From the NCBI GenBank assembly GCA_944322755.1, contig CALUPY010000003.1, positions 62,001 to 126,000 of the forward strand: a stretch of DNA of 64,000 nt, given 5' to 3'. The notes beneath the pieces were generated by a model, which searched no databases, was not told the DNA's origin, and worked only from the letters and a program-made list of their open reading frames with translations. This document shows, one piece after another, positions 1 to 64,000 of the stretch (positions within the stretch are counted from its first letter, which is position 1; every line of letters begins with the position of its first letter). The stretch is from Candidatus Gastranaerophilales bacterium. Lineage in GTDB: Bacteria; Cyanobacteriota; Vampirovibrionia; Gastranaerophilales; Gastranaerophilaceae. Position numbers and translations under genes: made by a program.

Positions 1-1
1 C

Positions 2-133
2 AGACAACAGCCGGATGAAGGCGAAATCATTGACTATATGAAATACAAAATTTCTGATGTAATAAGGATGATTAAAGAGGGTGAAATCAACGACGCAAAA
101 ACAATTTGCGCCTTGATGAGAGTGCTGCATTAG
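2..133 (+). CDS. NUDIX hydrolase (ADP-ribose pyrophosphatase-like), C-terminal end only
   Basis: An open frame enters from the left edge and stops at TAG 131-133, giving about 43 residues. The tail (…QQPDEGEIIDYMKYKIS… then …MIKEGEINDAKTICALM…) matches the C-terminus of NudF-type ADP-ribose pyrophosphatases, where an acidic E-x-[IV] strand is followed by a helix and a K/N-G-x-I-x-D-A-K-T segment. The catalytic Nudix box would lie upstream, outside the window, so the family call rests on the tail alone. It is on the same strand as the his genes, but a good promoter lies between them. Confidence 0.6.
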   Translation, partial: RQQPDEGEIIDYMKYKISDVIRMIKEGEINDAKTICALMRVLH

Positions 134-199
134 GGTATTTATGTTTTTTTAAACAGGTTTGTTTGTTTCAATGATTTTGTGAAAAATCGCGGATTTCTA

Positions 200-228
200 T
201 TGGCAAAGTTATATTTTAATAATATAAT
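200..228 (+). promoter_or_regulatory. Sigma-70-type promoter for hisC-hisB
   Basis: TTGGCA (200-205), a 17-bp spacer and a perfect TATAAT (223-228). The predicted start near 235 gives a leader of about 45 nt before the ATG at 280. No leader peptide or T-box-like structure is visible in it. Confidence 0.7.
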
Positions 229-279
229 CATTCAAAAACCCCTGAATTTTAGAACAGAAACCCAAAGAGTATTTAGAAC

Positions 280-1965
280 ATGATTGAACCCAAGAAATCC
301 CTGAAATACCTGAAAATTTATGAAACCGACCTGTTTCCCCAAAAATGGGAAATGAAACTTGATGCAAACGAAAACTATATCGGCCCCTCGAAAAAAGTTC
401 TGGAAGCATTGAAAAAGCTGTCAGCAGCGGATATTTCACATTATCCATGCTACGGAGAACTTCTTTCTGCACTGGCAAAAAAATTCAGTGTCAAAAAAGA
501 ATCCATTGTTCTGACAAACGGAGCAGACGAGGCTATATCAGCAGTAATAAACACATACGCGGAACAGTCAGACTCAATTATCACGGTCACGCCGACTTTT
601 TCAATGCCAAAGATATACGCTGCACAGCTCGGGTGCAAATATATAGAAGTTCCGTATGAAAAACGCTGGGATTTTCCGTTTGAAAGTTTTATTAAATCAA
701 TTAAAAAGAGTACAAAAATCATCTATCTCACGACTCCGAACAATCCAACCGGAACCATCATTCCACTGGAACAGATAAAATATATTCTCGAGCATTTTAA
801 AGACAGACTTGTGGTTGTGGATGAGACATACGGCTCTTTCTCGTCATATTCCTGTATTCCGCTCACAAAAACTTATGAAAATCTTGTTGTTATAAAGTCT
901 ATGTCAAAAGACTACGGGCTTGCGGGGCTGCGGCTCGGTTTTGTTATTTCAAACCCTGCGAATATAAACAACATTAAGAAATCCCTCAGCCCGTACAATG
1001 TAAACACTGCTGCAGCAAAAGCTGCAACAGCAGCGCTTAATGACACAGAGCACTTTGAATTCATAAAAACAGAGCTGAAAAAATCAAAGGAGTATCTCAC
1101 AGCAGAACTGAAAAAGCTCAATGCAACAGTCTATGAGTCGCACGCAAACTTTATACTTGCAGAATTCGGCGCAAAAACAGACTACGTTTATAATGTACTT
1201 TTGAACAACGGCATTGTTGTAAAAAAACTCGACAACCTGAAATCACTCAGAATAACTCTTCCGACCGTGGCAGCCGCGCAAAAAATCATCGCGCTCATTC
1301 ATCCCAAAGACGTCATCGTTTTTGATATGGACGGAGTGCTTGTAGATGTAGGAAAGTCTTACAGAATGGCTATTGCAGAGACTTATAAGTATTTCTCAAA
1401 ACGCAGTATTTCGCAAGACGACATCCAAAACGCAAAAAATCTCGGAGGTCTGAACAATGACTGGGATTTGACATATCATCTTCTTAAAGCTGCTGGTACC
1501 TGGGTGCCGTATGATGATATAGTCGAAAAATTTCAGGAGCTGTACTGGAACAACGGAAAGGGCTGCATAAATGATGAAATTCTCATTGCTGACCCGAAAC
1601 TTCTAAAAGCGCTCTCTGAAAGATATATTCTCGCTGTTTTCACGGGAAGACCGAAGATAGAGGCGGAATTTACCCTGAAAAAGTTTGATATACTTAAATA
1701 CTTTTCAAAAATAGTCACAATGAACGACCTGCCCAAAGAACGCCAAAAACCTGATACACTCGGGCTTGAGATGATTAAAAATGCAGTATATGCCGGAAAA
1801 ATGCTGTACGTCGGAGACACAATTGATGATGTAAAATGCGCAAAAGAGTTCAGAATAACAGGTTTCGGCGTAGCACACACAAGAGAACAGGCAGACATGC
1901 TCTTAAACAACGGCGCAAAATATGTTATAAATAATGTAAATCAGCTTGGAGAATTTATTCGATGA
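280..1965 (+). CDS. hisC: Histidinol-phosphate aminotransferase fused to a HAD phosphatase domain
   Basis: A 561-residue bifunctional protein. Residues 1 to about 340 are a class II PLP aminotransferase (HisC): LDANEN near residue 28, TTPNNPTG near 151, Asp181 in VVVDETYG, and the PLP lysine Lys210 in SMSKDYGLAGLRLGF. Residues about 345-561 are a HAD hydrolase with FDMDGVLVD (nucleophile Asp349, Asp351) and GDTIDDV (Asp513, Asp516/517). This HAD part, with its GGLNNDWDLT segment, resembles a HAD-IA subfamily known from cyanobacteria (TIGR01548, from memory). HisC converts imidazole-acetol phosphate to histidinol phosphate. The fused HAD could be the histidinol-phosphate phosphatase, the next step; that is inferred from the fusion and from the overlapping hisB. 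The ribosome-binding site is weak. Confidence 0.9.
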   Translation: MIEPKKSLKYLKIYETDLFPQKWEMKLDANENYIGPSKKVLEALKKLSAADISHYPCYGELLSALAKKFSVKKESIVLTNGADEAISAVINTYAEQSDSIITVTPTFSMPKIYAAQLGCKYIEVPYEKRWDFPFESFIKSIKKSTKIIYLTTPNNPTGTIIPLEQIKYILEHFKDRLVVVDETYGSFSSYSCIPLTKTYENLVVIKSMSKDYGLAGLRLGFVISNPANINNIKKSLSPYNVNTAAAKAATAALNDTEHFEFIKTELKKSKEYLTAELKKLNATVYESHANFILAEFGAKTDYVYNVLLNNGIVVKKLDNLKSLRITLPTVAAAQKIIALIHPKDVIVFDMDGVLVDVGKSYRMAIAETYKYFSKRSISQDDIQNAKNLGGLNNDWDLTYHLLKAAGTWVPYDDIVEKFQELYWNNGKGCINDEILIADPKLLKALSERYILAVFTGRPKIEAEFTLKKFDILKYFSKIVTMNDLPKERQKPDTLGLEMIKNAVYAGKMLYVGDTIDDVKCAKEFRITGFGVAHTREQADMLLNNGAKYVINNVNQLGEFIR

Positions 1966-2540
1966 GAAAAGGCGGAATAGAAAGAATCACAAAAGAAACA
2001 TCTGTATACACAGAGATATTACCGGACGGACAAGGCACTTATGAAATCGTGTGTGAATGCAATTTTTTTAAACACATGCTCGAACAGCTTGCCTGCCACT
2101 CCGGATTCGATATAAAAATCAAGGCAGAATCGTATGACTCAGATATGCACCACCTTGTAGAGGATGTGGGCATTGCGCTGGGTCAGGCTTTTAGGCAGGC
2201 ATTGGACGACAAATCCGGAATCAACAGATACGGTCAATGCATTTTGCCGATGGATGAGGCGCTTGTGCTTTGCGCTGTCGATATTTCAGGCAGAGCGTAT
2301 TCATCTACAGAGTTAGACTTGAAAAGCGATAGAGTTTCTGATTTTGAGACAATACTTGTCCCGCATTTCTTTGCAAGTTTTGCGGCTAACGCAGGTATAA
2401 CTCTGCACATAAAACAGTTAAGCGGGAAAGACACCCACCATATAATAGAAGCTGCGTTCAAATCCTTTGCACACGCAATGAAACAGGCTGCAGCAAAAAA
2501 TGACTCGGGCGCAGTTCCCTCAACTAAAGGCTGTTTATAA
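1962..2540 (+). CDS. hisB: Imidazoleglycerol-phosphate dehydratase
   Basis: 192 residues, the normal length for a monofunctional IGPD. It dehydrates imidazole-glycerol phosphate to imidazole-acetol phosphate, the HisC substrate. Metal-binding motifs are present in both repeats: MHHLVEDVGIALGQA, and HHIIEAAFKSFAHAMKQA near the C-terminus. PMDEAL and the terminal PSTKG are also intact. Odd point: the usual FFDHML reads FFKHML here, so the Asp before the metal-ligand His is Lys. The ATG overlaps the hisC stop by 4 nt (ATGA), so the two are translationally coupled. hisC-HAD plus hisB would supply three consecutive late histidine steps. Confidence 0.93.
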   Translation: MRKGGIERITKETSVYTEILPDGQGTYEIVCECNFFKHMLEQLACHSGFDIKIKAESYDSDMHHLVEDVGIALGQAFRQALDDKSGINRYGQCILPMDEALVLCAVDISGRAYSSTELDLKSDRVSDFETILVPHFFASFAANAGITLHIKQLSGKDTHHIIEAAFKSFAHAMKQAAAKNDSGAVPSTKGCL

Positions 2541-2619
2541 AATATTCTAATCAAGCTACTAAAAATTTCAACGCAGTATTAGTTACTATAAAGAAAGACA
2601 ATCATAGTATCTGCATATC

Positions 2620-4188
2620 TCATGCACTATGCAGAATCAGTCCGTACACAATACTGTCCACAATCGCCATATAAGAAGCCTCTATTATATTCTGGCTTAC
2701 GCCGACAGTATCCCATTTGTTAAAGCCGTCTGTTGTTTCAATGTTTACTCTGACCTGCGCCGCTGTGCCGTCAGCACCGTCAAGGATTCTGACTTTAAAA
2801 TCATTCAGCTTGTAAAAATGAATCTGAGGGAACACATCCTTCAATGCCTTTCTGAATGCTTTATCAAGAGCATTAACAGGCCCGTCACCCTCCGAGACAG
2901 TATGAATTATCTCGTTTCCAACCTGCAGTTTAACAGAGGCCTCAGTATTTATATTTGAAATGCCCGCGATTGTGTCACCGATAATTCTGTAGCCGAGCAG
3001 TTTGAAAAATTCTTTTTTTAAACCCAGAATCTCCATAACAAGAAGTTCAAACGAAGCCTCTGCGCCCTCAAAAGCAAATCCTTTCCACTCAAGCTTTTTA
3101 ATTCTTTCTATTATCTTTGGTATATCATTTTCTGAAATACTGTCCACAAAACGCAAATGCTCTATTTTCTCACGAATGGAAGCTGCACCCGCCTGGTCGC
3201 TTATCAATATTTTTCTGGAATTCCCGACTGTCTCGGGAGCAACGTGTTCATAAGTTCCGGAATTTTTTGCAACTCCGCTGGCATGAACTCCAGCTTTATG
3301 CGCAAACGCGCTTCTTCCAACAAAAGGCTGATTTGCGGCAGCCGAAACATTTGCAATTTCAGCAATTGAATTTGCTGCATAAACGAGTTTAGACAAATTT
3401 TTTCCGATGACATCAATCCCCTTTTTCAGCTGTAAATTAGGAATAATAGAACAGAGATTTGCATTTCCGCATCTTTCCCCATAACCGTTTATAGTTCCCT
3501 GAACCTGAACAGCACCAGCATCCACTGCGGCAATTGAATTTGCAACGGCCATGTCTCCGTCATTGTGCGCATGGATTCCAAGGATAATATCAGGGAATGC
3601 ATTCTTCACGGCACGCGTCATTTTAAAAATCTCTGTATTTATACAGCCGCCGTTTGTATCACAAAGGATTACACGCTCCGCACCTGCATCGTGAGCTGTT
3701 TTTACTGCGGACAGTGCATATTCCGGATTGTGCTTGTATCCGTCAAAAAAATGTTCCGCATCGAAAAAGACCCGTCTGCCCTTGCTTTTCAGGTATTCAA
3801 TGCTCTGTTTTATCATGTTCAGATTTTCATCGAGCGTTGTGCCTAAAGCCTCGGTGACATGAAAATCCCATGTTTTTCCGAATATCGTAACAATTTCAGT
3901 ATCAGCCGCCAAAAGCATATTCAGAACCCTGTCGTCTTTGGGCTCGATTTTTGGCTTTTTTGTACACCCGAAAGCAGTAATTTTCGCATTTTTGAGCTTA
4001 AGTTTTTTGATTTCACTAAAAACTTCTTCATCAACAGGGTTTGCACCCGGCCAACCTGCTTCAATATACTCAACCCCCAGCGCGTCAAGAAGTTTTATAA
4101 TTTTAATTTTATCCGAGACAGAAAAGTTAATACCCTCTGATTGTGCGCCGTCTCTGAGTGTTGTATCATAGATTTCAATTTTTTCCAT
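2620..4188 (-). CDS. cimA: (R)-citramalate synthase
   Basis: 522 residues, the size of CimA in the LeuA-like family. The N-terminal HMGL-like TIM barrel starts with YDTTLRDGAQSEGINFSV and contains HAHNDGDMAVANS and the NGYGERCGNANL loop. The C-terminal part (about residues 390-522) is a LeuA-type dimer/allosteric domain with a GDGPVNALDKAFRKAL segment. It condenses pyruvate and acetyl-CoA to citramalate, the threonine-independent route to 2-ketobutyrate for isoleucine. It lies directly downstream of ilvC, which fits a branched-chain module, although a terminator separates them. Choice of CimA over plain isopropylmalate synthase rests on the SEGINFSVSDK and AGWPGANPVDEE stretches. Confidence 0.88.
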   Translation of the reverse strand: MEKIEIYDTTLRDGAQSEGINFSVSDKIKIIKLLDALGVEYIEAGWPGANPVDEEVFSEIKKLKLKNAKITAFGCTKKPKIEPKDDRVLNMLLAADTEIVTIFGKTWDFHVTEALGTTLDENLNMIKQSIEYLKSKGRRVFFDAEHFFDGYKHNPEYALSAVKTAHDAGAERVILCDTNGGCINTEIFKMTRAVKNAFPDIILGIHAHNDGDMAVANSIAAVDAGAVQVQGTINGYGERCGNANLCSIIPNLQLKKGIDVIGKNLSKLVYAANSIAEIANVSAAANQPFVGRSAFAHKAGVHASGVAKNSGTYEHVAPETVGNSRKILISDQAGAASIREKIEHLRFVDSISENDIPKIIERIKKLEWKGFAFEGAEASFELLVMEILGLKKEFFKLLGYRIIGDTIAGISNINTEASVKLQVGNEIIHTVSEGDGPVNALDKAFRKALKDVFPQIHFYKLNDFKVRILDGADGTAAQVRVNIETTDGFNKWDTVGVSQNIIEASYMAIVDSIVYGLILHSA

Positions 4189-4217
4189 ATAAATCCCTTA
4201 TTAAAAATAGAATAAGA

Positions 4218-4251
4218 ATAAAAAACAAGCCGGCTTTTAAATTGCCGGCTT
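4218..4251 (-). terminator. Rho-independent terminator after ilvC
   Basis: Stem AAGCCGGC (4227-4234) pairs with GCCGGCTT (4244-4251) around a 9-nt loop. Read on the minus strand it is followed by a T-rich run (4226 downward). It lies 30 bp past the ilvC stop and about 40 bp before the cimA start, so cimA is read either by read-through or from a promoter squeezed into that gap. Confidence 0.85.
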
Positions 4252-4280
4252 ATATTTTATCATAAATTGTAAACTTATGG

Positions 4281-5312
4281 CTAGTTTTTAGCTCTGTTTA
4301 TGATTTTATTGCTGTCATCAACCCAGGTGAATTTTGCACGGAGTTCTTTTCCGACTTTTTCAATCTGATGTTCTTCGCCTTCTTTTTCAAGCTCTTTGAA
4401 TTTTTTCATACCTGAATTGTACTCATCGAGCCATTCTGTAGCAAATTTTCCGCTTTGGATTTCAGATAGGACTTTTTTCATTTCCTGTTTTACAGATGGA
4501 GTAATGATTCTCGGTCCGATTGTCATATCGCCCCATTCCGCAGTGTTAGAAATAGAATATCTCATATCAGAAATACCGCCCTGGTTAACAAGGTCAACAA
4601 TCAGTTTCATTTCATGCAGACATTCAAAATAGGCCATATATGGCGAATATCCTGCTTCAACAAGTGTTTCAAAACCGGCTTTCAACAAAGCTGTCAAACC
4701 TCCGCAAAGAACACACTGTTCACCGAAAAGGTCGGTTTCTGTTTCTTCTTTGAAGTTTGTTTCATAGATACCGGCTCTGCCTGCGCCTATTGCAGATGCA
4801 TACGCAAGCGCAACTTCTTTTGAATCGCCAGACGGGTCTTGATATACGGCAATCAAAGAAGGAACGCCTTTGCCAGCTTCGTATTCGCTTCGTACTGTAT
4901 GTCCGGGGCCTTTGGGTGCAACCATAAGAACGTTAACATCTGCAGGCGGTACAATTTTTTTGAAGTGAATATTGAAACCGTGTGCAAACATCAAATACTG
5001 GCCTTTTCTCAGATGAGGTTTTATCTGCTCTTCATAGACCTTTGCCTGAACTTCATCAGGGATAAGAATCTGAATCACATCAGCCCATTCCACAGCTTCT
5101 TCAATCGGCATAACTTTAAGCCCCAGTGCTTCGGCTTTCTTTGCGGAAGCACCGTTAGGTCTCAAACCGATAACAACATCACATCCTGAATCTTTGAGGT
5201 TTGTTGACTGGCCGTAGCCCTGTGAACCAAAACCGATTACGGCAATTTTTTTATCTAAAATTTTGCTTTTGTCGATGTCTTTGTCCATGTAAACTTTAAA
5301 TTCGTCACTCAT
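4281..5312 (-). CDS. ilvC: Ketol-acid reductoisomerase (class I)
   Basis: 343 residues. Rossmann glycine-rich loop [17 protein letters not shown] at about residues 24-40, followed by GLRPNGAS in the cofactor-specificity loop. [20 protein letters not shown] and [14 protein letters not shown] carry catalytic and Mg-binding residues; [16 protein letters not shown] is the knotted-domain signature. It converts acetolactate and acetohydroxybutyrate to the dihydroxy acids of valine/isoleucine synthesis, NADPH-dependent. The C-terminus ends [14 protein letters not shown], where most class I enzymes have LRxMMPW. AAAGGAG sits 7 nt before the ATG. Confidence 0.96.
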
Positions 5313-5341
5313 GTTTAAACTCCTTTATTATGTGTGCACTA

Positions 5342-5371
5342 ATTCTAACACATATCACAACAAAGGCGCAA
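5342..5371 (-). promoter_or_regulatory. Probable ilvC promoter
   Basis: On the minus strand TTGCGC (5371-5366), 18 bp, TAGAAT (5347-5342). Both boxes are imperfect. The only alternative source of ilvC transcription is read-through from 5393-5968. Confidence 0.4.
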
Positions 5372-5392
5372 ATTTTTTATATGACACAACGA

Positions 5393-5968
5393 CTAGACGT
5401 CTGACGCCTGTCCGGCATCGTTAGAATCCGACGGAGCAGCCGGTTCTTGCGTGTTTGTCTCTGCAGCACCGCCGGTTTGGGTTCCGTCACCGGATGCAGG
5501 CTGTTCACCTTCTGCAGGTGAAGCAGCGTCAGCATTTTCAGCATTCGGGTCAACGACTTTAACGCCCATTGATTTTAAAGCCTGAAATGCCTTCGGTGCA
5601 AGAGCTGTATCTGCAAAATTTTCGAGTATGGTCTGATAGCATTCAATTGCTTCAGTCTTCATCTCTCTTGCTCTGTAGAGGTTGCCTGCCTTAAAATACA
5701 GAGGTGCAAGAGTTGCATCGGGAGCAATGAGCATCTGGTTGTCCAGTTTTATTTTTACGCCAATAAGTTCGGAATTTTCAGCAGGTGAAAAAAGCGAAGC
5801 AGAATAAACTTTTTTTGTTAAATTATCAATTGTTTCAGACATTGCATCAATATCCTGCTGCGTAATAGCGCCGGAGGACTTCTTGGATTTTTTTGCCGCA
5901 AGACTGTCTTTTGCAGCAAGTCCGAATATTATAAAACCTATCAAAAGTAAAACTAATGTTTTTTTCAT
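5393..5968 (-). CDS. Secreted TPR-like protein with Ala/Pro/Gly-rich tail
   Basis: 191 residues from the ATG at 5968. The longer frame to 5989 is rejected because its first codons contain the ribosome-binding site GGGGAG. The protein starts MKKTLVLLLIGFIIFGLAA, a clear signal peptide ending near AAKDSLAA. Residues about 35-135 are helical, with one visible tetratricopeptide-like pair (LYFKAGNLYRAREMKTEAIECYQ, then LAPKAFQALKSMG). The last 55 residues are low-complexity Ala/Glu/Gly/Pro/Ser/Thr. Function unknown; a periplasmic scaffold or assembly factor is possible. It is transcribed toward ilvC, 80 bp away. Confidence 0.7.
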   Translation of the reverse strand: MKKTLVLLLIGFIIFGLAAKDSLAAKKSKKSSGAITQQDIDAMSETIDNLTKKVYSASLFSPAENSELIGVKIKLDNQMLIAPDATLAPLYFKAGNLYRAREMKTEAIECYQTILENFADTALAPKAFQALKSMGVKVVDPNAENADAASPAEGEQPASGDGTQTGGAAETNTQEPAAPSDSNDAGQASDV

Positions 5969-6005
5969 ACTATACTCCCCATTAATCATATTCTATGATA
6001 AAAAT

Positions 6006-6035
6006 TTGATTTTTGCACTCAATTAAATGTATGAT
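6006..6035 (+). promoter_or_regulatory. Promoter of nagZ, placed for a leaderless mRNA
   Basis: TTGATT (6006-6011), 18 bp, TATGAT (6030-6035). Only 7 nt separate the -10 box from the ATG at 6043, so transcription would start at or next to the start codon. No Shine-Dalgarno sequence precedes that ATG. Confidence 0.5.
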
Positions 6036-6042
6036 AAAAATT

Positions 6043-7035
6043 ATGACGTCGATACGTGAAAAAATTGCACAAATGTTTATAATGGGACTCTCGAAAGACA
6101 GCCTTGCACAGAACCCGCTGATGAAGTCCATGCTGGAAAGAGGTTTGGGCGGTGTAATATTTTTTACGGAAAATATTACATCAGAGCATGGGTTTAAAAA
6201 GCTTGTTTCTGAAATAAAAGAAAAAGCGCAGGTGCCGTTGTTTCTCTGTATAGACCAGGAGGGCGGACGGGTAGAGCGCACTTTGAATCTGTACGGAGGA
6301 CAAAAATACAAATGCGCACGCGAAGCAGCAAAACTAGGTGCGGTATTTGTCAGAAAACAATGTGCTGAGATTGCAGATGAACTGAAAAGTTTCGGCTTAA
6401 ACATGAATTTTGCCCCTGTACTTGATGTTGACACAAACCCCGACAATCCGGTTATTGCGGAACGTTCTTACTCATCCGACCCTGAAAAAGTATTTGAATA
6501 CGGAAAAATTGCCGCTGAAACATACACAGAACACGGAATCATTCCTGTAGGCAAGCATTTTCCGGGACACGGAGAAACGTCTGTTGACTCGCACAAAGAC
6601 ATGCCCGGGCTTTCAATGAGCTTAGAAGAGCTTGAAAAAACACACATTTACCCGTTCAAAAAGCTTTTGGACATTCCGGCTGTTATGGTTGCGCATATAC
6701 ACTACACTTGCTTTGATAAGGAGAAAATTCCCGCTTCAATTTCAGAAAATGTAATAAAAAAATATCTGAGAGCACATCTCGGGTATAAGGGACTTGTTAT
6801 ATCAGATGATATGGTCATGGGCGGAATAAAAGGCTATTCGCCGAAAGAAGCCTGTATGCGAGGAATAAAAGCAGGGATAAACATGTTCATTTACCGTTCA
6901 TGCAATTCAGAGACCGTTTCTCTTATAGATGAACTTGCGGCTGCAGTTGAAAATGGAGAAATTGATATTCGGGATATCGACTACTCCTGCGAAAAAATTC
7001 ATGAACTAAAATTGAGAATGAAAAACATTTTATAA
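6043..7035 (+). CDS. nagZ: Beta-N-acetylhexosaminidase (GH3, NagZ-like)
   Basis: 330 residues from ATG 6043, chosen because the -10 box covers the earlier in-frame ATG at 6031 and TTG at 6013. GH3 NagZ signatures: CIDQEGGRV, FAPVLDVDTNPDNPVIAERSY, the KHFPGHGETSVDSHKDMP loop that carries the His-Asp dyad typical of NagZ, and ISDDMVMGGI with the nucleophile Asp. It hydrolyses GlcNAc from muropeptides during peptidoglycan recycling. Single-domain, no signal peptide, hence cytoplasmic as in the Gram-negative recycling pathway. Confidence 0.9.
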   Translation: MTSIREKIAQMFIMGLSKDSLAQNPLMKSMLERGLGGVIFFTENITSEHGFKKLVSEIKEKAQVPLFLCIDQEGGRVERTLNLYGGQKYKCAREAAKLGAVFVRKQCAEIADELKSFGLNMNFAPVLDVDTNPDNPVIAERSYSSDPEKVFEYGKIAAETYTEHGIIPVGKHFPGHGETSVDSHKDMPGLSMSLEELEKTHIYPFKKLLDIPAVMVAHIHYTCFDKEKIPASISENVIKKYLRAHLGYKGLVISDDMVMGGIKGYSPKEACMRGIKAGINMFIYRSCNSETVSLIDELAAAVENGEIDIRDIDYSCEKIHELKLRMKNIL

Positions 7036-7167
7036 CTGCAGATGAACTCCGTATGCTGGAAATTTTTTGAGGATATACTCCATAGAAAATTTCAGAACAA
7101 ACCTTATTTCTAACTTGTTCAGAAAAAGCGTTTTTGTTAAAATTTATAATATTTGAAGGAGTATATT

Positions 7168-8427
7168 ATGTTTTTCTATGCTGATTTGCATATACATTCA
7201 AAGTATTCACGTGCGACAAGCAAAAGCTGCAATCTCGAAGAACTTGCGCAGTGGGCGCAGAAAAAAGGTCTAAGCGTTATATCAACAGGCGATTTTACTC
7301 ATCCTGCATGGTTTAGTGAAATAAAAGAAAAACTCGTTTCCGACGGAAACGGCGCATACAGACTAAAACCGGAAATAGAAAAACATATTTTACCTGCGGG
7401 CAGTCAGGTAAGATTTATATTGTCCGTAGAAATTTCAACTATCTACAAAAAAGGCGACAAAACAAGAAAGGTTCATCACGTTGTTTTTGCACCTGATATT
7501 GAGACCGCAGGGAATTTCCGCAGCAAACTCGATGCAATCGGAAATATAAACTCTGACGGCAGACCCATTCTTGGAGTGGATTCAAGAGATTTACTGGAAA
7601 TTGCACTGGAATCAGGAAAAGATACATTTCTCATTCCAGCGCACATCTGGACACCGTGGTTTTCTGTCCTGGGTTCAAAATCAGGATTCGACTCTATAGA
7701 TGAATGCTACGGAGACCTCGCAGGACATATTTTTGCTGCAGAAACAGGTCTTTCCTCAGACCCGGAAATGAACTGGACAGTATCATCACTTGACAAATAC
7801 CGGCTTGTTTCAAATTCCGATGCACATTCACCTTCTAAACTAGCAAGAGAAGCAACTGTTTTCGATACAGAGCCGGATTATTACAGCATTTTAAAAGCCC
7901 TGAAAACCGGTGACGGATATGTCGGAACTGTTGAATTTTTTCCAGAAGAAGGGAAATACCACGAGGACGGACACAGAAAATGCAATATCTGTCTGACACC
8001 GGAAGAAACGGAAAAATATAACGGCCTCTGCCCTGTTTGCGGAAAGCCTCTCACTATAGGAGTTTTAAACAGAGTCAATGAACTTGCGGACAGAAAAACT
8101 GGAGAATTTATCCCCCAAACCGCGGGAAAAGTGTTCAGCCTTGTCCCTCTTCAAGAGATACTTGCAGAAATTTGCGGCGTCGGTGTACAGAGTAAAAAGG
8201 TGGTTTTTGAATACGAAAATCTTATACAAAAACTCGGCTCCGAGCTTTCTATTTTGCAGGATGTACCTCTTGATGAAATATCAAAAGTTCACTCACCGCT
8301 TCTTGCCGAGGGTATATCCCGCCTAAGAAAAGGACAGGTTATAAAACATGCCGGATATGACGGCGAGTACGGCGTAATAAGACTTTTTGACGAAGATGAA
8401 ATAACACAAATCCACAATAAAAATTGA
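7168..8427 (+). CDS. PHP-domain nuclease of the endonuclease Q family
   Basis: 419 residues from ATG 7168. The TTG at 7153 is not used because AAGGAG lies within that extension at the right distance for 7168. The N-terminus FYADLHIHSKYSRATSK is a PHP metal motif; HPAWFSEI, SVEIS, IPAHIWTPWFSVLGSKSGFDSI and SNSDAHSP follow in the order of COG1379/EndoQ. A zinc ribbon C-N-I-C …C-P-V-C lies near residues 272-295, and a helical C-terminal part follows. EndoQ of Thermococcales nicks 5' of deaminated bases (uracil, hypoxanthine). A similar DNA-repair role is inferred here. It lies just upstream of rbfA-truB. Confidence 0.82.
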   Translation: MFFYADLHIHSKYSRATSKSCNLEELAQWAQKKGLSVISTGDFTHPAWFSEIKEKLVSDGNGAYRLKPEIEKHILPAGSQVRFILSVEISTIYKKGDKTRKVHHVVFAPDIETAGNFRSKLDAIGNINSDGRPILGVDSRDLLEIALESGKDTFLIPAHIWTPWFSVLGSKSGFDSIDECYGDLAGHIFAAETGLSSDPEMNWTVSSLDKYRLVSNSDAHSPSKLAREATVFDTEPDYYSILKALKTGDGYVGTVEFFPEEGKYHEDGHRKCNICLTPEETEKYNGLCPVCGKPLTIGVLNRVNELADRKTGEFIPQTAGKVFSLVPLQEILAEICGVGVQSKKVVFEYENLIQKLGSELSILQDVPLDEISKVHSPLLAEGISRLRKGQVIKHAGYDGEYGVIRLFDEDEITQIHNKN

Positions 8428-8473
8428 TTGTTGTATAATAATATTATTAAAGTTACAAAAACCGGAGGTTAAA

Positions 8474-8827
8474 ATGTCTTTGAGAAATGAAAGAGTAAGA
8501 AAAACTTTGATGAAGGAAATTGCGGATATAATCAGCAAAGACCTTCGCGACCCGAGAATTTCCGGTATTGTATCCATAACCGATGTCGAAGTCGCACATG
8601 ACAATTCTTTTGCAAAAGTGTACTTCTCTGTTTTCACCACTGACGACGAAACCAAACAAAAAACAATAGAAGCACTTGAAGCAAATGTCTCCAAAATCCG
8701 TTATGAGGTAGGAAAACGCATACGCCTGAGACTCACTCCGGAACTGCGTTTTATACCTGATGACTCTATTGAGCGCGGTTCGAAAGTTATGGACTTAATA
8801 GAAAAACTGTCGAACAAAGAGGAATAG
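8474..8827 (+). CDS. rbfA: 30S ribosome-binding factor A
   Basis: 117 residues, normal for RbfA. It starts SLRNERVRKTLMKEIADIISKDLRDPRI, then GIVSITDVEVAHDNSFAKVYFSVF, and ends with the KH-like RLRLTPELRFIPDDSIERGSKV. It binds the 5' helix of 16S rRNA during late 30S maturation and cold adaptation. GGAGG lies 6 nt before the ATG. The TruB start follows 2 nt after the stop. Confidence 0.95.
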   Translation: MSLRNERVRKTLMKEIADIISKDLRDPRISGIVSITDVEVAHDNSFAKVYFSVFTTDDETKQKTIEALEANVSKIRYEVGKRIRLRLTPELRFIPDDSIERGSKVMDLIEKLSNKEE

Positions 8828-8829
8828 CT

Positions 8830-9699
8830 GTGTTTGGCTTCATAAATATATTTAAGCCAAAAGGAATGACCTCGCATGATGTGGTTGCGCGGCTGAGAAA
8901 GATTACGGGCATTAGAAGAATCGGTCATGCCGGAACTCTGGATCCGATGGCAGAGGGAGTTCTGCCTGTGGCAGTCGGCAATGCCTCACGCCTTATTGAA
9001 TATCTGACTGACGAGAAAGTCTATACAGCAGACTTACAACTCGGTATCGAGTCAGATACATGCGATATTGAAGGTAATATTACAAAAAAAACTTCCCGCG
9101 CCGTCAAAAAAGAAGAATTTCTTGCCGCTGCAGAGCAGTTTATAGGAGAGATTACCCAGATTCCTCCGGCACATTCGGCTGTGCATTATAAAGGAAAAAG
9201 GCTCTATGAACTCGCACGAAACGGAGAAATACCGCAGGATATTCCGGCAAGAATAGTGCGCGTAGATTCGATAGAGGTGACAGAATTCGACGGATATTGT
9301 GCAAAACTCGTGATTTCCTGTTCAAAAGGAACGTATATCCGCTCTATAGTAAGAGATTTAGGAAATACACTCGGAACCGGCGCGGTTATGACCGGACTTT
9401 TGCGCAATCAGTCCGGAAGATTTAAGCTGGACACAGCGGTATCATTGAATGATTTGCATTCAAAAGAGGATGTTGAAAAAAATTTTGTTAATCTTTTTGA
9501 GGTCTTGCCCTATGCACGCTATGAAATATTAAAACAGGATATAAAACAGTTTATGAACGGGGTTGCGATAAAAAATGTTTCGGACTATATTGAAGGGGAG
9601 ACAGTGCTGGTCGTGTACGGAAACAAACTCGCCGGCATATGCAAAAAATCCGGTTCCAACCTGAAACCGGTTAAGGTCTTTCAAATAGAGGAGCAATAA
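8830..9699 (+). CDS. truB: tRNA pseudouridine-55 synthase
   Basis: 289 residues from a GTG start, 2 nt after rbfA. NIFKPKGMTSHDVV and GHAGTLDPMAEGVLPV are TruB signatures; the catalytic Asp is residue 38. HSAVHYKGKRLYELAR and CSKGTYIRSIVRDLG follow. The C-terminus (about 220-289) is a small PUA-like domain. It makes the universal pseudouridine of the tRNA T-loop. The rbfA-truB pair is a common arrangement; nusA and infB are not in this window. Confidence 0.95.
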   Translation: MFGFINIFKPKGMTSHDVVARLRKITGIRRIGHAGTLDPMAEGVLPVAVGNASRLIEYLTDEKVYTADLQLGIESDTCDIEGNITKKTSRAVKKEEFLAAAEQFIGEITQIPPAHSAVHYKGKRLYELARNGEIPQDIPARIVRVDSIEVTEFDGYCAKLVISCSKGTYIRSIVRDLGNTLGTGAVMTGLLRNQSGRFKLDTAVSLNDLHSKEDVEKNFVNLFEVLPYARYEILKQDIKQFMNGVAIKNVSDYIEGETVLVVYGNKLAGICKKSGSNLKPVKVFQIEEQ

Positions 9700-9701
9700 G
9701 T

Positions 9702-10574
9702 ATGAAAAAATTCTTTATATTATTATTTATGATTCTTGGCATGCCGGTGTTTGCGCAATGCGATACCTCAGTATGCAAACAGCCGCCATATCCTGTTTCA
9801 GACGGTGCCGGCGCGTTCTTCAGCAAAGTTACGGGCATGAATTTTATTGTTACAAAGACTGCTGAAAGTGCAATTGAGCGTTCAATAAAAAAGAAATTAG
9901 GCGCAAAATTTGATATTGAAATCACACCATACGGCGGCAAAGGGTTATTTGAGGGAAAATTCAAAAAAATTACGGCAGAGGGCGAAAATGTAGTAATAGA
10001 CGGAATGCATTTTTCCAGAATTTATGCAGAGTCCTTGTGTGAATACAATCAGTTTATCTTCAAAGATTTCTATAAAGAAATTTATACGGCAGAACCATTT
10101 TTAGCAGAATACACAGCTGTTTTGACTTCTGACGATTTGCAAAAGACGGTTTTGTCCGAACAGTATAGAAAATTTTTGGAATCCCTGACCGTAAAAATCG
10201 GAAATATGGTAATGTTCAGAGCTTTTGACCCACAGATTTCCGTAAACGGCGACAAACTCCATCTTTCAGTACGAGTTGTTACTCCCATGTCGTTCTCAAA
10301 CTCTGCAAAACAGGTGTCTGTCGACCTCGGGCTGGAAGTTCAGGACGAGCAGATTGTGTTTAGTGATATAAGTTTTAACAACGGCGCTAAATTTCTGAGC
10401 GCAGATGCTCTTCTTCCTTTTATTAACAAACTTAACCCATTTGTATATAAAGCCAATATCATGGATAATAGAAACAGCATAGTAAAAGTACACAACATAA
10501 AAGTCTCGGACGGCATGGTCTTAATAAAAGGCAGTGTGCTGGTTCCGAAAAATTATTATGAAACAGTAAAATAA
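9702..10574 (+). CDS. Exported DUF2993 (LmeA-like) protein
   Basis: 290 residues starting MKKFFILLFMILGMPVFAQ, a cleavable signal peptide. The mature part has the layout of DUF2993 proteins: an amphipathic start with FDIEITPYGGKGLFEGKFKKI, the VVIDGMHFSRIYAESLCEYN repeat, FDPQISVNGDKLHLSVRV and a C-terminal strand-rich NIKVSDGMVLIKGSVLVP. DUF2993 members are common in cyanobacteria and actinobacteria; the mycobacterial LmeA is a phosphatidylinositol-binding periplasmic protein. The role here is unknown, probably lipid binding at the envelope. The start lies 2 nt after truB, so it is cotranscribed. Confidence 0.7.
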   Translation: MKKFFILLFMILGMPVFAQCDTSVCKQPPYPVSDGAGAFFSKVTGMNFIVTKTAESAIERSIKKKLGAKFDIEITPYGGKGLFEGKFKKITAEGENVVIDGMHFSRIYAESLCEYNQFIFKDFYKEIYTAEPFLAEYTAVLTSDDLQKTVLSEQYRKFLESLTVKIGNMVMFRAFDPQISVNGDKLHLSVRVVTPMSFSNSAKQVSVDLGLEVQDEQIVFSDISFNNGAKFLSADALLPFINKLNPFVYKANIMDNRNSIVKVHNIKVSDGMVLIKGSVLVPKNYYETVK

Positions 10575-10592
10575 TAAAAAGAAGAGGTGTAT

Positions 10593-11192
10593 ATGAGTTT
10601 TTGGACAAAGCTTGTTATTGCAGTACTTGCAGGAATTGCCGGATTTTATATCTGGACGGAGTTCTTTGATGAAAAACCTGGTGTTGAAAAAAAGCTCGTT
10701 AAAGAAGAAGTAGTAGAGCCGCAGCAGACTGAAAAAAAAGAAGAACCGCCTAAAAAAGAAGAGGTAAAAAAGACCTATGCAACGGTTTATTTCCTCGGCG
10801 TAGATAAAAATTCAGCCGGTGTGTTCAAAAAAGTTACGCGCGAAGTTCCGCAGGGAAAGAACAAACTCACTTACGCAATACAGTCCCTGATTGCAGGGCC
10901 TGATGCCGCTGAAAAAGAGCAGGGAGTTTTTTCAGAAGTGCCAAAAAACGTTAAACTGCTTGCTGTTGTTGAATCTGAATCGAAAATTATTATAGACATA
11001 AGCGGAAATGTACAAACAGGAGGCGGCGCAGACAGTCTTTACAGCAGAATGAAACAGATTATAAAAACAGCCCTTAACAATGCGCCCAAAAAACCGATTT
11101 ATCTTTACATCGACGGTAAACAGGCAGAAGTGCTGGGCGGTGAAGGTATAATGATTACGCAGCCATTGAGTGAGAATTCGCTGGATGAATAA
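10593..11192 (+). CDS. Membrane-anchored GerMN-domain protein
   Basis: 199 residues from ATG 10593, with AAGAGG 5 nt upstream. The GTG at 10587 overlaps that ribosome-binding site. An N-terminal hydrophobic anchor (FWTKLVIAVLAGIAGFYIW) is followed by a charged Lys/Glu/Pro linker at about residues 27-60. A GerMN domain follows: ATVYFLGVDKNSAG, LTYAIQSLIAGP, VFSEVPKNVKLLAV, IIDISGNV…GGADSLYSRMKQIIKTAL, PIYLYIDGKQAEVLGGEG. GerMN domains occur in sporulation/germination proteins and in LpqB-like envelope proteins, with unknown biochemistry. In a diderm non-sporeformer, an envelope role is the best guess. Confidence 0.78.
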   Translation: MSFWTKLVIAVLAGIAGFYIWTEFFDEKPGVEKKLVKEEVVEPQQTEKKEEPPKKEEVKKTYATVYFLGVDKNSAGVFKKVTREVPQGKNKLTYAIQSLIAGPDAAEKEQGVFSEVPKNVKLLAVVESESKIIIDISGNVQTGGGADSLYSRMKQIIKTALNNAPKKPIYLYIDGKQAEVLGGEGIMITQPLSENSLDE

Positions 11193-11454
11193 AGATATTG
11201 ATTACTATCTGAATTTGGACTGGACACTGATTGAAGGCACTGACCTTGACTTCAACGGAAATCCCTATCATTACATTGAAATAAAAGAGTTTCCGAGTTT
11301 TGCATTTTGCGCAAAAACCCGCGAGATTGCGCTTGCTAATTATAAAAAGCAGCTGAAACTCATGCTCCAGATAATGCTGGAGGACGGAGACAGAATTCCC
11401 GAACCCGGCGAAGATGACGAGGATGATATTGATTGGGAAAGTATTTGTCCCTAA
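11185..11454 (+). CDS. HicB-like small protein without a HicA partner
   Basis: 90 residues from ATG 11185, overlapping the end of the GerMN gene by 8 nt. The pattern D-Y-Y-L-N-L-D-W-T…, HYIEIKEFPSF, then …LANYKKQLKLMLQIMLEDGDRIPEP is the HicB-like antitoxin fold (compare YYLNLPYT…GCxxxGxTxEEALxNxxEA…IPEP). The usual Gly/Cys turn residues are altered (SFAFCAKTREIAL). The C-terminus is very acidic (EDDEDDIDWE). No hicA toxin lies next to it and there is no DNA-binding extension, so it is probably a solitary regulator or a relic. Confidence 0.6.
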   Translation: MNKDIDYYLNLDWTLIEGTDLDFNGNPYHYIEIKEFPSFAFCAKTREIALANYKKQLKLMLQIMLEDGDRIPEPGEDDEDDIDWESICP

Positions 11455-11643
11455 AAATGCTGTTTAAATCATAGTTATCAGCGCTGCATAAATTCGATAT
11501 AAAATTTTACATTTTTAAAAAAATTTATTTAATTGTTACAAAAACTTAATATAAATAAAGCTGATTTTCTTAAAACAGGCAATTTCTCAAACAAAAATGT
11601 TTTTATTTTATTGTACGAGGAAAAACACGAGAGGACCGAGAAA

Positions 11644-12144
11644 ATGGGCTACGCAATTTTTGCAGCTAGAAAATTGATGTTGACCAATCGTCTGAACCAA
11701 GTCAGATTCAGAATTCTGGCATTGAGTCAGCAACAAATGACTCTGTCTCAGGCAGCAGGAGACAAGCAGCGGTATCTTTCGTATACAAAAAACATATTCA
11801 ATAACTTGAGTAATTCGGCTGTAAATAATTTCTTAACAGCACAAAAAACACAATTAGAACAGCAATATGGTCAAAACGGAATAAATGACCCAACGGCATT
11901 TAGCAATGCAATGAACAATGCTTGGCAGCAAATTAATTTATTTTCAAATACCATAAATCAAAATAATCAGGCATTAGATTTATCAGCATCTTACGAAATG
12001 GAACGAATTAAAGATATAGAAAATCAGATAGAATTAGAAAAGAAAACCCTGGAAACACAAGAAAAAGCAATGACAGCAGAGCTCCAGGAAATTGAAAAGA
12101 AAGAAGATTCTGAAATTAAAAACTCAGCACCTAAATTCGCATAG
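11644..12144 (+). CDS. Unrecognised helical protein (Gln/Asn-rich)
   Basis: 166 residues from ATG 11644, preceded by GAGAGGACC. The frame stays open upstream to 11533, but that part looks untranslated. The N-terminus MGYAIFAARKLMLTNRLNQVRF is amphipathic, not a signal peptide. The rest is predicted helical, rich in Gln and Asn (LSQQQMTLSQAAG, TAQKTQLEQQYGQ, INLFSNTINQNNQAL). It ends in a coiled coil of about 40 residues (MERIKDIENQIELEKKTLETQEK…). No cysteines or membrane segments. Small coiled-coil proteins of this look occur in secretion or surface-filament systems, but nothing nearby supports that. Function unknown. A strong terminator follows. Confidence 0.65.
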   Translation: MGYAIFAARKLMLTNRLNQVRFRILALSQQQMTLSQAAGDKQRYLSYTKNIFNNLSNSAVNNFLTAQKTQLEQQYGQNGINDPTAFSNAMNNAWQQINLFSNTINQNNQALDLSASYEMERIKDIENQIELEKKTLETQEKAMTAELQEIEKKEDSEIKNSAPKFA

Positions 12145-12166
12145 GTGGTTAATAAATAAAAATTCA

Positions 12167-12196
12167 CGCCGGACAACAAAAAGTCCGGCGTTTTTA
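12167..12196 (+). terminator. Rho-independent terminator
   Basis: Perfect 8-bp stem CGCCGGAC (12167-12174) with GTCCGGCG (12183-12190), then TTTTT. It ends the 11644-12144 transcript. Confidence 0.92.
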
Positions 12197-12612
12197 TTAT
12201 GTACGAACAGAGGTTTAGTTTAAGCAAATCCCATACAGACAGAAAGTAAAAACAACATCATTTTTCATCTAAGCAAAAATGACATGCCATCACTCAGCCT
12301 GCAAGCTCTAAAAGAATAACCAGCACTATATAACAAAGTGCCTTCTCTTTCCTGAGGCAGGGGCAACTGTTCTAAAAAATTTTCTGATTAACCGTAAATA
12401 TTTGTTAAATTATTACTATTTGTTACGATTTTTGTTGTATTATTCAAATATATAACAAAATCTGTCATTCAGGTCTTTTGTATAAAGTGTGTAAATTTCG
12501 CTTTTGTGTTGCGAAATTTAGAGAGCAGCGGCTGCTGTCAGATAAATAGTGTGAAAAACAGCAGACGTGCTATGTATATGAGATAAATTTAGTCCAGAGA
12601 AGGGAGTTTCCT
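12197..12612 (+). promoter_or_regulatory. Long intergenic region with a leader hairpin before the GT5 gene
   Basis: About 415 bp without a credible gene. It is very AT-rich at 12375-12460. At 12492-12501 TAAATTTCGC pairs perfectly with GCGAAATTTA at 12511-12520 around a 9-nt loop, followed at once by a second small inverted repeat AGCAG…CTGCT (12525-12537). No T-run follows, so this is not a terminator; it is more likely structure in the 5' leader of the next gene. GAAGGGA lies 8 nt before the GTG at 12613. I recognise no riboswitch family. Confidence 0.4.
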
Positions 12613-15576
12613 GTGGAAACAAATTTAAAACCAACAAATCTTTTGCAGTCAATGCAAATCAATACGGCTGCACCCCAAAAGCCCATGCAGCAGTCGCAGC
12701 AGCAGCCTGTTCTTAACCAACAGCCGTCCAATGATTCTTTCACAAAACAGCAGAGCAAAATCCCTGCTTATGTAAAAGATTACAGCGGAATTGGCGCAAT
12801 TATACTGAGCGCGGTCGGTATTCCCGTCGCATACAAACTTTCAAAAGGAAAAACCTCAAAACAGCTCAAAGATTTAAAATCCGCTGTGGACAACCTCACA
12901 CAACAGCTTTCACAGTCAGGCATCGAAGATAAAGTTGCAGCCGCAGTAAAAAATGCAACGCAAGATATCACAAAAAGAATGAATCCCATCTCGGCAAAAT
13001 CCGCACTAACAGGTGCACTTGTCGCACTCGGGTCAGTTTTCGGCATAAAAGAGTATGTTAAAAACAGCAAAGAAGATTTATTGAAAAAAGGATATACAGA
13101 AGAAGAAATAAGCGAAGCAAAAGACGCAGCAACAGGCATTCTCTCAAAGGCAGAAGATGCAAAACGGACTGCTGACGGACTATCCGGCATGGCAAATGAA
13201 GCAAAAGCAGTAGCCTACGAGTCAAGAAACATTTCCTATGATGCAAGAAATACTGTTTCTGCCTTGAATAACGGGCTTAACGAAGCAAAAGCCATTGCCA
13301 ATGCAGCAATAAGAGCAACAGAAGTCGGTCTGAATCCTGTTATGAGCACCTACACAGTCAGACACTACGACCTGAATCTGCTGCAGGTGTTGAATAACGA
13401 CATGAAAATTGACGAAAACAGACAGGATGCTGCTTACGAGTTCATAAGAAATGCAGCGCCAAAAAGGCTTAAAAGAAATGCAAAAGACACTATCGCAGAT
13501 ATAAGACAGTTCAGAGAAAACCATCCGAACCTGAAATCCACATGGTCGCTGACGGCAGAATACAGACCTATGCAGCTTGGAGGACTCGGGGTCGTTCCGG
13601 TCGATATACAGAACAACTTTGTCCAGTTAGGCATTGACTCACCTGCATTTATTCCTATGTATCTTAAAAAGAACAAATCCGAATTCATTGAAGAAAACGG
13701 AGAATATTCATACATCTATGAAAATACAAAATTTGACCTGACAAAAATCGCTGAAACAACTACTCATGTATACAGAAACGGCGAAACACACCCCGAAACC
13801 ATTGAATTTTATTCAACAGAGCTTCCCGTAAAAACAAACGACGGCAGAGAATTGAAAAAAACGCTTGTTTTTGTAAAAAATAACGATTACTTTAACGAAA
13901 ACATATATGATTCAACGACTAACGCAGAAGAAACAGAAAAATTTGCGCTTTTCACAAAATCTGTGTACAAACTTGCAAAATACAAAGTTTCTGAATCATA
14001 TGCAAAAGAAGAAGCAAAAGAAGCAGTTAAAAAAGGACAAAAGCCCAAAGAATTCTCGCTGATGGGTGTCTCAAATATGAAAATCACAAACAGAGAAGCC
14101 TTTGACAAAATCAAAGCCCCAGGCGCATTCCTTCTCAACGACTGGCATGCCGGCTCTATGGCAGCACTGTTAAGATACAGGGCTCCGTTAGAATATGCTT
14201 ACAATGAGATTTCTGAAAAAGCAGCAGATGCACTTGAAAACATGCCAACAGTGCTTGTCGGGCACAACCTTAAACATCAGGGCAAATCAAATGACAGCGG
14301 CAATTCACTTCTCGGCAAAAACCGCGTAACAGAAAACATAATCAACACCCTGTTTGACAGCTTTGCAATAGCAATTACAGAAAATGCACACAGCGGAATC
14401 ATAAACAAGGAAGACCCGAGCAACGACGATATGTGCAACACTGTCCTTTTAAAACGAAAAACAGCAGACAAGCATTTTAATCATGCCTTCGTCGGCGTTG
14501 CACTTTCTGACTGGTTTGTTCCGGTTTCAAAGACTTATACAAAAGAACTCATCAATGACCCGCAAAAATCCGGCATTCTTTACCCGTTATTACAGGAACG
14601 AAAAAATTTCGTCACAGTAAAAGATAAAAAAACTGGCAAAGATGTAGAAATAAACAAGGGAACAGTTTCCGGCACAATAAACGGATATGACAAAAACACA
14701 ATAGATATGAAAGCTATTTCGAAAAACAACAGGGTCAGCGGGCTTGAATACGAAGTCTATGACGAAAACACGCCTATAGATGAAATTATAGAAAAACGTA
14801 AAATAAACAAAGGCAGATTTTACGACAAGTTCATAAAGCCCTACGGAATAGACGGCAAAGACCCCAATCTTGTTGTTATTGAAAAAGAAAAAGCACCGGT
14901 TAATATAACAAGAGAAGAGTTCATTGAAGCGCCCATGATCGCATTTGCGCACAGACTAACCAGCCAGAAAGGCCTTGAGCACTTTAAAGGGGCAATTTTC
15001 AGACTCTTTGACAACTGGGAAGAAAAATTTCCGGGAAAACCTCTGCCTTTCGTCCTAGTAGGAGGCCCATCCTCTCCTGAAAAAAGAGAGCTGGAATATC
15101 TCTATGAGCTGAAAAATCCGAGCTACGGCGCAAACAAAGAACGTGTTAACAGAGTCCTTGCATTGAAGGGCGGTCTGCCCAACCCTGCAATCATGGGTGT
15201 TGCACAAATTTTTGTCGCACCGTCAAACGAAGAGCCTTGCGGTTTGTCTCAGGCGGAATGCGACGCAAAAGGCACTCCGATTCTCGCAACTGACACCGGC
15301 GGATACCACGACACAATAGAAGACGGCGTAACAGGATATCTTGCACCTTATATCAGCGAACAGTGTATTTATGACAAACTCGTTGAAATCTGCGACAATT
15401 ACTTCAACCACCCTGAAAAATACAATGAAGTTATTCAAAACGACCTTAAAGTCGATTTCAGCTGGGCACAAAAAGGCAAGAAGGGGCCGATTTATGAATA
15501 CACTGAAAAATTCGGATATGACAAAAACGAACTTCCCGATATTGCAGCAGGTGAACATCCTAAAACAGAAGCGTAA
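12613..15576 (+). CDS. Large GT5 glycogen/starch synthase-like protein with N-terminal membrane and coiled-coil regions
   Basis: 987 residues, about twice the length of GlgA. Residues 1-55 are Gln/Pro-rich. Hydrophobic segments at about 57-74 and 131-147 could anchor it in a membrane, and 150-235 is an Ala/Glu/Lys coiled coil. From about 310 it is a GT5 synthase: GGLG at 323-326, NDWHAG (Asp510, His512), VGHNLKHQG, FAHRLTSQKG (Arg781, Lys786) and EEPCGLSQAECDAKGTPILATDTGG (Glu874). The donor-site KTGGL lysine is replaced (Q-L-G-G-L, Gln321). The fold should transfer glucose from a nucleotide sugar to an alpha-1,4-glucan, but donor and acceptor are uncertain because of that change and several insertions. 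GTG start with GAAGGGA. Confidence 0.82.
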   Translation: METNLKPTNLLQSMQINTAAPQKPMQQSQQQPVLNQQPSNDSFTKQQSKIPAYVKDYSGIGAIILSAVGIPVAYKLSKGKTSKQLKDLKSAVDNLTQQLSQSGIEDKVAAAVKNATQDITKRMNPISAKSALTGALVALGSVFGIKEYVKNSKEDLLKKGYTEEEISEAKDAATGILSKAEDAKRTADGLSGMANEAKAVAYESRNISYDARNTVSALNNGLNEAKAIANAAIRATEVGLNPVMSTYTVRHYDLNLLQVLNNDMKIDENRQDAAYEFIRNAAPKRLKRNAKDTIADIRQFRENHPNLKSTWSLTAEYRPMQLGGLGVVPVDIQNNFVQLGIDSPAFIPMYLKKNKSEFIEENGEYSYIYENTKFDLTKIAETTTHVYRNGETHPETIEFYSTELPVKTNDGRELKKTLVFVKNNDYFNENIYDSTTNAEETEKFALFTKSVYKLAKYKVSESYAKEEAKEAVKKGQKPKEFSLMGVSNMKITNREAFDKIKAPGAFLLNDWHAGSMAALLRYRAPLEYAYNEISEKAADALENMPTVLVGHNLKHQGKSNDSGNSLLGKNRVTENIINTLFDSFAIAITENAHSGIINKEDPSNDDMCNTVLLKRKTADKHFNHAFVGVALSDWFVPVSKTYTKELINDPQKSGILYPLLQERKNFVTVKDKKTGKDVEINKGTVSGTINGYDKNTIDMKAISKNNRVSGLEYEVYDENTPIDEIIEKRKINKGRFYDKFIKPYGIDGKDPNLVVIEKEKAPVNITREEFIEAPMIAFAHRLTSQKGLEHFKGAIFRLFDNWEEKFPGKPLPFVLVGGPSSPEKRELEYLYELKNPSYGANKERVNRVLALKGGLPNPAIMGVAQIFVAPSNEEPCGLSQAECDAKGTPILATDTGGYHDTIEDGVTGYLAPYISEQCIYDKLVEICDNYFNHPEKYNEVIQNDLKVDFSWAQKGKKGPIYEYTEKFGYDKNELPDIAAGEHPKTEA

Positions 15577-15600
15577 GGAAAATTTACAAAATAAAAGACA

Positions 15601-15627
15601 AAAGACCGGACAACATCCGGTCTTTTT
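15601..15627 (+). terminator. Rho-independent terminator after the GT5 gene
   Basis: AAAGACCGGA (15601-15610), loop CAACA, TCCGGTCTTT (15616-15625), further Ts. Perfect 10-bp stem. Confidence 0.93.
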
Positions 15628-15713
15628 AATGATTGTTATAGCCGGCGTAAATAAAATGTTGCGGATTTTTTCTTATAATTTATTTTGTTATCGCAAATTT
15701 TTTTAGGACAATG

Positions 15714-15719
15714 TATAAT
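15714..15719 (+). promoter_or_regulatory. TATAAT -10 box 7 nt before a start codon
   Basis: A perfect TATAAT with 7 nt to the ATG at 15727. No good -35 is present at 16-18 bp and there is no Shine-Dalgarno sequence, so the transcript is probably leaderless. Confidence 0.45.
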
Positions 15720-15726
15720 AATATTT

Positions 15727-16047
15727 ATGGATAAAAAGGATGAACTAAAAATTATAGAAGAAACACAGCAGGTCGTCGCACAGATGAAGCAGGATGATTT
15801 AGAGGAAGATCCGACACTGGAGAATGAGATGTTTGACTGCGACTGCTGCGGCAAAGAAGCTTCGCTTGCAGGTTCTATTGCATATTCAGACTACAGACTC
15901 TGCAATGACTGCGTGCTGCTTGCTGAAACTGGTTTTGCACTCGGAAAACTAAAATCCGTGGAGGATTTAATTAAAGCAATGGAAGAAAAAAGGCTGGAAG
16001 AAATCTGTAATTTTATAAAAAAAGACAGTATAAGCCACAACAACTAA
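15727..16047 (+). CDS. Small zinc-ribbon-like protein
   Basis: 106 residues from ATG 15727. The longer frame from 15685 runs through the -10 box and is rejected. An acidic N-terminal helix (residues 1-35) is followed by C-D-C-C-G-K, then C-N-D-C about 20 residues later, forming a four-cysteine metal site. A helical C-terminus follows (LKSVEDLIKAMEEKRLEEICNFIKKD). Probably cytoplasmic; partner unknown. It lies 9 nt upstream of lptF/G and is probably cotranscribed with the LPS genes. Confidence 0.7.
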   Translation: MDKKDELKIIEETQQVVAQMKQDDLEEDPTLENEMFDCDCCGKEASLAGSIAYSDYRLCNDCVLLAETGFALGKLKSVEDLIKAMEEKRLEEICNFIKKDSISHNN

Positions 16048-16056
16048 GAAAATATT

Positions 16057-17172
16057 ATGAAACTTTTTGATAAACTTACAATTCTGGATAAATATATACT
16101 TAAACAGGTCCTTGAAATTTTTATAATGGGGATTGTTGTTTTTACGTCTATAATTTTTGCCTCGGATACCTTCATTACACTGATAAAACAGATTACCCTA
16201 TACGGTATTCCGTTTAATGTCGCACTGATGATAGTACTTTTGAACCTGCCTGCTGTTATAGTTATGGCGATTCCCATGAGTGTTCTGTTTTCGACTGTTA
16301 TGACCCTAAACAGACTCAGTCTTTCGTCGGAAATTACGGTAATGAGAGCCTGCGGCATAGGTCTGAACCGTATAGCAAAACCCATATTTATTTTTTCTAT
16401 AGCAATGGCTGCTCTTACTTTTATAGTAAACGAGACCATTGTACCTATCACCACATCACAGTCAAAAACTCTTGCCGTGTGGGCGCTCGGGCAAAAAAAC
16501 ATTCCCAATGGAAAACAGAATTTTACATACAAAGAACTGCAGGACGGCACAAATATAAAAAGACTTTTTTATGTTGAACGCTGTGAAGACAATACCCTAA
16601 AAAATGTGTCAGTGCTTGATTTTTCAAACAAAGATACTATCCAGATTATCCAGTCTCAAAGCGGAAAAACACGTCCTGAGGGCTGGCAGTTTAACCGCGG
16701 CGCAGTTTACACCATATCAACAAAAGGGAAAGTTCTTAATACAACATGGTTTGGCGAGTCTGTTGTAGATTTCGGGCTCGATGTAAAAGACAAACTTACT
16801 GACGACGAAGCTACGCAGTACAATATAATTGCCTTGTGGAAATATGTTGAAAATAACAAGAAAAACCACTCAAAAGAAGAACACTCACTGTTCAAAATAG
16901 AACTGTATAACAAATTTGCCTTTCCGGTAACAACAGTTATACTTGTGCTTCTCGGAGTTCCTCTCGCTATCACTCCCCCGAGAGTCAGATACAACAGAGG
17001 ATTTCTGTTCAGTATTTTGATTATATTTTTGTATTATCTCTTAAGGGCGCTTTCTCTGTCCTTCGGCGAGACAATGGCAATTTCGCCATGGATGGCAGCC
17101 TGGATACCTAACGTAATACTTTTCATTCTCGGTTCGCTTCTGTATTACAGAAAGGTTTATACAATTACATAG
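16057..17172 (+). CDS. LPS export permease, LptF/LptG (YjgP/YjgQ) family
   Basis: 371 residues. It starts LDKYILKQVLEIFIMGIVVFTSIIF (TM1), with two further N-terminal TMs (NVALMIVLLNLPAVIVMAIPMSVLFSTVMTL, PIFIFSIAMAALTFIVNE) around the conserved SSEITVMRACGIGLNRIAKP loop. A beta-jellyroll periplasmic domain (about residues 140-270) is followed by three C-terminal TMs containing FAFPVTTVILVLLGVPLAI. This is the inner-membrane half of LptB2FG, which extracts LPS toward the outer membrane. LptF and LptG cannot be told apart here. The next gene, waaA, belongs to the same pathway. Confidence 0.9.
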   Translation: MKLFDKLTILDKYILKQVLEIFIMGIVVFTSIIFASDTFITLIKQITLYGIPFNVALMIVLLNLPAVIVMAIPMSVLFSTVMTLNRLSLSSEITVMRACGIGLNRIAKPIFIFSIAMAALTFIVNETIVPITTSQSKTLAVWALGQKNIPNGKQNFTYKELQDGTNIKRLFYVERCEDNTLKNVSVLDFSNKDTIQIIQSQSGKTRPEGWQFNRGAVYTISTKGKVLNTTWFGESVVDFGLDVKDKLTDDEATQYNIIALWKYVENNKKNHSKEEHSLFKIELYNKFAFPVTTVILVLLGVPLAITPPRVRYNRGFLFSILIIFLYYLLRALSLSFGETMAISPWMAAWIPNVILFILGSLLYYRKVYTIT

Positions 17173-17185
17173 TTTGGAGTTTTTA

Positions 17186-18463
17186 ATGTTTTTATTTTGT
17201 TTGCTTTATAACATTGTTTTGACGATATCGGCAATTATACTTTTGCCCGTAATTCTGATTGCTTTTTTAATAAAACCGAAACTCAGAGCCGGCTTTTTTA
17301 AAAAGCTCGGGTTTTATAATTTTAAAAAATTAAACAGAAACAAAAAGACCATTGTATTCCATGCAGTCTCTGTGGGCGAGACTAACGCTCTGGAAGCTCT
17401 CATAAAAAGAACAAGAAACGAGTTTCCCGACGCAAACATTATTCTCACCACAACGACGCGTACAGGTCAGGAAATTGCCCATAAAAAGCTTAAAGACACA
17501 GTGACAGAAATAACATACTTTCCCTATGACCTTGCGTTTTCTATCCTTTCATTTTTAAAAAATGCTAAACCGGATGTAATACTTATTGCAGAAACAGAAA
17601 TCTGGCCTGATTTTGTTTATATCTCAAACAAAATGAATATTCCCGTATACATAGTGAACGGGCGAATTTCTCCGCATTCCTACAACGGTTATAAAAAATT
17701 CTCATTTTTCTTCAAACCGGTTCTTAATCTGTACAAAGGCATTTTAATGCAGACGGAAGCTGACGCGCAAAGAATCAGAGATATAGGCGCAAACACTGAC
17801 AAGGTCGAGTGCATGGGCAATTTAAAATTCGATATAAACCAAAACATTGACGAAAAAGCAATTGAGGAGCTGAAAGAAGAATTACAGCCGTCAAGACTGA
17901 TTATCGCAGCCAGCACTCACAAAGGCGAAGATGAAATAATACTCAAGGCATTTACTGATATAAAAAAAGAATTTCCGGACACAAAAATGATGATTGCACC
18001 ACGTCATCCGGAGCGCTATGCACAGGTTGAAGAGCTCATAAAAAACACTGGTCTGCAATACGGAAAACGCAGCGCAAAAGACAATTTTTCCTCTAATGAT
18101 ATTATTATGCTCGACACAATGGGCGAGTTGATGAAAATGTTTTCAGTATGCGATTTTGCATTCATTGGCGGAAGCTTTTCAACAACCGGCGGACACAACC
18201 CGCTGGAGGCAAATATATGGGGCAAACCGGTTATTTCCGGAGACTGCGTTTTTAATTTTAAAGACATATACGCATATTTAACAAAAACAAAAGCAGCAAC
18301 TCTTGTGACTACAGGCGAAGAGCTTAAAACAGAAATGAAAAAACTTCTTTCTGACAGAACGTATTATGAAGCTGCATGTGCTGACGCGCTGAAAATATTT
18401 GAAGAAAACAGGGGTGCAGTAGATTTTGTGATAAATGTACTAAAAAACAATACCCGTCTTTAA
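17186..18463 (+). CDS. waaA: 3-deoxy-D-manno-octulosonic acid (Kdo) transferase
   Basis: 425 residues from ATG 17186; TTTGGAG lies 7 nt upstream. An N-terminal signal-anchor (FLFCLLYNIVLTISAIILLPVILIAFLI) is followed by the GT30 domain: HAVSVGETNALEALIKR, TTTTRTGQEIA, YFPYDLAFS, ETEIWPDFV, NGRISPHSYNGYKKF, AASTHKGEDEIIL, PRHPERYAQVEEL, and FIGGSFSTTGGHNPLEANIWGKPVI with the usual Gly-rich/Glu site. It adds Kdo to lipid A precursor on the cytoplasmic face of the inner membrane. Together with lptF/G it shows that this organism makes LPS. Confidence 0.93.
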   Translation: MFLFCLLYNIVLTISAIILLPVILIAFLIKPKLRAGFFKKLGFYNFKKLNRNKKTIVFHAVSVGETNALEALIKRTRNEFPDANIILTTTTRTGQEIAHKKLKDTVTEITYFPYDLAFSILSFLKNAKPDVILIAETEIWPDFVYISNKMNIPVYIVNGRISPHSYNGYKKFSFFFKPVLNLYKGILMQTEADAQRIRDIGANTDKVECMGNLKFDINQNIDEKAIEELKEELQPSRLIIAASTHKGEDEIILKAFTDIKKEFPDTKMMIAPRHPERYAQVEELIKNTGLQYGKRSAKDNFSSNDIIMLDTMGELMKMFSVCDFAFIGGSFSTTGGHNPLEANIWGKPVISGDCVFNFKDIYAYLTKTKAATLVTTGEELKTEMKKLLSDRTYYEAACADALKIFEENRGAVDFVINVLKNNTRL

Positions 18464-18565
18464 TTTACAAAAGGGCATCTGGTACGTTTTATACAGAAAA
18501 TTATACATTAATACAGTTGAAATATTGGGACTTATATACAAAATTTCACTAATAATGGGAAAAAT

Positions 18566-18680
18566 TGTCACCCTGAACTTGTTTGACCGCTTTTGCCAAA
18601 ATCTTTGATTTCGTGCAAAATGTCTGGTTTTCCACAGGGTCTTGTCTGTGGCAAGATTCCGAAACAAGTTCAGAATGACA
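18566..18680 (+). repeat. Inverted-repeat intergenic element (MITE-like)
   Basis: TGTCACCCTGAACTTGTTT (18566-18584) is nearly the reverse complement (17 of 19) of the sequence at 18662-18680. An internal hairpin CCACAG…CTGTGG lies between. There is no open frame and no transposase. It resembles the widespread short intergenic elements that carry a 'CTGAACTTGTTT' motif. It fills most of the 340-bp gap between waaA and the next gene. Confidence 0.6.
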
Positions 18681-18749
18681 TTATGTTCATCTCTTAATAA
18701 TATTTTGTGGAAACATATATACAACTCTCGAAATATTGTACAAAAAATT

Positions 18750-18778
18750 TTTACATCCCGATTAAAAAGTACTATAAT
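18750..18778 (+). promoter_or_regulatory. Sigma-70-type promoter
   Basis: TTTACA (18750-18755), 17 bp, TATAAT (18773-18778). Drives the small membrane protein, hydrolase and YhcH genes. Confidence 0.75.
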
Positions 18779-18808
18779 ATTTTTGTAGCAATTACGGAGT
18801 ATGAAAAA

Positions 18809-19003
18809 ATGATTAGATTAATTGTGATTATAGTTATTGCAGCTATTGGCTGGTTTGCATATACAAACTGGGGAAGCATGACAAAAAATGTCAATATGGA
18901 AAAATCAGAAAACGCCATCAAACAGGAAAAAACTATTCAAAGAGTAATAAATACAAGAAACAATGACGCAGCTGCAACAGACGAAGTTAAAGAAAGATTC
19001 TAA
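18809..19003 (+). CDS. Small single-pass membrane protein
   Basis: 64 residues from ATG 18809, with ACGGAG about 10 nt upstream. The first 18 residues (MIRLIVIIVIAAIGWFAY) form one membrane helix. The remainder is a soluble, Lys/Asn/Glu-rich tail (NMEKSENAIKQEKTIQRVINTRNN). No known family recognised. The frame extends upstream to 18707, but that part contains the promoter. It overlaps the next gene by 41 nt. Confidence 0.65.
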   Translation: MIRLIVIIVIAAIGWFAYTNWGSMTKNVNMEKSENAIKQEKTIQRVINTRNNDAAATDEVKERF

Positions 19004-19721
19004 AACTCTAAAAACCGCTGACAACATAAATATTTCCTTAAACCACTACAAATCAGACAGAGAAAGTGTGGTGATAATTTGTCATGGCTGGTTTATGACA
19101 AAGGACTCAAAAGCCTTTTCTCTGCTTTCAGAGGAACTGGCAAAGTATTTTGACGTAATCTGTTTTGATTTTCGCGGGCATGGAAAAAGCAGCGGTTTCT
19201 ACACATTCAGCGCAAAAGAAGAAAACGACCTTTCCGCAGTGGCAGATTATGCAAAAAACTGCGGTTACAGAAATATTCACCTGCTCGGGTTTTCAATGGG
19301 CGGTGCACAGGTTTTGAACTTTGCGCAGCATAAGGATGTCACATCAGTCATTGCTGTCAGCGCACCTGCGGATTTTTCAAAAATAGAAAACCACGTATGG
19401 AAGCCCGAAGCCTGGATTCCGACGCTGTTTAAAAAGTTTGAACCCGCAAGATGGTGTTCAATCCGCCCCGGCTCGCTCTTTTTAAAGAAAACAGCGCCGC
19501 TTAGTGTTGTACAAAATATTGACTGTCCTGTATTATTTCTGCTCGGAGAAAGGGATCCGGTTGTCTATCCGTGGCACACAAAGGCTCTTTTTGATAAAGC
19601 TGTCTGCACAAAAAAAATAGAAATTTTTGAAAAAGGAAAACATGCAGAAGATTTGTTCCTCGAAGACAGGGAAAGATTTTTGAAGATATGCGTGAATTGG
19701 ATTAAGGAGAACGAAAAATGA
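18963..19721 (+). CDS. Alpha/beta hydrolase
   Basis: 252 residues. VVIICHGWFMTKDS is the oxyanion strand-loop, FDVICFDFRGHGKSSG the next beta strand, and LLGFSMGGAQV the nucleophile elbow with Ser in G-F-S-M-G. LGERDPVVYPWHTKAL gives the acid Asp, and GKHAEDLF the catalytic His. No signal peptide. Probably a cytoplasmic esterase or acyl hydrolase; the substrate cannot be told. The start overlaps the preceding small gene by 41 nt, and the stop overlaps the next start by 4 nt. Confidence 0.83.
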   Translation: MTQLQQTKLKKDSKTLKTADNINISLNHYKSDRESVVIICHGWFMTKDSKAFSLLSEELAKYFDVICFDFRGHGKSSGFYTFSAKEENDLSAVADYAKNCGYRNIHLLGFSMGGAQVLNFAQHKDVTSVIAVSAPADFSKIENHVWKPEAWIPTLFKKFEPARWCSIRPGSLFLKKTAPLSVVQNIDCPVLFLLGERDPVVYPWHTKALFDKAVCTKKIEIFEKGKHAEDLFLEDRERFLKICVNWIKENEK

Positions 19722-20170
19722 TTATAGACAAACTAAAAAATTCAGATACATATTACACGCTCGGCGAAAGATTCAAAACAGCTTTTGAATACTTAAAAAA
19801 TACGGATATAAATAAATTAGAAAACGGAAAATACGAAATAGACGGCGAAAATATTTTTGTGTCAGTACAAGACTATGAGACAAAACCTATTGAAAACGGA
19901 AGATGGGAAGCGCACAGAAAATATGCAGATATCCAGTTTTTGGCAAAAGGCTCAGAACAACTTGGCTATACAGATACAGAATCGCTCGAGCAGGAAACTG
20001 AATATGACAGTGATAACGATATTATTTTTCTAAAAGGCAGCGGTCAGTTCGCAAAAGCACAGGCCGGTGATTTTCTGGTCTTCTTCCCAAACGACGCGCA
20101 CATGCCCTGCATAAGCACAGAAAAACCGGCGTATGTAAAAAAAGCTGTGGTAAAAATAAAATTGGATTGA
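19718..20170 (+). CDS. YhcH/YjgK/YiaL family protein
   Basis: 150 residues, the full length of the family. Signatures are WEAHRKYADIQFLAKGSEQLGY (metal-site His/Glu region), ENIFVSVQDYETKP, FLKGSGQFAKAQAGDFLVFFPNDAHMPC and KKAVVKIKLD. Members are cupin-like and include E. coli TabA (biofilm) and YiaL; several are linked to sialic-acid or ketose catabolism. The exact substrate is unclear. Its ATG overlaps the hydrolase stop (ATGA). Confidence 0.88.
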   Translation: MIIDKLKNSDTYYTLGERFKTAFEYLKNTDINKLENGKYEIDGENIFVSVQDYETKPIENGRWEAHRKYADIQFLAKGSEQLGYTDTESLEQETEYDSDNDIIFLKGSGQFAKAQAGDFLVFFPNDAHMPCISTEKPAYVKKAVVKIKLD

Positions 20171-20293
20171 CAGCACTAATTACATAAAATAATATTGCTG
20201 CTTATGATACCTTTAAGGCAGCTCTTGAACAGACCTGTTGTTTGTGGGAATATAGCAGTAAGGAATTGAGGAAAAAGAAAGTAAGGTAAAGTT

Positions 20294-22750
20294 ATGCGAA
20301 TTTCATTAGAGTGGCTGAACGAATATATTGATTTAACGGATATTGAACCTGAGAGAATCGCCCATGAACTAACAATGAGCGGTCTTGAGGTCGAAGAAAC
20401 AGAAAAAATCGGTGCAAAATTTACGAATATAATCACTGCACAAATCAAAAAAATCGACCAGCACCCTAACGCAGATAAACTTCATCTTGTCACTGTAGAC
20501 CTTGGCAATACCGAAAAAACAGTAGTTTGCGGCGCGCAAAACATTGAAGAAGGACAAATCATTCCCTACGCCTCTGTCGGCTCAAAAGTTTTAAACAGAA
20601 AAACAGGCGAGCAGTTCGAACTTACTCCCGCAAAAATCAGAGGGGTCGAATCCCAGGGCATGCTCTGCTCCCAGGATGAACTCGGACTGGAAGGTCTGCA
20701 GGAAGAAGACGGTATTCTTATCCTAAACAGATTGTACAAAGACTTAAAACTCGGTGAACCTCTGGAAAAAGTACTCGATATAAAAGAAGATATAGTATTT
20801 GACGTTGCTCCTACAGCAAACCGCGGGGATGAAATGTCTGTAATAGGTGTTGCAAGGGAACTTTCTGCAATATTTAACAAAAAGCTGAACTTCTCTCCGC
20901 TTCAAGATACAGAAAACAGAAAAGCAGCAGATTTTAAAGTTGAAATTATAGATGAAGATACCTGCAAATACTATTCTTTAGGACTTTTAAAAGATGTTGT
21001 CATAAAACCCTCTCCGCAGTGGATGCAAAGAAGACTCATTGCTTGCGGAATAAGAGCTATAAATAACATCGTTGACATAACAAACTACGTGCTTCTTGAA
21101 TACGGAAACCCTCTTCACGCATTTGATATGGACAAATTAAACGGATATCTCTGCGTCAGACGTGCAAAAGAAGGCGAAAAACTCACCACGTTGGACGGCG
21201 TTGAAAGAAATTTAACTCATGACACGGTACTTATCGCAACAAAAGAAAAAGGCGTGTGTGCAGCAGGTGTTTTTGGCGGAGAAAACAGTGAAGTTGATGA
21301 AAATACGAAAAATATCGCGCTGGAATCAGCATATTTTACCCCTGCAACAAACCGCCGCTCCGCAAGAAGCATAGGATACAGAAGTGAAGCCAGCGCAAGA
21401 TATGAACGCGGAGTCGATATAGAGTCAACAAAACCAGCTCTGCTTAGAGCAATGCAGCTTATGGTCGAACTGGCTGACGCTAAAGTAGACGGTATAGTCG
21501 AAACCGGCAAAAATAAGCTGGATGACATAGATATTACACTGAGATTTGCCCAGATAAAAAGGATTCTCGGGTCTGAAATAGAAAAGGAAAGATGCATAGA
21601 GATTGCACAGAGACTAGGTTTCGAGCTGCTGGGAAAAAATGATGTCGCCGCAAAATTCAGAGTGCCTTCATTCAGAGCCAACGATGTATACAGAGAAATA
21701 GATTTGATTGAAGAAATTTCCAGAATCTACGGCTATGACAAGTTTGCGCCGACACTCCCTAAAAATACCCAGTCACCTGAAATTACCAATGAATCCCGCG
21801 TATTGAAACAAATTCATAATATGTTTCTCGGCAGCGGTTTCTATGAAGCGGTCACTTCCTCTCTTGTCGGTACTCCTATTTACAAAGAGTTTTCTGTAGC
21901 GTTCGATGAAGAAAAAGCAGTTAAGGTTCAAAATCCGCAGAGCGAAGACCACACAATGCTCAGAGAAACCCTTATTGCCAACATCCTTAACACTGTTAAA
22001 TACAACCTCTCTAATGGGCAAAAAAATGTTTGGATTTATGAAATCGGCAAGACTTACATGATAGAAAAACCTGCTGATGAAAAATATACGGGCGTAAGAG
22101 AGTGCAGGATGATTGCCGGCGCTGTTACAGGAACTCTCGAAAATGCAAAGTGGACAAAAAGACCCGAGCCTGATTTCTTTTTCATAAAAGGCATAATGGA
22201 AAATCTTTTTGCGCTGCTGGGTGTTGAAAACAGGATACAGTACAGACCCGCCGCTGACAAAGAGTTTCTCCATCCGGGAAAAAGTGCAAAAATTATGCTT
22301 TTAGGAAAACAGCCCGAAGAAATCGGTTATTTCGGCGAAGTTCATCCGATTTTGAAAGACAAAGAAAAATTCCTGCAGGATGTTTATGTTTTTGAAATTA
22401 ATCTTGAAAAACTTTTGGCAGCGCTGCACTGCTCTACACCACGATACAAAAAACTTTCTCAGTTCCCTGAAGTTCAGAGAGATTTAGCTTTCATAGTTCC
22501 GGAGAAGGTTAATCACGAAGAAATTTCAAAAATTATTAAAAAGGCTGTCAAAAATAATCTCTACAACGGACAGGAGCTGTTTGACGTCTATCAGGGCGAA
22601 CACGTAAAAGACGGGTTCAAAAGCGTTGCCTACAGAATAAAACTGCAGGACAAAGAAGCTACTCTGACAGATGAAACAGTTGAAGAACAGATGAATTCAA
22701 TCAGAGAAGCTTTGAAAAAATCTGTTCCCGAGCTGAGTTTTAGAGAATAA
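20294..22750 (+). CDS. pheT: Phenylalanyl-tRNA synthetase beta subunit
   Basis: 818 residues, full length. It starts RISLEWLNEYIDLTDIEPERIAHELTMSGLEVE. A tRNA-binding (EMAP-like) domain at about 40-150 contains HPNADKLHLVTVDLG and GVESQGMLCSQDELGL. A B3/4 editing region (TNYVLLEYGNPLHAFDMDKL), B5 domain, catalytic-core-like region and C-terminal FDX-ACB domain (FPEVQRDLAFIVPE) follow. It forms the alpha2-beta2 enzyme with PheS, but pheS is not adjacent, contrary to the common pheST order. AAGTAAGG lies before the ATG. Confidence 0.96.
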   Translation: MRISLEWLNEYIDLTDIEPERIAHELTMSGLEVEETEKIGAKFTNIITAQIKKIDQHPNADKLHLVTVDLGNTEKTVVCGAQNIEEGQIIPYASVGSKVLNRKTGEQFELTPAKIRGVESQGMLCSQDELGLEGLQEEDGILILNRLYKDLKLGEPLEKVLDIKEDIVFDVAPTANRGDEMSVIGVARELSAIFNKKLNFSPLQDTENRKAADFKVEIIDEDTCKYYSLGLLKDVVIKPSPQWMQRRLIACGIRAINNIVDITNYVLLEYGNPLHAFDMDKLNGYLCVRRAKEGEKLTTLDGVERNLTHDTVLIATKEKGVCAAGVFGGENSEVDENTKNIALESAYFTPATNRRSARSIGYRSEASARYERGVDIESTKPALLRAMQLMVELADAKVDGIVETGKNKLDDIDITLRFAQIKRILGSEIEKERCIEIAQRLGFELLGKNDVAAKFRVPSFRANDVYREIDLIEEISRIYGYDKFAPTLPKNTQSPEITNESRVLKQIHNMFLGSGFYEAVTSSLVGTPIYKEFSVAFDEEKAVKVQNPQSEDHTMLRETLIANILNTVKYNLSNGQKNVWIYEIGKTYMIEKPADEKYTGVRECRMIAGAVTGTLENAKWTKRPEPDFFFIKGIMENLFALLGVENRIQYRPAADKEFLHPGKSAKIMLLGKQPEEIGYFGEVHPILKDKEKFLQDVYVFEINLEKLLAALHCSTPRYKKLSQFPEVQRDLAFIVPEKVNHEEISKIIKKAVKNNLYNGQELFDVYQGEHVKDGFKSVAYRIKLQDKEATLTDETVEEQMNSIREALKKSVPELSFRE

Positions 22751-22806
22751 ATCGCGCAAATTTTTTTCTTTAGCGCCGTTAGTATGAAAAAAGGAGAGGT
22801 AAAATT

Positions 22807-24216
22807 ATGTCAAAAATTTATAAAATCAGCTTCGGCGCAGTAAAAGAAAGTCATAAGAAATATCCAGCAAAGAGAGAAAACACAATGTTTTCCCCCTCAA
22901 TGCAGTCTGACACTTTTGAATATTCAAAACATCCGAAAAAAACCGGCGTACTAAAAAATACACTGGCAGCAATAGCCCTGTCACTGGGTCTTTCTGCCAC
23001 ACCGCTAACAGCTAATGCCCAGCAGTACAAAGTCATAACAACGTCTGACTGGGTTGTCGGCAAAACAACGAGCGACAAAAGCGTTTACGGACTCGCAAAA
23101 CGTTTCAATATGACTCCCGAAAAATTCAGCGAGACTTTTGATGTTCCGCTGGACGGCGTAAAACGCGGGTACGTATTTAAGGTTCCGTCACACAAAGTTG
23201 ACAACGGCGAAACGCTCTCGTCAATTGCTAAATTATACAAAATGGACGTTAAACTGCTTGCGCAAATAAATGACATTGACCTTAGAAAAGATGCAGCACT
23301 AACACCAGGCGAGTATATTTTCATACTTCCGAACGCCTATCCGGGAAAAACAGCTGGAAAAAATTCATCTAAAACTACAAAAAAATCATCCGTCACAGCT
23401 GACAATGCGAACAAAACCATTTACACCTCCACAGGCAAAAAATGGACAGTAAGCTCACTTCACGAACATGTACAAAATACTGCTCTTGAAAACGGCAGAC
23501 CGGCAAACAGACCGCTCCCGCCAGTTAACAAAAACAGCAGAATTGCAGCTGAGGTAAAAATCTACAAGCCAGCAGGCAACGGAAAACTCAGTGAAAAAAC
23601 TATTATAATTAACACGGGGCACGGTTACAAAGCTAACGGAGAGTTTGATGCAGGCAGCAGCAATGCCGTACTTGCGCAAAACAAAGACGGAAAAATAGTT
23701 GAAACTACGAATTTCATCGGAAACAGAGGCAAGGCGCTCGAGGAATGGAAAGTCAACAGGGACTTGGGCCTCGATATAGCAGAAAATCTCTGCAAACAAG
23801 GTGCTAAAGTAGTTTTTATATCAGGTGACGAAAACCTTGCAGAAAGAGAAATCCGAAACACAAAAGCTGATATGCTAATCAGCCTGCACAGCAACTCGGA
23901 TGAAAATGACACGGGTATTCAAATACTTTACAACATCCGAGGCGGATTGGACAAAAAAGACAAACAGCTTGCGGATGAACTCCAAAGCTGCTTTGAATCG
24001 AGTTCGAGACTGAGAGGACTCAATGAACAAAAAGGCCGCTCCATAGATGTTTTAAGTTCATCAAAGCTGAAAACGCTTTCTATTCCTGCTGTTATGATAG
24101 AAACAGGAAATCTTCAAAACAAAAAAGATATTCAAAATCTGAATGCAGGATATTTTACAAAAGCCCTTACAACGCAGATAGCAAAGGGAATTGTTGAATA
24201 TTTTGAAAAATATTAA
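22807..24216 (+). CDS. LysM-containing N-acetylmuramoyl-L-alanine amidase
   Basis: 469 residues. An unusual 47-residue N-terminal extension (IYKISFGAVKESHKK…) precedes a signal-like hydrophobic segment (LKNTLAAIALSLGLSATPLTANAQQ). Two LysM-type repeats follow at about 85-175 (VYGLAKRFNMTPEKFSE… and VDNGETLSSIAKLYKMDVKLLAQIND). The C-terminal Amidase_3 domain (about 260-469) has IIINTGHGYKANGEFDAGSSN, LISLHSNS and MIETGNLQNKKD as zinc and catalytic sites. It should cleave the amide between MurNAc and the stem peptide in the periplasm. AAGGAGAGG lies before the ATG. Confidence 0.88.
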   Translation: MSKIYKISFGAVKESHKKYPAKRENTMFSPSMQSDTFEYSKHPKKTGVLKNTLAAIALSLGLSATPLTANAQQYKVITTSDWVVGKTTSDKSVYGLAKRFNMTPEKFSETFDVPLDGVKRGYVFKVPSHKVDNGETLSSIAKLYKMDVKLLAQINDIDLRKDAALTPGEYIFILPNAYPGKTAGKNSSKTTKKSSVTADNANKTIYTSTGKKWTVSSLHEHVQNTALENGRPANRPLPPVNKNSRIAAEVKIYKPAGNGKLSEKTIIINTGHGYKANGEFDAGSSNAVLAQNKDGKIVETTNFIGNRGKALEEWKVNRDLGLDIAENLCKQGAKVVFISGDENLAEREIRNTKADMLISLHSNSDENDTGIQILYNIRGGLDKKDKQLADELQSCFESSSRLRGLNEQKGRSIDVLSSSKLKTLSIPAVMIETGNLQNKKDIQNLNAGYFTKALTTQIAKGIVEYFEKY

Positions 24217-24225
24217 TTTAACCTC

Positions 24226-24254
24226 TTTTCATTAGCATGCAATGAAGCTATAAT
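24226..24254 (+). promoter_or_regulatory. Promoter placed for a leaderless mRNA
   Basis: TTTTCA (24226-24231), 17 bp, TATAAT (24249-24254), then 6 nt to the ATG at 24261. No Shine-Dalgarno sequence is present. Confidence 0.5.
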
Positions 24255-24260
24255 ATTTTT

Positions 24261-25487
24261 ATGGATATAGAATTAGAGGTCAAAAATTTAACATCAAAGG
24301 ACGAAAAGCAGGCGCAAAAAGCAGCCCGGCTTCTATTGGATAGCGGCGATGCTGAAATGTACAGAGCGCTTGTGCAAAAAAGCAGCTTTTTGTTTGATTT
24401 TGTTAAACAAAATGTAAACAAAAGACTCTCTGCAGCTTTGAATGAAAAAAATTATAAAAATCTGTTTAAATTTTTGAAAACGTACAGTCCTGATTACGAA
24501 GATTTTATAGCCTCATCACTGGCAAAATATGCTGACGAAGATTTAACTGATGAAATTTTTGAACTGCTTCAAAACGGCACGGAAAGCGAAAAAATTTATG
24601 CTGCAAAATATTTTTCGTACATTCCTGATACTATTGCCGCAGAAAGTCTTTCAGATTACGCTTTTTCTGACAATGAAGCCCTTGCGTTCAACGCAGCACA
24701 GGCGCTTGGCAAGATGGACAGCAAAGACTCCTTTGAAAAAGCAATGTCAATGCTGAAAGAAGATGACGATTTTAAAAAACTTGAGGCAGTAAAATTTCTG
24801 GTTGCCTATGGTGACAAAAACGCTGTTCTCCCTGTGCTCGAAGCCCTAAAATCGAGCGCAATGCCCGAGAATATAGCTGGCGAGCTTCCTTTTCTGGAGC
24901 CGCTTGCAGAGATTATAGAAAACAGACCCACGGAACTTGCGCTGCACTGCGTTTATTACATTCTGTCCGGTCTAACTGAAATCCTCCCGCTGGCTCAGGT
25001 TTTCGATTTTGAGCTTTATGACGTGCTTTCAGGATTAATCGAAAAGAACAAAACAGAAAAGAATAGTCAGATTTCGGCAGTACTGCTGAAATCACTGTCG
25101 CAGTTCAGCACCATCTGTGAAATCGAAAGCTACACTTTCGATGAAGACAAAAATACAAAACAGGAATTAAATGCAATTTATGATTTACTGAAAAATCAGC
25201 CAGCGCAGTTCTGGAATGAACAGAAAAGTCTAATATTGAATGAACTTGAACAGGACAGAATACGTGTTTTACAGGCATTGGGCATTATTTCCGAGTTCAA
25301 ACCCGAAAATGCATATGAACATCTGAAAAAGCTGTTGGCTGCAGACGATGAAATAGTTCTTTGCGAAACAGTTTCTGCTCTAAAATCTACGGGCAGGCTC
25401 AGGGATGTTTCAAAAGATGAAATATTAGCAAAAATTAAAAGCGAAAACATAAAAGCAATAATTTTAAACATGTTTGTATTAACATGA
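24261..25487 (+). CDS. HEAT-repeat-like protein
   Basis: 408 residues, almost entirely helical, no signal or membrane segment. HEAT/PBS-lyase-like units are visible, for example DEALAFNAAQALGKMDSKDSFEKAMSML, DDFKKLEAVKFLVAYGDKNAVLPVLEAL and DDEIVLCETVSALKSTGRLRDVS. These are helical solenoids that usually act as protein-binding scaffolds. No catalytic motif. The next gene, tatD, starts 4 nt after the stop, so the two are cotranscribed. Function unknown. Confidence 0.75.
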   Translation: MDIELEVKNLTSKDEKQAQKAARLLLDSGDAEMYRALVQKSSFLFDFVKQNVNKRLSAALNEKNYKNLFKFLKTYSPDYEDFIASSLAKYADEDLTDEIFELLQNGTESEKIYAAKYFSYIPDTIAAESLSDYAFSDNEALAFNAAQALGKMDSKDSFEKAMSMLKEDDDFKKLEAVKFLVAYGDKNAVLPVLEALKSSAMPENIAGELPFLEPLAEIIENRPTELALHCVYYILSGLTEILPLAQVFDFELYDVLSGLIEKNKTEKNSQISAVLLKSLSQFSTICEIESYTFDEDKNTKQELNAIYDLLKNQPAQFWNEQKSLILNELEQDRIRVLQALGIISEFKPENAYEHLKKLLAADDEIVLCETVSALKSTGRLRDVSKDEILAKIKSENIKAIILNMFVLT

Positions 25488-25491
25488 TTTT

Positions 25492-26259
25492 ATGCTGATT
25501 GATACGCATGCACATATTGACATGGATGACTATTCTGATGACTTTTCGGAAATGCTGAAAAGAGCGGAAGAAAATGCGGTGCAAAAAATTATTATTCCCG
25601 GGGTTGAACCCGCAGGATTTGCGCGCATTTTTGAACTCACTGAAAAATATAAAAATATCTACGGCTGTGTGGGCGTACATCCTGAAGAACCTGATTTCTA
25701 CGATGATGAAGCAGAAGAAAAAATCAAATATTACCTGAAAAAGCCCAAAATAGTAGCAGCAGGCGAAATAGGACTCGACTACTACTGGGACAAAAGCAGG
25801 ATTGAGCGCCAGAAAGAAATTTTCGAAAAACAAATCTATCTTGCAAAAGAAGCAGGAAAACCTGTAGTCGTGCATGACAGAGAGGCGCATCAGGATACAT
25901 TTGAAATTCTAAAAAAAACCGGAGCAAAGGAAACAGGCGTCGTTATGCACTGTTTTTCGGGAAGTCCTGAATTTGCACTGCAGTGCGTAAAAGAAGGATT
26001 TTACATAGCGCTCGGCGGAGTCGTCACGTTTAAAAATGCAAAGAAAATGAAAGAGGTTGCACAGGCTGTACCGCTTGAAAACCTACTTGTTGAAACCGAT
26101 TCGCCCTATCTTACGCCCGTACCCTACCGAGGCAAACGTAATGAGCCCTCTTATGTAAAATATTCGGCAGAAGAAATTGCAAAACTGAGAAACATTTCTT
26201 TTTCCGAAATATCTGATGCAACAACAAAAAATGCACTGAAAGTTTTTCACATAGAATGA
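25492..26259 (+). CDS. tatD: TatD-family metal-dependent deoxyribonuclease
   Basis: 255 residues. Metal-binding motifs of the amidohydrolase-type barrel: IDTHAHIDMDDY at the N-terminus, GVHPEEPDFY, AAGEIGLDYYWDK (Glu ligand), PVVVHDREAH, VVMHCFSGS and LLVETDSPYLTPVPYRGKRNEPSYV near the C-terminus. It acts as a 3'-5' exonuclease on DNA in repair or turnover. The stop overlaps the tlyA start by 4 nt. Confidence 0.94.
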   Translation: MLIDTHAHIDMDDYSDDFSEMLKRAEENAVQKIIIPGVEPAGFARIFELTEKYKNIYGCVGVHPEEPDFYDDEAEEKIKYYLKKPKIVAAGEIGLDYYWDKSRIERQKEIFEKQIYLAKEAGKPVVVHDREAHQDTFEILKKTGAKETGVVMHCFSGSPEFALQCVKEGFYIALGGVVTFKNAKKMKEVAQAVPLENLLVETDSPYLTPVPYRGKRNEPSYVKYSAEEIAKLRNISFSEISDATTKNALKVFHIE

Positions 26260-27128
26260 AAATAAATGCAATAAGTTTTAGCGGATTTAAATATCGAAAG
26301 AAAAAGAATAAAATGCCCAAAAAAGAAAGACTGGACAAAATACTTGTAGACAAAGGCTACTTTGACACAAAAAGCAAAGCGCAGGGCGCAATAATGGCCG
26401 GCGATGTCAAAGTAAACGACGAAGTAATCACAAAATCAGGACATCTGTTTGAACTGAAAGAAAACACAAAAATAGAGGTAAAAACCTTTCCGTATGTGTC
26501 AAGAGGCGGATTGAAAATAGAAAAAGCAATTAAGGAATTCAAAATTGATTTAAAAGACAGAATTTGTCTTGACGCGGGTGCCTCCACAGGAGGATTTACG
26601 GACTGTATGCTTCAAAACGGCGCAAAAAAGGTCTATGCTGTTGATGTCGGATACGGTCAGATTGCCTGGAAAATCAGAAACGACAAACGTGTAAAAACTG
26701 TTGAGCGTACAAATATTAAAAATTGCTCCCCAATGGATATTTATGAAAAAAACGATGAACTGCCTGATTTTTGCGCAATGGATTTGTCTTTCATTTCCAT
26801 AACAAAAGTTCTTGAGAACATAAAAAAACTTATGCAGCCAGAGGATATTGAAATAGCTGCGCTGATAAAACCCCAGTTTGAGGCAGGAAAAGAGCTCGTG
26901 GGGAAAAACGGGGTGGTTCGGGAAAAAAGTACGCATGAGCTTGTTATAAAAAATGTAATCGAATTTTCAAAAACAATCGGGTTGTACCCGCAAAAATTGA
27001 CATTTTCACCTATCAAAGGACCCGCGGGAAATATAGAATATCTGATATTGCTTTCAGACAGGTCATCTGATTTTGATATGGAAGAAATAGAGTCAGTCGT
27101 AAACGCAGCAAACTCTCAGATGGAATAA
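26256..27128 (+). CDS. tlyA: TlyA-type rRNA 2'-O-methyltransferase (hemolysin A family)
   Basis: 290 residues from the overlapping ATG, or 271 from ATG 26313 (MPKKERLDKILV), where most TlyA proteins begin. An S4 RNA-binding domain (RLDKILVDKGYFDTKSKAQGAIMAGDVKVND) is followed by an FtsJ-like SAM domain: SRGGLKIEKA, CLDAGASTGGFTDCMLQNGAKKVYAVDVGYGQ, DFCAMDLSFIS, AALIKPQFEAGKE. It methylates cytidine 2'-OH in 16S/23S rRNA. The 19-residue extension MKINAISFSGFKYRKKKNK carries the ISFSG motif seen in other proteins here, and the ATGA overlap with tatD favours its use. Confidence 0.9.
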   Translation: MKINAISFSGFKYRKKKNKMPKKERLDKILVDKGYFDTKSKAQGAIMAGDVKVNDEVITKSGHLFELKENTKIEVKTFPYVSRGGLKIEKAIKEFKIDLKDRICLDAGASTGGFTDCMLQNGAKKVYAVDVGYGQIAWKIRNDKRVKTVERTNIKNCSPMDIYEKNDELPDFCAMDLSFISITKVLENIKKLMQPEDIEIAALIKPQFEAGKELVGKNGVVREKSTHELVIKNVIEFSKTIGLYPQKLTFSPIKGPAGNIEYLILLSDRSSDFDMEEIESVVNAANSQME

Positions 27129-27222
27129 AAAGGGTAAAAATTTATTTCCTTTCCATATAAAAGTTCTTGTACTATTTATTTGTTTTAGTGGTATATTGAG
27201 ATTGTAAAAATTCTATTCCTAA

Positions 27223-27294
27223 AGCGGCATCGTCTAGGGGTTAGGATAGCAGATTCTCATTCTGTTGACACGGGTTCGAATCCCGTTGCCGCCG
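27223..27294 (+). tRNA. tRNA-Glu (anticodon CTC)
   Basis: Full cloverleaf. Acceptor strand 27223-27229 pairs with 27287-27293. The T-arm is ACGGG / TTCGAAT / CCCGT; the anticodon arm is GCAGA / TTCTCAT / TCTGT, giving anticodon CTC. G73 follows and no CCA is encoded. Position 1 is A opposite C72, so the first acceptor pair is an A·C mismatch; the other six pair normally. Confidence 0.92.
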
Positions 27295-27544
27295 AACTTA
27301 CGATGTAACAAAATTACGAGGCTTGTGCCTCGTTTTTTGTTACGAGTAAGCATTACCAAAGTGAGTCCGTGACGGTTTCACGAAGGTGAAAGCGGACAGG
27401 ACGACACCAGACGTCTTTTGTTGTTTGAACCATACTTTTCCCGGGATTCTCACTGCAAATTTATTTTCATAAATTTGCGGTTCTACCTCTCGCAAAACAA
27501 TTCACTGGATTGTTTTGCTCGGCAGAGTCGTTGCCGCCGAACTT
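27284..27544 (+). repeat. 16-bp direct repeat of the tRNA-Glu 3' end flanking a structured insert
   Basis: CGTTGCCGCCGAACTT occurs at 27284-27299 (tRNA 3' end plus flank) and again at 27529-27544. Between the copies lie the tRNA terminator and about 185 bp without an ORF but full of hairpins: GTCCG…CGGAC around 27365-27398, GCAAATTTA…TAAATTTGC around 27453-27480, GCAAAACAAT…ATTGTTTTGC around 27492-27518. This looks like an attachment-site scar at a tRNA 3' end, or a small structured RNA element inserted there. Confidence 0.65.
27305..27344 (+). terminator. Strong terminator after tRNA-Glu
   Basis: Inner stem ACGAGGC (27316-27322) / GCCTCGT (27327-27333) with loop TTGT and a run of Ts. It is extended by an outer GTAACAAAA / TTTTGTTAC pairing. 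Confidence 0.9.
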
Positions 27545-27587
27545 TTAAAACGTAGAAAATTTTACAAAAAAATCAAACAATAAATTT

Positions 27588-28103
27588 CTATATATTTTTT
27601 TCAAAATACTTTTGCGTATCTATCGTATTGTAATGTATTGGAATCGATTTTTCAGTTGCGGCTTTTACAAGTTTAAATGCAGATAACGGCACAAAACTGA
27701 AAAAATCAATATATTTCTGATTTGCCGTTATATTTATTTGAAATTGAGGAAAGCGTTGAAGCTCAGGACAAATACCTCCATCATAGTTAATACTGAGAGT
27801 TTTGATATCCGACCATAATATATTTTGTACAGTTTTATTATTATTTATCAATGTTAAATTTTCATTATCGATTATGAGCAGTCTAAAAGGATATTTTTTT
27901 TCTAAATATACCAGTAGTATACATCTAATTCCCAATACAAGAATAACAAAAGCCGCAGCTATTACTACACCAATTATACGTTCTGATGGCGGACAAAGCA
28001 AGAATAATAATATAATACAGTAAATTAGCATTATAGCAGTAAATATTTTTTGCCGTGGATGATCTAATGAGTATAAATATAATTTTTGCCCGTTATATTT
28101 CAT
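27588..28103 (-). CDS. Two-TM membrane protein with PH-like tail, unknown
   Basis: 171 residues. Two adjacent membrane helices (IFTAIMLIYCIILLFLLCP and IIGVVIAAAFVILVLGIRCILLVYL) are followed by a soluble beta-rich part (FRLLIIDNENLTLINNNKTVQNILWSDIKTLSINYDG…). This resembles the bacterial PH-like (YcxB/DUF304-type) layout, in which a short TM pair precedes a W-S-D-I-K strand. Function unknown. It lies in the AT-rich accessory patch after tRNA-Glu, alone on its strand. Confidence 0.6.
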   Translation of the reverse strand: MKYNGQKLYLYSLDHPRQKIFTAIMLIYCIILLFLLCPPSERIIGVVIAAAFVILVLGIRCILLVYLEKKYPFRLLIIDNENLTLINNNKTVQNILWSDIKTLSINYDGGICPELQRFPQFQINITANQKYIDFFSFVPLSAFKLVKAATEKSIPIHYNTIDTQKYFEKNI

Positions 28104-28157
28104 ATTATCCGTCCCATTATCTCAATATTTTACCATAAAATAAGCCAGATTTTTTAC

Positions 28158-28240
28158 TTATTTCAAGGTTTCTATAAGCTATTTGATTGCATTAATTTGT
28201 GTATTTACTCATCAGCGCGTGCCTTTGTTCAATAATTTTT
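28158..28240 (-). pseudogene. Decayed fragment of the valS 3' end
   Basis: Read on the minus strand this stretch encodes …QINAIK-stop-LIETLK-stop. The intact ValS ends …QINAIKELIETLK-stop. DNA similarity to 29899-29985 continues through the stop into the terminator remnant at about 28136-28157, with point changes, an in-frame stop and small deletions. It is a non-functional copy of the valS tail, 1.7 kb from the real one and in the same orientation. Confidence 0.75.
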
Positions 28241-28349
28241 GAAAATCTGCACTATTGGAAAGATGCCATATGCCGGTCACAATCATTCATTGTTTAGTGC
28301 TTTAGAATGACATTGTATAGATTCTGTTTATACAGACGTTTTTCGTCGG

Positions 28350-29384
28350 CTAATCAGTTAGGTTAATAATATTATGCCAATTAGATTTAGTTGTATATGC
28401 ATCTTTTTCTAAAATACCATTTTTGTACTTTTCCATGTCAATTGAGCCAGGCACGTACGTTCTTTCACCTTCTATAAAATTTAACCCCTGCCGGTATTTT
28501 AATGACCCTTTTCTAAAAGGTTTTAATTTTCCAAAAATCTGCTCTAAATGAATTTTTGCATTATCTTTATCAAAAATTTGTTCTTTTCCGTTTAAAACCA
28601 TTTTGTAATCTATTTTTTCCCTCAACCCTAATTCTCTAAGCATTTTTTGGAAATCTTCCAGTGACTTACCAGTGCTTTCTGCCATTTTTATCTGCGCCTC
28701 CTCAGATTGCCCCAATAAATCTCCGACAATCCTTCTCGGATAATTTTCAGATATTGCATCTAATAGTCCGTCAACAGAAGTTCTATAAGCCATTTCCGTC
28801 TGTCTTGTATGTCTAAATTCATGCATTAAGTACTCGATGATATCGGTTTTTTCTTGTCCGTTAAATTTTTTTGAAAGATTCAAGCATAAAGTAATAACAC
28901 CTTTTGTAAGATCCCAGCTTGCATCAAACATTTTGGGTTTATCAAATATCAGGGGGATGTTAAGATCTTTATAACCAAAATCATTCTTTATTTGTTCAAA
29001 TGCTTTTTGACAAAATTCTTTTGAATCTTTTATATAGCTCAACTGCTGATATGCGTTCATTTTTTCTACTGCTTTTTCCGGAGAAACCTTTTTGCCAAAT
29101 ATAGAAGAAAAATAACCTGCAATCATTTTTATAAAAGGCATATTGGGTTTTTGTTTTCCAAAAATACTATCTTCAAAAGCAAGGCTCGATTCATCAAACG
29201 AAAAATTTGCTTTTGCTAATATTTTTTTGTCTCGAGACGATATACTTACAACATCATTTTTCAGAGCTGTCTGTCCGGTTCTTATGCTGTATTTAGTCTT
29301 AATCTTTTCCAGCAAGTTTGTTTTCTTAAACTGTTTTGAAATATAACTATTTCTATGTAATAAACGGGTATTTTTTATAGACAT
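28350..29384 (-). CDS. Putative zinc-metalloprotease-like protein (HEFRH), unknown family
   Basis: 344 residues from ATG 29384; the frame reaches 29480 but would then overlap the upstream gene by 80 nt. A basic, disordered N-terminus (about residues 1-80) is followed by a helical region. Near residue 190 the segment IIEYLMHEFRHTRQTEMAYRT has H-E-x-x-H, the zinc/catalytic motif of gluzincin/metzincin proteases, preceded by a strand (GVITLCLNLS) as is usual. The third ligand is not obvious; Glu in the DAISEN segment is one candidate. No signal peptide. It lies between the valS remnant and 29401-29811. Confidence 0.6.
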   Translation of the reverse strand: MSIKNTRLLHRNSYISKQFKKTNLLEKIKTKYSIRTGQTALKNDVVSISSRDKKILAKANFSFDESSLAFEDSIFGKQKPNMPFIKMIAGYFSSIFGKKVSPEKAVEKMNAYQQLSYIKDSKEFCQKAFEQIKNDFGYKDLNIPLIFDKPKMFDASWDLTKGVITLCLNLSKKFNGQEKTDIIEYLMHEFRHTRQTEMAYRTSVDGLLDAISENYPRRIVGDLLGQSEEAQIKMAESTGKSLEDFQKMLRELGLREKIDYKMVLNGKEQIFDKDNAKIHLEQIFGKLKPFRKGSLKYRQGLNFIEGERTYVPGSIDMEKYKNGILEKDAYTTKSNWHNIINLTD

Positions 29385-29400
29385 AAATCTATTTCCAATA

Positions 29401-29811
29401 TTATTTTTCAATAACGGTCTTTTTAAAAATATTATTATGCGGCACATCATTGCCCATACGTATAAGTTTTTCCAGAGCAAACTTTATTGGATTTTTAATT
29501 TTTGAGGATTCAGTTAAAAAAGTGACAACTTTTTCCTGTTTCAAATCTTGCATAGTTTTGGGAACGATAACATCTGATTTAGGAACAAAACGCGTGAAAC
29601 TAATAAAAGGGAACCCCTTGGAGGTAACACCCGTATCAACAAGAAGTCTTGTTCTCAAGTGCGATGATTCAATATTTTTCCTTGCCTGATTTAGTTTTTC
29701 GAATTTTCCATGCTGAATCGCATAATCAGCTATCTGTTTCATTGATTCACTATTTAAAAATCTTGCTTTGAAAGCGGGTCTGTGCGCAGTATTATAACTA
29801 TTATTTATCAT
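29401..29811 (-). CDS. Small unknown protein with N-terminal PAFKARF motif
   Basis: 136 residues from ATG 29811. GGGGGAAAC lies before this ATG, so the frame back to 29865 is not used. The N-terminus MINNSYNTAHRPAFKARFLNSE carries the F-x-[GA]-type motif also seen in three other proteins here. The rest is mixed helix/strand with SHLRTRLLVDTGVTSKGFPFISFTRFVP in the middle. No signal, TM or cysteines. It lies 16 nt upstream of the HEFRH protein's likely start and probably forms an operon with it. Confidence 0.6.
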   Translation of the reverse strand: MINNSYNTAHRPAFKARFLNSESMKQIADYAIQHGKFEKLNQARKNIESSHLRTRLLVDTGVTSKGFPFISFTRFVPKSDVIVPKTMQDLKQEKVVTFLTESSKIKNPIKFALEKLIRMGNDVPHNNIFKKTVIEK

Positions 29812-29866
29812 GTTTCCCCCTTTGTATATACTGCAATAAAACATGTGAATAAAAATTATTGCCAAT

Positions 29867-29900
29867 AAAAAGCGGGCTTTTTAAAATCAGCCCGCTTTTT
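29867..29900 (-). terminator. Rho-independent terminator of valS
   Basis: AAAAGCGGGCT (29867-29877) pairs with AGCCCGCTTTT (29889-29899). T-runs flank both sides, so it could work in both directions; valS ends at 29903. Confidence 0.92.
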
Positions 29901-29902
29901 AT

Positions 29903-32548
29903 CTATTTCAGTGTTTCTATGAGTTCTTTAATTGCGTTTATCTGCGCATTCAGCTCATCTGCCCGCGCTCTTGTCTCTTCAATAAGTTCTTTAGGTGCTT
30001 TTTCGACAAAATTCTTATTCTTTAGTCTGCCCTCAAGACTCATTCTTTCTTTATCCAATTTTTCAATTTTCTTATTCTGGCGGGCAATTTCTTCATCAAA
30101 ATTAATAAGCCCTTCAAGAGGAATAATAATTTTAGAATTTCCAACAACAGCAGAAGCTGATTTTTTAGGCATTTGCGTATCTTCAGCTTTAAAATCAACG
30201 CTTTCTATTCTTGCCAGACGTTTCAAATAAGGTACAACCGCTTCAAAAACGGGTTTTTCAGCAGCACTGGCAAGGACCGTAATATCCATCTGTGCAGAAA
30301 GCGGAATATTCAATCCCTGACGCACGTTTCTCAAAGACTTAATCGTTTCAAAAACCAGTTCCATCTCTTTATTTTCTGTTTCAAAAACAAATTCTTTTTT
30401 GTACGTCGGGAACTCTGCTTTAATAATTCCGACAGTGTCCTTATCCTGAGGAATCAGCTGCCAGATAGCCTCAGTAATGTGCGGCATTATAGGGTGCAAC
30501 ATTCTCAATGACATATCAAGAACATATCTCAAAACTCTCTGAGTATTAGCTTTTTGAGTTTCATCCTGAAGCTGAATTTTAGCAATCTCAACATACCAGT
30601 CGCAATACTCATTCCAGAAAAAGTCATAAAGAATATGAGCTGTTTCACCTATACGATAGTTCTTTATATTTTCATTAACATCTTTAGAAGTCTGGTTCAA
30701 TCTATGCAGAATCCATTTGTCAGCAATGGTTAAATCTGACATATCAACAGATTTGTTGTCCACACCCTCAAGATTCATCAGCACAAATCTCGATGCGTTC
30801 CAGATTTTGTTAGCAAAATTTCTTCCGTATTCAAATTTGTCATCAGAAACTTTTATATCCTGACCGCCGTATGTTGACATAGATGTCAATGTAAACCTTA
30901 AGGCGTCACAGCCGTATTTGTCAATTATAGTAACAGGGTCAACAGTATTGCCCTTTGATTTTGACATTTTCTGGCCTTTTTCATCACGGATTAAGCCATG
31001 GATATAAACCGTCGAAAACGGAGCTTTGCCGGTAAATTCGTAACCCATGGTAATCATTCTTGCTACCCAGAAGAAAATAATATCAAAACCTGTCACAAGA
31101 GTAGAGGTCGGATAGAATTTTTTAAAGTCCTCGGCTTCAGTATTTGGCCAGCCCATTGTAGAAAACGGCCACAGCCCTGACGAAAACCATGTATCCAAAA
31201 CATCTGTCTCCTGTGTGTAATTTTCAGGATCGGGATTTTCTTTCGCAACAACCATCTCCCCTGTTACGTTGTGATAGTACGCAGGTATCTGATGTCCCCA
31301 CCAGAGCTGCCTTGAGATACACCAGTCACGGATGTTTTCCATCCAGCCCAGATAATTCTTTTCCCATTTTTCAGGAATAAACTTTATTTCACCCGTTTTA
31401 ACAGCTTTGATAGCAGGTTCAGCAAGAGGTTTCATTTTTACAAACCACTGTTCTGAAAGTAACGGTTCAATGGTCGTGTGGCATCTCTGACATTTTCCGA
31501 CATTGTGCTCATGGTCTACGATTCTGATTAAATCATTGTGATATCTGAGCATGCCGATAATTTTTTCACGTGCTTCATATCTGTCCAGACCGTGAAGTTC
31601 GGCAGGAACTTCAGCGCATGCCTTCATCTTGCCTTCGCCGTCTATGACCCATATCGGTTTTAAACCGTGGCGTTTTCCGATTTCATAGTCGTTGGGGTCA
31701 TGAGCCGGAGTGATTTTCAAAGCTCCTGTTCCGAATTTTTTGTCAACATATTCGTCTGCAATAATTGGGATTTCACGCCCTGTCAATGGAAGACAGACTG
31801 TTTTTCCGACTAAATCTTTGTATTTGTAATCCGTCGGGTTTACAGCAATAGCAACATCGCCGAACATAGTCTCCGGACGGGTCGTTGCAATAACAATTGC
31901 ACCGGCCTCATCTTTCAGAGGGTAGCTGATTTCCCAGAGATGCCCGGCCTCTGTTTCATATTCAGTTTCAACGTCAGAAATAGCAGACTGGCAACGAGGA
32001 CACCAGTTAACAATATAAGATCCCTTATAAATTAAACCTTTTTCATAAAGTCTTACAAAAACTTCTTTTACAGCATCCGAACAGCCCTTATCAAGGGTAA
32101 ACCTTTCTCTTGAACGGTCAAAAGAAGCACCGAGACGTTTGCACTGGTCTAAGATTGCACTTTTATGCTCATTTGCCCAGTCCCATGTTCTTGCGAGAAA
32201 TTTTTCCCTGCCGAGCTCATGACGGTTTGTTCCTTCTGCTCTCAGCTGCTTTTCAACAACATTCTGCGTTGCAATACCGGCATGGTCTGTTCCCGGCACC
32301 CACAGAGCCTCATATCCGGCCATTCTGTGATACCTGACAAGAATATCCTGCAGCGTTTCATCAATGGCATGCCCCATATGCAGAACACCTGTTACATTCG
32401 GCGGCGGAATTACAATAGAGAAGTGCGGTTTTTCTGACTTAGCGTCAGCTTTAAAACACTCATTATCTTCCCAGAATTTGTAAATCTCTGCTTCTGTTTT
32501 ATTTGCGTCATATGTTGTCGGCAAATCACTGTAACTTTTTGTCTGCAT
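29903..32548 (-). CDS. valS: Valyl-tRNA synthetase
   Basis: 881 residues. The HIGH motif is HMGH at residues 57-60 within PPPNVTGVLHMGHAIDETLQD; KMSKS is at about 527-531 in KGQKMSKSKGNTVDP. The CP1 editing domain lies between them (WVPGTDHAGIATQNVVEKQL, ATTRPETMFGDVAIAVNP, ITPAHDPNDYEIGKRHGL). GSYIVNWCPRCQSAISDVE carries zinc-type cysteines. The anticodon-binding domain and the C-terminal coiled coil (FDEEIARQNKKIEKLDKERM…) are complete. GAGAGG lies before the ATG. A decayed copy of its last 25 or so codons sits at 28158. Confidence 0.97.
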   Translation of the reverse strand: MQTKSYSDLPTTYDANKTEAEIYKFWEDNECFKADAKSEKPHFSIVIPPPNVTGVLHMGHAIDETLQDILVRYHRMAGYEALWVPGTDHAGIATQNVVEKQLRAEGTNRHELGREKFLARTWDWANEHKSAILDQCKRLGASFDRSRERFTLDKGCSDAVKEVFVRLYEKGLIYKGSYIVNWCPRCQSAISDVETEYETEAGHLWEISYPLKDEAGAIVIATTRPETMFGDVAIAVNPTDYKYKDLVGKTVCLPLTGREIPIIADEYVDKKFGTGALKITPAHDPNDYEIGKRHGLKPIWVIDGEGKMKACAEVPAELHGLDRYEAREKIIGMLRYHNDLIRIVDHEHNVGKCQRCHTTIEPLLSEQWFVKMKPLAEPAIKAVKTGEIKFIPEKWEKNYLGWMENIRDWCISRQLWWGHQIPAYYHNVTGEMVVAKENPDPENYTQETDVLDTWFSSGLWPFSTMGWPNTEAEDFKKFYPTSTLVTGFDIIFFWVARMITMGYEFTGKAPFSTVYIHGLIRDEKGQKMSKSKGNTVDPVTIIDKYGCDALRFTLTSMSTYGGQDIKVSDDKFEYGRNFANKIWNASRFVLMNLEGVDNKSVDMSDLTIADKWILHRLNQTSKDVNENIKNYRIGETAHILYDFFWNEYCDWYVEIAKIQLQDETQKANTQRVLRYVLDMSLRMLHPIMPHITEAIWQLIPQDKDTVGIIKAEFPTYKKEFVFETENKEMELVFETIKSLRNVRQGLNIPLSAQMDITVLASAAEKPVFEAVVPYLKRLARIESVDFKAEDTQMPKKSASAVVGNSKIIIPLEGLINFDEEIARQNKKIEKLDKERMSLEGRLKNKNFVEKAPKELIEETRARADELNAQINAIKELIETLK

Positions 32549-32650
32549 TTATATAGCCTCTCTTAATCCTTTTCAATGACTATAAAATAACACAAAGAGA
32601 AGAATTTTTCTAATATTGCAGTGAAAAATTTTAATTATGTACTAAAAAGC

Positions 32651-32673
32651 AAAAAAAAACTCCCTTTCGGGAG
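32651..32673 (-). terminator. Terminator with GAAA tetraloop
   Basis: On the minus strand CTCCC-GAAA-GGGAG (32673-32660) followed by a long T run. Ends the 33575-32700 operon. Confidence 0.85.
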
Positions 32674-32699
32674 AGTGTGTATATATGTTAACAGTACTC

Positions 32700-33071
32700 T
32701 TACTGTACAGAGTAAGTAATCAATGTTTTAACTGAGCGGGCAGTATCTTTGATTTCTTGTTTTTCTGCCTTTTCCATTGTTTCTTCAAGAATTTTTATAG
32801 CTTCTGTCTTGTCGTCAAGTGAGAGAAGCTCATTGATTGCACTCATTGCAACACGTGCAGAAAGATCGTTAATTCCTTTTCCTTCTGTAGCAATAACTAC
32901 TTTTAAAGATTCAGGACAATTTTTTCTGATAAGAGCCTGAGCAGTCATTTCTCTGACTTCATCAATACTTGAATTAGTACCGATTTCTTCCAGAACACGG
33001 ACTGATTCTACTGTATCTTCGTGTTTTCCGAGTGCTTCTATTATATTATTGATTCTTTTGCTGTTATTCAT
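32700..33071 (-). CDS. Small HEAT-like helical protein
   Basis: 123 residues, all helical, with two or three HEAT-like units: EDTVESVRVLEEIGTNSSIDEVREMTAQALIRKN, VVIATEGKGINDLSARVAMSAINELLSLDD, and TEAIKILEETMEKAEKQEIKDTARSVK. No signal peptide. AGGAG lies just before the ATG and close to the stop of the upstream gene, so the two are coupled. A small adaptor is likely; no specific partner can be named. Confidence 0.7.
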   Translation of the reverse strand: MNNSKRINNIIEALGKHEDTVESVRVLEEIGTNSSIDEVREMTAQALIRKNCPESLKVVIATEGKGINDLSARVAMSAINELLSLDDKTEAIKILEETMEKAEKQEIKDTARSVKTLITYSVQ

Positions 33072-33080
33072 TTCTATCTC

Positions 33081-33575
33081 CTACGCTGATAATTCATTGA
33101 GTAACATTTCTTCGAGCTGTGCCACAGGTTTTTTCTGCAGATTGGAAACGCTGTATGAGTAATCGAATTTTGAAGAAATATAATCTTTCAAACCTTTAAA
33201 GTCAAGTTCGATATTTGTATTTTTAGCGTTTTCCCAGCTTTGAGCAATGTTGTCTCTTACCTGTCTTCCGAATGAAATGATAGAATTGAATCTTGATTTC
33301 AATGAATTATTGAAAGAGTTAATGCCGCCAACTATAGAGCTGGTGAACATTTTTGCTTTTTCTGAAGCTTTGTTCAAAAGATTGTCATTTTTTGACGCAC
33401 TTTGAGCTTTTGAAGACTCAAAAACGTCTGCCGCATAGACATTACCTTTAAAATTAATGCCGAACGGATTTGATTGTGCAGCCGATGCTGCGTTCTGTGT
33501 TGCTTCCTGCTTTTTTGTGCCGGAAAGCTGTTTGATAACTCCAAAGTTGAATTTGCCGATACTTAATTTGTCCAT
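33081..33575 (-). CDS. Unknown protein with NPFGINFKGN motif
   Basis: 164 residues from ATG 33575, with AAAGG a few nt upstream; the frame to 33665 has no ribosome-binding site. The N-terminus is disordered and Gln/Ala/Ser-rich, and contains SIGKFNFGVIKQ and NPFGINFKGNVYAADVF. The middle is amphipathic (SIVGGINSFNNSLKSRFNSIISFGRQVRDNIAQSW). The end has a short helical KKPVAQLEEMLLNELSA. No TM. Forms an operon with the HEAT-like gene 33071-32700. Function unknown. Confidence 0.65.
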   Translation of the reverse strand: MDKLSIGKFNFGVIKQLSGTKKQEATQNAASAAQSNPFGINFKGNVYAADVFESSKAQSASKNDNLLNKASEKAKMFTSSIVGGINSFNNSLKSRFNSIISFGRQVRDNIAQSWENAKNTNIELDFKGLKDYISSKFDYSYSVSNLQKKPVAQLEEMLLNELSA

Positions 33576-33691
33576 ATTTAGCCTTTCTTGATTGTATTTC
33601 AGCTTCCTTATTAAATTACCATTTTTTTTGTGATGCATAATCATCTTTTTGGAGGATTTATTCATAATTTTATTAAACTTTTGTATAAAAG

Positions 33692-33721
33692 TTGAAAAGA
33701 CGGATAGTCTTATTTTATGAT
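33692..33721 (+). promoter_or_regulatory. ribF promoter placed for a leaderless mRNA
   Basis: TTGAAA (33692-33697), 18 bp, TATGAT (33716-33721), then 6 nt to the ATG at 33728. The TTG at 33692 that opens the longest frame is part of the -35 box. Confidence 0.6.
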
Positions 33722-33727
33722 ATTTAC

Positions 33728-34645
33728 ATGCGTATCTATAATGAGCTTGTAAAAAACGAAAATTTATCCATCTGTCTCGGTTTTTTTGACGGGGTGCATG
33801 AGGGGCATAAAGTCGTCATAAAAAATGCAGTGAATCTGGCAAAACAAAACGGACTAAAGTCTGCGGTTGTAACTTTTCGCGAACACCCTTTATGCTATCT
33901 GCAGAACAGAACCCCTGAATATATTCTGCCGATGGAGGACAGGATATCACTAATTGAGGCGCAGGGTGTTGATTATATTTACATGCTCGAATTTGATGAA
34001 AATATAGCGGATTTAATTGCGTATGACTACCTGAAAAATATTCTGATAGATACTTTTCACCCTAAATTCATTACAACGGGATTCAATCACTATTTCGGAG
34101 CAAACAGGCAGGGTGATACGGGTATGTTGAGAAACTGCCAGAAGACATTCGATTACAAATTTTTTGAAATCCCCCCTATAACTTTTAACAACACCCTGAT
34201 AAGCAGTACAAAAATCAGAACTTTAATCTCAGACGGAATGCTGGACGGTATAAAACCGCTGCTTGGCACTGATTTCTACATAAAATCCAAAATAAAAGAC
34301 GGAGACCACATTGGACGTACACTTTCTTTTCCGACAGCGAATATGGACTACCCCAAAAATATAATAAAACTATCCCGCGGGGTTTATGCAGCTCTGGTTG
34401 AAATAGACGGGACTCTGTATAAAGCCGTTGTGAATTACGGCATGCGCCCGACCGTGACGGACAGAAAAAAAATGATTGTAGAAGCATTTTTACTTGATTT
34501 TCAGGGTAATCTGTACGGAAAGAATGCTAAAGTTATCTTTAAAAGAAAAATCAGGAATGAGAAAAAGTTTGCTTCTGTTTATGAACTAAAAGTGCAAATA
34601 GCAAAAGATGCAGATATGGCACGGGATTTTCTGTCTTTAAAATAG
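33728..34645 (+). CDS. ribF: Bifunctional riboflavin kinase / FMN adenylyltransferase
   Basis: 305 residues from ATG 33728. The N-terminal adenylyltransferase domain has CLGFFDGVHEGHKVVI (nucleotidyl-transferase HxGH type), FREHPLCYL, ITTGFNHYFGANRQGDTGMLR and ISSTKIRTLISDGML. The C-terminal riboflavin kinase domain (about 185-305) has GDHIGRTLSFPTANMDYP, RGVYAALVEIDG, NYGMRPTV and VEAFLLDFQGNLYGKNAKV. It makes FMN then FAD from riboflavin. The start is fixed by the promoter; no Shine-Dalgarno sequence is visible. Confidence 0.94.
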   Translation: MRIYNELVKNENLSICLGFFDGVHEGHKVVIKNAVNLAKQNGLKSAVVTFREHPLCYLQNRTPEYILPMEDRISLIEAQGVDYIYMLEFDENIADLIAYDYLKNILIDTFHPKFITTGFNHYFGANRQGDTGMLRNCQKTFDYKFFEIPPITFNNTLISSTKIRTLISDGMLDGIKPLLGTDFYIKSKIKDGDHIGRTLSFPTANMDYPKNIIKLSRGVYAALVEIDGTLYKAVVNYGMRPTVTDRKKMIVEAFLLDFQGNLYGKNAKVIFKRKIRNEKKFASVYELKVQIAKDADMARDFLSLK

Positions 34646-34713
34646 CAAATCTGCCGGAGATGTACTTTCACAGATGCGTGACTGATTAATAAATTTTGAC
34701 ACAAATGTTAGGG

Positions 34714-34742
34714 TTGACAAACAATCTTTAATGATGTATTGT
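34714..34742 (+). promoter_or_regulatory. Strong sigma-70-type promoter
   Basis: TTGACA (34714-34719), exactly 17 bp, TATTGT (34737-34742). The -10 box overlaps the palindrome at 34739-34758. Confidence 0.75.
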
Positions 34743-34758
34743 TAGGTATACCTAACAA
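34739..34758 (+). promoter_or_regulatory. Perfect 20-bp palindromic operator
   Basis: TTGTTAGGTATACCTAACAA is its own reverse complement. It covers the end of the -10 box and the predicted start site, where a bound repressor would block RNA polymerase. The core TTAGGTATACCTAA resembles DtxR/MntR-type metal-repressor boxes as I recall them; that assignment is tentative. No regulator gene is adjacent. Confidence 0.65.
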
Positions 34759-34772
34759 TATTGGATATAAAA

Positions 34773-35930
34773 ATGCAAGTATCTTCTATCGCTAAATATA
34801 TTGACCAGCCCTATGTGCTGTTAACTTTACAAAAGAAAATGCCATATGTGTTAACAGGTTCAGCCGCTGCTTACGGACTATATGACACTTTCAGGCAGCC
34901 GGAGGGAAAAAAGGCTAAGCAGGCTGTAAAAAATACAGTTATTCTTTCATCTATCATAACATCGCTTTTATACGGCGGTCGAAAAATAAAAATCGGCGGC
35001 AGACAGCTTGTTGAATCCCCTCAAATTAGAGAAACAGTCCTTAAACAAAAAAGAGCAATTTCATCATACATCGGTTCTGTTATTGATGAAAAAGCAAAGT
35101 CCATACTTAAAAAAGCGGAACGAAGAGCAATAAGTCCGAAAGAAATTGAATATTTGCAAAAAAATCTGCCAGACGATGAAAACAGAAAAAAACTTTTTAA
35201 AACTATTTTTTCAGAGCCCGAATCACTGACCTCAAAAGAAATTTTTGAAGAAATCGGCAGGCTCTCGCTATTGGGTTTTGTTCCGGTAGTAAGCGGCGTT
35301 GCAGGCGGAATTGCCGCTGATAAGATAACAAAAACTTCTACGAAAAAAGGAACGGCAAATAAAATTAAAGAAGGTGCATACCAGTTTCTTGCGAACATTT
35401 TTCTCTGCAATATCGGTGCAGGCGCCGCACTATTCGGCATGGAATCCTTAAACAAAAAAGGAATTATAAAAAGCCTGACTCCAGCTAAAAAACTTGTTGC
35501 AATACTTAGCGGAATCACTATTACCGGGATTTTGGGCGGAAGTATGATAGCGAATTACCTTTGCAAAAAGTTTATTAATCCTATTTTTGACAAAAATTCC
35601 GCCAATGGTCTATATTCGGAGAGAAAGCCGGAATCACTTGACATCGCAATGCATTCGGATGACATAGCTACCGCCGGGGTTTTGTCCGGATTTAAATGGA
35701 TTGAACCTGCGCTGCCACTCATGTACATGATGTCCGGATACCGCGCAGGAATCGGTTATCGAAACAACTGCAAAAAATGCGGCAGTGATAAAAAGAACGA
35801 TAATCTTTTAGAAGTTCAAAAAGCTCTCTCAAAAAATAATTTTCAAACAGACAACAGACTGCGGCCGGAGGAGCACTTCATTACCAAAGTCCCCAAGCAG
35901 TCGGGTTCAAAAAATTATACATTACACTAA
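34773..35930 (+). CDS. Multi-pass membrane protein of unknown function under an operator-controlled promoter
   Basis: 385 residues from ATG 34773 (the TTG at 34761 is the alternative). Hydrophobic segments: TVILSSIITSLLYGG (about 55-70), SLLGFVPVVSGVAGGIAA (about 170-187), QFLANIFLCNIGAGAALFGM (about 208-228) and LVAILSGITITGILGGSMIANYL (about 245-268). A charged helical region with AERRAISPKEIEYLQKNLPDDEN lies between the first two. The tail is soluble and has C-K-K-C and several His. No known family recognised. The preceding operator suggests tight control, possibly by metal or stress. Confidence 0.65.
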   Translation: MQVSSIAKYIDQPYVLLTLQKKMPYVLTGSAAAYGLYDTFRQPEGKKAKQAVKNTVILSSIITSLLYGGRKIKIGGRQLVESPQIRETVLKQKRAISSYIGSVIDEKAKSILKKAERRAISPKEIEYLQKNLPDDENRKKLFKTIFSEPESLTSKEIFEEIGRLSLLGFVPVVSGVAGGIAADKITKTSTKKGTANKIKEGAYQFLANIFLCNIGAGAALFGMESLNKKGIIKSLTPAKKLVAILSGITITGILGGSMIANYLCKKFINPIFDKNSANGLYSERKPESLDIAMHSDDIATAGVLSGFKWIEPALPLMYMMSGYRAGIGYRNNCKKCGSDKKNDNLLEVQKALSKNNFQTDNRLRPEEHFITKVPKQSGSKNYTLH

Positions 35931-36057
35931 CACTTTCATTTCTTGTTATTTAGGTACCCTACACTCAGCCTGGGAAAATCTCAGGCTTTTTTCTTCTTTT
36001 GTTTTGTGCGTTAGAGCCTGTCAGGTATTGCATATTATTACACCGGCACATGTAAGG

Positions 36058-36086
36058 TTGTAAACTCTGCGAAAATAGTTTAATAT
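36058..36086 (+). promoter_or_regulatory. Probable promoter of the secreted cysteine-rich protein
   Basis: TTGTAA (36058-36063), 17 bp, TAATAT (36081-36086). GAAGGAG precedes the ATG at 36113. Confidence 0.45.
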
Positions 36087-36112
36087 ATCATTATATAGAA
36101 GGAGTACTAAAT

Positions 36113-36520
36113 ATGAAAAGATTTTTAATTGCATTATTAGGTATCGGTGTCTGCTCGGTTTCAGTGAATGCGGCTTTTGCTGCTGACAAGTACTTGTGCA
36201 AGTGGACAGGTGTTTCCGGTTCAAACAAAGCTGTCTATACAACTAACATGACTGCACAGTCATTTTGCAACGTAAGAAAACATCTTGGAGAAGATGCTTA
36301 CAACAGCTGTATTACTAAAGATTTTGAAGAACTAAAAAAAGCATATTACACGGGTAAATGTAAAAAATATACCCAAAAAATCCATTCTGACACAAATAAT
36401 AGCGCAAGATGCTTTGTGGATATTACGGATGACCCGGCTGACGGTTATATAATCAACTGCTTCGGGCCTACCGCAAATACATTCCGACCAAAAGTAGAAG
36501 AGATGTACAAAAACAGATAA
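36113..36520 (+). CDS. Secreted six-cysteine protein
   Basis: 135 residues with a clear signal peptide (MKRFLIALLGIGVCSVSVNAAFA, cleavage before ADKYLC). The mature chain is about 111 residues and holds six cysteines (YLCKW, SFCNV, NSCIT, GKCKK, ARCFV, NCFG), enough for three disulfides, which points to an oxidising periplasm or the outside. No domain recognised. It stands alone between a promoter and a strong terminator. Confidence 0.72.
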   Translation: MKRFLIALLGIGVCSVSVNAAFAADKYLCKWTGVSGSNKAVYTTNMTAQSFCNVRKHLGEDAYNSCITKDFEELKKAYYTGKCKKYTQKIHSDTNNSARCFVDITDDPADGYIINCFGPTANTFRPKVEEMYKNR

Positions 36521-36536
36521 ATCCGATTCAAAAACA

Positions 36537-36570
36537 AAAACTCCGCACTTATTGGAAAGTGCGGAGTTTT
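36537..36570 (+). terminator. Strong, probably bidirectional terminator
   Basis: A perfect 14-bp stem AAAACTCCGCACTT (36537-36550) / AAGTGCGGAGTTTT (36557-36570) around a 6-nt loop, between the convergent secreted protein gene and the Ycf23 gene. Confidence 0.94.
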
Positions 36571-36630
36571 TAGTTTTTCATAGAACGTTGTTCTAAGTCT
36601 GCTGCCGGATTAACGAAAAAACCGGTTAAC

Positions 36631-37398
36631 CTACGCAATAACTTCTTCTTTTGCTTCTGAAACAACAGCTTTCGGTGCGCATTCAACAATAGCTCTTGCC
36701 ATGGCAATCATCTCAATTTCAGAGTTCAGTTTGTTTACGCAAGAACCTACGCCGATAGCGCTAGCACCTGCTGCAAATGCCATAGCTGCAGTTGTTGTAG
36801 TGATACCAGAAGCAGTCATAACAGGTATATCAACGTTTCTTACGAGTTCGATTGTGTTAGCAATAGAAACCTGTGCTGTTTCAAGAAGTCCTCTTGCACC
36901 TGCGCTGTGAGCATTTGCAATAGCAGCGCCTTCTGTTTGGATAAGGTCAATACCCATTTCTTCAAGAGCTTTTGCGAGTTCAATCTGTTCTGCCACTTCA
37001 ATGTGTCCGGGAACTGTAACACATTTGAAAACTTTTGAGCTTCCGATTAAAGCCAGTGTTTCTTTAACAATATCAAGTATTTCCATAGCTGACATTCTCA
37101 TGCCTTTTTTGTATAGAGCATCAAAGTTTCCGACTTCAATAGCATCTGCACCGGCTTTTACAGCTGCAGCAAGGTCTTCCGGAACAATTGAAGATACAAA
37201 AACAGGAAGACTTGTATTTTCTTTCGTCATTTCAATGATAGCTTTATCAGCAGCAACATCCACTGCACTTGCACCGGCTTTATCAGCAGCGATAACTACG
37301 CTTTTAACTCTGTCAATGTCAAAATTGTCAATGCCTGCAATAATTTTTACCGCTCTTTTTTCGGCAAGGTGTTTTTCAAATAATTTAATTCTCTTCAT
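36631..37398 (-). CDS. Ycf23/DUF561 family TIM-barrel protein
   Basis: 255 residues. The pattern AVKIIAGIDNFDIDRVKSVVIAADKAGASAVDVAAD, PVFVSSIVPEDLAAAVKAGADAIEVGNFDALY, CVTVPGHIEVAEQIELAKALEEMGIDLIQTEG, PVMTASGITTTTAAMAFAAGASAIGVGSCVNKLN matches the DUF561/Ycf23 barrel of cyanobacteria and red-algal plastids. Its biochemical role is not known. It is a useful marker of cyanobacterial-lineage ancestry. Located 34 bp downstream of gyrA on the same strand. Confidence 0.85.
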   Translation of the reverse strand: MKRIKLFEKHLAEKRAVKIIAGIDNFDIDRVKSVVIAADKAGASAVDVAADKAIIEMTKENTSLPVFVSSIVPEDLAAAVKAGADAIEVGNFDALYKKGMRMSAMEILDIVKETLALIGSSKVFKCVTVPGHIEVAEQIELAKALEEMGIDLIQTEGAAIANAHSAGARGLLETAQVSIANTIELVRNVDIPVMTASGITTTTAAMAFAAGASAIGVGSCVNKLNSEIEMIAMARAIVECAPKAVVSEAKEEVIA

Positions 37399-37432
37399 AA
37401 GTAAATAGCCTTTCTCTTATGTCATTTTGTCC

Positions 37433-40018
37433 TTAGTCGTTATTATTATTCTCTTCTATATTCGTATTTACGTCAAGTATGCTCTGTTGAATACTTTCAT
37501 CAGACTGTGCGGGTTCAGTAGACGGACAAGCAGCCTGAGCAGCATTGTCCTCATCAGGGTCAACAATTTTGTTAACCGTACAAACAGTGTCGCCTTCTGA
37601 GAGGTTTTGGATTTTCACACCTGTGGCCGGTCTGCCCTGACGCGAAATGCAATCGGCTTTGATACGCGATACAACACCATTAGATGTAACAACCATAATT
37701 TCGTCGCTTTCTTCCACAATGGTCAGTGCAACGAGTCTTGAGGTTGAGGTTTTGAATTTCGTAGCGATGAGCCCGATTCCGCCTCTGTTTTGCGGTCTGA
37801 ATTCAGAGAGTTTTGAACGTTTTCCGAAACCGTCTGATGTTACTACAAGCAAATCAGCATCATAATTTCTCGGTACAATATCACATCCGATTATGCTGTC
37901 TTGCGCGCGAAGTTTCATAGAGTTTACGCCGCGGGCACTTCTGCCAAGCGGTCTGAGGTCGTTAATCGGGAATCTGATAGCCATACCGCAGCTGGTACCG
38001 ATAATGACTTCATCATTGTCCGCAGCCTGTTTAACCCAGCAGAGCCTGTCGCCCTCTTCGAGTCCGATTGCGATAATACCGTTTCTTCTGATGTTTTCAA
38101 AATTATCAAGGCTTATACGTTTGATATAACCTTTTTGCGTAAGCATAATAAGGTTGGAGGCCGATTTAAAATCGCTGACCGGAACGACCGCAGTAATCTG
38201 TTCATCCTGCTCAAGCGGAAGCACGTTTATAATCGGCAGACCTTTTGCCTGTCTTTGACCTTCGGGGAAGTCATAGACATTAAGGCTGTAAACTGTACCC
38301 TTCGAGCTGAAGAACAGAACTTTGTCGTGCATCATTGCAGTAAAGAACTGTTCAACATCGTCGTCCTCTTTTGTTTTTATTCCACCCTTACCGCGTGTTG
38401 CCCGGTTTTGGCGTTCAAACGTATCAAGAGAAATACGTTTCAAATATCCCTGACGTGTGATGAACACAGCCATCGGAACATTGGGTGTTAAGTCCTCGAT
38501 TGTCATTTCATCAGCCTCAGGCACAATCTGGGTGCGTCTGTCATCTCCGTATTTTTCCTTGTCTTCGAGGAGTTCTTCTTTGATAAGGTTCAAAACTTTT
38601 TGTCTGTCAGCAAGAATAGCCTCGTATTCCGCGATTTTCTTCTGCAGTTCTTCGTATTCAGCTTTGATTTTGTCCTGTTCCAATCCTGTTAATCTTCTCA
38701 ATTGCATTTCGAGGATTGCATTAGCCTGGTCAGCGTCCAGTCCGAATCTGGACATCAAGCCCACACGAGCCTCATCGGTAGTTTTTGATTTTTTAATGAG
38801 TTCAATGACTTCATCAAGGTGTCCGAGCGCAATCAGCAAACCTGCCAAAATATGTGCTCTGATTTTGGCTTTTTTAAGGAAGAAAATCGTACGTCTGGTA
38901 ACGATTTCAACTCTGTGTTCAACAAACTCGTTTAATACCTCATATAAATTCATCAACCTCGGCTGCTTTCCGACAAGAGCCAGCATGTTTACGCCGAATG
39001 TCGTTCTAAGCTGCGTAAATTTGAAAAGATTATTTTTAACGACTTCCGGTTTTGCATCGCGTTTTAGCTCGATTACGATTCTCATGCCTTCTCTGTCTGA
39101 TTCGTCTCTGAGGTCGGATATGCCGTCTATTTTCTTATCCCTTACGAGTTCCGCAATTTTTTCAATAAGCTGTGCTTTGTTTACCTGATAAGGTATCTCT
39201 GTAACGATAATGGCTGTTCTCGCCTGGCGTCCGTTGCCGCCCGGGATTTCTTCAAATGCTGCAACAGCCTGCATTTTTATAGAGCCGCGGCCTGTTGTAT
39301 AAGCCTGTTTGATATCCTGCAGACCGACAATGGTCGCAGCAGTAGGGAAGTCCGGCCCTTTAATATACTGCATAAGACCTTCGACAGTAATTTCAGGATT
39401 ATCTATCAGAGCAATTGTTCCGTCCACAATTTCTCTTAAGTTGTGGGGGGGGATATTTGTAGCCATGCCGACTGCAATACCTGATACTCCGTTTAGCAAA
39501 AGCATGGGCAGGCGCACGGGCAATACAGAAGGTTCTTCAAGCGAACCGTCAAAGTTCGGGGTGAAGTCAACTGTTTCACAGTCAATATCAGCAAGCATAG
39601 AAGTCGTAATTTTGTGCATTCTGGCTTCTGTATACCTCATTGCAGCAGCAGAGTCGCCGTCTACAGAACCGAAGTTTCCATGCCCGTCAATCGTAAGATA
39701 TCTGGTCGCAAACGGCTGCGCCATACGGACAAGCGATTCATAAACGGCAGAATCACCGTGCGGGTGATATTTACCGAGAACTTCACCGACGATTCTGGCA
39801 CTTTTCTTGAAAGGTTTATCCGGTGTCATGCCCAGTTCGTTCATTGCGAATAAAATACGTCTGTGAACCGGTTTCAGACCGTCTCTTACATCAGGAAGCG
39901 CACGCCCGACGATTACGGACATCGCATAGTCGATGTATGAACGTTTCATTTCGTCTCTAATATTTACCGGTACTATTTTTCCATCTTCAAATAAATTCTG
40001 TTGACTCAAATCTGCCAC
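37433..40018 (-). CDS. gyrA: DNA gyrase subunit A
   Basis: 861 residues from GTG 40018 ([59 protein letters not shown]). The open frame continues to 40123, but a TATTAT -10 box lies about 14 nt before this [26 protein letters not shown] is the quinolone region (Ser at the position of E. coli Ser83, Glu at that of Asp87); AMRYTEARM contains the active-site Tyr. The GyrA box appears as [10 protein letters not shown], so this is gyrase rather than ParC. The beta-propeller repeats are complete and the tail is acidic and Asn-rich. Confidence 0.95.
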
Positions 40019-40107
40019 CCCATAATTGTCTGATAATATATATATTTTAACATGAACAAAGTACTGTGCAAATTGTAAAATATTTTTTATGCTGCCTGTA
40101 AAAATTA

Positions 40108-40143
40108 AAAATCCGCTGCACATATAGTGGCAACGGATTTTTT
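40108..40143 (-). terminator. Terminator after the gatC-pyrG-surE operon
   Basis: ATCCG(C)TGC at 40111-40119 pairs with GCAACGGAT at 40130-40138 with one wobble; on the minus strand it is followed by TTTTTA. It separates surE from gyrA. Confidence 0.7.
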
Positions 40144-40207
40144 TGATTTTTATTTATACAGGTTTTTCGCTTCTGCAATAGGAATTTTACAAGGATAGTT
40201 TCAGGTT

Positions 40208-40999
40208 TTAGAACCAGTCGCACATTCCGTCTTTGCAAAACGCATTTTCCAGTTCAGGCATAATGCTTTCCTGCGTCATTTCAAATGTAATCGGAGTTAT
40301 CGAAATTTTATTCATGCGCAGCGCATTAATATCCGTACCGTCATTTTCATCATACTGAATAAGCTGACCGGCAAGCCAGTAGTATGTTTTGCCTCTCGGG
40401 TCAAGTCTTTTGTCATAGTCGCTTGTAAACATTCTTGTGCCGAGTCTGGTTATTGCGACGCCGTTTACATCTTCACCGCTCAACGACGGGAAGTTTATAT
40501 TCAAAATACATTTCGGCGGAAGATTAACATCTTTAATTTTTTGAACGAATTTAGCCATAAATTCTGCAGCAAATTTGAAATTTTCAAGCTCGCATGTCAA
40601 ACCCGCAAGAGAAGTTGCAATCGCCGGATACCCGAGCATAGCGCCTTCCAGCGCGCAGCTGACAGTACCTGAATAGAGAATGTCAGCACCCAGATTCGGC
40701 CCGTGATTTATGCCTGAAATCACAATATCCGGTTTTTCATCAGGCCCCAGAATAGCGCTCAGACCAATTTTTACGCAGTCGCCCGGAGTGCCTGTTGTAA
40801 CCCAGTTTCTTTTTGCACCGAATTTCGGATCGAGTTCTTCTACCCGCAATGGTGTATGCAAAGTCAAAGAATGGCCGGCAGCACTTCTTTCTCTGTCCGG
40901 TGCAATTACATAAACATCATTTTCTTTGCTGAGAGCTTCTGTAAGTGCCCTGATACCGTTTGCTACTATTCCATCATCATTTGATATAAGTATTTTCAT
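40208..40999 (-). CDS. surE: 5'/3'-nucleotidase SurE
   Basis: 263 residues. MKILISNDDGIVANGI (metal-binding Asp-Asp), APDRERSAAGHSLT, WVTTGTPGDCVKIGL, PDIVISGINHGPNLGADILYSGTVSCALEGAMLGYPAIATS and INFP are the SurE signatures. It dephosphorylates nucleoside monophosphates, and polyphosphate in some species, in stationary phase. AGGAG lies before the ATG; 12 nt after pyrG. Confidence 0.95.
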   Translation of the reverse strand: MKILISNDDGIVANGIRALTEALSKENDVYVIAPDRERSAAGHSLTLHTPLRVEELDPKFGAKRNWVTTGTPGDCVKIGLSAILGPDEKPDIVISGINHGPNLGADILYSGTVSCALEGAMLGYPAIATSLAGLTCELENFKFAAEFMAKFVQKIKDVNLPPKCILNINFPSLSGEDVNGVAITRLGTRMFTSDYDKRLDPRGKTYYWLAGQLIQYDENDGTDINALRMNKISITPITFEMTQESIMPELENAFCKDGMCDWF

Positions 41000-41011
41000 A
41001 TTATTCTCCTG

Positions 41012-42622
41012 TTACTCTTTATGGTTTTGATTTACAGCATTCATAAAACCGATGAACAGCGGGTGTGCATGTTCAGGTCTGGACTTAAATTCAGGATGAA
41101 ACTGGCATGCAACAAACCAGTCATTTTTCGGATATTCAACAATTTCACACAGAGACCCGTCAGGTGAAACCCCTGAAAAGACGAGACCTGCATCTTCAAT
41201 CTGCTGTTTAAACTCGTTATTTACTTCGTATCTGTGTCTGTGTCTTTCATCGATTACATCTTTGCCGTATGCTTTATGGGCTTTTGTTCCTTTTTTGAGT
41301 TTACATTCATATTTTCCAAGTCTCATTGTTCCGCCGAGCCCTTCAATATGTTTTTGCTCAAGCATTATATCAATGACCGGATACAGTGTTCCTTCATCGA
41401 ACTCTGTACTGTTTGCATTCTTTAAGCCTACAACATTTCTTGCATATTCAATTACCGCACACTGCATTCCAAGACACAGCCCCAAAAACGGAACGTTATT
41501 TTCTCTGGCATACCGGATTACGTTCAGCTTGCCCTCAATGCCTCTTACGCCGAAACCGCCGGGGACAACAAGTCCTTCAACATCTTTGAGTGCTTCTTTT
41601 GCTTTTGAGTAATCAACACAGTCTTCTGAATTTATCCATTTTATTTCTATTTGTGCATTATGCTTATACCCGGCGTGTTTTAAGGATTCAACAACAGAGA
41701 TATAAGCGTCGGAGAGTTTTGTGTACTTTCCGGCAATTGCTATTTTAAAAGTCTTTTTCGGATTTTTAATATTTTCGACTAATTTTATCCAAGACTCAAG
41801 ATGCGGCTTTTTATCCAAAAGCTGGAGTCTTTTAAGAACAACCTGCGCCATTTCCTGCGCTTCCAGAGCCAGAGGAACTTCGTAAATTGATTTCAGGTCT
41901 TTACATTCAATAACAGCCTCAATCGGAACAGAGCAGAACAGCGCAAGTTTTTCTTTTTCTTTTTTCGGAATCGGCTTTGAAGTTCTGCAAACAAGAATTT
42001 CAGGCTGTATACCGTAGCTTCTTAAAACAGCAACGCTGTGCTGCGAAGGTTTTGTTTTCAATTCACCGGAGGTCGGAAGATAAGGAACCAGAGTTACATG
42101 AATAGAAATACTGTTTCCGTATCCGAGTTCAGAGCGGAACTGTCTTATTGCTTCAATAAATGGCAGCCCCTCGATGTCGCCTATTGTGCCGCCAACCTCA
42201 ATTATGACAAAATCAGGCTTAAACTGGACAGCCGCTTTTTTCATTCTTGATTTTATTTCGTTTGTGATGTGCGGAATGGTTTGGACTGTGGCGCCAAGGT
42301 ACTCACCTTTTCTCTCTTTTTTTATTACTGTCTGGTATATATAGCCGGATGTTACGTTGTTTATTCTGCCGAGATTTGTGTCGGTAAACCTTTCGTAGTG
42401 TCCGAGGTCAAGGTCAGTTTCTGCGCCGTCGTCAGTGACAAAGACTTCGCCATGCTGAAAGGGGCTCATTGTTCCCGGGTCAACGTTTATATAGGGATCA
42501 AATTTTTGGATTACAACGGAAAAGCCTCTTGCAGTAAGCAGCTTTCCGAGTGATGCAGCGACTATGCCTTTCCCGAGTGACGATACTACGCCGCCTGTTA
42601 CAAAAATATACTTAGTTGTCAT
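41012..42622 (-). CDS. pyrG: CTP synthase
   Basis: 536 residues. The synthetase domain starts [26 protein letters not shown] with [41 protein letters not shown]. The glutaminase domain (from about 290) has [15 protein letters not shown], the nucleophile Cys in [19 protein letters not shown], and [17 protein letters not shown] with the His/Glu of the triad. It converts UTP to CTP using glutamine. AAAGGGG lies before the ATG; gatC lies 31 nt upstream. Confidence 0.97.
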
Positions 42623-42653
42623 ACTTATACCCCTTTACCCAGTCTTTCTCTAT

Positions 42654-42935
42654 CTAATTAATCTTTGGAACTCTGAAAAATCCGTTTTCTTCAACAGGCG
42701 CATTTGCCATAAGTTCTTCTTTAGTTTGTCTGTATTCCGGAACGTCTTCTCTCATAACGTTAACAACAGGTATAGCATGCGCCATCGGTTCAACACCTGT
42801 TGTATCAATTTCATTCATCTGCTGGGCGTATTCAAGAATTGCGCCGAGCTGTTTTGTGAATTTTTCTTTTTCTTCTTCCGTTAATTCCAGTCTTGCAAGT
42901 TTTGCCACATGTTCAACGTCTTTTATGCTAATCAT
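42654..42935 (-). CDS. gatC: Asp/Glu-tRNA(Asn/Gln) amidotransferase subunit C
   Basis: 93 residues: ISIKDVEHVAKLARLELTEEEKEKFTKQLGAILEYAQQMNEIDTTGVEPMAHAIPVVNVMREDV… and C-terminal NAPVEENGFFRVPKI. This is the typical GatC wrap around GatA/GatB for indirect Gln- or Asn-tRNA formation. gatA and gatB are not in the window. First gene of a gatC-pyrG-surE operon; CCGGAG precedes the ATG. Confidence 0.95.
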   Translation of the reverse strand: MISIKDVEHVAKLARLELTEEEKEKFTKQLGAILEYAQQMNEIDTTGVEPMAHAIPVVNVMREDVPEYRQTKEELMANAPVEENGFFRVPKIN

Positions 42936-43295
42936 TTTTCATCTCCGGTTTAAATTGTATCAAATTTCCATATAAAATTTCCATTTATATTTGTATCATA
43001 TAATTATATATTTTTCCATGCTTGCAATAAAAAGTCTGGAAAAATTGCAATATCAATTAGCTGTATACCCCTGAAATTGTGTATAGAAATCGGAATCATT
43101 TCAGGATACAAGGGCAAATCCGACACATTAAAGTTAAGTTTTATAAATTTTTGCTTTGAAAATAAAATGTTTATTGTAAGATAAAAGAAAGACTAAAAAA
43201 ACGCGATAGAATGTAAGGGAAAAAGCTGCATTCTATAGTTTTTACTTGAAAAAAATCAGAAAAATTAAAATATTAAATAGAAAAGGTAAAAAAAA
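42936..43295 (+). promoter_or_regulatory. Divergent intergenic region upstream of rpmG
   Basis: 360 bp between gatC (minus) and rpmG (plus) with no gene. It holds the inverted repeats CCTGAAAT/ATTTCAGG (43070-43077, 43098-43105) and TTGCAAT/ATTGCAA (43022-43050). A TTGAAA (43156-43161) and TAAGAT (43177-43182) pair has a short 15-bp spacer. A leader hairpin ATAGAATG/CATTCTAT (43206-43236) is followed by TTTTT. The last may be an attenuator or leader structure for the ribosomal/sec cluster. AAAGG lies before the rpmG ATG. Confidence 0.4.
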
Positions 43296-43463
43296 ATGGG
43301 CATCAAAGGCAAAATTGACAAAATGGTTGTTCTCGCTTGTGAAGATTGCAAACGCAGAAATTACACCACAACAAAAAACAAAAAGACCCTTAAAGAAAGA
43401 ATGGAACTGAAAAAATACTGTTCATTCTGCGGCAGACACACTGTTCACAAAGAAACTAAGTAA
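43296..43463 (+). CDS. rpmG: 50S ribosomal protein L33
   Basis: 55 residues ([27 protein letters not shown]…[16 protein letters not shown]). It has the two C-x-x-C pairs of the zinc-binding (C+) form and the usual R-N-Y-T-T-T-K-N-K core. It heads the classical rpmG - tRNA-Trp - secE - nusG - rplK - rplA order. Confidence 0.95.
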
Positions 43464-43486
43464 GCTTAACATATTATAATTTAAAA

Positions 43487-43559
43487 GCGTCCTTAGTTCA
43501 GTTGGTAGAACGTCGGTCTCCAAAACCGGATGTCGAGGGTTCGAGTCCTTCAGGGCGCG
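43487..43559 (+). tRNA. tRNA-Trp (anticodon CCA)
   Basis: 73 nt. The acceptor stem GCGTCCT / AGGGCGC has one G-U. The anticodon arm is TCGGT / CTCCAAA / ACCGG, the T-arm GAGGG / TTCGAGT / CCTTC. G73 is as expected for Trp; CCA is not encoded. It lies 23 nt after rpmG and 26 nt before secE, so it must be excised from that transcript. Confidence 0.96.
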
Positions 43560-43585
43560 TTTTTAAATTAAACAGAGGTAAATCA

Positions 43586-43816
43586 ATGGCTAACCAAACC
43601 AAAACAAAAAATCAGGTTAATAAAAATATGAAAGATGATTTCATTGCATACCTTAAAAGCGTTAAGCTTGAATGGGGAAAAATCAGCTGGCCGCCGAAAC
43701 AGCAGGTGTTTGTGGAAACGTTATACGTTATTGTCGTAACATTCGTTTTCACGATTGCTATCCTTTTAATGGATTCGATTTTCAGCGGTATTCTGAAATT
43801 ATTACATTTGAGTTAA
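43586..43816 (+). CDS. secE: Preprotein translocase subunit SecE
   Basis: 76 residues from ATG 43586 (AGAGG upstream); the longer frame to 43502 runs through the tRNA. A short charged N-terminus is followed by the conserved FIAYLKSVKLEWGKISWPPKQQVFVETLYVIVVTFVFTIAILLMDSIF, the single-TM bacterial SecE core with W-P-x-x-x-x-x-x-T-x-x-V. It clamps the SecYEG channel in the inner membrane. Confidence 0.95.
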   Translation: MANQTKTKNQVNKNMKDDFIAYLKSVKLEWGKISWPPKQQVFVETLYVIVVTFVFTIAILLMDSIFSGILKLLHLS

Positions 43817-43864
43817 GAATGGCAGCACTTTCAGGTGCAGCCGATTAGATGGCAGGAAAAATAA

Positions 43865-44509
43865 ATGACTAAAGAAAAAGATGAATTTATGAATGAAGCG
43901 GATAATAATGATGCTAACGAAAAACAAGAACTTCTTGAACAAAAAGAAGTCGAGTTTAAAAACAGCTCAAAATCCAATAAAGCTCCGCAAAAAAGATGGT
44001 ATGTAGTTCATACTTATTCAGGTCACGAAAACAAAGTTAAGGTCAACCTCGAAAAACGTGTTGAATATATGAATATGGGGGAAAAAATCTTCCGTATCGA
44101 GGTTCCTCAAAAAACTATTACAAAAGTTAAAGACGGAAAAAAACAGGACAGAGAAGAAAAAATCTTCCCCGGATATGTTCTTGTTGAAATGATTATGGAT
44201 GATGACAGCTGGTATGTAGTCAGACATACAGCAGGCGTTACAAAATTTGTCGGTTCGGCTAAGAAACCTATTCCGGCAAAAGATTCTGAAATCAAAAAAA
44301 TCATCCACAGATCACAAACCCAGTCTGTCAAAATCGAACTCGACGTCAAAGTCGGAGACAAAGTCCGTATTGTATCAGGGCCGTTTGCTGACTTTATCGG
44401 AGACATCACTGAGGTCTATCCCGACAAATCAAAACTCAGAGCAACTGTCTCTATCTTCGGACGTGAAACACCCGTCGAGCTCGAATATAAACAGATACAA
44501 AAAGTATAA
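43865..44509 (+). CDS. nusG: Transcription termination/antitermination protein NusG
   Basis: 214 residues. An acidic 40-residue N-terminal extension is followed by an NGN domain (KRWYVVHTYSGHENKVKVNLEKRVEYM…, EKIFPGYVLVEMIMDDDSWYVVRHTAGVTKFVG) and a KOW domain (VGDKVRIVSGPFADFIGDITEVYPDKSKLRATVSIFGRETPVELEYKQI). It binds RNA polymerase and couples it to Rho or the ribosome. Located 48 nt after secE. Confidence 0.96.
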   Translation: MTKEKDEFMNEADNNDANEKQELLEQKEVEFKNSSKSNKAPQKRWYVVHTYSGHENKVKVNLEKRVEYMNMGEKIFRIEVPQKTITKVKDGKKQDREEKIFPGYVLVEMIMDDDSWYVVRHTAGVTKFVGSAKKPIPAKDSEIKKIIHRSQTQSVKIELDVKVGDKVRIVSGPFADFIGDITEVYPDKSKLRATVSIFGRETPVELEYKQIQKV

Positions 44510-44534
44510 GGCACTGCCGAAAACACAAACAAAT

Positions 44535-44577
44535 GTGGAAGGGATTAAGGCAGCATAGCCAAATCCCGCTAGACCAC
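44535..44577 (+). promoter_or_regulatory. rplK leader RNA element (copy 1), candidate L1 site
   Basis: GTGG (44535-44538), unpaired AA, GGGATT (44541-44546), an inner GGC/GCC hairpin, AATCCC (44562-44567), unpaired GCTAGA, CCAC (44574-44577). The 2/6-nt asymmetric loop between two helices, directly before the AGGAG of rplK, recurs before rplA with paired changes. It resembles the 23S rRNA helix 76-77 site of protein L1. Confidence 0.6.
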
Positions 44578-44591
44578 GAAAGGAGAAAAAA

Positions 44592-45017
44592 ATGGCAAAG
44601 AAAATCGTTGGAAAAATCAAGCTTCAAATTGAAGCAGGAAAAGCTAATCCATCACCGCCGGTCGGTCCTGCACTGGGTCAACACGGCGTAAACATCATGG
44701 ATTTCTGCAAGCAGTTCAATGCTAAAACAGAATCCCAGGCAGGATACATTATTCCTGTTGTTATTGACGTATACGAAGACAGAAGTTTTTCATTCGTAAC
44801 AAAAAGCCCGCCGGCTGCAGTTCTCATCAAGAAAGCTATCAACCTTCCCAAAGGTTCTGCTGCTCCGAACAAAACTAAAGTCGGAACAATTACGCAGGCT
44901 CAGCTGGAAGAAATTGCTAAAACAAAAATGGAAGACTTGAACGCAACTACTCTTGAAGCTGCAGTAGAGATGATTAAAGGCTCTTGCAGAGCAATGGGCG
45001 TTACGGTAGAAGGCTAA
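44592..45017 (+). CDS. rplK: 50S ribosomal protein L11
   Basis: 141 residues: [39 protein letters not shown] (the conserved Pro-rich N-terminal domain), [31 protein letters not shown], and the C-terminal rRNA-binding [30 protein letters not shown]. It forms the GTPase-associated stalk base with 23S rRNA. AGGAG lies before the ATG. Confidence 0.97.
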
Positions 45018-45023
45018 CAAATA

Positions 45024-45121
45024 GTGGAAGGGGACATATAGGGTAAAAAGAAAGCACAGCCTTTTATAGTTACTGAAGCTAATATATTACCTGAATATGA
45101 GTAAAAACCCCGCTAGACCAC
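45024..45121 (+). promoter_or_regulatory. rplA leader RNA element (copy 2), candidate L1 site
   Basis: GTGG (45024-45027), AA, GGGG (45030-45033), then about 74 nt, CCCC (45108-45111), GCTAGA, CCAC (45118-45121). Same outer helix and same AA/GCTAGA asymmetric loop as before rplK, but the inner helix changed from GGGATT/AATCCC to GGGG/CCCC, keeping pairing. It ends just before the AAAGGG of rplA. Confidence 0.6.
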
Positions 45122-45135
45122 AGAAAGGGAAAAAA

Positions 45136-45858
45136 ATGAGTAAATTAACTAAAAAACAGAAAAAAATGCAGGAAATGCTTGAAGGATTTGAACAGCCTTC
45201 TACTGCAGCTGCTGCTATTGACAAATTAAAAGAAATCTCAGACGCACTTTCTAAATTCGACGAAACTGTCGAATGCCATATGCGTCTCGGTATTGATGTA
45301 AAACGTGCAGACCAGCAAATCCGTTCGACTGTTGTACTTCCGGCAGGACTCGGTAAAGAAGTCAGAGTCTGTGTTATTGCCAAAGGTGCAAAAGCTACTG
45401 AAGCAAAAGAAGCAGGTGCTGACGAGGCAGGTGCGGAAGAAGTTATTGATAAAATTTCAGGCGGCTGGTTTGAATTTGACACTTTGATTGCTACGCCAGA
45501 CTGCATGGGTATGCTCGGTAAACTCGGTAGAGTTCTCGGGCCTAAAGGATTGATGCCGAACCCGAAAACAGGAACAGTTACTTTCGAAGTAGCAAAAGCT
45601 GTTAAAGACGCAAAAGCAGGTAAAGTTGAGTTCCGTGCTGACAAGCAGGGTATGATTCACGTACCTATCGGAAAGTCAAAATTCTCAGCAGAAGATTTGC
45701 TGAAAAACTATTCAACACTTGCAGACGCTGTTTTGAGAGCAAAACCGTCAGCAGCTAAGGGTACTTATTTGAAGTCAGTATTCCTGACGACTACAATGGG
45801 TCCCGGAATCAAGCTCGATGCAAAAAACGTTGCTGCAGAAATCAAAGAACATGTTTAA
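45136..45858 (+). CDS. rplA: 50S ribosomal protein L1
   Basis: 240 residues from ATG 45136 (AAAGGG upstream). The in-frame ATG at 45097 lies inside the leader structure. [133 protein letters not shown] and [17 protein letters not shown] are all L1. It binds the 23S L1 stalk and in many bacteria represses its own mRNA. rplJ and rplL do not follow; the cluster ends here. Confidence 0.97.
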
Positions 45859-45882
45859 TTAAAAATTTCTGTTAATAACCAA

Positions 45883-45917
45883 AAAAGTCCGTCTTCTATG
45901 AAGAAAACGGACTTTTT
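45883..45917 (+). terminator. Rho-independent terminator after rplA
   Basis: AAAAGTCCGT (45883-45892) pairs with ACGGACTTTT (45907-45916), then more Ts and As. Ends the secE-nusG-rplKA cluster. Confidence 0.92.
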
Positions 45918-46093
45918 ATATTTATATAGAATTAAAGAACAGAGTTTTTTCGGTGATTGTGCAGCATAAAAATTTAAAGACAATTAAACCCAAAACTGAA
46001 ATCTGACGCATCATTTTCTTTTTACTGTTTGAGCAGAAGCGCACAGTTTTTAGTTACAATAATTCCAAAAGCAGGACTTGATATAAAGCTTTT

Positions 46094-48259
46094 TTACTTA
46101 TCCCTGTCACGTTCATATATGGTAACTATATTTCTGTTCTCATTATGCGCAGATTTAAATTGAAGAACCTTTTTCAAACGAAAGCCGTGGTCTTCAAAGA
46201 AATTATCCCTTGTATAACAAACAACCTGAACAGGTATACTTCTGTCATTACCGACTATAGGTATACGTTTGTTTGAGACATAAAAACATTTTACGGGAGT
46301 ATCTTCTCTAAACTTGATTGTATCTTTGACAACATAATACCTGTCTTTGTAAGCATTTTCCTGATGATACATAACAGTGCTGACCTGATAGGGGTCTGTG
46401 AGGACTATGTAGTCATAATCATCGAGATTATAATTTTCTATATTTTCAAAAAGAAGAAAATCAACTTTATACCCCTGAAACTCCATCATTTTCAGATGAT
46501 ATGTTCTTGTATCCGTAGTCGGAAATACACCGATACGAGAGTTTTTTGGCATTCCAAGCAGATAATCGCGAACTGAACAGAATGGCATTTTTCCGTAATA
46601 CCCGCTATATATTGAGCAGGATATAGTGTTTCTCGCAGCAAAAATACTTTTTTCTGTACGGTAAACTCTTATCAACGGTTTTAGTGAGCGTGCAGCCAAA
46701 TGCGTACTGATTAAAAACAGATAAGACAGAGAAAAGAAAAGAATCACAATTTTGACAATGTTTGGCTTCTTTATGTATGAAAAAGCCAGTATTGGGGAAG
46801 ATAAAATCATAAAAAATGAGACGAATCTAACACTAAAGACCATGTACCCGAGGGTTCCTGACATCACAAGAAGGTTGAACCAGAACAGGAGCCCGAAAGG
46901 AATCAGAAGGAGATATTTATGCGGCTTTCTTTTGAAAAAAGCAAGTATAATGCACAAAATAGAGCAGGGTAAAAATACAAGAAATCCTAGTATACCAGCC
47001 CCGATTACCGGATCCATAAGCCTGTTGTTTACAATATTTCCGTCAGACATTGTAACCCCGAGGTTAGGGTCAATACTGAGGACATGAAACAGTGCAAATT
47101 TGGCCAGATTAATATATCCGCCAACATACTCGCTATACCTGAATCCCGAAAAGTCAAACATCATAAAGACATAGCGGATAAAATTCGCTATATAAGCCTT
47201 AGGCCCGCCCCAGAAACCGTGTATGACCCTTGAGGAATCTGTGGCAAGGAAGCTTCCGTAGTTTATAAAATTTAAAAAGTAATTGTAGCTTGAAAACACA
47301 AGAAAATTTAGTCCAACAAAAGCACAAAAAGTGATAACAGGTTTGTACCATTCTTTTCCGCGCCAGAGCACAGAAAAATATAAAATCAGAGCAAAACACG
47401 CAGGAAATGCAATCAATGACGGAGTCTTTGTTCCGAAAGCAAGTCCGAATGCCAGTGACGAAAAATATATATGGCTTAGACTGCGCTCTTTTATGGCGTT
47501 AAGATACAGATATATACCACAGAGCACAAGTCCGCCTATAACAATGTCTGTCTCATAACTGGACGCTTCAGCTATCACCGAGGCAAAGGAACAGAGAATA
47601 AAAACGCTCCACATCTTTTTCCGTTCGCAAAATCCGAACAGAGAAAGAACTTTATACAAAGAAACAATTGAAAAAAGAAATCCAGCAAATGAAACAAAAG
47701 TCAGCCCGAAATCGTTTTTTAAAAAAAGCATAACCCACATATATAAAAGCTCTGAGTTTATGGGCATTACTGTATTTCTGTCATCTGCAATATCAAAATG
47801 ATTCAGATTCCCCTGTGAAATCCAGCATGGAACACGGTTTAGATGATAGGACATAGCATCATATGAGTTTACCGGCACCAACAGGCAAAAAATAACTGCC
47901 ACACATACAAAAAATATAAATCCGAACGCCATAAGCATTAAAAATTTGTCTTTTTTCAGTGCATGCCATATTCGCTGAAAGAATCTGACAGGAGTGAGCT
48001 TTACAAGCGGCATACCCTTTTTATGCCAGACAACTAATGAAACGATAAAAACAAATATATTCCACAAGAGCATTCCAGGGACGCTTATTAAACTGCACAA
48101 AGACATGAGCTCAAGCCCGAGTACAACCTGCGCAAACGCAATCAGTCCTGTATAAAGGAACACTGTACCGAATTTTTTCGTTTCAAAAACAGAAGCAATC
48201 AGATATGACGAGCAAAATACCGCCAAAAACGATACAAAAAACAATAAGAATTTTGTCAT
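46094..48259 (-). CDS. Multi-pass GT-C family glycosyltransferase-like membrane protein (GT39/ArnT-type)
   Basis: 721 residues with about ten to twelve membrane helices over residues 1-520. The first extracytoplasmic loop has SYDAMSYHLNRVPCWISQGNLNHFDIADDRNTVMPINSELLYMW, which fits the acidic-residue loop of dolichyl/undecaprenyl-phosphate-sugar-dependent GT-C enzymes. The C-terminal third (about 530-721) is soluble and periplasmic, with strand-rich segments (GYYGKMPFCSVRDYLLGMPKNSRIGVFPTTDTRTYHLKMMEFQGYKVDFLLFENIENY). It probably transfers a sugar from a lipid carrier to a protein or glycan in the envelope; substrate unknown. GGAGAG lies before the ATG. Confidence 0.72.
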   Translation of the reverse strand: MTKFLLFFVSFLAVFCSSYLIASVFETKKFGTVFLYTGLIAFAQVVLGLELMSLCSLISVPGMLLWNIFVFIVSLVVWHKKGMPLVKLTPVRFFQRIWHALKKDKFLMLMAFGFIFFVCVAVIFCLLVPVNSYDAMSYHLNRVPCWISQGNLNHFDIADDRNTVMPINSELLYMWVMLFLKNDFGLTFVSFAGFLFSIVSLYKVLSLFGFCERKKMWSVFILCSFASVIAEASSYETDIVIGGLVLCGIYLYLNAIKERSLSHIYFSSLAFGLAFGTKTPSLIAFPACFALILYFSVLWRGKEWYKPVITFCAFVGLNFLVFSSYNYFLNFINYGSFLATDSSRVIHGFWGGPKAYIANFIRYVFMMFDFSGFRYSEYVGGYINLAKFALFHVLSIDPNLGVTMSDGNIVNNRLMDPVIGAGILGFLVFLPCSILCIILAFFKRKPHKYLLLIPFGLLFWFNLLVMSGTLGYMVFSVRFVSFFMILSSPILAFSYIKKPNIVKIVILFFSLSYLFLISTHLAARSLKPLIRVYRTEKSIFAARNTISCSIYSGYYGKMPFCSVRDYLLGMPKNSRIGVFPTTDTRTYHLKMMEFQGYKVDFLLFENIENYNLDDYDYIVLTDPYQVSTVMYHQENAYKDRYYVVKDTIKFREDTPVKCFYVSNKRIPIVGNDRSIPVQVVCYTRDNFFEDHGFRLKKVLQFKSAHNENRNIVTIYERDRDK

Positions 48260-48403
48260 TAATCTCTCCTCTGCCCATTCTATCCTTATATATTATATCC
48301 TAATTGGTAAAAACTTTTAGACAAGTGGACAGTTCAAGAAATTTATAGATTTTAATAATATAAAACTGTGCATATTCCACTCTCACTCGTAAACTATTTA
48401 TTT

Positions 48404-48427
48404 AGACCGTTCTACGGTCTTTTTTTT
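48404..48427 (+). terminator. Plus-strand terminator with no plus-strand gene in front
   Basis: AGACCGT-TCT-ACGGTCT (48404-48420) followed by seven or more Ts on the plus strand. Both neighbouring genes (46094-48259 and mutL) are on minus, and on that strand the hairpin is not followed by Ts. It may end a short plus-strand RNA starting after the TATAAA at 48359-48364. Confidence 0.6.
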
Positions 48428-48515
48428 TGCGGAATACCAATAAGGGGACGGCTACTGAAGGCAGACTAACCCCTAACATCTCGGGCTCTTATATTGTACT
48501 GAGCAAATAATTAAA

Positions 48516-50333
48516 TCAAACATTTCTATGGAAAAAAGCACCAACTTCTTTTGCACTCATTGTATGCAATATTGGGCGTCCATGCGGACAGGTGTAAGGA
48601 TTTTTTGTAGTTTTCCATTTTTTTATTAATTCTTCCATCTGCCAGAGATTGAGTTCCTGTCCGGCTTTGACCGCAGCTTTACACGACATTGTAACGAGCA
48701 TTTTTTCTTCGAGATTGTTCAAATCTCCATGAAGATTTTCAAGAATATCAGATATTATTTCCTGCGGTTTAAAGTGAGAAATCACCTGTGGAACCTTTTT
48801 GAACATAATCTCTGTATCAGAAATTTGTTCAATTCCGTATCCGTATTTTTCAAGCTTGTTTTTATTTTCCATGAGTAAAGCAACCTCTTGTGCTCCCAGT
48901 TGTATAACATCAGAAATAATTAATAACTGTGAAGGCACTTCATCAGAAGAGAGCTGCTCTTTTAATTTTTCAAAAATATATCTCTCATCCGCAATATGCT
49001 GGTCTACTATATTCAAAGTCTCATTTTCTTCAAAAATTATATAAGTATTGAGATACTGACCAATTACATTATACGGGATAACCTCGGGGATTTTTTGAAC
49101 AGGTCTTATATCGTCAGCTTTTTTAGAAGAAAAAAAAGAAGCGCCACCAAAATTATTCAGATGTGTATTAGTAGGTGTCACGTAATTATTAGTGGCAGCC
49201 CCTTGTGTTGATACTGGTGACGCTTTAAAGCTGTTTACGACATTAAACGTCTTTGTGTTATTATCATAATCCATATTTGAATTTTTTGCAAGTGTTTTTA
49301 TTAAATTTTTTTCTTCATCACTATTTTCTGCGGAAGAAAATGTCGCTAAACCGTTAAGAGCGGCGGTTATTGCACTATACACAAAATTAAAAATAAGGTT
49401 TGGATTTCTGTATCTTACTTCTCTTTTTGTTGGGTGAACATTCACATCAACATTTTGTGCCGGCATGGTCAAATTGAGGCAAACAAACGGATATTTACCG
49501 GACGGAAGCATATTTTTATATGCAGTGTCGACTGCCTTCAAGACAACAGGACATTTCACGACCCTATTGTTTACAAAAATATACATTGCCTTTTTAGATG
49601 AACGCGTAAAATCCGGAGTCGAGCAGTAACCGCTGATTTCAATATGCTCAGTTTCGTCAGTTTTATTCACAGTCTTAAGTTCTGAGGCAATTGAATTTGA
49701 ATAGATTTCAGTTAATACACAGAGCAAATCACCGCTTCCGGAAGTCTGAACAGGAGTGCCCGACGCACCTTTAAGCGTAAAAGAAACCGACGGATTCGCA
49801 ATCGCGGCGCTTTGAACAATCTCACTGATATATGAGAATTCCACCCTCTCTGATTTTAAAAATTTCTCACGCACCGGCACATTGTAGAACAAATCTCTGA
49901 CTTCCATTGTCGTACCCTGTGCGCATCCGCTGGGCATGCGTTTTACATTTGACTCCTCACATTCGACCTTTGTACCGGTTTCATTGTCTTTAGTCCTTGT
50001 TGTACAGGTGACTTTGGCAATGGAAATTATGCTCGCAAGCGCCTCGCCCCTGAATCCGAGAGAATGAATGTTGAACAGATCGTCTGAATTTTGTATTTTG
50101 CTTGTGGCATGCTTTGAAAAAGCAAGCTCAATATCGTCAGGATGAATGCCCGAACCGTTGTCAGAAACGCGTATATTTTTGCATTCATTGGAAATTTCTA
50201 TCTCGATTTTCGTGGCACCTGCGTCTACTGCATTCTCAAGAAGTTCTTTAACAACCGAAGCAGGTCTTTCTATGACTTCTCCCGCTGCAATCTGATTTAT
50301 GAGCTGGCGTGATAGTTGATGGATTCTTTTCAT
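48516..50333 (-). CDS. mutL: DNA mismatch repair protein MutL (with endonuclease-type C-terminus)
   Basis: 605 residues. GHKL ATPase motifs: IAAGEVIERPASVVKELLENAVDAGATKIEIEI, VSDNGSGIHPDDIELAFSKHATSKI, HSLGFRGEALASI, and FVNNRVVKCP/NVDVNVHPTKREVRY in the transducer domain. A variable linker at about 330-410 is followed by a dimerisation domain with NIVDQHIADERYIFEKLKEQL (DQHxxxE nuclease motif, Ala replaced by Ile), MSCKAAVKAGQELN and PYTCPHGRPILHTM. The CPHGRP motif and DQH motif mark a nicking MutL, as in bacteria without MutH. No mutS in this window. Confidence 0.95.
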   Translation of the reverse strand: MKRIHQLSRQLINQIAAGEVIERPASVVKELLENAVDAGATKIEIEISNECKNIRVSDNGSGIHPDDIELAFSKHATSKIQNSDDLFNIHSLGFRGEALASIISIAKVTCTTRTKDNETGTKVECEESNVKRMPSGCAQGTTMEVRDLFYNVPVREKFLKSERVEFSYISEIVQSAAIANPSVSFTLKGASGTPVQTSGSGDLLCVLTEIYSNSIASELKTVNKTDETEHIEISGYCSTPDFTRSSKKAMYIFVNNRVVKCPVVLKAVDTAYKNMLPSGKYPFVCLNLTMPAQNVDVNVHPTKREVRYRNPNLIFNFVYSAITAALNGLATFSSAENSDEEKNLIKTLAKNSNMDYDNNTKTFNVVNSFKASPVSTQGAATNNYVTPTNTHLNNFGGASFFSSKKADDIRPVQKIPEVIPYNVIGQYLNTYIIFEENETLNIVDQHIADERYIFEKLKEQLSSDEVPSQLLIISDVIQLGAQEVALLMENKNKLEKYGYGIEQISDTEIMFKKVPQVISHFKPQEIISDILENLHGDLNNLEEKMLVTMSCKAAVKAGQELNLWQMEELIKKWKTTKNPYTCPHGRPILHTMSAKEVGAFFHRNV

Positions 50334-50428
50334 AATTATAGATTAGTATAATTTGACGCGCATGGTCAAGCAGAGATTTGCATTAAAAAATATTAAAAAG
50401 CCGTTGACAGCGTGGTATTCTTGTAGTT

Positions 50429-50559
50429 TGATATAATAGTACCTGCGGTATTGCCGTCATGTGTGCTGAACATACGGTTTTTTATTCAGGTATGGCGCGC
50501 GGAAAAGCCCGTTGCCATGTTTTCCGCAAAAAACTTTAATAACAACAAAAGGAGATATC
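50429..50559 (+). promoter_or_regulatory. Extended -10 promoter and structured leader of rpsL-rpsG
   Basis: TG-A-TATAAT at 50429-50437 is an extended -10 element. A TTGACA at 50404-50409 is 22 bp away, too far to be ideal. Transcription near 50444 gives a leader of about 115 nt with several inverted repeats, for example ATGGC (50492-50496) / GCCAT (50514-50518), before the AAGGAG of rpsL. A protein-binding leader is possible; no known class recognised. Confidence 0.5.
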
Positions 50560-50937
50560 ATGCCAACGATTGCACAATTGGTAAGAAAAGAAAGAAAAAA
50601 ACTTACATATAAGACTAAATCGCCTGCGCTGACTGAATGTCCGCAAAGAAGAGGGGTCTGCACAAGAGTTTACACAACAACTCCTAAAAAACCTAACTCT
50701 GCTTTGAGAAAAGTCGCAAGGGTCAGATTGACCAACCAGTATGAAGTATCAGCCTACATTCCGGGTATCGGTCACAACCTTCAGGAACACTCTGTTGTTC
50801 TTATCAGAGGCGGCAGGGTTAAAGACCTTCCTGGTGTAAGATACCACATTATCAGAGGTACTCTTGATACTGCCGGTGTAGCAAACAGAGCCCAGGCCCG
50901 TTCAAAATACGGTGCTAAAAGAGCTAAGAAAAAATAG
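50560..50937 (+). CDS. rpsL: 30S ribosomal protein S12
   Basis: 125 residues from ATG 50560 (AAGGAG upstream). [104 protein letters not shown]. The streptomycin-site Lys residues ([16 protein letters not shown]) are unmutated. Decoding-centre protein of the 30S subunit. Confidence 0.97.
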
Positions 50938-51030
50938 TGTCAATCGGTAAAGACGGGCACTTCCGGCTGCCGGAATAATATCAGCAGGCAGTGTCTGAAA
51001 TAATTAGTTTAAATGTAAAGGAATAATACA
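50938..51030 (+). promoter_or_regulatory. rpsL-rpsG spacer with perfect hairpin
   Basis: TTCCGG-CTG-CCGGAA (50961-50975) is a perfect 6-bp hairpin, flanked by further partial pairing. No T-run, so it is not a terminator. The S12-S7 spacer of E. coli binds S7 for feedback control; a similar job here is an inference from position only. Confidence 0.4.
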
Positions 51031-51501
51031 ATGTCAAGAAGAAATAAACCACCAAAAAGAATACCCGCGCCGGACGCAGTTTACAACAGCGTTGACATTG
51101 CTAAATTTATCAACAGATTGATGAGACGCGGCAAAAAATCAATTGCAGAAAGAATTTTCTACAATACAATGAAATTGATACAAGAAAAAACGGGTCAAGA
51201 TCCTATAGAAGTTTATAATAAGGCTATGACCAACACAACTCCGCTTCTTGAAGTTAAAGCAAGAAGAATCGGCGGTTCAACTTATCAGGTTCCTGTTGAA
51301 GTTAAACCTGACAGAGGCAGAGGCCTTGGTGCAATATGGATGATTGACGCAGCAAAGAAAAGACATGGTAAATGTATGGAAGAAAAACTTTCTGCAGAAA
51401 TCCTGGATGCTTCTAACGGAAACGGAGCTGCCTGCAAAAAACGTGAAGATACTCACAAAATGGCAGAAGCAAACAAAGCATTTGCACACTATAGATATTA
51501 A
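51031..51501 (+). CDS. rpsG: 30S ribosomal protein S7
   Basis: 156 residues: RRNKPPKRIPAPDAVYNSVDIAKFINRLMRRGKKSIAERIFYNTM, EVYNKAMTNTTPLLEVKARRIGGSTYQVPVEVKPDRGRGLGAIWMIDAAKKRHGKCMEEKLSAEI, and …KKREDTHKMAEANKAFAHYRY. Primary 16S-binding protein of the 30S head. fusA and tuf, which normally follow in the str operon, are absent; proB comes next. Confidence 0.97.
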   Translation: MSRRNKPPKRIPAPDAVYNSVDIAKFINRLMRRGKKSIAERIFYNTMKLIQEKTGQDPIEVYNKAMTNTTPLLEVKARRIGGSTYQVPVEVKPDRGRGLGAIWMIDAAKKRHGKCMEEKLSAEILDASNGNGAACKKREDTHKMAEANKAFAHYRY

Positions 51502-51531
51502 TATTGTCTTAACACCCGTATCAAATACAAC

Positions 51532-51562
51532 AATAGCCCGGTATATCCGGGTTATTGTCTTA
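51532..51562 (+). terminator. Probable terminator after rpsG
   Basis: AATAGCCCGG (51532-51541) pairs with CCGGGTTATT (51547-51556) with one G·U around a 5-nt loop, followed by GTCTTAT, which is only moderately T-rich. Confidence 0.6.
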
Positions 51563-51650
51563 TAATATTATAAATTATATAAAGACAGAATATGTCTGAA
51601 TTTTAATATTTGATATAAAAGGGCTTGTTATTAATTTGTTTTCAGGATAA

Positions 51651-51656
51651 TATAAT
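51651..51656 (+). promoter_or_regulatory. -10 box of the proBA promoter
   Basis: Perfect TATAAT. The -35 (TTATTA at 51628-51633, 17-bp spacer) is poor. The box is too close to the ATG at 51660 for that codon to be used, which supports the start at 51687. Confidence 0.5.
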
Positions 51657-51686
51657 TGTATGTGCTTTAGCAACTACAGAAACCGG

Positions 51687-52811
51687 ATGCTGAACGCTAA
51701 ACGTATAGTTTTTAAATTCGGCACAAATATTTTAAGAAATGACGATGGTGACATCTCACTTTCTCGTGTCTACTCTTTTATCGAAGATGCAGCTAAATTA
51801 AAGAAATCAGGACGTGAAATTATAATTGTAACCTCAGGTGCTGTTGGCTTAGGTGCGAAAAAACTAGGAGTGGATTCTGACACGAGTATGTCCGTAAAAC
51901 AGGCTTGTGCAGCGGTCGGTCAGTGCCAGCTCATGTCAATATATGAAAACGGTTTTGATAAATACGGCATTACTACAGCACAGATTCTCTTAACAGAAGA
52001 AGATTTTACCCAGCGCATAAAATATCTGAGCCTTCATGATACACTGAATACCCTGATTTCTCTCGGCACCCTCCCAATTATAAACCAGAACGATACTGTG
52101 TCTACAGAAGAGCTGGATTTTTATCAGGATGCGTTTGAAGTATGCTTTTCGGATAATGATAAACTTTCTGCTCTTGTTGCAAGCGAACTGGATGCAGATT
52201 TGCTTGTCGTATTATCTGATATTGACGGACTTTTTGATGATAATCCGAAAGAGAACCCTAATGCAAAAATTATCCCTGTTGTAACTGAAGTTACAGCAGA
52301 TATAGAAAAATATGCCCAGAATGCCTCCAAAGGAGGCAGAGGTGGCATGAAAACAAAACTTAACGCAATGCGGGTTGTGACACGCTCAGGCGGCACTGCT
52401 ATAATTGCAAATGGCAAAACACCCCATATTATCAGCCGATTGTTTAACAATGAACAGCTAGGGACAATTTTTGCACCCGTTGAAAATCTACCTAATAAAA
52501 AACGCTGGATAGCATACGCAACAAATATTACAGGTCAGCTATATGTAAATGACGGTGCGAAAAAAGCTTTACTAGAAAAGGATTCCAGCCTCCTGCCGAT
52601 AGGTGTTACAAAAATCGTTGGAGATTTTCGACGCGGTGACATCGTCAGCATAATTGATACGAAAGGTAACGAATTTGCAAGAGGCATGGCTAACTACAAC
52701 TGCAGCGACTGTAAAAGAATTATAGGTCAGCATTCTGATAACATTTTACAGATTTTAGGATATAAAAATTATGACGCACTTGTCACAAGAGATAATATTG
52801 CGTTATTATAA
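51687..52811 (+). CDS. proB: Glutamate 5-kinase
   Basis: 374 residues from ATG 51687. The amino-acid kinase domain has RIVFKFGTNILRN, IIIVTSGAVGLGAKKLG, PIINQNDTVS, FSDNDKLSALVASELDADLLVVLSDIDGLFDDNP and GRGGMKTKLNAMRVVTRSGGTAIIANG. A C-terminal PUA domain (about 275-370) has GQLYVNDGAKKALLEKDSSLLPIGVTKIVGDFRRGDIVSIID. First step of proline synthesis, feedback-controlled by proline in most bacteria. The longer frame from 51660 lacks room for transcription start. Confidence 0.95.
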   Translation: MLNAKRIVFKFGTNILRNDDGDISLSRVYSFIEDAAKLKKSGREIIIVTSGAVGLGAKKLGVDSDTSMSVKQACAAVGQCQLMSIYENGFDKYGITTAQILLTEEDFTQRIKYLSLHDTLNTLISLGTLPIINQNDTVSTEELDFYQDAFEVCFSDNDKLSALVASELDADLLVVLSDIDGLFDDNPKENPNAKIIPVVTEVTADIEKYAQNASKGGRGGMKTKLNAMRVVTRSGGTAIIANGKTPHIISRLFNNEQLGTIFAPVENLPNKKRWIAYATNITGQLYVNDGAKKALLEKDSSLLPIGVTKIVGDFRRGDIVSIIDTKGNEFARGMANYNCSDCKRIIGQHSDNILQILGYKNYDALVTRDNIALL

Positions 52812-52838
52812 CTACACACAATTAAAGAGGAGAGGAAT

Positions 52839-54155
52839 ATGTTGGCGGCAGAGTTAGATAATATAGAAACCCTAAAAAAAGAAGTTAATATATCAAAAAT
52901 TTTGTTCCAGTCTGCATCAAACGAAAAGAAAAATGCGGCACTGGAAAATATGATAGAGGCTCTTGAGAAAAACAGAAAAAAAATTCTCAAGGCAAACGAA
53001 CTTGATTTAAAAAGCGCAAAACTGCTTCTTGATTCCGGGAAAATGAATATCAGCGCATACAACAGGTTAAAACTAGATGAAGACAAATTTAGAGATATGA
53101 TTGACGGAATCAGAAAGGTAATACAGCTTGAGGATCCTGCAAACAAAAAAGTCTGGGCAATGCGGCTTGATAATGGTCTTGATCTTTACCGCCAGACTTG
53201 TCCGCTCGGAATCATCGGAGTAGTTTTTGAATCAAGACCTGATGTCGTTGTTCAAATTTCTTCGCTGATGGTTAAATCAGGAAATATTGTCATTATGAAG
53301 GGTGGAAAAGAAGCCCAGAACACAAATATAATCCTGTATGAAACAATTACAAAAGCTTTAAATTCGACATACGGTATGCCTGAAAATGTTGTTAATATGA
53401 TTTTAACAAGACACGGATTTCAGGAGATTTTAAAACTCGACGACACGATTGATTTAATAATCCCGAGAGGAAGCGCTGAGTTTGTGAAATGGGTTCAGGA
53501 GAATACCAAAATACCGGTACTTGGACATTCCAGCGGAATCTGCCACATATATGTAGAACCAACAGCAAAACTTGATGAAGCTATTAAAATTTGCGTAGAT
53601 TCAAAAGTTCAAAACCCGAGTGCCTGTAACGCAGTAGAAACCATACTGGTCGACTATGAAATTAAAGACAAAATTTTACCCGAACTCGTCAAAAAGCTTC
53701 AGGAAAACGGTGTAGAAGTCAGAGGCTGCAGCGAATGTGCATCAATGCTGCCTGATATAGAACTTGCAGATGAAGATGACTGGTTCACAGAATACGGAGA
53801 TAAAATTGTATCAATAAAAATCGTACGCGGTATTTATGCAGCAGTAAGACATATTAATAAATACGGTTCAAGACATACTGACTGCATAATTACAGAAGAT
53901 AAAGATATTGCGCTTGCCTTTTCAAACAATGTAGATTCGGCAAACATATTCGTAAATGCCTCCACCAGATTTTCAGACGGTTTCAGATACGGATTCGGTG
54001 CAGAAGTCGGAATTTCTACCAACAAAATTCATGCCAGAGGCCCTGTGGGACTGGAAGGTTTAACGACATACAAATATCTGCTCTACGGCAAAGGTCAAAC
54101 TGTTCAGGAATACTGCAAGGGTGAAAAGCACTTTATACATAAAAGACTTATATAG
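52839..54155 (+). CDS. proA: Gamma-glutamyl phosphate reductase
   Basis: 438 residues. TCPLGIIGVVFESRPDVVVQISSLMVKSGNIVIMKGGKEAQNTN and the catalytic Cys in VQNPSACNAVETILVD identify the aldehyde-dehydrogenase-type fold. DLIIPRGSAEFVKWVQENTKIPVLGHSSGICHIYVEP and STRFSDGFRYGFGAEVGISTNKIHARGPVGLEGLTTYKYLLYGKG complete the family pattern. It makes glutamate-5-semialdehyde for proline. GAGGAGAGG lies before the ATG, 27 nt after proB. Confidence 0.96.
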   Translation: MLAAELDNIETLKKEVNISKILFQSASNEKKNAALENMIEALEKNRKKILKANELDLKSAKLLLDSGKMNISAYNRLKLDEDKFRDMIDGIRKVIQLEDPANKKVWAMRLDNGLDLYRQTCPLGIIGVVFESRPDVVVQISSLMVKSGNIVIMKGGKEAQNTNIILYETITKALNSTYGMPENVVNMILTRHGFQEILKLDDTIDLIIPRGSAEFVKWVQENTKIPVLGHSSGICHIYVEPTAKLDEAIKICVDSKVQNPSACNAVETILVDYEIKDKILPELVKKLQENGVEVRGCSECASMLPDIELADEDDWFTEYGDKIVSIKIVRGIYAAVRHINKYGSRHTDCIITEDKDIALAFSNNVDSANIFVNASTRFSDGFRYGFGAEVGISTNKIHARGPVGLEGLTTYKYLLYGKGQTVQEYCKGEKHFIHKRLI

Positions 54156-54185
54156 CTAACAATACAAAAGCATTCAGAAAGAAAG

Positions 54186-54210
54186 ACGGGTACAATCAGT
54201 ACCCGTTTTT
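54186..54210 (+). terminator. Rho-independent terminator after proA
   Basis: ACGGGTAC-AATCA-GTACCCGT (54186-54206) then TTTTC. On the other strand it would also lie beyond the stop of the giant minus-strand gene. Confidence 0.88.
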
Positions 54211-54255
54211 CTGTAACTTGTTCATCATTTCCAAGAGTTTCTGAACACTGCCATT

Positions 54256-57200
54256 CTACAGAGATTCAGTATTTCCTGTCTTTTTAACTTTCATATAGTT
54301 AATCATTTTTTCGCAAGCCTTGTCCGAATCGTCCGTGAATCTTATGTACGCACTGTTCTTTTTCGCAACTTCAACAACACCTTTTGCTGAGAATGGTACA
54401 TAATCATATTTTAAATCCACAATGACTTCTCTGTCCTTTGTCAGTGAGTCAGAAAGACTTACTGTCATACCATCTTTTGAAAGGTTTTTAACAGACACAA
54501 CGACCTGTTGTGAAGCAATTGACGACGAGCCCAGTACTTCGCCTTCCAAATCTTTTATTGTCCATGAAAGTCCGTCGAGTTCACTTCCGTGAAGAAGAAC
54601 CTGATTTCGCTTGTCAATCGTCGTAATCATTGTACCTTTTTCTTTTGATATGTTGTGTTCATGCCTGTGCGGATTGACAACCTTTCCACCACCCTGTTCG
54701 GGATTCGACGGAGGCGGGTTGTCCGGATCAGGCGGCCATGGATAATCAGGGAAGTCTGGATTATCAGGATTATCCGGATGGTCTGGATTGTCCGGGTCAT
54801 CAGGGTCATCAGGGTCATCCGGTCCAGGCCCAGGATCAGGTCCAGGGTCAGGACCGGGTTCGGGAATGGGCCCTACATCTATACTGTCATTCATATTGAG
54901 ATTGTATGAAACTTTCGTATTCAGAGTCCTGTCAGGAGCCTCTTCTCCGTAATGCCTGTCCTGACCAAACTCATGCGGAGTTTCTGTATTTATTGTCTCA
55001 ATTCTGTACATATTATTTTTGAACACAGCATGCTTGCCTGTGATGATACTGTCAAATACAAGGTCAGCAACAGCCTGTGGGTCAGCTTCATTTACCGCAT
55101 CGATATATGAATAATCAGCATACAGTTTGTCGAAATGCGCACCGTAAACAGCATCCCCGACAGAATCGCCTATGGTAATATTTACATCTAATGCACGTTT
55201 GTCATCAGCATCATATTCATAATACGGGTTCAAAGAGCCTTCTGTTTCGGGCTGTTCGTAATTCGCACCCTGTACATCAAAAACGAGTTTTTCACCATTT
55301 TGGTTTGCGTTGTGGAATCCAGTTGCATTCGGACGTTTTTGACCTGTTACATTGTCATACACCTGTGCGGTTATCGTATCAGCACGCAAGTTGACTTTGT
55401 TTCTTACATATGCGTTAAGGATGTCGAGTTTACTGTTCGGATTTTCAACACCGCGGTTTGCATCTTTAACTGTCAAAGAGACAGTTTTCGGAATAGTGTT
55501 TGTATCACGTTCAACTCGTCCGAGGTTTGTGATACTTAGTTTTTCATCGTTTACCGTAATCGAAATATCCTCAGGAGCAGCAATTTCATTTATCGATGTA
55601 TTTCCGTCCGAGACAATAGCGATTGAACCGGCTTTAGAGTATAACGAATCAATATTAAGTTCTGATGTACTGTTAAGATTAATATTTCTATTGGCCTCTG
55701 CAGTAAGCTTACCACCAGATGAAAGAGCATTAACACTGATATCTGCACCTTCTGAACCGGCAAGCATATAGAGTTCACCTGCTGTTGATATCTTGTCAGC
55801 GGTTATTGAACCGTTCAACGTGTTGAGCAATGCATTATCTGCATTCAAATCGGAAATATTCAAACCGCTGCCGTATCCTCTGAGGTTTAAGTCACCTGAC
55901 GCATCAGCGCTGAGCGTGCCCCCCGAGTTGATATGAATGGAATTAACCGTATTATCAAGAACAAAACCGTCCTGTTTTATGTTTCCAAGAGTAGAGTCAA
56001 GAACCCCGATATTGTTCCCCTCAAGAGTTACATCCCCGCCTGCTACGAGAGCAATTGAATCTGCAATCGCGCTCACTCCGTTAACAGAGCCGTTTACAAT
56101 ATTTCCATCGGAAGATACTCTCAAATTATCATCTGCAATAATGTTTCCGTCTGCTCTGTTGTGCGCAAGGTAAACACCGCCGGAACCGGAAGTCACAGAA
56201 ACATCGCTTCCTTTTATTACACCGTCAACATTGACTCTGTTCGTGCCGCGTACATTCGTTGTTCCTGTGCCGGTGATTTCAGCTGCGGATTTTACATCGA
56301 TATTTGCACCTGAAACTTCGACATTTGTGCCTGAAATTTTGCCGGCATGATTTATATCGCCTGTTGCGCTAACCGACATTGAACCGCCGGAAGCCAAAGA
56401 GGACGTGTCGGTCGTGGACAGACTGCCGGTTGTAACTTTTACACTGCTTCCGCTTACGGAGGTGCCGCTATTCATAGTTAAAGCACCTGTGTTTGTGAGT
56501 TCAACATCGCTGTCAGAAGTGATATTTGTGTTTTCATTCATATTTAAATTATTGGAACCAATACTTACTTTTCCACCGCCCGTTATATTAGCGCCAAGAT
56601 TTTTTAAACCTGAGATACTTACGGTTCCCGTGCCGTCAACGTTTCCGAAAATATCGAGATTCCCCTGAATATTTATGTTTCCGCCTGAAACAGTTCCGTT
56701 GAAGACAGAGGGAGCATTGGATGCGATTATATCAACGAGGCTGCTGCCTGTAATAGAAATATCCTGCGCAAGCTGTACTCCGTTCGCATTGAGTCTGACC
56801 TCACGGCCGGAGAGGTCTGCATTAACAACTGCCTCCTGACCGTTAGCATTTAAGTTCAGTACTCCTGCATTTTCAGCGCCCGTAGCCGAAACCTGAGCAT
56901 CAATAGCAAGTCCGAGACCGTCTATCGCAACATCGCTTCCTGTAATTTCTGAATCAATATCTACCAGTCCGCCTGCTGAATTTATATCAACAGCGCCGGT
57001 GCCAGTTATGGTATTTTTTACATTCAAACCGTTTGAATTTATTGTGATATTGCCGCCTTGAACAGTATGCACAATATCGAGAAGTTCTCCGTGTGTATCA
57101 AGAACAACACTGTTTGTACCGGAAATTGAAGCTCCAAGGTCAATGCCCTTTCCGTCTATAGCTACATCCGCTCCTGAAATTTCCGCGTCAACATCAACCA

Positions 57201-60200
57201 GTGCATTTTCAGAATTTATATCAACACTACCCGTGCCGGTTATCGTATCTTTTACATTTACGCCCAGTCCGTCTATGCTGATATCATTGCCTGAAACTTG
57301 TGCACCGAGGTCAACAAGGCCGTTTGCTGAATTTATATCAATATTGCCCGTTCCGGTCAGGGTGTCTTTTACATTGACACCTAGTCCGTCTATGCTGATA
57401 TCATTGCCTGAAACCTGTGCACCGAGGTCAACAAGACCGTTTGCTGAATTTATATCAATGTTACCCGTTCCGGTCAGGGTATCTTTTACATTGACACCTA
57501 GTCCGTCTATGCAGATATCATTGCCTGAAACCTGTGCACCGAGGTCAACAAGATCGTTTGCTGAATTTATATCAATGTTACCCGTTCCGGTCAGGGTGTC
57601 TTTTACATTGACGCCTGTACCGTCCACTGTAATATCTGTTCCTGTAACGCTGCCGTTAAGATTTGCCTGAGATGTTCCGGCATTTATACCGACAGTTCCA
57701 GAAGCAGCTATTTCTGAAGCATTTACACCTGTACCTGAAACTTTTACATCAGTTCCAGATACACGCTCATTCAGATTTGCAGCTTTTGTACCCGCGTTAA
57801 CATCAACTTTGCCAGATGCCTCAATTTCGTTCGCATTTACACCGGTTCCTGAAACTGTTATATCAGTACCGCTGACCTTTTTATTGAGATTAGCTTCCGA
57901 GTCTCCCGCGTTTATTTCAACAAAACCTGTTGCATCTATCAAGCCCGCACTTACGCCGTCCCCGTCAATACTGATGTTTCCGCCCGTAATATTGCCTTCC
58001 ATATCGACAAGAGCACCGGAAGAATTCACATCAATAGAGTTTGAACCATCCATTGTTCCTGTCATTGTAAGACCGTTTGTATTTAAAGTTATATCATCTG
58101 CTGCAATAGAGCCAGAGATATCTGTGGACTGACCGTTTGTGTTCACAGTAACAGAGGTACCGGACACAGAACCCGCAATATTTGCGCCGAGCGAGTCAAT
58201 ATCGACATTTCCGCCGATAAGGCTGCCGCCTGCTGCAACATCCAGCAGTGCTCCTGAAGAATTTATATCAAGAGCGGTCGTGCCCAACACACTGCCGCCA
58301 TTTGTAACGGACAATCCGTTTATATCAAGCGTAGTATTAACCCCGGAAACAGTTCCGGATACGGTCATTGCATTGTTATTTGTGTTTATACCAAGGATTG
58401 TGTCGGAAATCACGGAACCTGACACATTTAAAGCTCCGGATGTTATATTTACAGAATTTCCTACGATATTATTTAAAACGGAAAAATCTTTTCCGTATGT
58501 ATTTATTGAAACAGTATCCTCACCTGTGACATCACCACCCAGACTTACGCCATCGCCGTTTATGGTGATATCCGTACCTGATACTGCACCGGTAACAGAG
58601 GTTTTTCCAGTCGAATCAATATCCACGCTTCCGCCCTGGACATTTCCTGTGATATTTGTATCAGCAGAGGAATTCAGAGCAACCGAGGTTGTGCCGGTTA
58701 CATCTCCGGTTTTAATACCTGCGCCATCCACAGAAACGTCTGTTCCGGAAATCGTGCCGGCTTCGACTTTTCCTGTTGAATCAATATCTACGCTTCCGCC
58801 CTGAACAGTTCCCGTTATTTGAGTGTCTGCCTGTGAAGTTACTTTTACAGAAGTCGTGCCCGTGACAGAACCAACAGAGACTCCGTTTCCGTTCATTGCA
58901 ACTGTTGTGCCTGAAACGTTTCCGGTTACGTCGGTTTTTCCGGTTGAACCAATATTAATACTTCCGCCCTGTACGTTTCCTGTGATATTTGTATCAGCAG
59001 AGGAATTCAGAGCAACCGAGGTTGTGCCGGTTACATCTCCAGTTTTAATACCTGCGCCATCCACAGAAACGTCTGTTCCGGCAATCGTACCGGCTTCGAC
59101 TTTTCCTGTTGAATCAATATCTACGCTTCCGCCCTGAACAGTTCCCGTTATTTGAGTGTCTGCCTGTGAAGTTACTTTTACAGAAGTCGTGCCCGTGACA
59201 GAACCAACAGAGACTCCGTTTCCGTTCATTGCAACTGTTGTGCCTGAAACGTTTCCGGTTACGTCGGTTTTTCCGGTTGAACCAATATTAATACTTCCGC
59301 CCTGTACGTTTCCTGTGATATTTGTATCAGCTGACGAGTTCAGAGCAACAGAGTTTGTGCCTGTTACTCCGGCAGCATTTATGCCTGCACCGTCTACTGT
59401 GACGTCGACAGCTGATATGTCGCCTTTTAAGTCAACAAGTGCCTCTTCTGAATTTATATCGAGCAATCCCTGAGTTGTTATTGAACCGTTCTGCGCAAGT
59501 TCAAATCCGACTGCGTCAATTACTGCACTTCCTGCAGTGACTGTACCATTGATTGTCGTTTTTTCAGTATAAGAATTTACGGTGAGAGCATTTTGCGCGG
59601 TGACGTTTTCTAAAGTTACCCCAAGACCGTCTACATATACATTGGAACCGGATACTCCGCCCTGTGCATTTATTGCGGCAGCGAGAGAGTTAAGGTCAAC
59701 TGTTCCGGTGCCTGTTAAGGAGCCGGAGTTAGCTATATTTATGCCGTTTGCATCAATTGAAATATCTGTGCCTGTCACTGCACCTTTTATATCCGCAAGT
59801 CCTTGTGCCTCAATATCTACTGTTCCGCCTGAGAGAGTTCCGTTGATATTGGCAGTATCTGATGAGTTTATAGTAACGGAAGATGTGCCTGTAACATTAT
59901 TTGTATTAACTCCGTTTCCGGATATGCTGACATCAGTGCCGGAAACAGTTCCTGATACATCAGCAAGCCCCTCAGCATCAATATCTACTGTTGCGCCCTG
60001 AACAGTTCCCACTATATTCGAACCCGCAGTGGAGCCGATAATAACAGATGTCAGGCCTGATACATTATTTACATTTACGCCGTTACCGCTTATTGCAACC
60101 TGTTCGCCTTCAACAGAACCGGTTATATCTGCGAGCCCTCCCGCACTGATATCAATGTTTCCGCCGTTAACAGCGCCAGCGGCAGTAACGGTACCGGCGG

Positions 60201-63200
60201 AATCTATGTCAACAGAAGTTGTTCCGCTTACAGTACTTTGAACACCGAGATTTACTGTATTTGCGTCCAAATCCACTTCATTGCCGGTCAAAGAGCCGGT
60301 TATTTGTGCAGTTGAGTTTGCAGTATTCACTGTCAGCTTGTCCGAAGCCCCAAGAGAACCTGATACGTTTATTCCGGTATTTTCAGCATTCACTGTAGTG
60401 TTCGCCCCTGAAAGAGCGCCGGCTATTGTAGTTTGGCCGCCGGTATTTGTAACAGTCAGGTCAGCATTGTTTTTTATATCAGCGCCCTGCGCAATTTCTA
60501 TTCCTTTTGTGCCTGAATTTGTAATATTCAAATCCATGCCTTTAAGGTCGCCGGAGGCAGTGTTTTTAAAGCTAATACCGCCGTTTTGCGCTTCATTTTT
60601 AATATTGAATCCGGGAACAGGCGCCTGTGAACCGCCCTGCAGCACAGAACCCTTGTCTCCGCCCAGCGTTCCGGCGATAGTAATAGAGCCGTTTCCTGAT
60701 TTGTTTTCAATATTCATTTCCGCATAATTGTTGATTTTTGCGGTTTCATTTATCTGAATACCGAAATCATCTGTATTTCCGCTGCCGGCCACGCCAGTGC
60801 CTTCGTTAATTATATTAATTATACCGCCCGAGGCAATTTGGCCTTCCGGAACAATGTTTCCGTCATTGTCTACGAGTGTTCCGTCGCTTACCATACCGTT
60901 GTTAATAGTACCGTTTATGATAATACCGCCGCCTGCTTCACCGGAATCACCGCTGTTTTCAAGATTTATAACTCCGGTATGGGTAACTCCGTCTGCCTCA
61001 ACGCTAAAGTTCGACAGTGAAGCGTTCTCATCCACAATAAGGCTGCCCTGGCCGTTGCTGGAATATGTTATTTCATTACCCCAGTTTTCAAGTTTCATGC
61101 CTATAACAACATCTGCATCCGGGTCTTCAACTGCCGTATCACTAATGAAATCGGAATCTGATTCAAATCTGTTTATCAGTGTTCCGTACAATGTCATATC
61201 ACCGGCATGGTTCAGGAAACGAAGCACTCCGTGATTGTCCATCACACTGTCAGGAAGGAAATGCAACCCGCCGGGACCCCAATTTTCAAACACAACTTTG
61301 TTTTGGGAACCTCTGACAGTTCCGTTTATAACATGTGCAGTGATATTAAGTGCGCCGGCTCTGTTATTTACGGTCACTGTACTAGTTTCGCCGTCTGCGT
61401 CGTTGACGAGATTATTATTAATCTGACCGCCTATATTTGAACCGAGCTGTCCGTTATTTTCTATCGTGGTATTGCCTCTGTTATTTATTGTGCCGGATGT
61501 TGTAACACCGGTGTTTGCACCCGTATTCGAGGCAGTAACAGTTAAATCTTTTGCATTATCAATTGTTCCTGTAAGCGAAAGCAGTCCGTCGCCTCTGTTT
61601 TCTATATTTATATTTTCTGCAGCCGACACGTCATGAACGGTCATTGAACCTGTTCCTGTCGTGTTATTCACAACAGAAACTCCGCCTGCAGTGCTGTTCA
61701 AGGCACCTGACATCAAGACATCTCCGCCCGATGCAGAAATATTAATATTTCCGTTTCCTGTCACGGTTGTGCCGGCAGCCTGCGTTAAGCTTCCATTCGC
61801 TGCAATTATATCAACAGTCGTGCCAGCCGTGATATTTTCATTAATTGCTGCCGACGTTGCAGAATCAATATTTACAGATGTATCAGATGTAACACTTCCG
61901 TTCATTGTAACACTGCCAGTTGAATTTATATCAACGAGTCCGCCTGAAATTGCACCGCCAGCAGTGAAGTTTCCTCCGTTTGAGTTAAGTACAACATTCT
62001 GATAGCCTTGAATTTCACCTGTAGTCAGAGGGTTGTCATTAGAGGTTAAATAGATATTGCCGTTAGAACCCGCATTTTGATTTATAACAGCAGAGACGAC
62101 ACCGCCGGAGGAAAGTATGATATTGTTCGATGATGAACCGATGTTTCCTGATTCGGAGTTTAATGTAATGTCGCCGCCGGCGATAAGCGAATTTCCTGAT
62201 GTTGTCTGTGAAATATCATTCTGCGCGTTAACGGAAATATTTCCACTGCCGCCGGCATTAAGAACATCAGTCAGCTGGACATTTCCGCCTTCTGCATTGT
62301 TATTAACGCTGATACTGCCGGAGTTAGCTGTGACTTTTTGCAGTGTTACATTTCCGGTTGATTTGTTGGTGATAGAGATATCACCCTCCTGCGTGCTTTG
62401 TATAAGTCCGCCCTGAGTGATTCCGTCATTAGCGGCAAGGGTTATATCACCTGTTGCAGTAATATTTTTGGACATATCAAGATTTTTTGAACTGTCGAGA
62501 TTTATGTATCCATTCGCATTCAGGTCGTTTGTAAAGCTTATGTTTCCGGCATCTGCACCTGTAGATGAAATGTCGATATTTGTGCCCGCACTTATTGTGC
62601 CGAATGAAATATCAGTGTTCACACTGTTAATATTGACAGAGCCTGTTGTTGCAGTGACATCAACCCTTTGGCCTGCCTGAACATCGAGTTTGCTTTCCTG
62701 TGAACCTACGCTGTTTCCGGCTGTAAGGGTAATTGTTCCGTCTGTTTTAAGGCCAACATCGGCTGAAGCATCTTGCAAAATGTTATTTCCGGCATTTACA
62801 GTAATATTTCCCGCAGTAGCTTGCATAAGCGCGCCGATAGTGACATCGCCAGTCTTTGAATCAAGAGCAATGCTGGTACCGGCCGTTGTATCACCGTTCA
62901 TAAATATGCTGCCGCCGTTTGCCGTGACATTAAGCGTGCCGAGTTCTGCACCTATCGCGTTCAGAGTGATATTTCCGGTTGTATTTGAGACAGAAACATC
63001 ACCGCCTGTTGATGTTATAGTGCCTGAGGTCTGGTTAATTGCTTCCTGCGCAATTATAGTTACATCTCCGGATGCTGTCATGCTGTTTGAAACAGAGAGT
63101 CCTTTGCCACTTTCGACTCTGATGTAGCCCCCGTCGGTGGTAAGGTCATTGTTCATTACAATATCACCGTTTGAGGACAGGTCAATGTTTTGTGCGGCAG

Positions 63201-64000
63201 TAATTTCACCGAAGGTAACACTGTCCTCCGCGCCGTTTAAGTGAACAGAGCCGGTCGTTGCGTTTGCATTGATTGCAGTAGGCGAGCTGACGTCAAGTCT
63301 GTTTGTTGCTTCACCGATATTTGCGCCTTCAAGGGTAATTGCGCCGGTTGAAGAAACAGATTTGTCAAGGGTTGAGGACTGTTTTATGTCATTTACCGCA
63401 TCAAGGCTGACTCCGCCTGTGCCGCCTGAGATAAGTTCATTAATTTGGATATTCGAAGCAGTTGCACTGACAGAGTTTGTACCGGTAATCTGTGCATTGT
63501 TGGTAAGCGTTCCTGTTGCAGTAAGGTCAACATCATTTCCGCTCAATCCCGCCCCGAGAGTAATATCCGCAGCTTCAGCAGAAACCGTGCCTGAGCCGGT
63601 GATAGAAGCAGAGTTCGTGATAGTGTTATCAGCAATAAGTGTAATATCAGCGCCCGAGACTGCTGCATCAAAGTCAATGTCTGCCGCGTCTGCTTTTACT
63701 GTGCCCGTACCGGTTATTGCAGCAGTGTTATTCAGCTTTTGTGCAGCTGTTAAAGTGATATTTCCGCCTGATATTTCAGCATTTGCATTTATATCTGTGC
63801 CTGATGTCACGGATACATCGCCGCCTTGTACAGTATCTCCGATTGTTACGGAATTTCCGTCTATATCTACGCTGTTTGTACCGGTGATTGCCGCTGTATT
63901 TTCAAACGTTGTTGAAGAAGACAACGCTACGTCCCTGCCGTTTATTGCACCGCCTGCAGTTATGCTGTTTGCCTCAATATCAACAGTTCCGGTTCCTCTA
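54256..64000 (-). CDS. Giant beta-solenoid surface protein with Pro/Asp stalk and PilZ-like tail (5' end outside window)
   Basis: The minus-strand frame is open from the right edge (in frame at 63999, …RGTGTVDIEANSITAGGAINGRDVALSSS…) to the stop at 54256-54258, giving about 3,247 residues here with the start missing. Nearly all of it is short Gly/Thr/Ser/Asn/Asp/Val repeats of about 20 residues (VTGTTSVALNSSADTNITG…), as in filamentous-haemagglutinin-type beta-helices. A non-repetitive part (about 55.0-55.6 kb) is followed by a Pro/Asp/Asn linker (54687-54876) and a final 110-residue domain with VSVKNLSKDGMTV (N-x-S-x-x-G), like PilZ. Only one cysteine was seen. Probably exported and adhesive; similarity to LktA-type filamentous adhesins is from memory. 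Confidence 0.8.
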   Translation of the reverse strand, partial: RGTGTVDIEANSITAGGAINGRDVALSSSTTFENTAAITGTNSVDIDGNSVTIGDTVQGGDVSVTSGTDINANAEISGGNITLTAAQKLNNTAAITGTGTVKADAADIDFDAAVSGADITLIADNTITNSASITGSGTVSAEAADITLGAGLSGNDVDLTATGTLTNNAQITGTNSVSATASNIQINELISGGTGGVSLDAVNDIKQSSTLDKSVSSTGAITLEGANIGEATNRLDVSSPTAINANATTGSVHLNGAEDSVTFGEITAAQNIDLSSNGDIVMNNDLTTDGGYIRVESGKGLSVSNSMTASGDVTIIAQEAINQTSGTITSTGGDVSVSNTTGNITLNAIGAELGTLNVTANGGSIFMNGDTTAGTSIALDSKTGDVTIGALMQATAGNITVNAGNNILQDASADVGLKTDGTITLTAGNSVGSQESKLDVQAGQRVDVTATTGSVNINSVNTDISFGTISAGTNIDISSTGADAGNISFTNDLNANGYINLDSSKNLDMSKNITATGDITLAANDGITQGGLIQSTQEGDISITNKSTGNVTLQKVTANSGSISVNNNAEGGNVQLTDVLNAGGSGNISVNAQNDISQTTSGNSLIAGGDITLNSESGNIGSSSNNIILSSGGVVSAVINQNAGSNGNIYLTSNDNPLTTGEIQGYQNVVLNSNGGNFTAGGAISGGLVDINSTGSVTMNGSVTSDTSVNIDSATSAAINENITAGTTVDIIAANGSLTQAAGTTVTGNGNINISASGGDVLMSGALNSTAGGVSVVNNTTGTGSMTVHDVSAAENINIENRGDGLLSLTGTIDNAKDLTVTASNTGANTGVTTSGTINNRGNTTIENNGQLGSNIGGQINNNLVNDADGETSTVTVNNRAGALNITAHVINGTVRGSQNKVVFENWGPGGLHFLPDSVMDNHGVLRFLNHAGDMTLYGTLINRFESDSDFISDTAVEDPDADVVIGMKLENWGNEITYSSNGQGSLIVDENASLSNFSVEADGVTHTGVINLENSGDSGEAGGGIIINGTINNGMVSDGTLVDNDGNIVPEGQIASGGIINIINEGTGVAGSGNTDDFGIQINETAKINNYAEMNIENKSGNGSITIAGTLGGDKGSVLQGGSQAPVPGFNIKNEAQNGGISFKNTASGDLKGMDLNITNSGTKGIEIAQGADIKNNADLTVTNTGGQTTIAGALSGANTTVNAENTGINVSGSLGASDKLTVNTANSTAQITGSLTGNEVDLDANTVNLGVQSTVSGTTSVDIDSAGTVTAAGAVNGGNIDISAGGLADITGSVEGEQVAISGNGVNVNNVSGLTSVIIGSTAGSNIVGTVQGATVDIDAEGLADVSGTVSGTDVSISGNGVNTNNVTGTSSVTINSSDTANINGTLSGGTVDIEAQGLADIKGAVTGTDISIDANGINIANSGSLTGTGTVDLNSLAAAINAQGGVSGSNVYVDGLGVTLENVTAQNALTVNSYTEKTTINGTVTAGSAVIDAVGFELAQNGSITTQGLLDINSEEALVDLKGDISAVDVTVDGAGINAAGVTGTNSVALNSSADTNITGNVQGGSINIGSTGKTDVTGNVSGTTVAMNGNGVSVGSVTGTTSVKVTSQADTQITGTVQGGSVDIDSTGKVEAGTIAGTDVSVDGAGIKTGDVTGTTSVALNSSADTNITGNVQGGSINIGSTGKTDVTGNVSGTTVAMNGNGVSVGSVTGTTSVKVTSQADTQITGTVQGGSVDIDSTGKVEAGTISGTDVSVDGAGIKTGDVTGTTSVALNSSADTNITGNVQGGSVDIDSTGKTSVTGAVSGTDITINGDGVSLGGDVTGEDTVSINTYGKDFSVLNNIVGNSVNITSGALNVSGSVISDTILGINTNNNAMTVSGTVSGVNTTLDINGLSVTNGGSVLGTTALDINSSGALLDVAAGGSLIGGNVDIDSLGANIAGSVSGTSVTVNTNGQSTDISGSIAADDITLNTNGLTMTGTMDGSNSIDVNSSGALVDMEGNITGGNISIDGDGVSAGLIDATGFVEINAGDSEANLNKKVSGTDITVSGTGVNANEIEASGKVDVNAGTKAANLNERVSGTDVKVSGTGVNASEIAASGTVGINAGTSQANLNGSVTGTDITVDGTGVNVKDTLTGTGNIDINSANDLVDLGAQVSGNDICIDGLGVNVKDTLTGTGNIDINSANGLVDLGAQVSGNDISIDGLGVNVKDTLTGTGNIDINSANGLVDLGAQVSGNDISIDGLGVNVKDTITGTGSVDINSENALVDVDAEISGADVAIDGKGIDLGASISGTNSVVLDTHGELLDIVHTVQGGNITINSNGLNVKNTITGTGAVDINSAGGLVDIDSEITGSDVAIDGLGLAIDAQVSATGAENAGVLNLNANGQEAVVNADLSGREVRLNANGVQLAQDISITGSSLVDIIASNAPSVFNGTVSGGNINIQGNLDIFGNVDGTGTVSISGLKNLGANITGGGKVSIGSNNLNMNENTNITSDSDVELTNTGALTMNSGTSVSGSSVKVTTGSLSTTDTSSLASGGSMSVSATGDINHAGKISGTNVEVSGANIDVKSAAEITGTGTTNVRGTNRVNVDGVIKGSDVSVTSGSGGVYLAHNRADGNIIADDNLRVSSDGNIVNGSVNGVSAIADSIALVAGGDVTLEGNNIGVLDSTLGNIKQDGFVLDNTVNSIHINSGGTLSADASGDLNLRGYGSGLNISDLNADNALLNTLNGSITADKISTAGELYMLAGSEGADISVNALSSGGKLTAEANRNINLNSTSELNIDSLYSKAGSIAIVSDGNTSINEIAAPEDISITVNDEKLSITNLGRVERDTNTIPKTVSLTVKDANRGVENPNSKLDILNAYVRNKVNLRADTITAQVYDNVTGQKRPNATGFHNANQNGEKLVFDVQGANYEQPETEGSLNPYYEYDADDKRALDVNITIGDSVGDAVYGAHFDKLYADYSYIDAVNEADPQAVADLVFDSIITGKHAVFKNNMYRIETINTETPHEFGQDRHYGEEAPDRTLNTKVSYNLNMNDSIDVGPIPEPGPDPGPDPGPGPDDPDDPDDPDNPDHPDNPDNPDFPDYPWPPDPDNPPPSNPEQGGGKVVNPHRHEHNISKEKGTMITTIDKRNQVLLHGSELDGLSWTIKDLEGEVLGSSSIASQQVVVSVKNLSKDGMTVSLSDSLTKDREVIVDLKYDYVPFSAKGVVEVAKKNSAYIRFTDDSDKACEKMINYMKVKKTGNTESL
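57301..57651 (-). repeat. Tandem 117-bp repeats inside the giant gene
   Basis: TGCACCGAGGTCAACAAG recurs at 57301, 57418 and 57535, exactly 117 bp (39 residues) apart. Each unit encodes VKDTLTGTGNIDINSAN, then LVDLGAQVSGNDISIDGLGV. The copies are nearly identical at DNA level; a more divergent unit precedes at about 57184. Confidence 0.9.
58648..59340 (-). repeat. Tandem 333-bp duplication inside the giant gene
   Basis: TGTGATATTTGTATCAGC starts at 58648, 58981 and 59314, exactly 333 bp (111 residues) apart. The first two units differ at only a few bases and the third is partial. The very low divergence points to a recent duplication or gene conversion. Confidence 0.92.

What the first reader, a model, noticed from the sequence alone, without database searches (positions are those of the whole stretch)
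54256..64000. Giant repeat surface protein ending in a stalk and a PilZ-like domain
More than 3,200 residues of beta-solenoid are followed by a Pro/Asp/Asn-rich linker and a C-terminal domain with N-L-S-K-D-G, which fits the N-x-S-x-x-G half of the PilZ signature; the R-x-x-x-R half is not clear. PilZ domains are normally cytoplasmic c-di-GMP sensors. One at the end of an apparently exported adhesin would either mean a retained cytosolic tail (regulated tethering) or an extracellular use of the fold. Neither is something I know as described.
Basis: partly seen in the sequence, partly recalled or inferred. Interest (0 to 1): 0.65.

Follow-up and report, generated by a model that had tools for sequence, protein, structure and literature searches.

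The report
Giant gut-bacterial adhesins ending in PilZ
A gut bacterium carries a giant exported surface protein whose last part is a PilZ domain, a module normally found inside cells as a sensor of the signal molecule c-di-GMP; the same build recurs in dozens of related gut bacteria with the sensor site intact, which suggests that PilZ has been recruited to hold or control adhesins outside the cytoplasm.

Summary
The open frame at 54256-64000 (-) runs past the window to a 5,600-aa protein with a signal peptide, an LktA-type two-partner-secretion (TPS) domain (NF012204, E=7e-35), a repetitive beta-helix, a Pro/Asp stalk and a C-terminal PilZ domain. PilZ is supported by Pfam (E=0.0024, below cut-off), by an AlphaFold model whose 34 best PDB matches are PilZ-type structures, and by homology. 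In this copy the second Arg of RxxxR is lost (KRNQVL), and so it is in three congeneric orthologues. It is not a one-off: in Candidatus Gastranaerophilales the same build recurs across many genera, and 111 of 112 distinct tails keep RxxxR while all keep [DN]xSxxG. A 6,232-aa paralogue in the same genome has the complete signature, and a TpsB gene lies next to it. The same PilZ subfamily also occurs as short signal-peptide proteins beside adhesin genes or, in another family, beside a TpsB. So this is an exported, TPS-linked PilZ clade, distinct from the cytosolic YcgR-type PilZ proteins. Best reading: a folded C-terminal anchor in the envelope, probably ligand-binding in most members and degenerate here. 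No paper describing it was found in the library held here. Ligand binding and topology are inferred, not shown.

The parts
54256..64000 (-). 3' part of a 5,600-aa TPS adhesin gene (the gene continues to contig C3:133058, i.e. 7,058 bases past the window end)
   Evidence: N-terminus outside the window matches NF012204 (LktA-family filamentous adhesin) E=6.7e-35
55200..63999 (-). repetitive beta-helix (solenoid) region; lower border approximate
   Evidence: sequence read directly; near-identical 117-bp (57212-57624) and 333-bp (58600-59367) tandem units. Beta-helix is inferred from the repeats, not modelled
54706..54867 (-). Pro/Asp/Asn-rich stalk, about 54 aa; relatives have (DT)n, (DA)n, (DP)n or PPPPGDDDDD stalks up to about 390 aa
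54259..54633 (-). C-terminal PilZ-fold domain (125 aa)
   Evidence: Pfam PF07238 E=0.0024 and TIGR02266 E=0.0034; AF2 pLDDT 84, pTM 0.76; first 34 PDB fold matches PilZ-type; homology to the other PilZ tails
54595..54612 (-). degenerate first half of the c-di-GMP signature: K-R-N-Q-V-L where relatives have K-R-x-x-x-R
   Evidence: same loss in three congeneric orthologues
54469..54486 (-). intact second half of the signature: N-L-S-K-D-G

Best explanation
[quoted passage not shown] The protein is most likely threaded N-terminus first through an outer-membrane TpsB pore. The C-terminal PilZ folds on the periplasmic side and cannot pass the pore, so it acts as an anchor, with the flexible stalk lying in the pore (inferred; the role played by the C-terminal anchors of HMW1, HxuA and CdrA). 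In most relatives the PilZ keeps the c-di-GMP signature, so ligand binding probably stabilises the anchor or gates release (inferred). In this paralogue the second Arg is gone, so it is probably a ligand-independent anchor or has a changed ligand (inferred).
For: TPS domain E=6.7e-35 here and 3.9e-37 in the paralogue. A TpsB (ShlB/Omp85) gene lies beside the paralogue at C4 and about 100 bp upstream on the same strand in relatives L050 and L057. SP-like N-termini by a home-made rule in 57/57 adhesins and 8/8 short PilZ proteins, versus 3/20 cytosolic PilZ and 5/57 internal controls. No TM segment in the last 400 aa and at most one Cys in the last 200 aa, so neither a membrane anchor nor a Cys-loop anchor. 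PilZ is C-terminal in relatives from many genera, mostly after an acidic or Pro-rich stalk. Signature kept in 111/112 (RxxxR) and 112/112 ([DN]xSxxG) distinct tails; the five columns are among the 14 most conserved of 110. Exported PilZ lie on one side of a 100/100 branch, YcgR-type ones on the other. A short SP-PilZ gene is divergent from a POTRA_2/ShlB TpsB gene in two genomes of another family. PilZ folds for both the window tail and a canonical tail.
Against: No localisation or binding data exist. c-di-GMP is held to be cytosolic, so a conserved site outside needs another source or another ligand. No TpsB gene lies next to the window gene itself, though another is at C17 in the genome. Some NF012204 proteins lack PilZ, so the anchor is not obligatory. 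The AF2 models used an alignment of relatives that already match PilZ.
Confidence: 0.5

Rival explanations
1. Cytosolic sensing in cis: the PilZ tail emerges last, folds in the cytosol when c-di-GMP is bound and stalls Sec translocation, so the adhesin stays tethered across the envelope while c-di-GMP is high and is released when it falls.
For: Near-perfect conservation of the c-di-GMP signature; seven GGDEF matches in the genome, so c-di-GMP is probably made; no LapG in 60 genomes, so the Lap route is absent; c-di-GMP is known to hold the TPS proteins CdrA and ExlA at the cell, the latter by an unknown route (PMC8472254).
Against: The same PilZ clade occurs in short signal-peptide proteins with nothing to tether; some linkers look short (L050/L057) for spanning Sec, periplasm and TpsB, though unfolded coils could help; a stalled giant would block Sec.
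Confidence: 0.2
2. Fully exported PilZ: the tail is displayed outside and binds extracellular c-di-GMP or another anionic ligand from lysed neighbours or host.
For: Short SP-PilZ proteins; added extracellular c-di-GMP affects adherence and biofilm of Campylobacter jejuni (PMC9608569).
Against: A C-terminal folded barrel is expected to stop in the TpsB pore; no receptor or signalling partner is known; extracellular levels are unknown.
Confidence: 0.2
3. PilZ fold used only as a structural or protein-contact module (for example to POTRA domains of TpsB), with the signature kept for structural reasons.
For: The window lineage lost the second Arg yet kept the domain in four genomes; non-binding PilZ proteins are known (PMC10333796).
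Against: RxxxR contacts the ligand in known PilZ complexes (established knowledge, not tested here), and it is kept in 111/112 tails at pairwise identities down to 15%.
Confidence: 0.1

Closest known systems
Two-partner secretion adhesins with C-terminal periplasmic anchors (HMW1, HxuA, CdrA)
   Same: Signal peptide, N-terminal TPS domain, long beta-helix, TpsB partner, C-terminal module placed to stop in the pore (PMC5422565; PMC8472254)
   Different: The anchors described there are small disulfide loops or hooks; here the C-terminus is a PilZ barrel after an acidic stalk, with no Cys pair in the last 200 aa
LktA-family filamentous adhesin (NCBIfam NF012204)
   Same: N-terminal domain matches well above cut-off
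   Different: The family model has 153 positions and matches only the N-terminal domain; a PilZ C-terminus is not part of it
PilZ domain c-di-GMP receptors (YcgR, Alg44, MapZ, BcsA)
   Same: Fold, and in relatives the full RxxxR + [DN]xSxxG signature
   Different: Here the domain sits at the end of a protein with a Sec signal; the window copy lacks the second Arg
LapD/LapG control of LapA and CdrA
   Same: c-di-GMP linked to retention of a giant adhesin (PMC8472254, PMC10333796)
   Different: There the receptor is a separate inner-membrane protein acting through a protease; no LapG was found here in 60 genomes and the receptor-like domain is part of the adhesin

Membership tests
PilZ domain (PF07238) | sequence profile match over curated cut-off | tested here: inconclusive
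   window tail 18.6 bits vs cut-off 22.5, E=0.0024; homologous C4 tail 38.3 bits, over cut-off
PilZ domain (PF07238) | PilZ beta-barrel fold | tested here: met
   AF2 pLDDT 84; first 34 PDB matches PilZ-type, probability 0.99-1.00
PilZ c-di-GMP receptor | RxxxR and [DN]xSxxG | tested here: not met
   window copy has RxxxL plus NLSKDG; the other 111 distinct tails meet both
PilZ c-di-GMP receptor | c-di-GMP binding | not testable with these tools
   needs purified protein
TpsA (two-partner secretion substrate) | signal peptide and N-terminal TPS domain | tested here: met
   SP-like start MRNLLEYKGSAVFAKRVIASVLVFMLLNFEAVFA; NF012204 E=6.7e-35
TpsA (two-partner secretion substrate) | cognate TpsB transporter | tested here: inconclusive
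   two TpsB genes in the genome, one beside the paralogue; none beside the window gene, so which one serves it is unknown
Lap-type adhesin control | LapG periplasmic protease | tested here: not met
   0 of 60 genomes
Cys-loop TPS anchor (HMW1/HxuA/CdrA type) | Cys pair near the C-terminus | tested here: not met
   0 or 1 Cys in the last 200 aa of 57 proteins

The most novel reading that the evidence does not exclude
Adhesins of Gastranaerophilales are their own c-di-GMP receptors: a PilZ domain fused to the end of the TPS adhesin binds c-di-GMP and directly sets whether the adhesin is held at the cell or let go, without LapD/LapG; short exported PilZ proteins work on the same TpsB pores.
Probability: 0.3. 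Interest if true: 0.9.

Novelty: new variant of a known kind. Interest (0 to 1): 0.72.

Why it matters
PilZ has been treated as a cytosolic receptor. A whole clade of PilZ domains attached to exported adhesins, with the c-di-GMP signature kept, would mean either that c-di-GMP controls an adhesin in cis or that c-di-GMP or a similar ligand is read outside the cytoplasm. It also offers a candidate for how non-photosynthetic gut Cyanobacteriota attach, and it bears on the open question of how c-di-GMP holds the TPS protein ExlA at the cell surface.

Tried and rejected
Pfam and NCBIfam scans of the whole window part gave nothing useful; the domain shows only when the tail is scanned alone. A genome-contig scan with the diverse alignment A1 failed and was replaced by the closer set A2. 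PDB sequence profiles gave only weak PilZ hits, E 0.075-1.9. Lap-type control was rejected (no LapG). A Cys-loop anchor and a transmembrane tail were rejected. An assembly artefact was considered and rejected: the fusion is seen in many separately assembled genomes with different adhesin lengths. A simple hydropathy cut for signal peptides was too strict (18/57) and was replaced by a rule with controls; this rule was made after seeing the sequences, so its counts are indicative. Searches of the paper library that paired PilZ with two-partner secretion, filamentous haemagglutinin, export, extracellular c-di-GMP or Melainabacteria, and a search for phrases such as 'periplasmic PilZ', turned up no listed paper on such a fusion; only the lists and abstract starts were read, apart from the papers cited.

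Full report
What is there. On the - strand a single frame is open from window 63999 to a stop at 54256. The window is G000:C3:62001-126000 of a 2.19-Mb, 43-contig genome. The frame continues past the window to an ATG at C3:133058 preceded by GGGAATTAT, giving 5,600 aa. The N-terminus MRNLLEYKGSAVFAKRVIASVLVFMLLNFEAVFA is signal-peptide-like and is followed by an LktA-type TPS domain, NF012204, E=6.7e-35. Then come thousands of residues of G/T/N/S-rich repeats with near-identical 117-bp and 333-bp units, a stalk of about 54 residues rich in Pro, Asp and Asn, and a 125-residue C-terminal domain.

The C-terminal domain is a PilZ fold. Alone it matches Pfam PilZ at E=0.0024 (18.6 bits, below the 22.5 cut-off) and TIGR02266 at E=0.0034. 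AlphaFold2 gives a beta barrel with a C-terminal helix at pLDDT 84, and its first 34 PDB matches, probability 0.99-1.00, are PilZ-type structures. Most are named in the table as PilZ proteins or c-di-GMP receptors or belong to known ones (CesA/BcsA, YcgR, MotI, MrkH, MapZ, VCA0042); the top one, Lpg0364, is uncharacterised. The second half of the signature, NLSKDG, is intact. The first half is KRNQVL: the first Arg is kept and the second is Leu. Orthologues in the three other genomes of the genus (68-78% identical over the tail) lack it too (KRNQVLL, KRNQTLL, KRNLAIA), so this is a lineage trait, not a sequencing error.

The architecture recurs. The same genome has a second giant, 6,232 aa at C4:35598-54296, with the same N-terminal domain and a C-terminal PilZ over the Pfam cut-off with KRQNIRF and DISKGG; these two are the only NF012204 matches in the genome. 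A PilZ search over 117 genomes of the family shows many hits inside frames of 900-6,242 aa. A search with 14 tails over 386 genomes of the phylum matched 143, nearly all in the same family, a minority of them weakly (E around 1e-4 to 1e-8, probably ordinary PilZ proteins), plus two genomes of another family in the order and three weak hits elsewhere. Named relatives are Candidatus Gastranaerophilales, non-photosynthetic gut Cyanobacteriota; a few records carry other labels such as Fusobacterium sp. or Heliobacteriaceae. Among loci from that scan 59 long frames carry both the TPS-type N-terminus and the PilZ tail; the PilZ-bearing long frames without the N-terminus all run off the 5' end of their locus. 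Six frames have the N-terminus without PilZ, three of them complete at the 3' end and three cut off by the contig or locus end.

Conservation points to a binding site. In 112 distinct adhesin tails RxxxR is present in 111 (the window is the exception) and [DN]xSxxG in 112, with pairwise identities down to 15%. The five signature columns all lie among the 14 most conserved of 110. The effective number of sequences is only about 10 at 62% identity, so the computed chance of 1.6e-5 is indicative. A canonical tail's model matches the Alg44 and MapZ c-di-GMP complexes. The genome has seven GGDEF matches, so c-di-GMP is probably made, and the family also has ordinary YcgR-type PilZ proteins.

Where the domain sits. 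N-termini of 57/57 adhesins fit a home-made signal-peptide rule, against 5/57 internal stretches and 3/20 cytosolic PilZ proteins. No segment in the last 400 aa is hydrophobic enough to span a membrane, and there is at most one Cys in the last 200 aa. In several genomes a short gene (167-247 aa) directly follows an adhesin gene and encodes a signal peptide, a linker and the same PilZ with RxxxR and [DN]xSR[GS]G. In two genomes of another family a 180-184-aa signal-peptide PilZ protein lies divergent from a TpsB gene with POTRA_2 and ShlB domains, and no long adhesin frame was seen in the 20 kb read around one of them. In a tree all these exported PilZ domains form one side of a 100/100 branch and the YcgR-type ones the other, with short forms in two separate places; the window row has a very long branch and its exact place is unsure. 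TpsB genes lie directly upstream of the adhesin in L050 and L057 and nearby in L005, L040 and L046.

How it most likely works. TPS proteins cross the outer membrane N-terminus first, and some keep a C-terminal anchor in the periplasm: the disulfide loop of HMW1 and HxuA, the hook of CdrA (PMC5422565; PMC8472254). A PilZ barrel at the C-terminus, with an acidic or Pro-rich stalk before it, would serve in the same way. That is inference. Whether the site binds c-di-GMP, and in which compartment, is open. A cytosolic version, in which c-di-GMP-bound PilZ stalls export, fits the conserved site but not the short signal-peptide forms. The window copy, having lost one Arg, would be a ligand-independent anchor or have another ligand; with its intact paralogue it forms a natural pair for a test.

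Limits. The genomes are largely assemblies of uncultured bacteria or unnamed records, so repeats may be collapsed. No TpsB lies next to the window gene. Binding, localisation and retention were not measured. The paper library holds open-licence PubMed Central papers only, so absence there is weak evidence of novelty.

Noticed in passing
G000:C4:35598-54296 (L005 + L006): Second giant TPS adhesin of the genome, 6,232 aa, with complete PilZ signature and a divergent TpsB gene beside it.
   Followed up: yes
L143:5978-6625, L148:5835-6527, L151:961-1611, L159:1068-1808, L163:15879-16379, L198:9970-10485: Short signal-peptide PilZ proteins encoded directly after adhesin genes.
   Followed up: partly
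L194:9771-12123 and L195: In another family of the order, a signal-peptide PilZ gene is divergent from a TpsB gene, with no long adhesin frame seen in the 20 kb printed for L194.
   Followed up: partly
L126:3559-6180, L129:3587-6172, L173:14555-18241: LktA-type adhesin frames of 862-1,229 aa without a PilZ tail, next to ones that have it.
   Followed up: no
L004:7500-8141 (G000:C3 end, upstream of the window gene): Near-identical intergenic repeats of roughly 130-140 bp at the contig end.
   Followed up: no
L137, L167, L147: Records titled Fusobacterium sp. or Heliobacteriaceae that encode these Gastranaerophilales-type tails; the labels are probably wrong.
   Followed up: no
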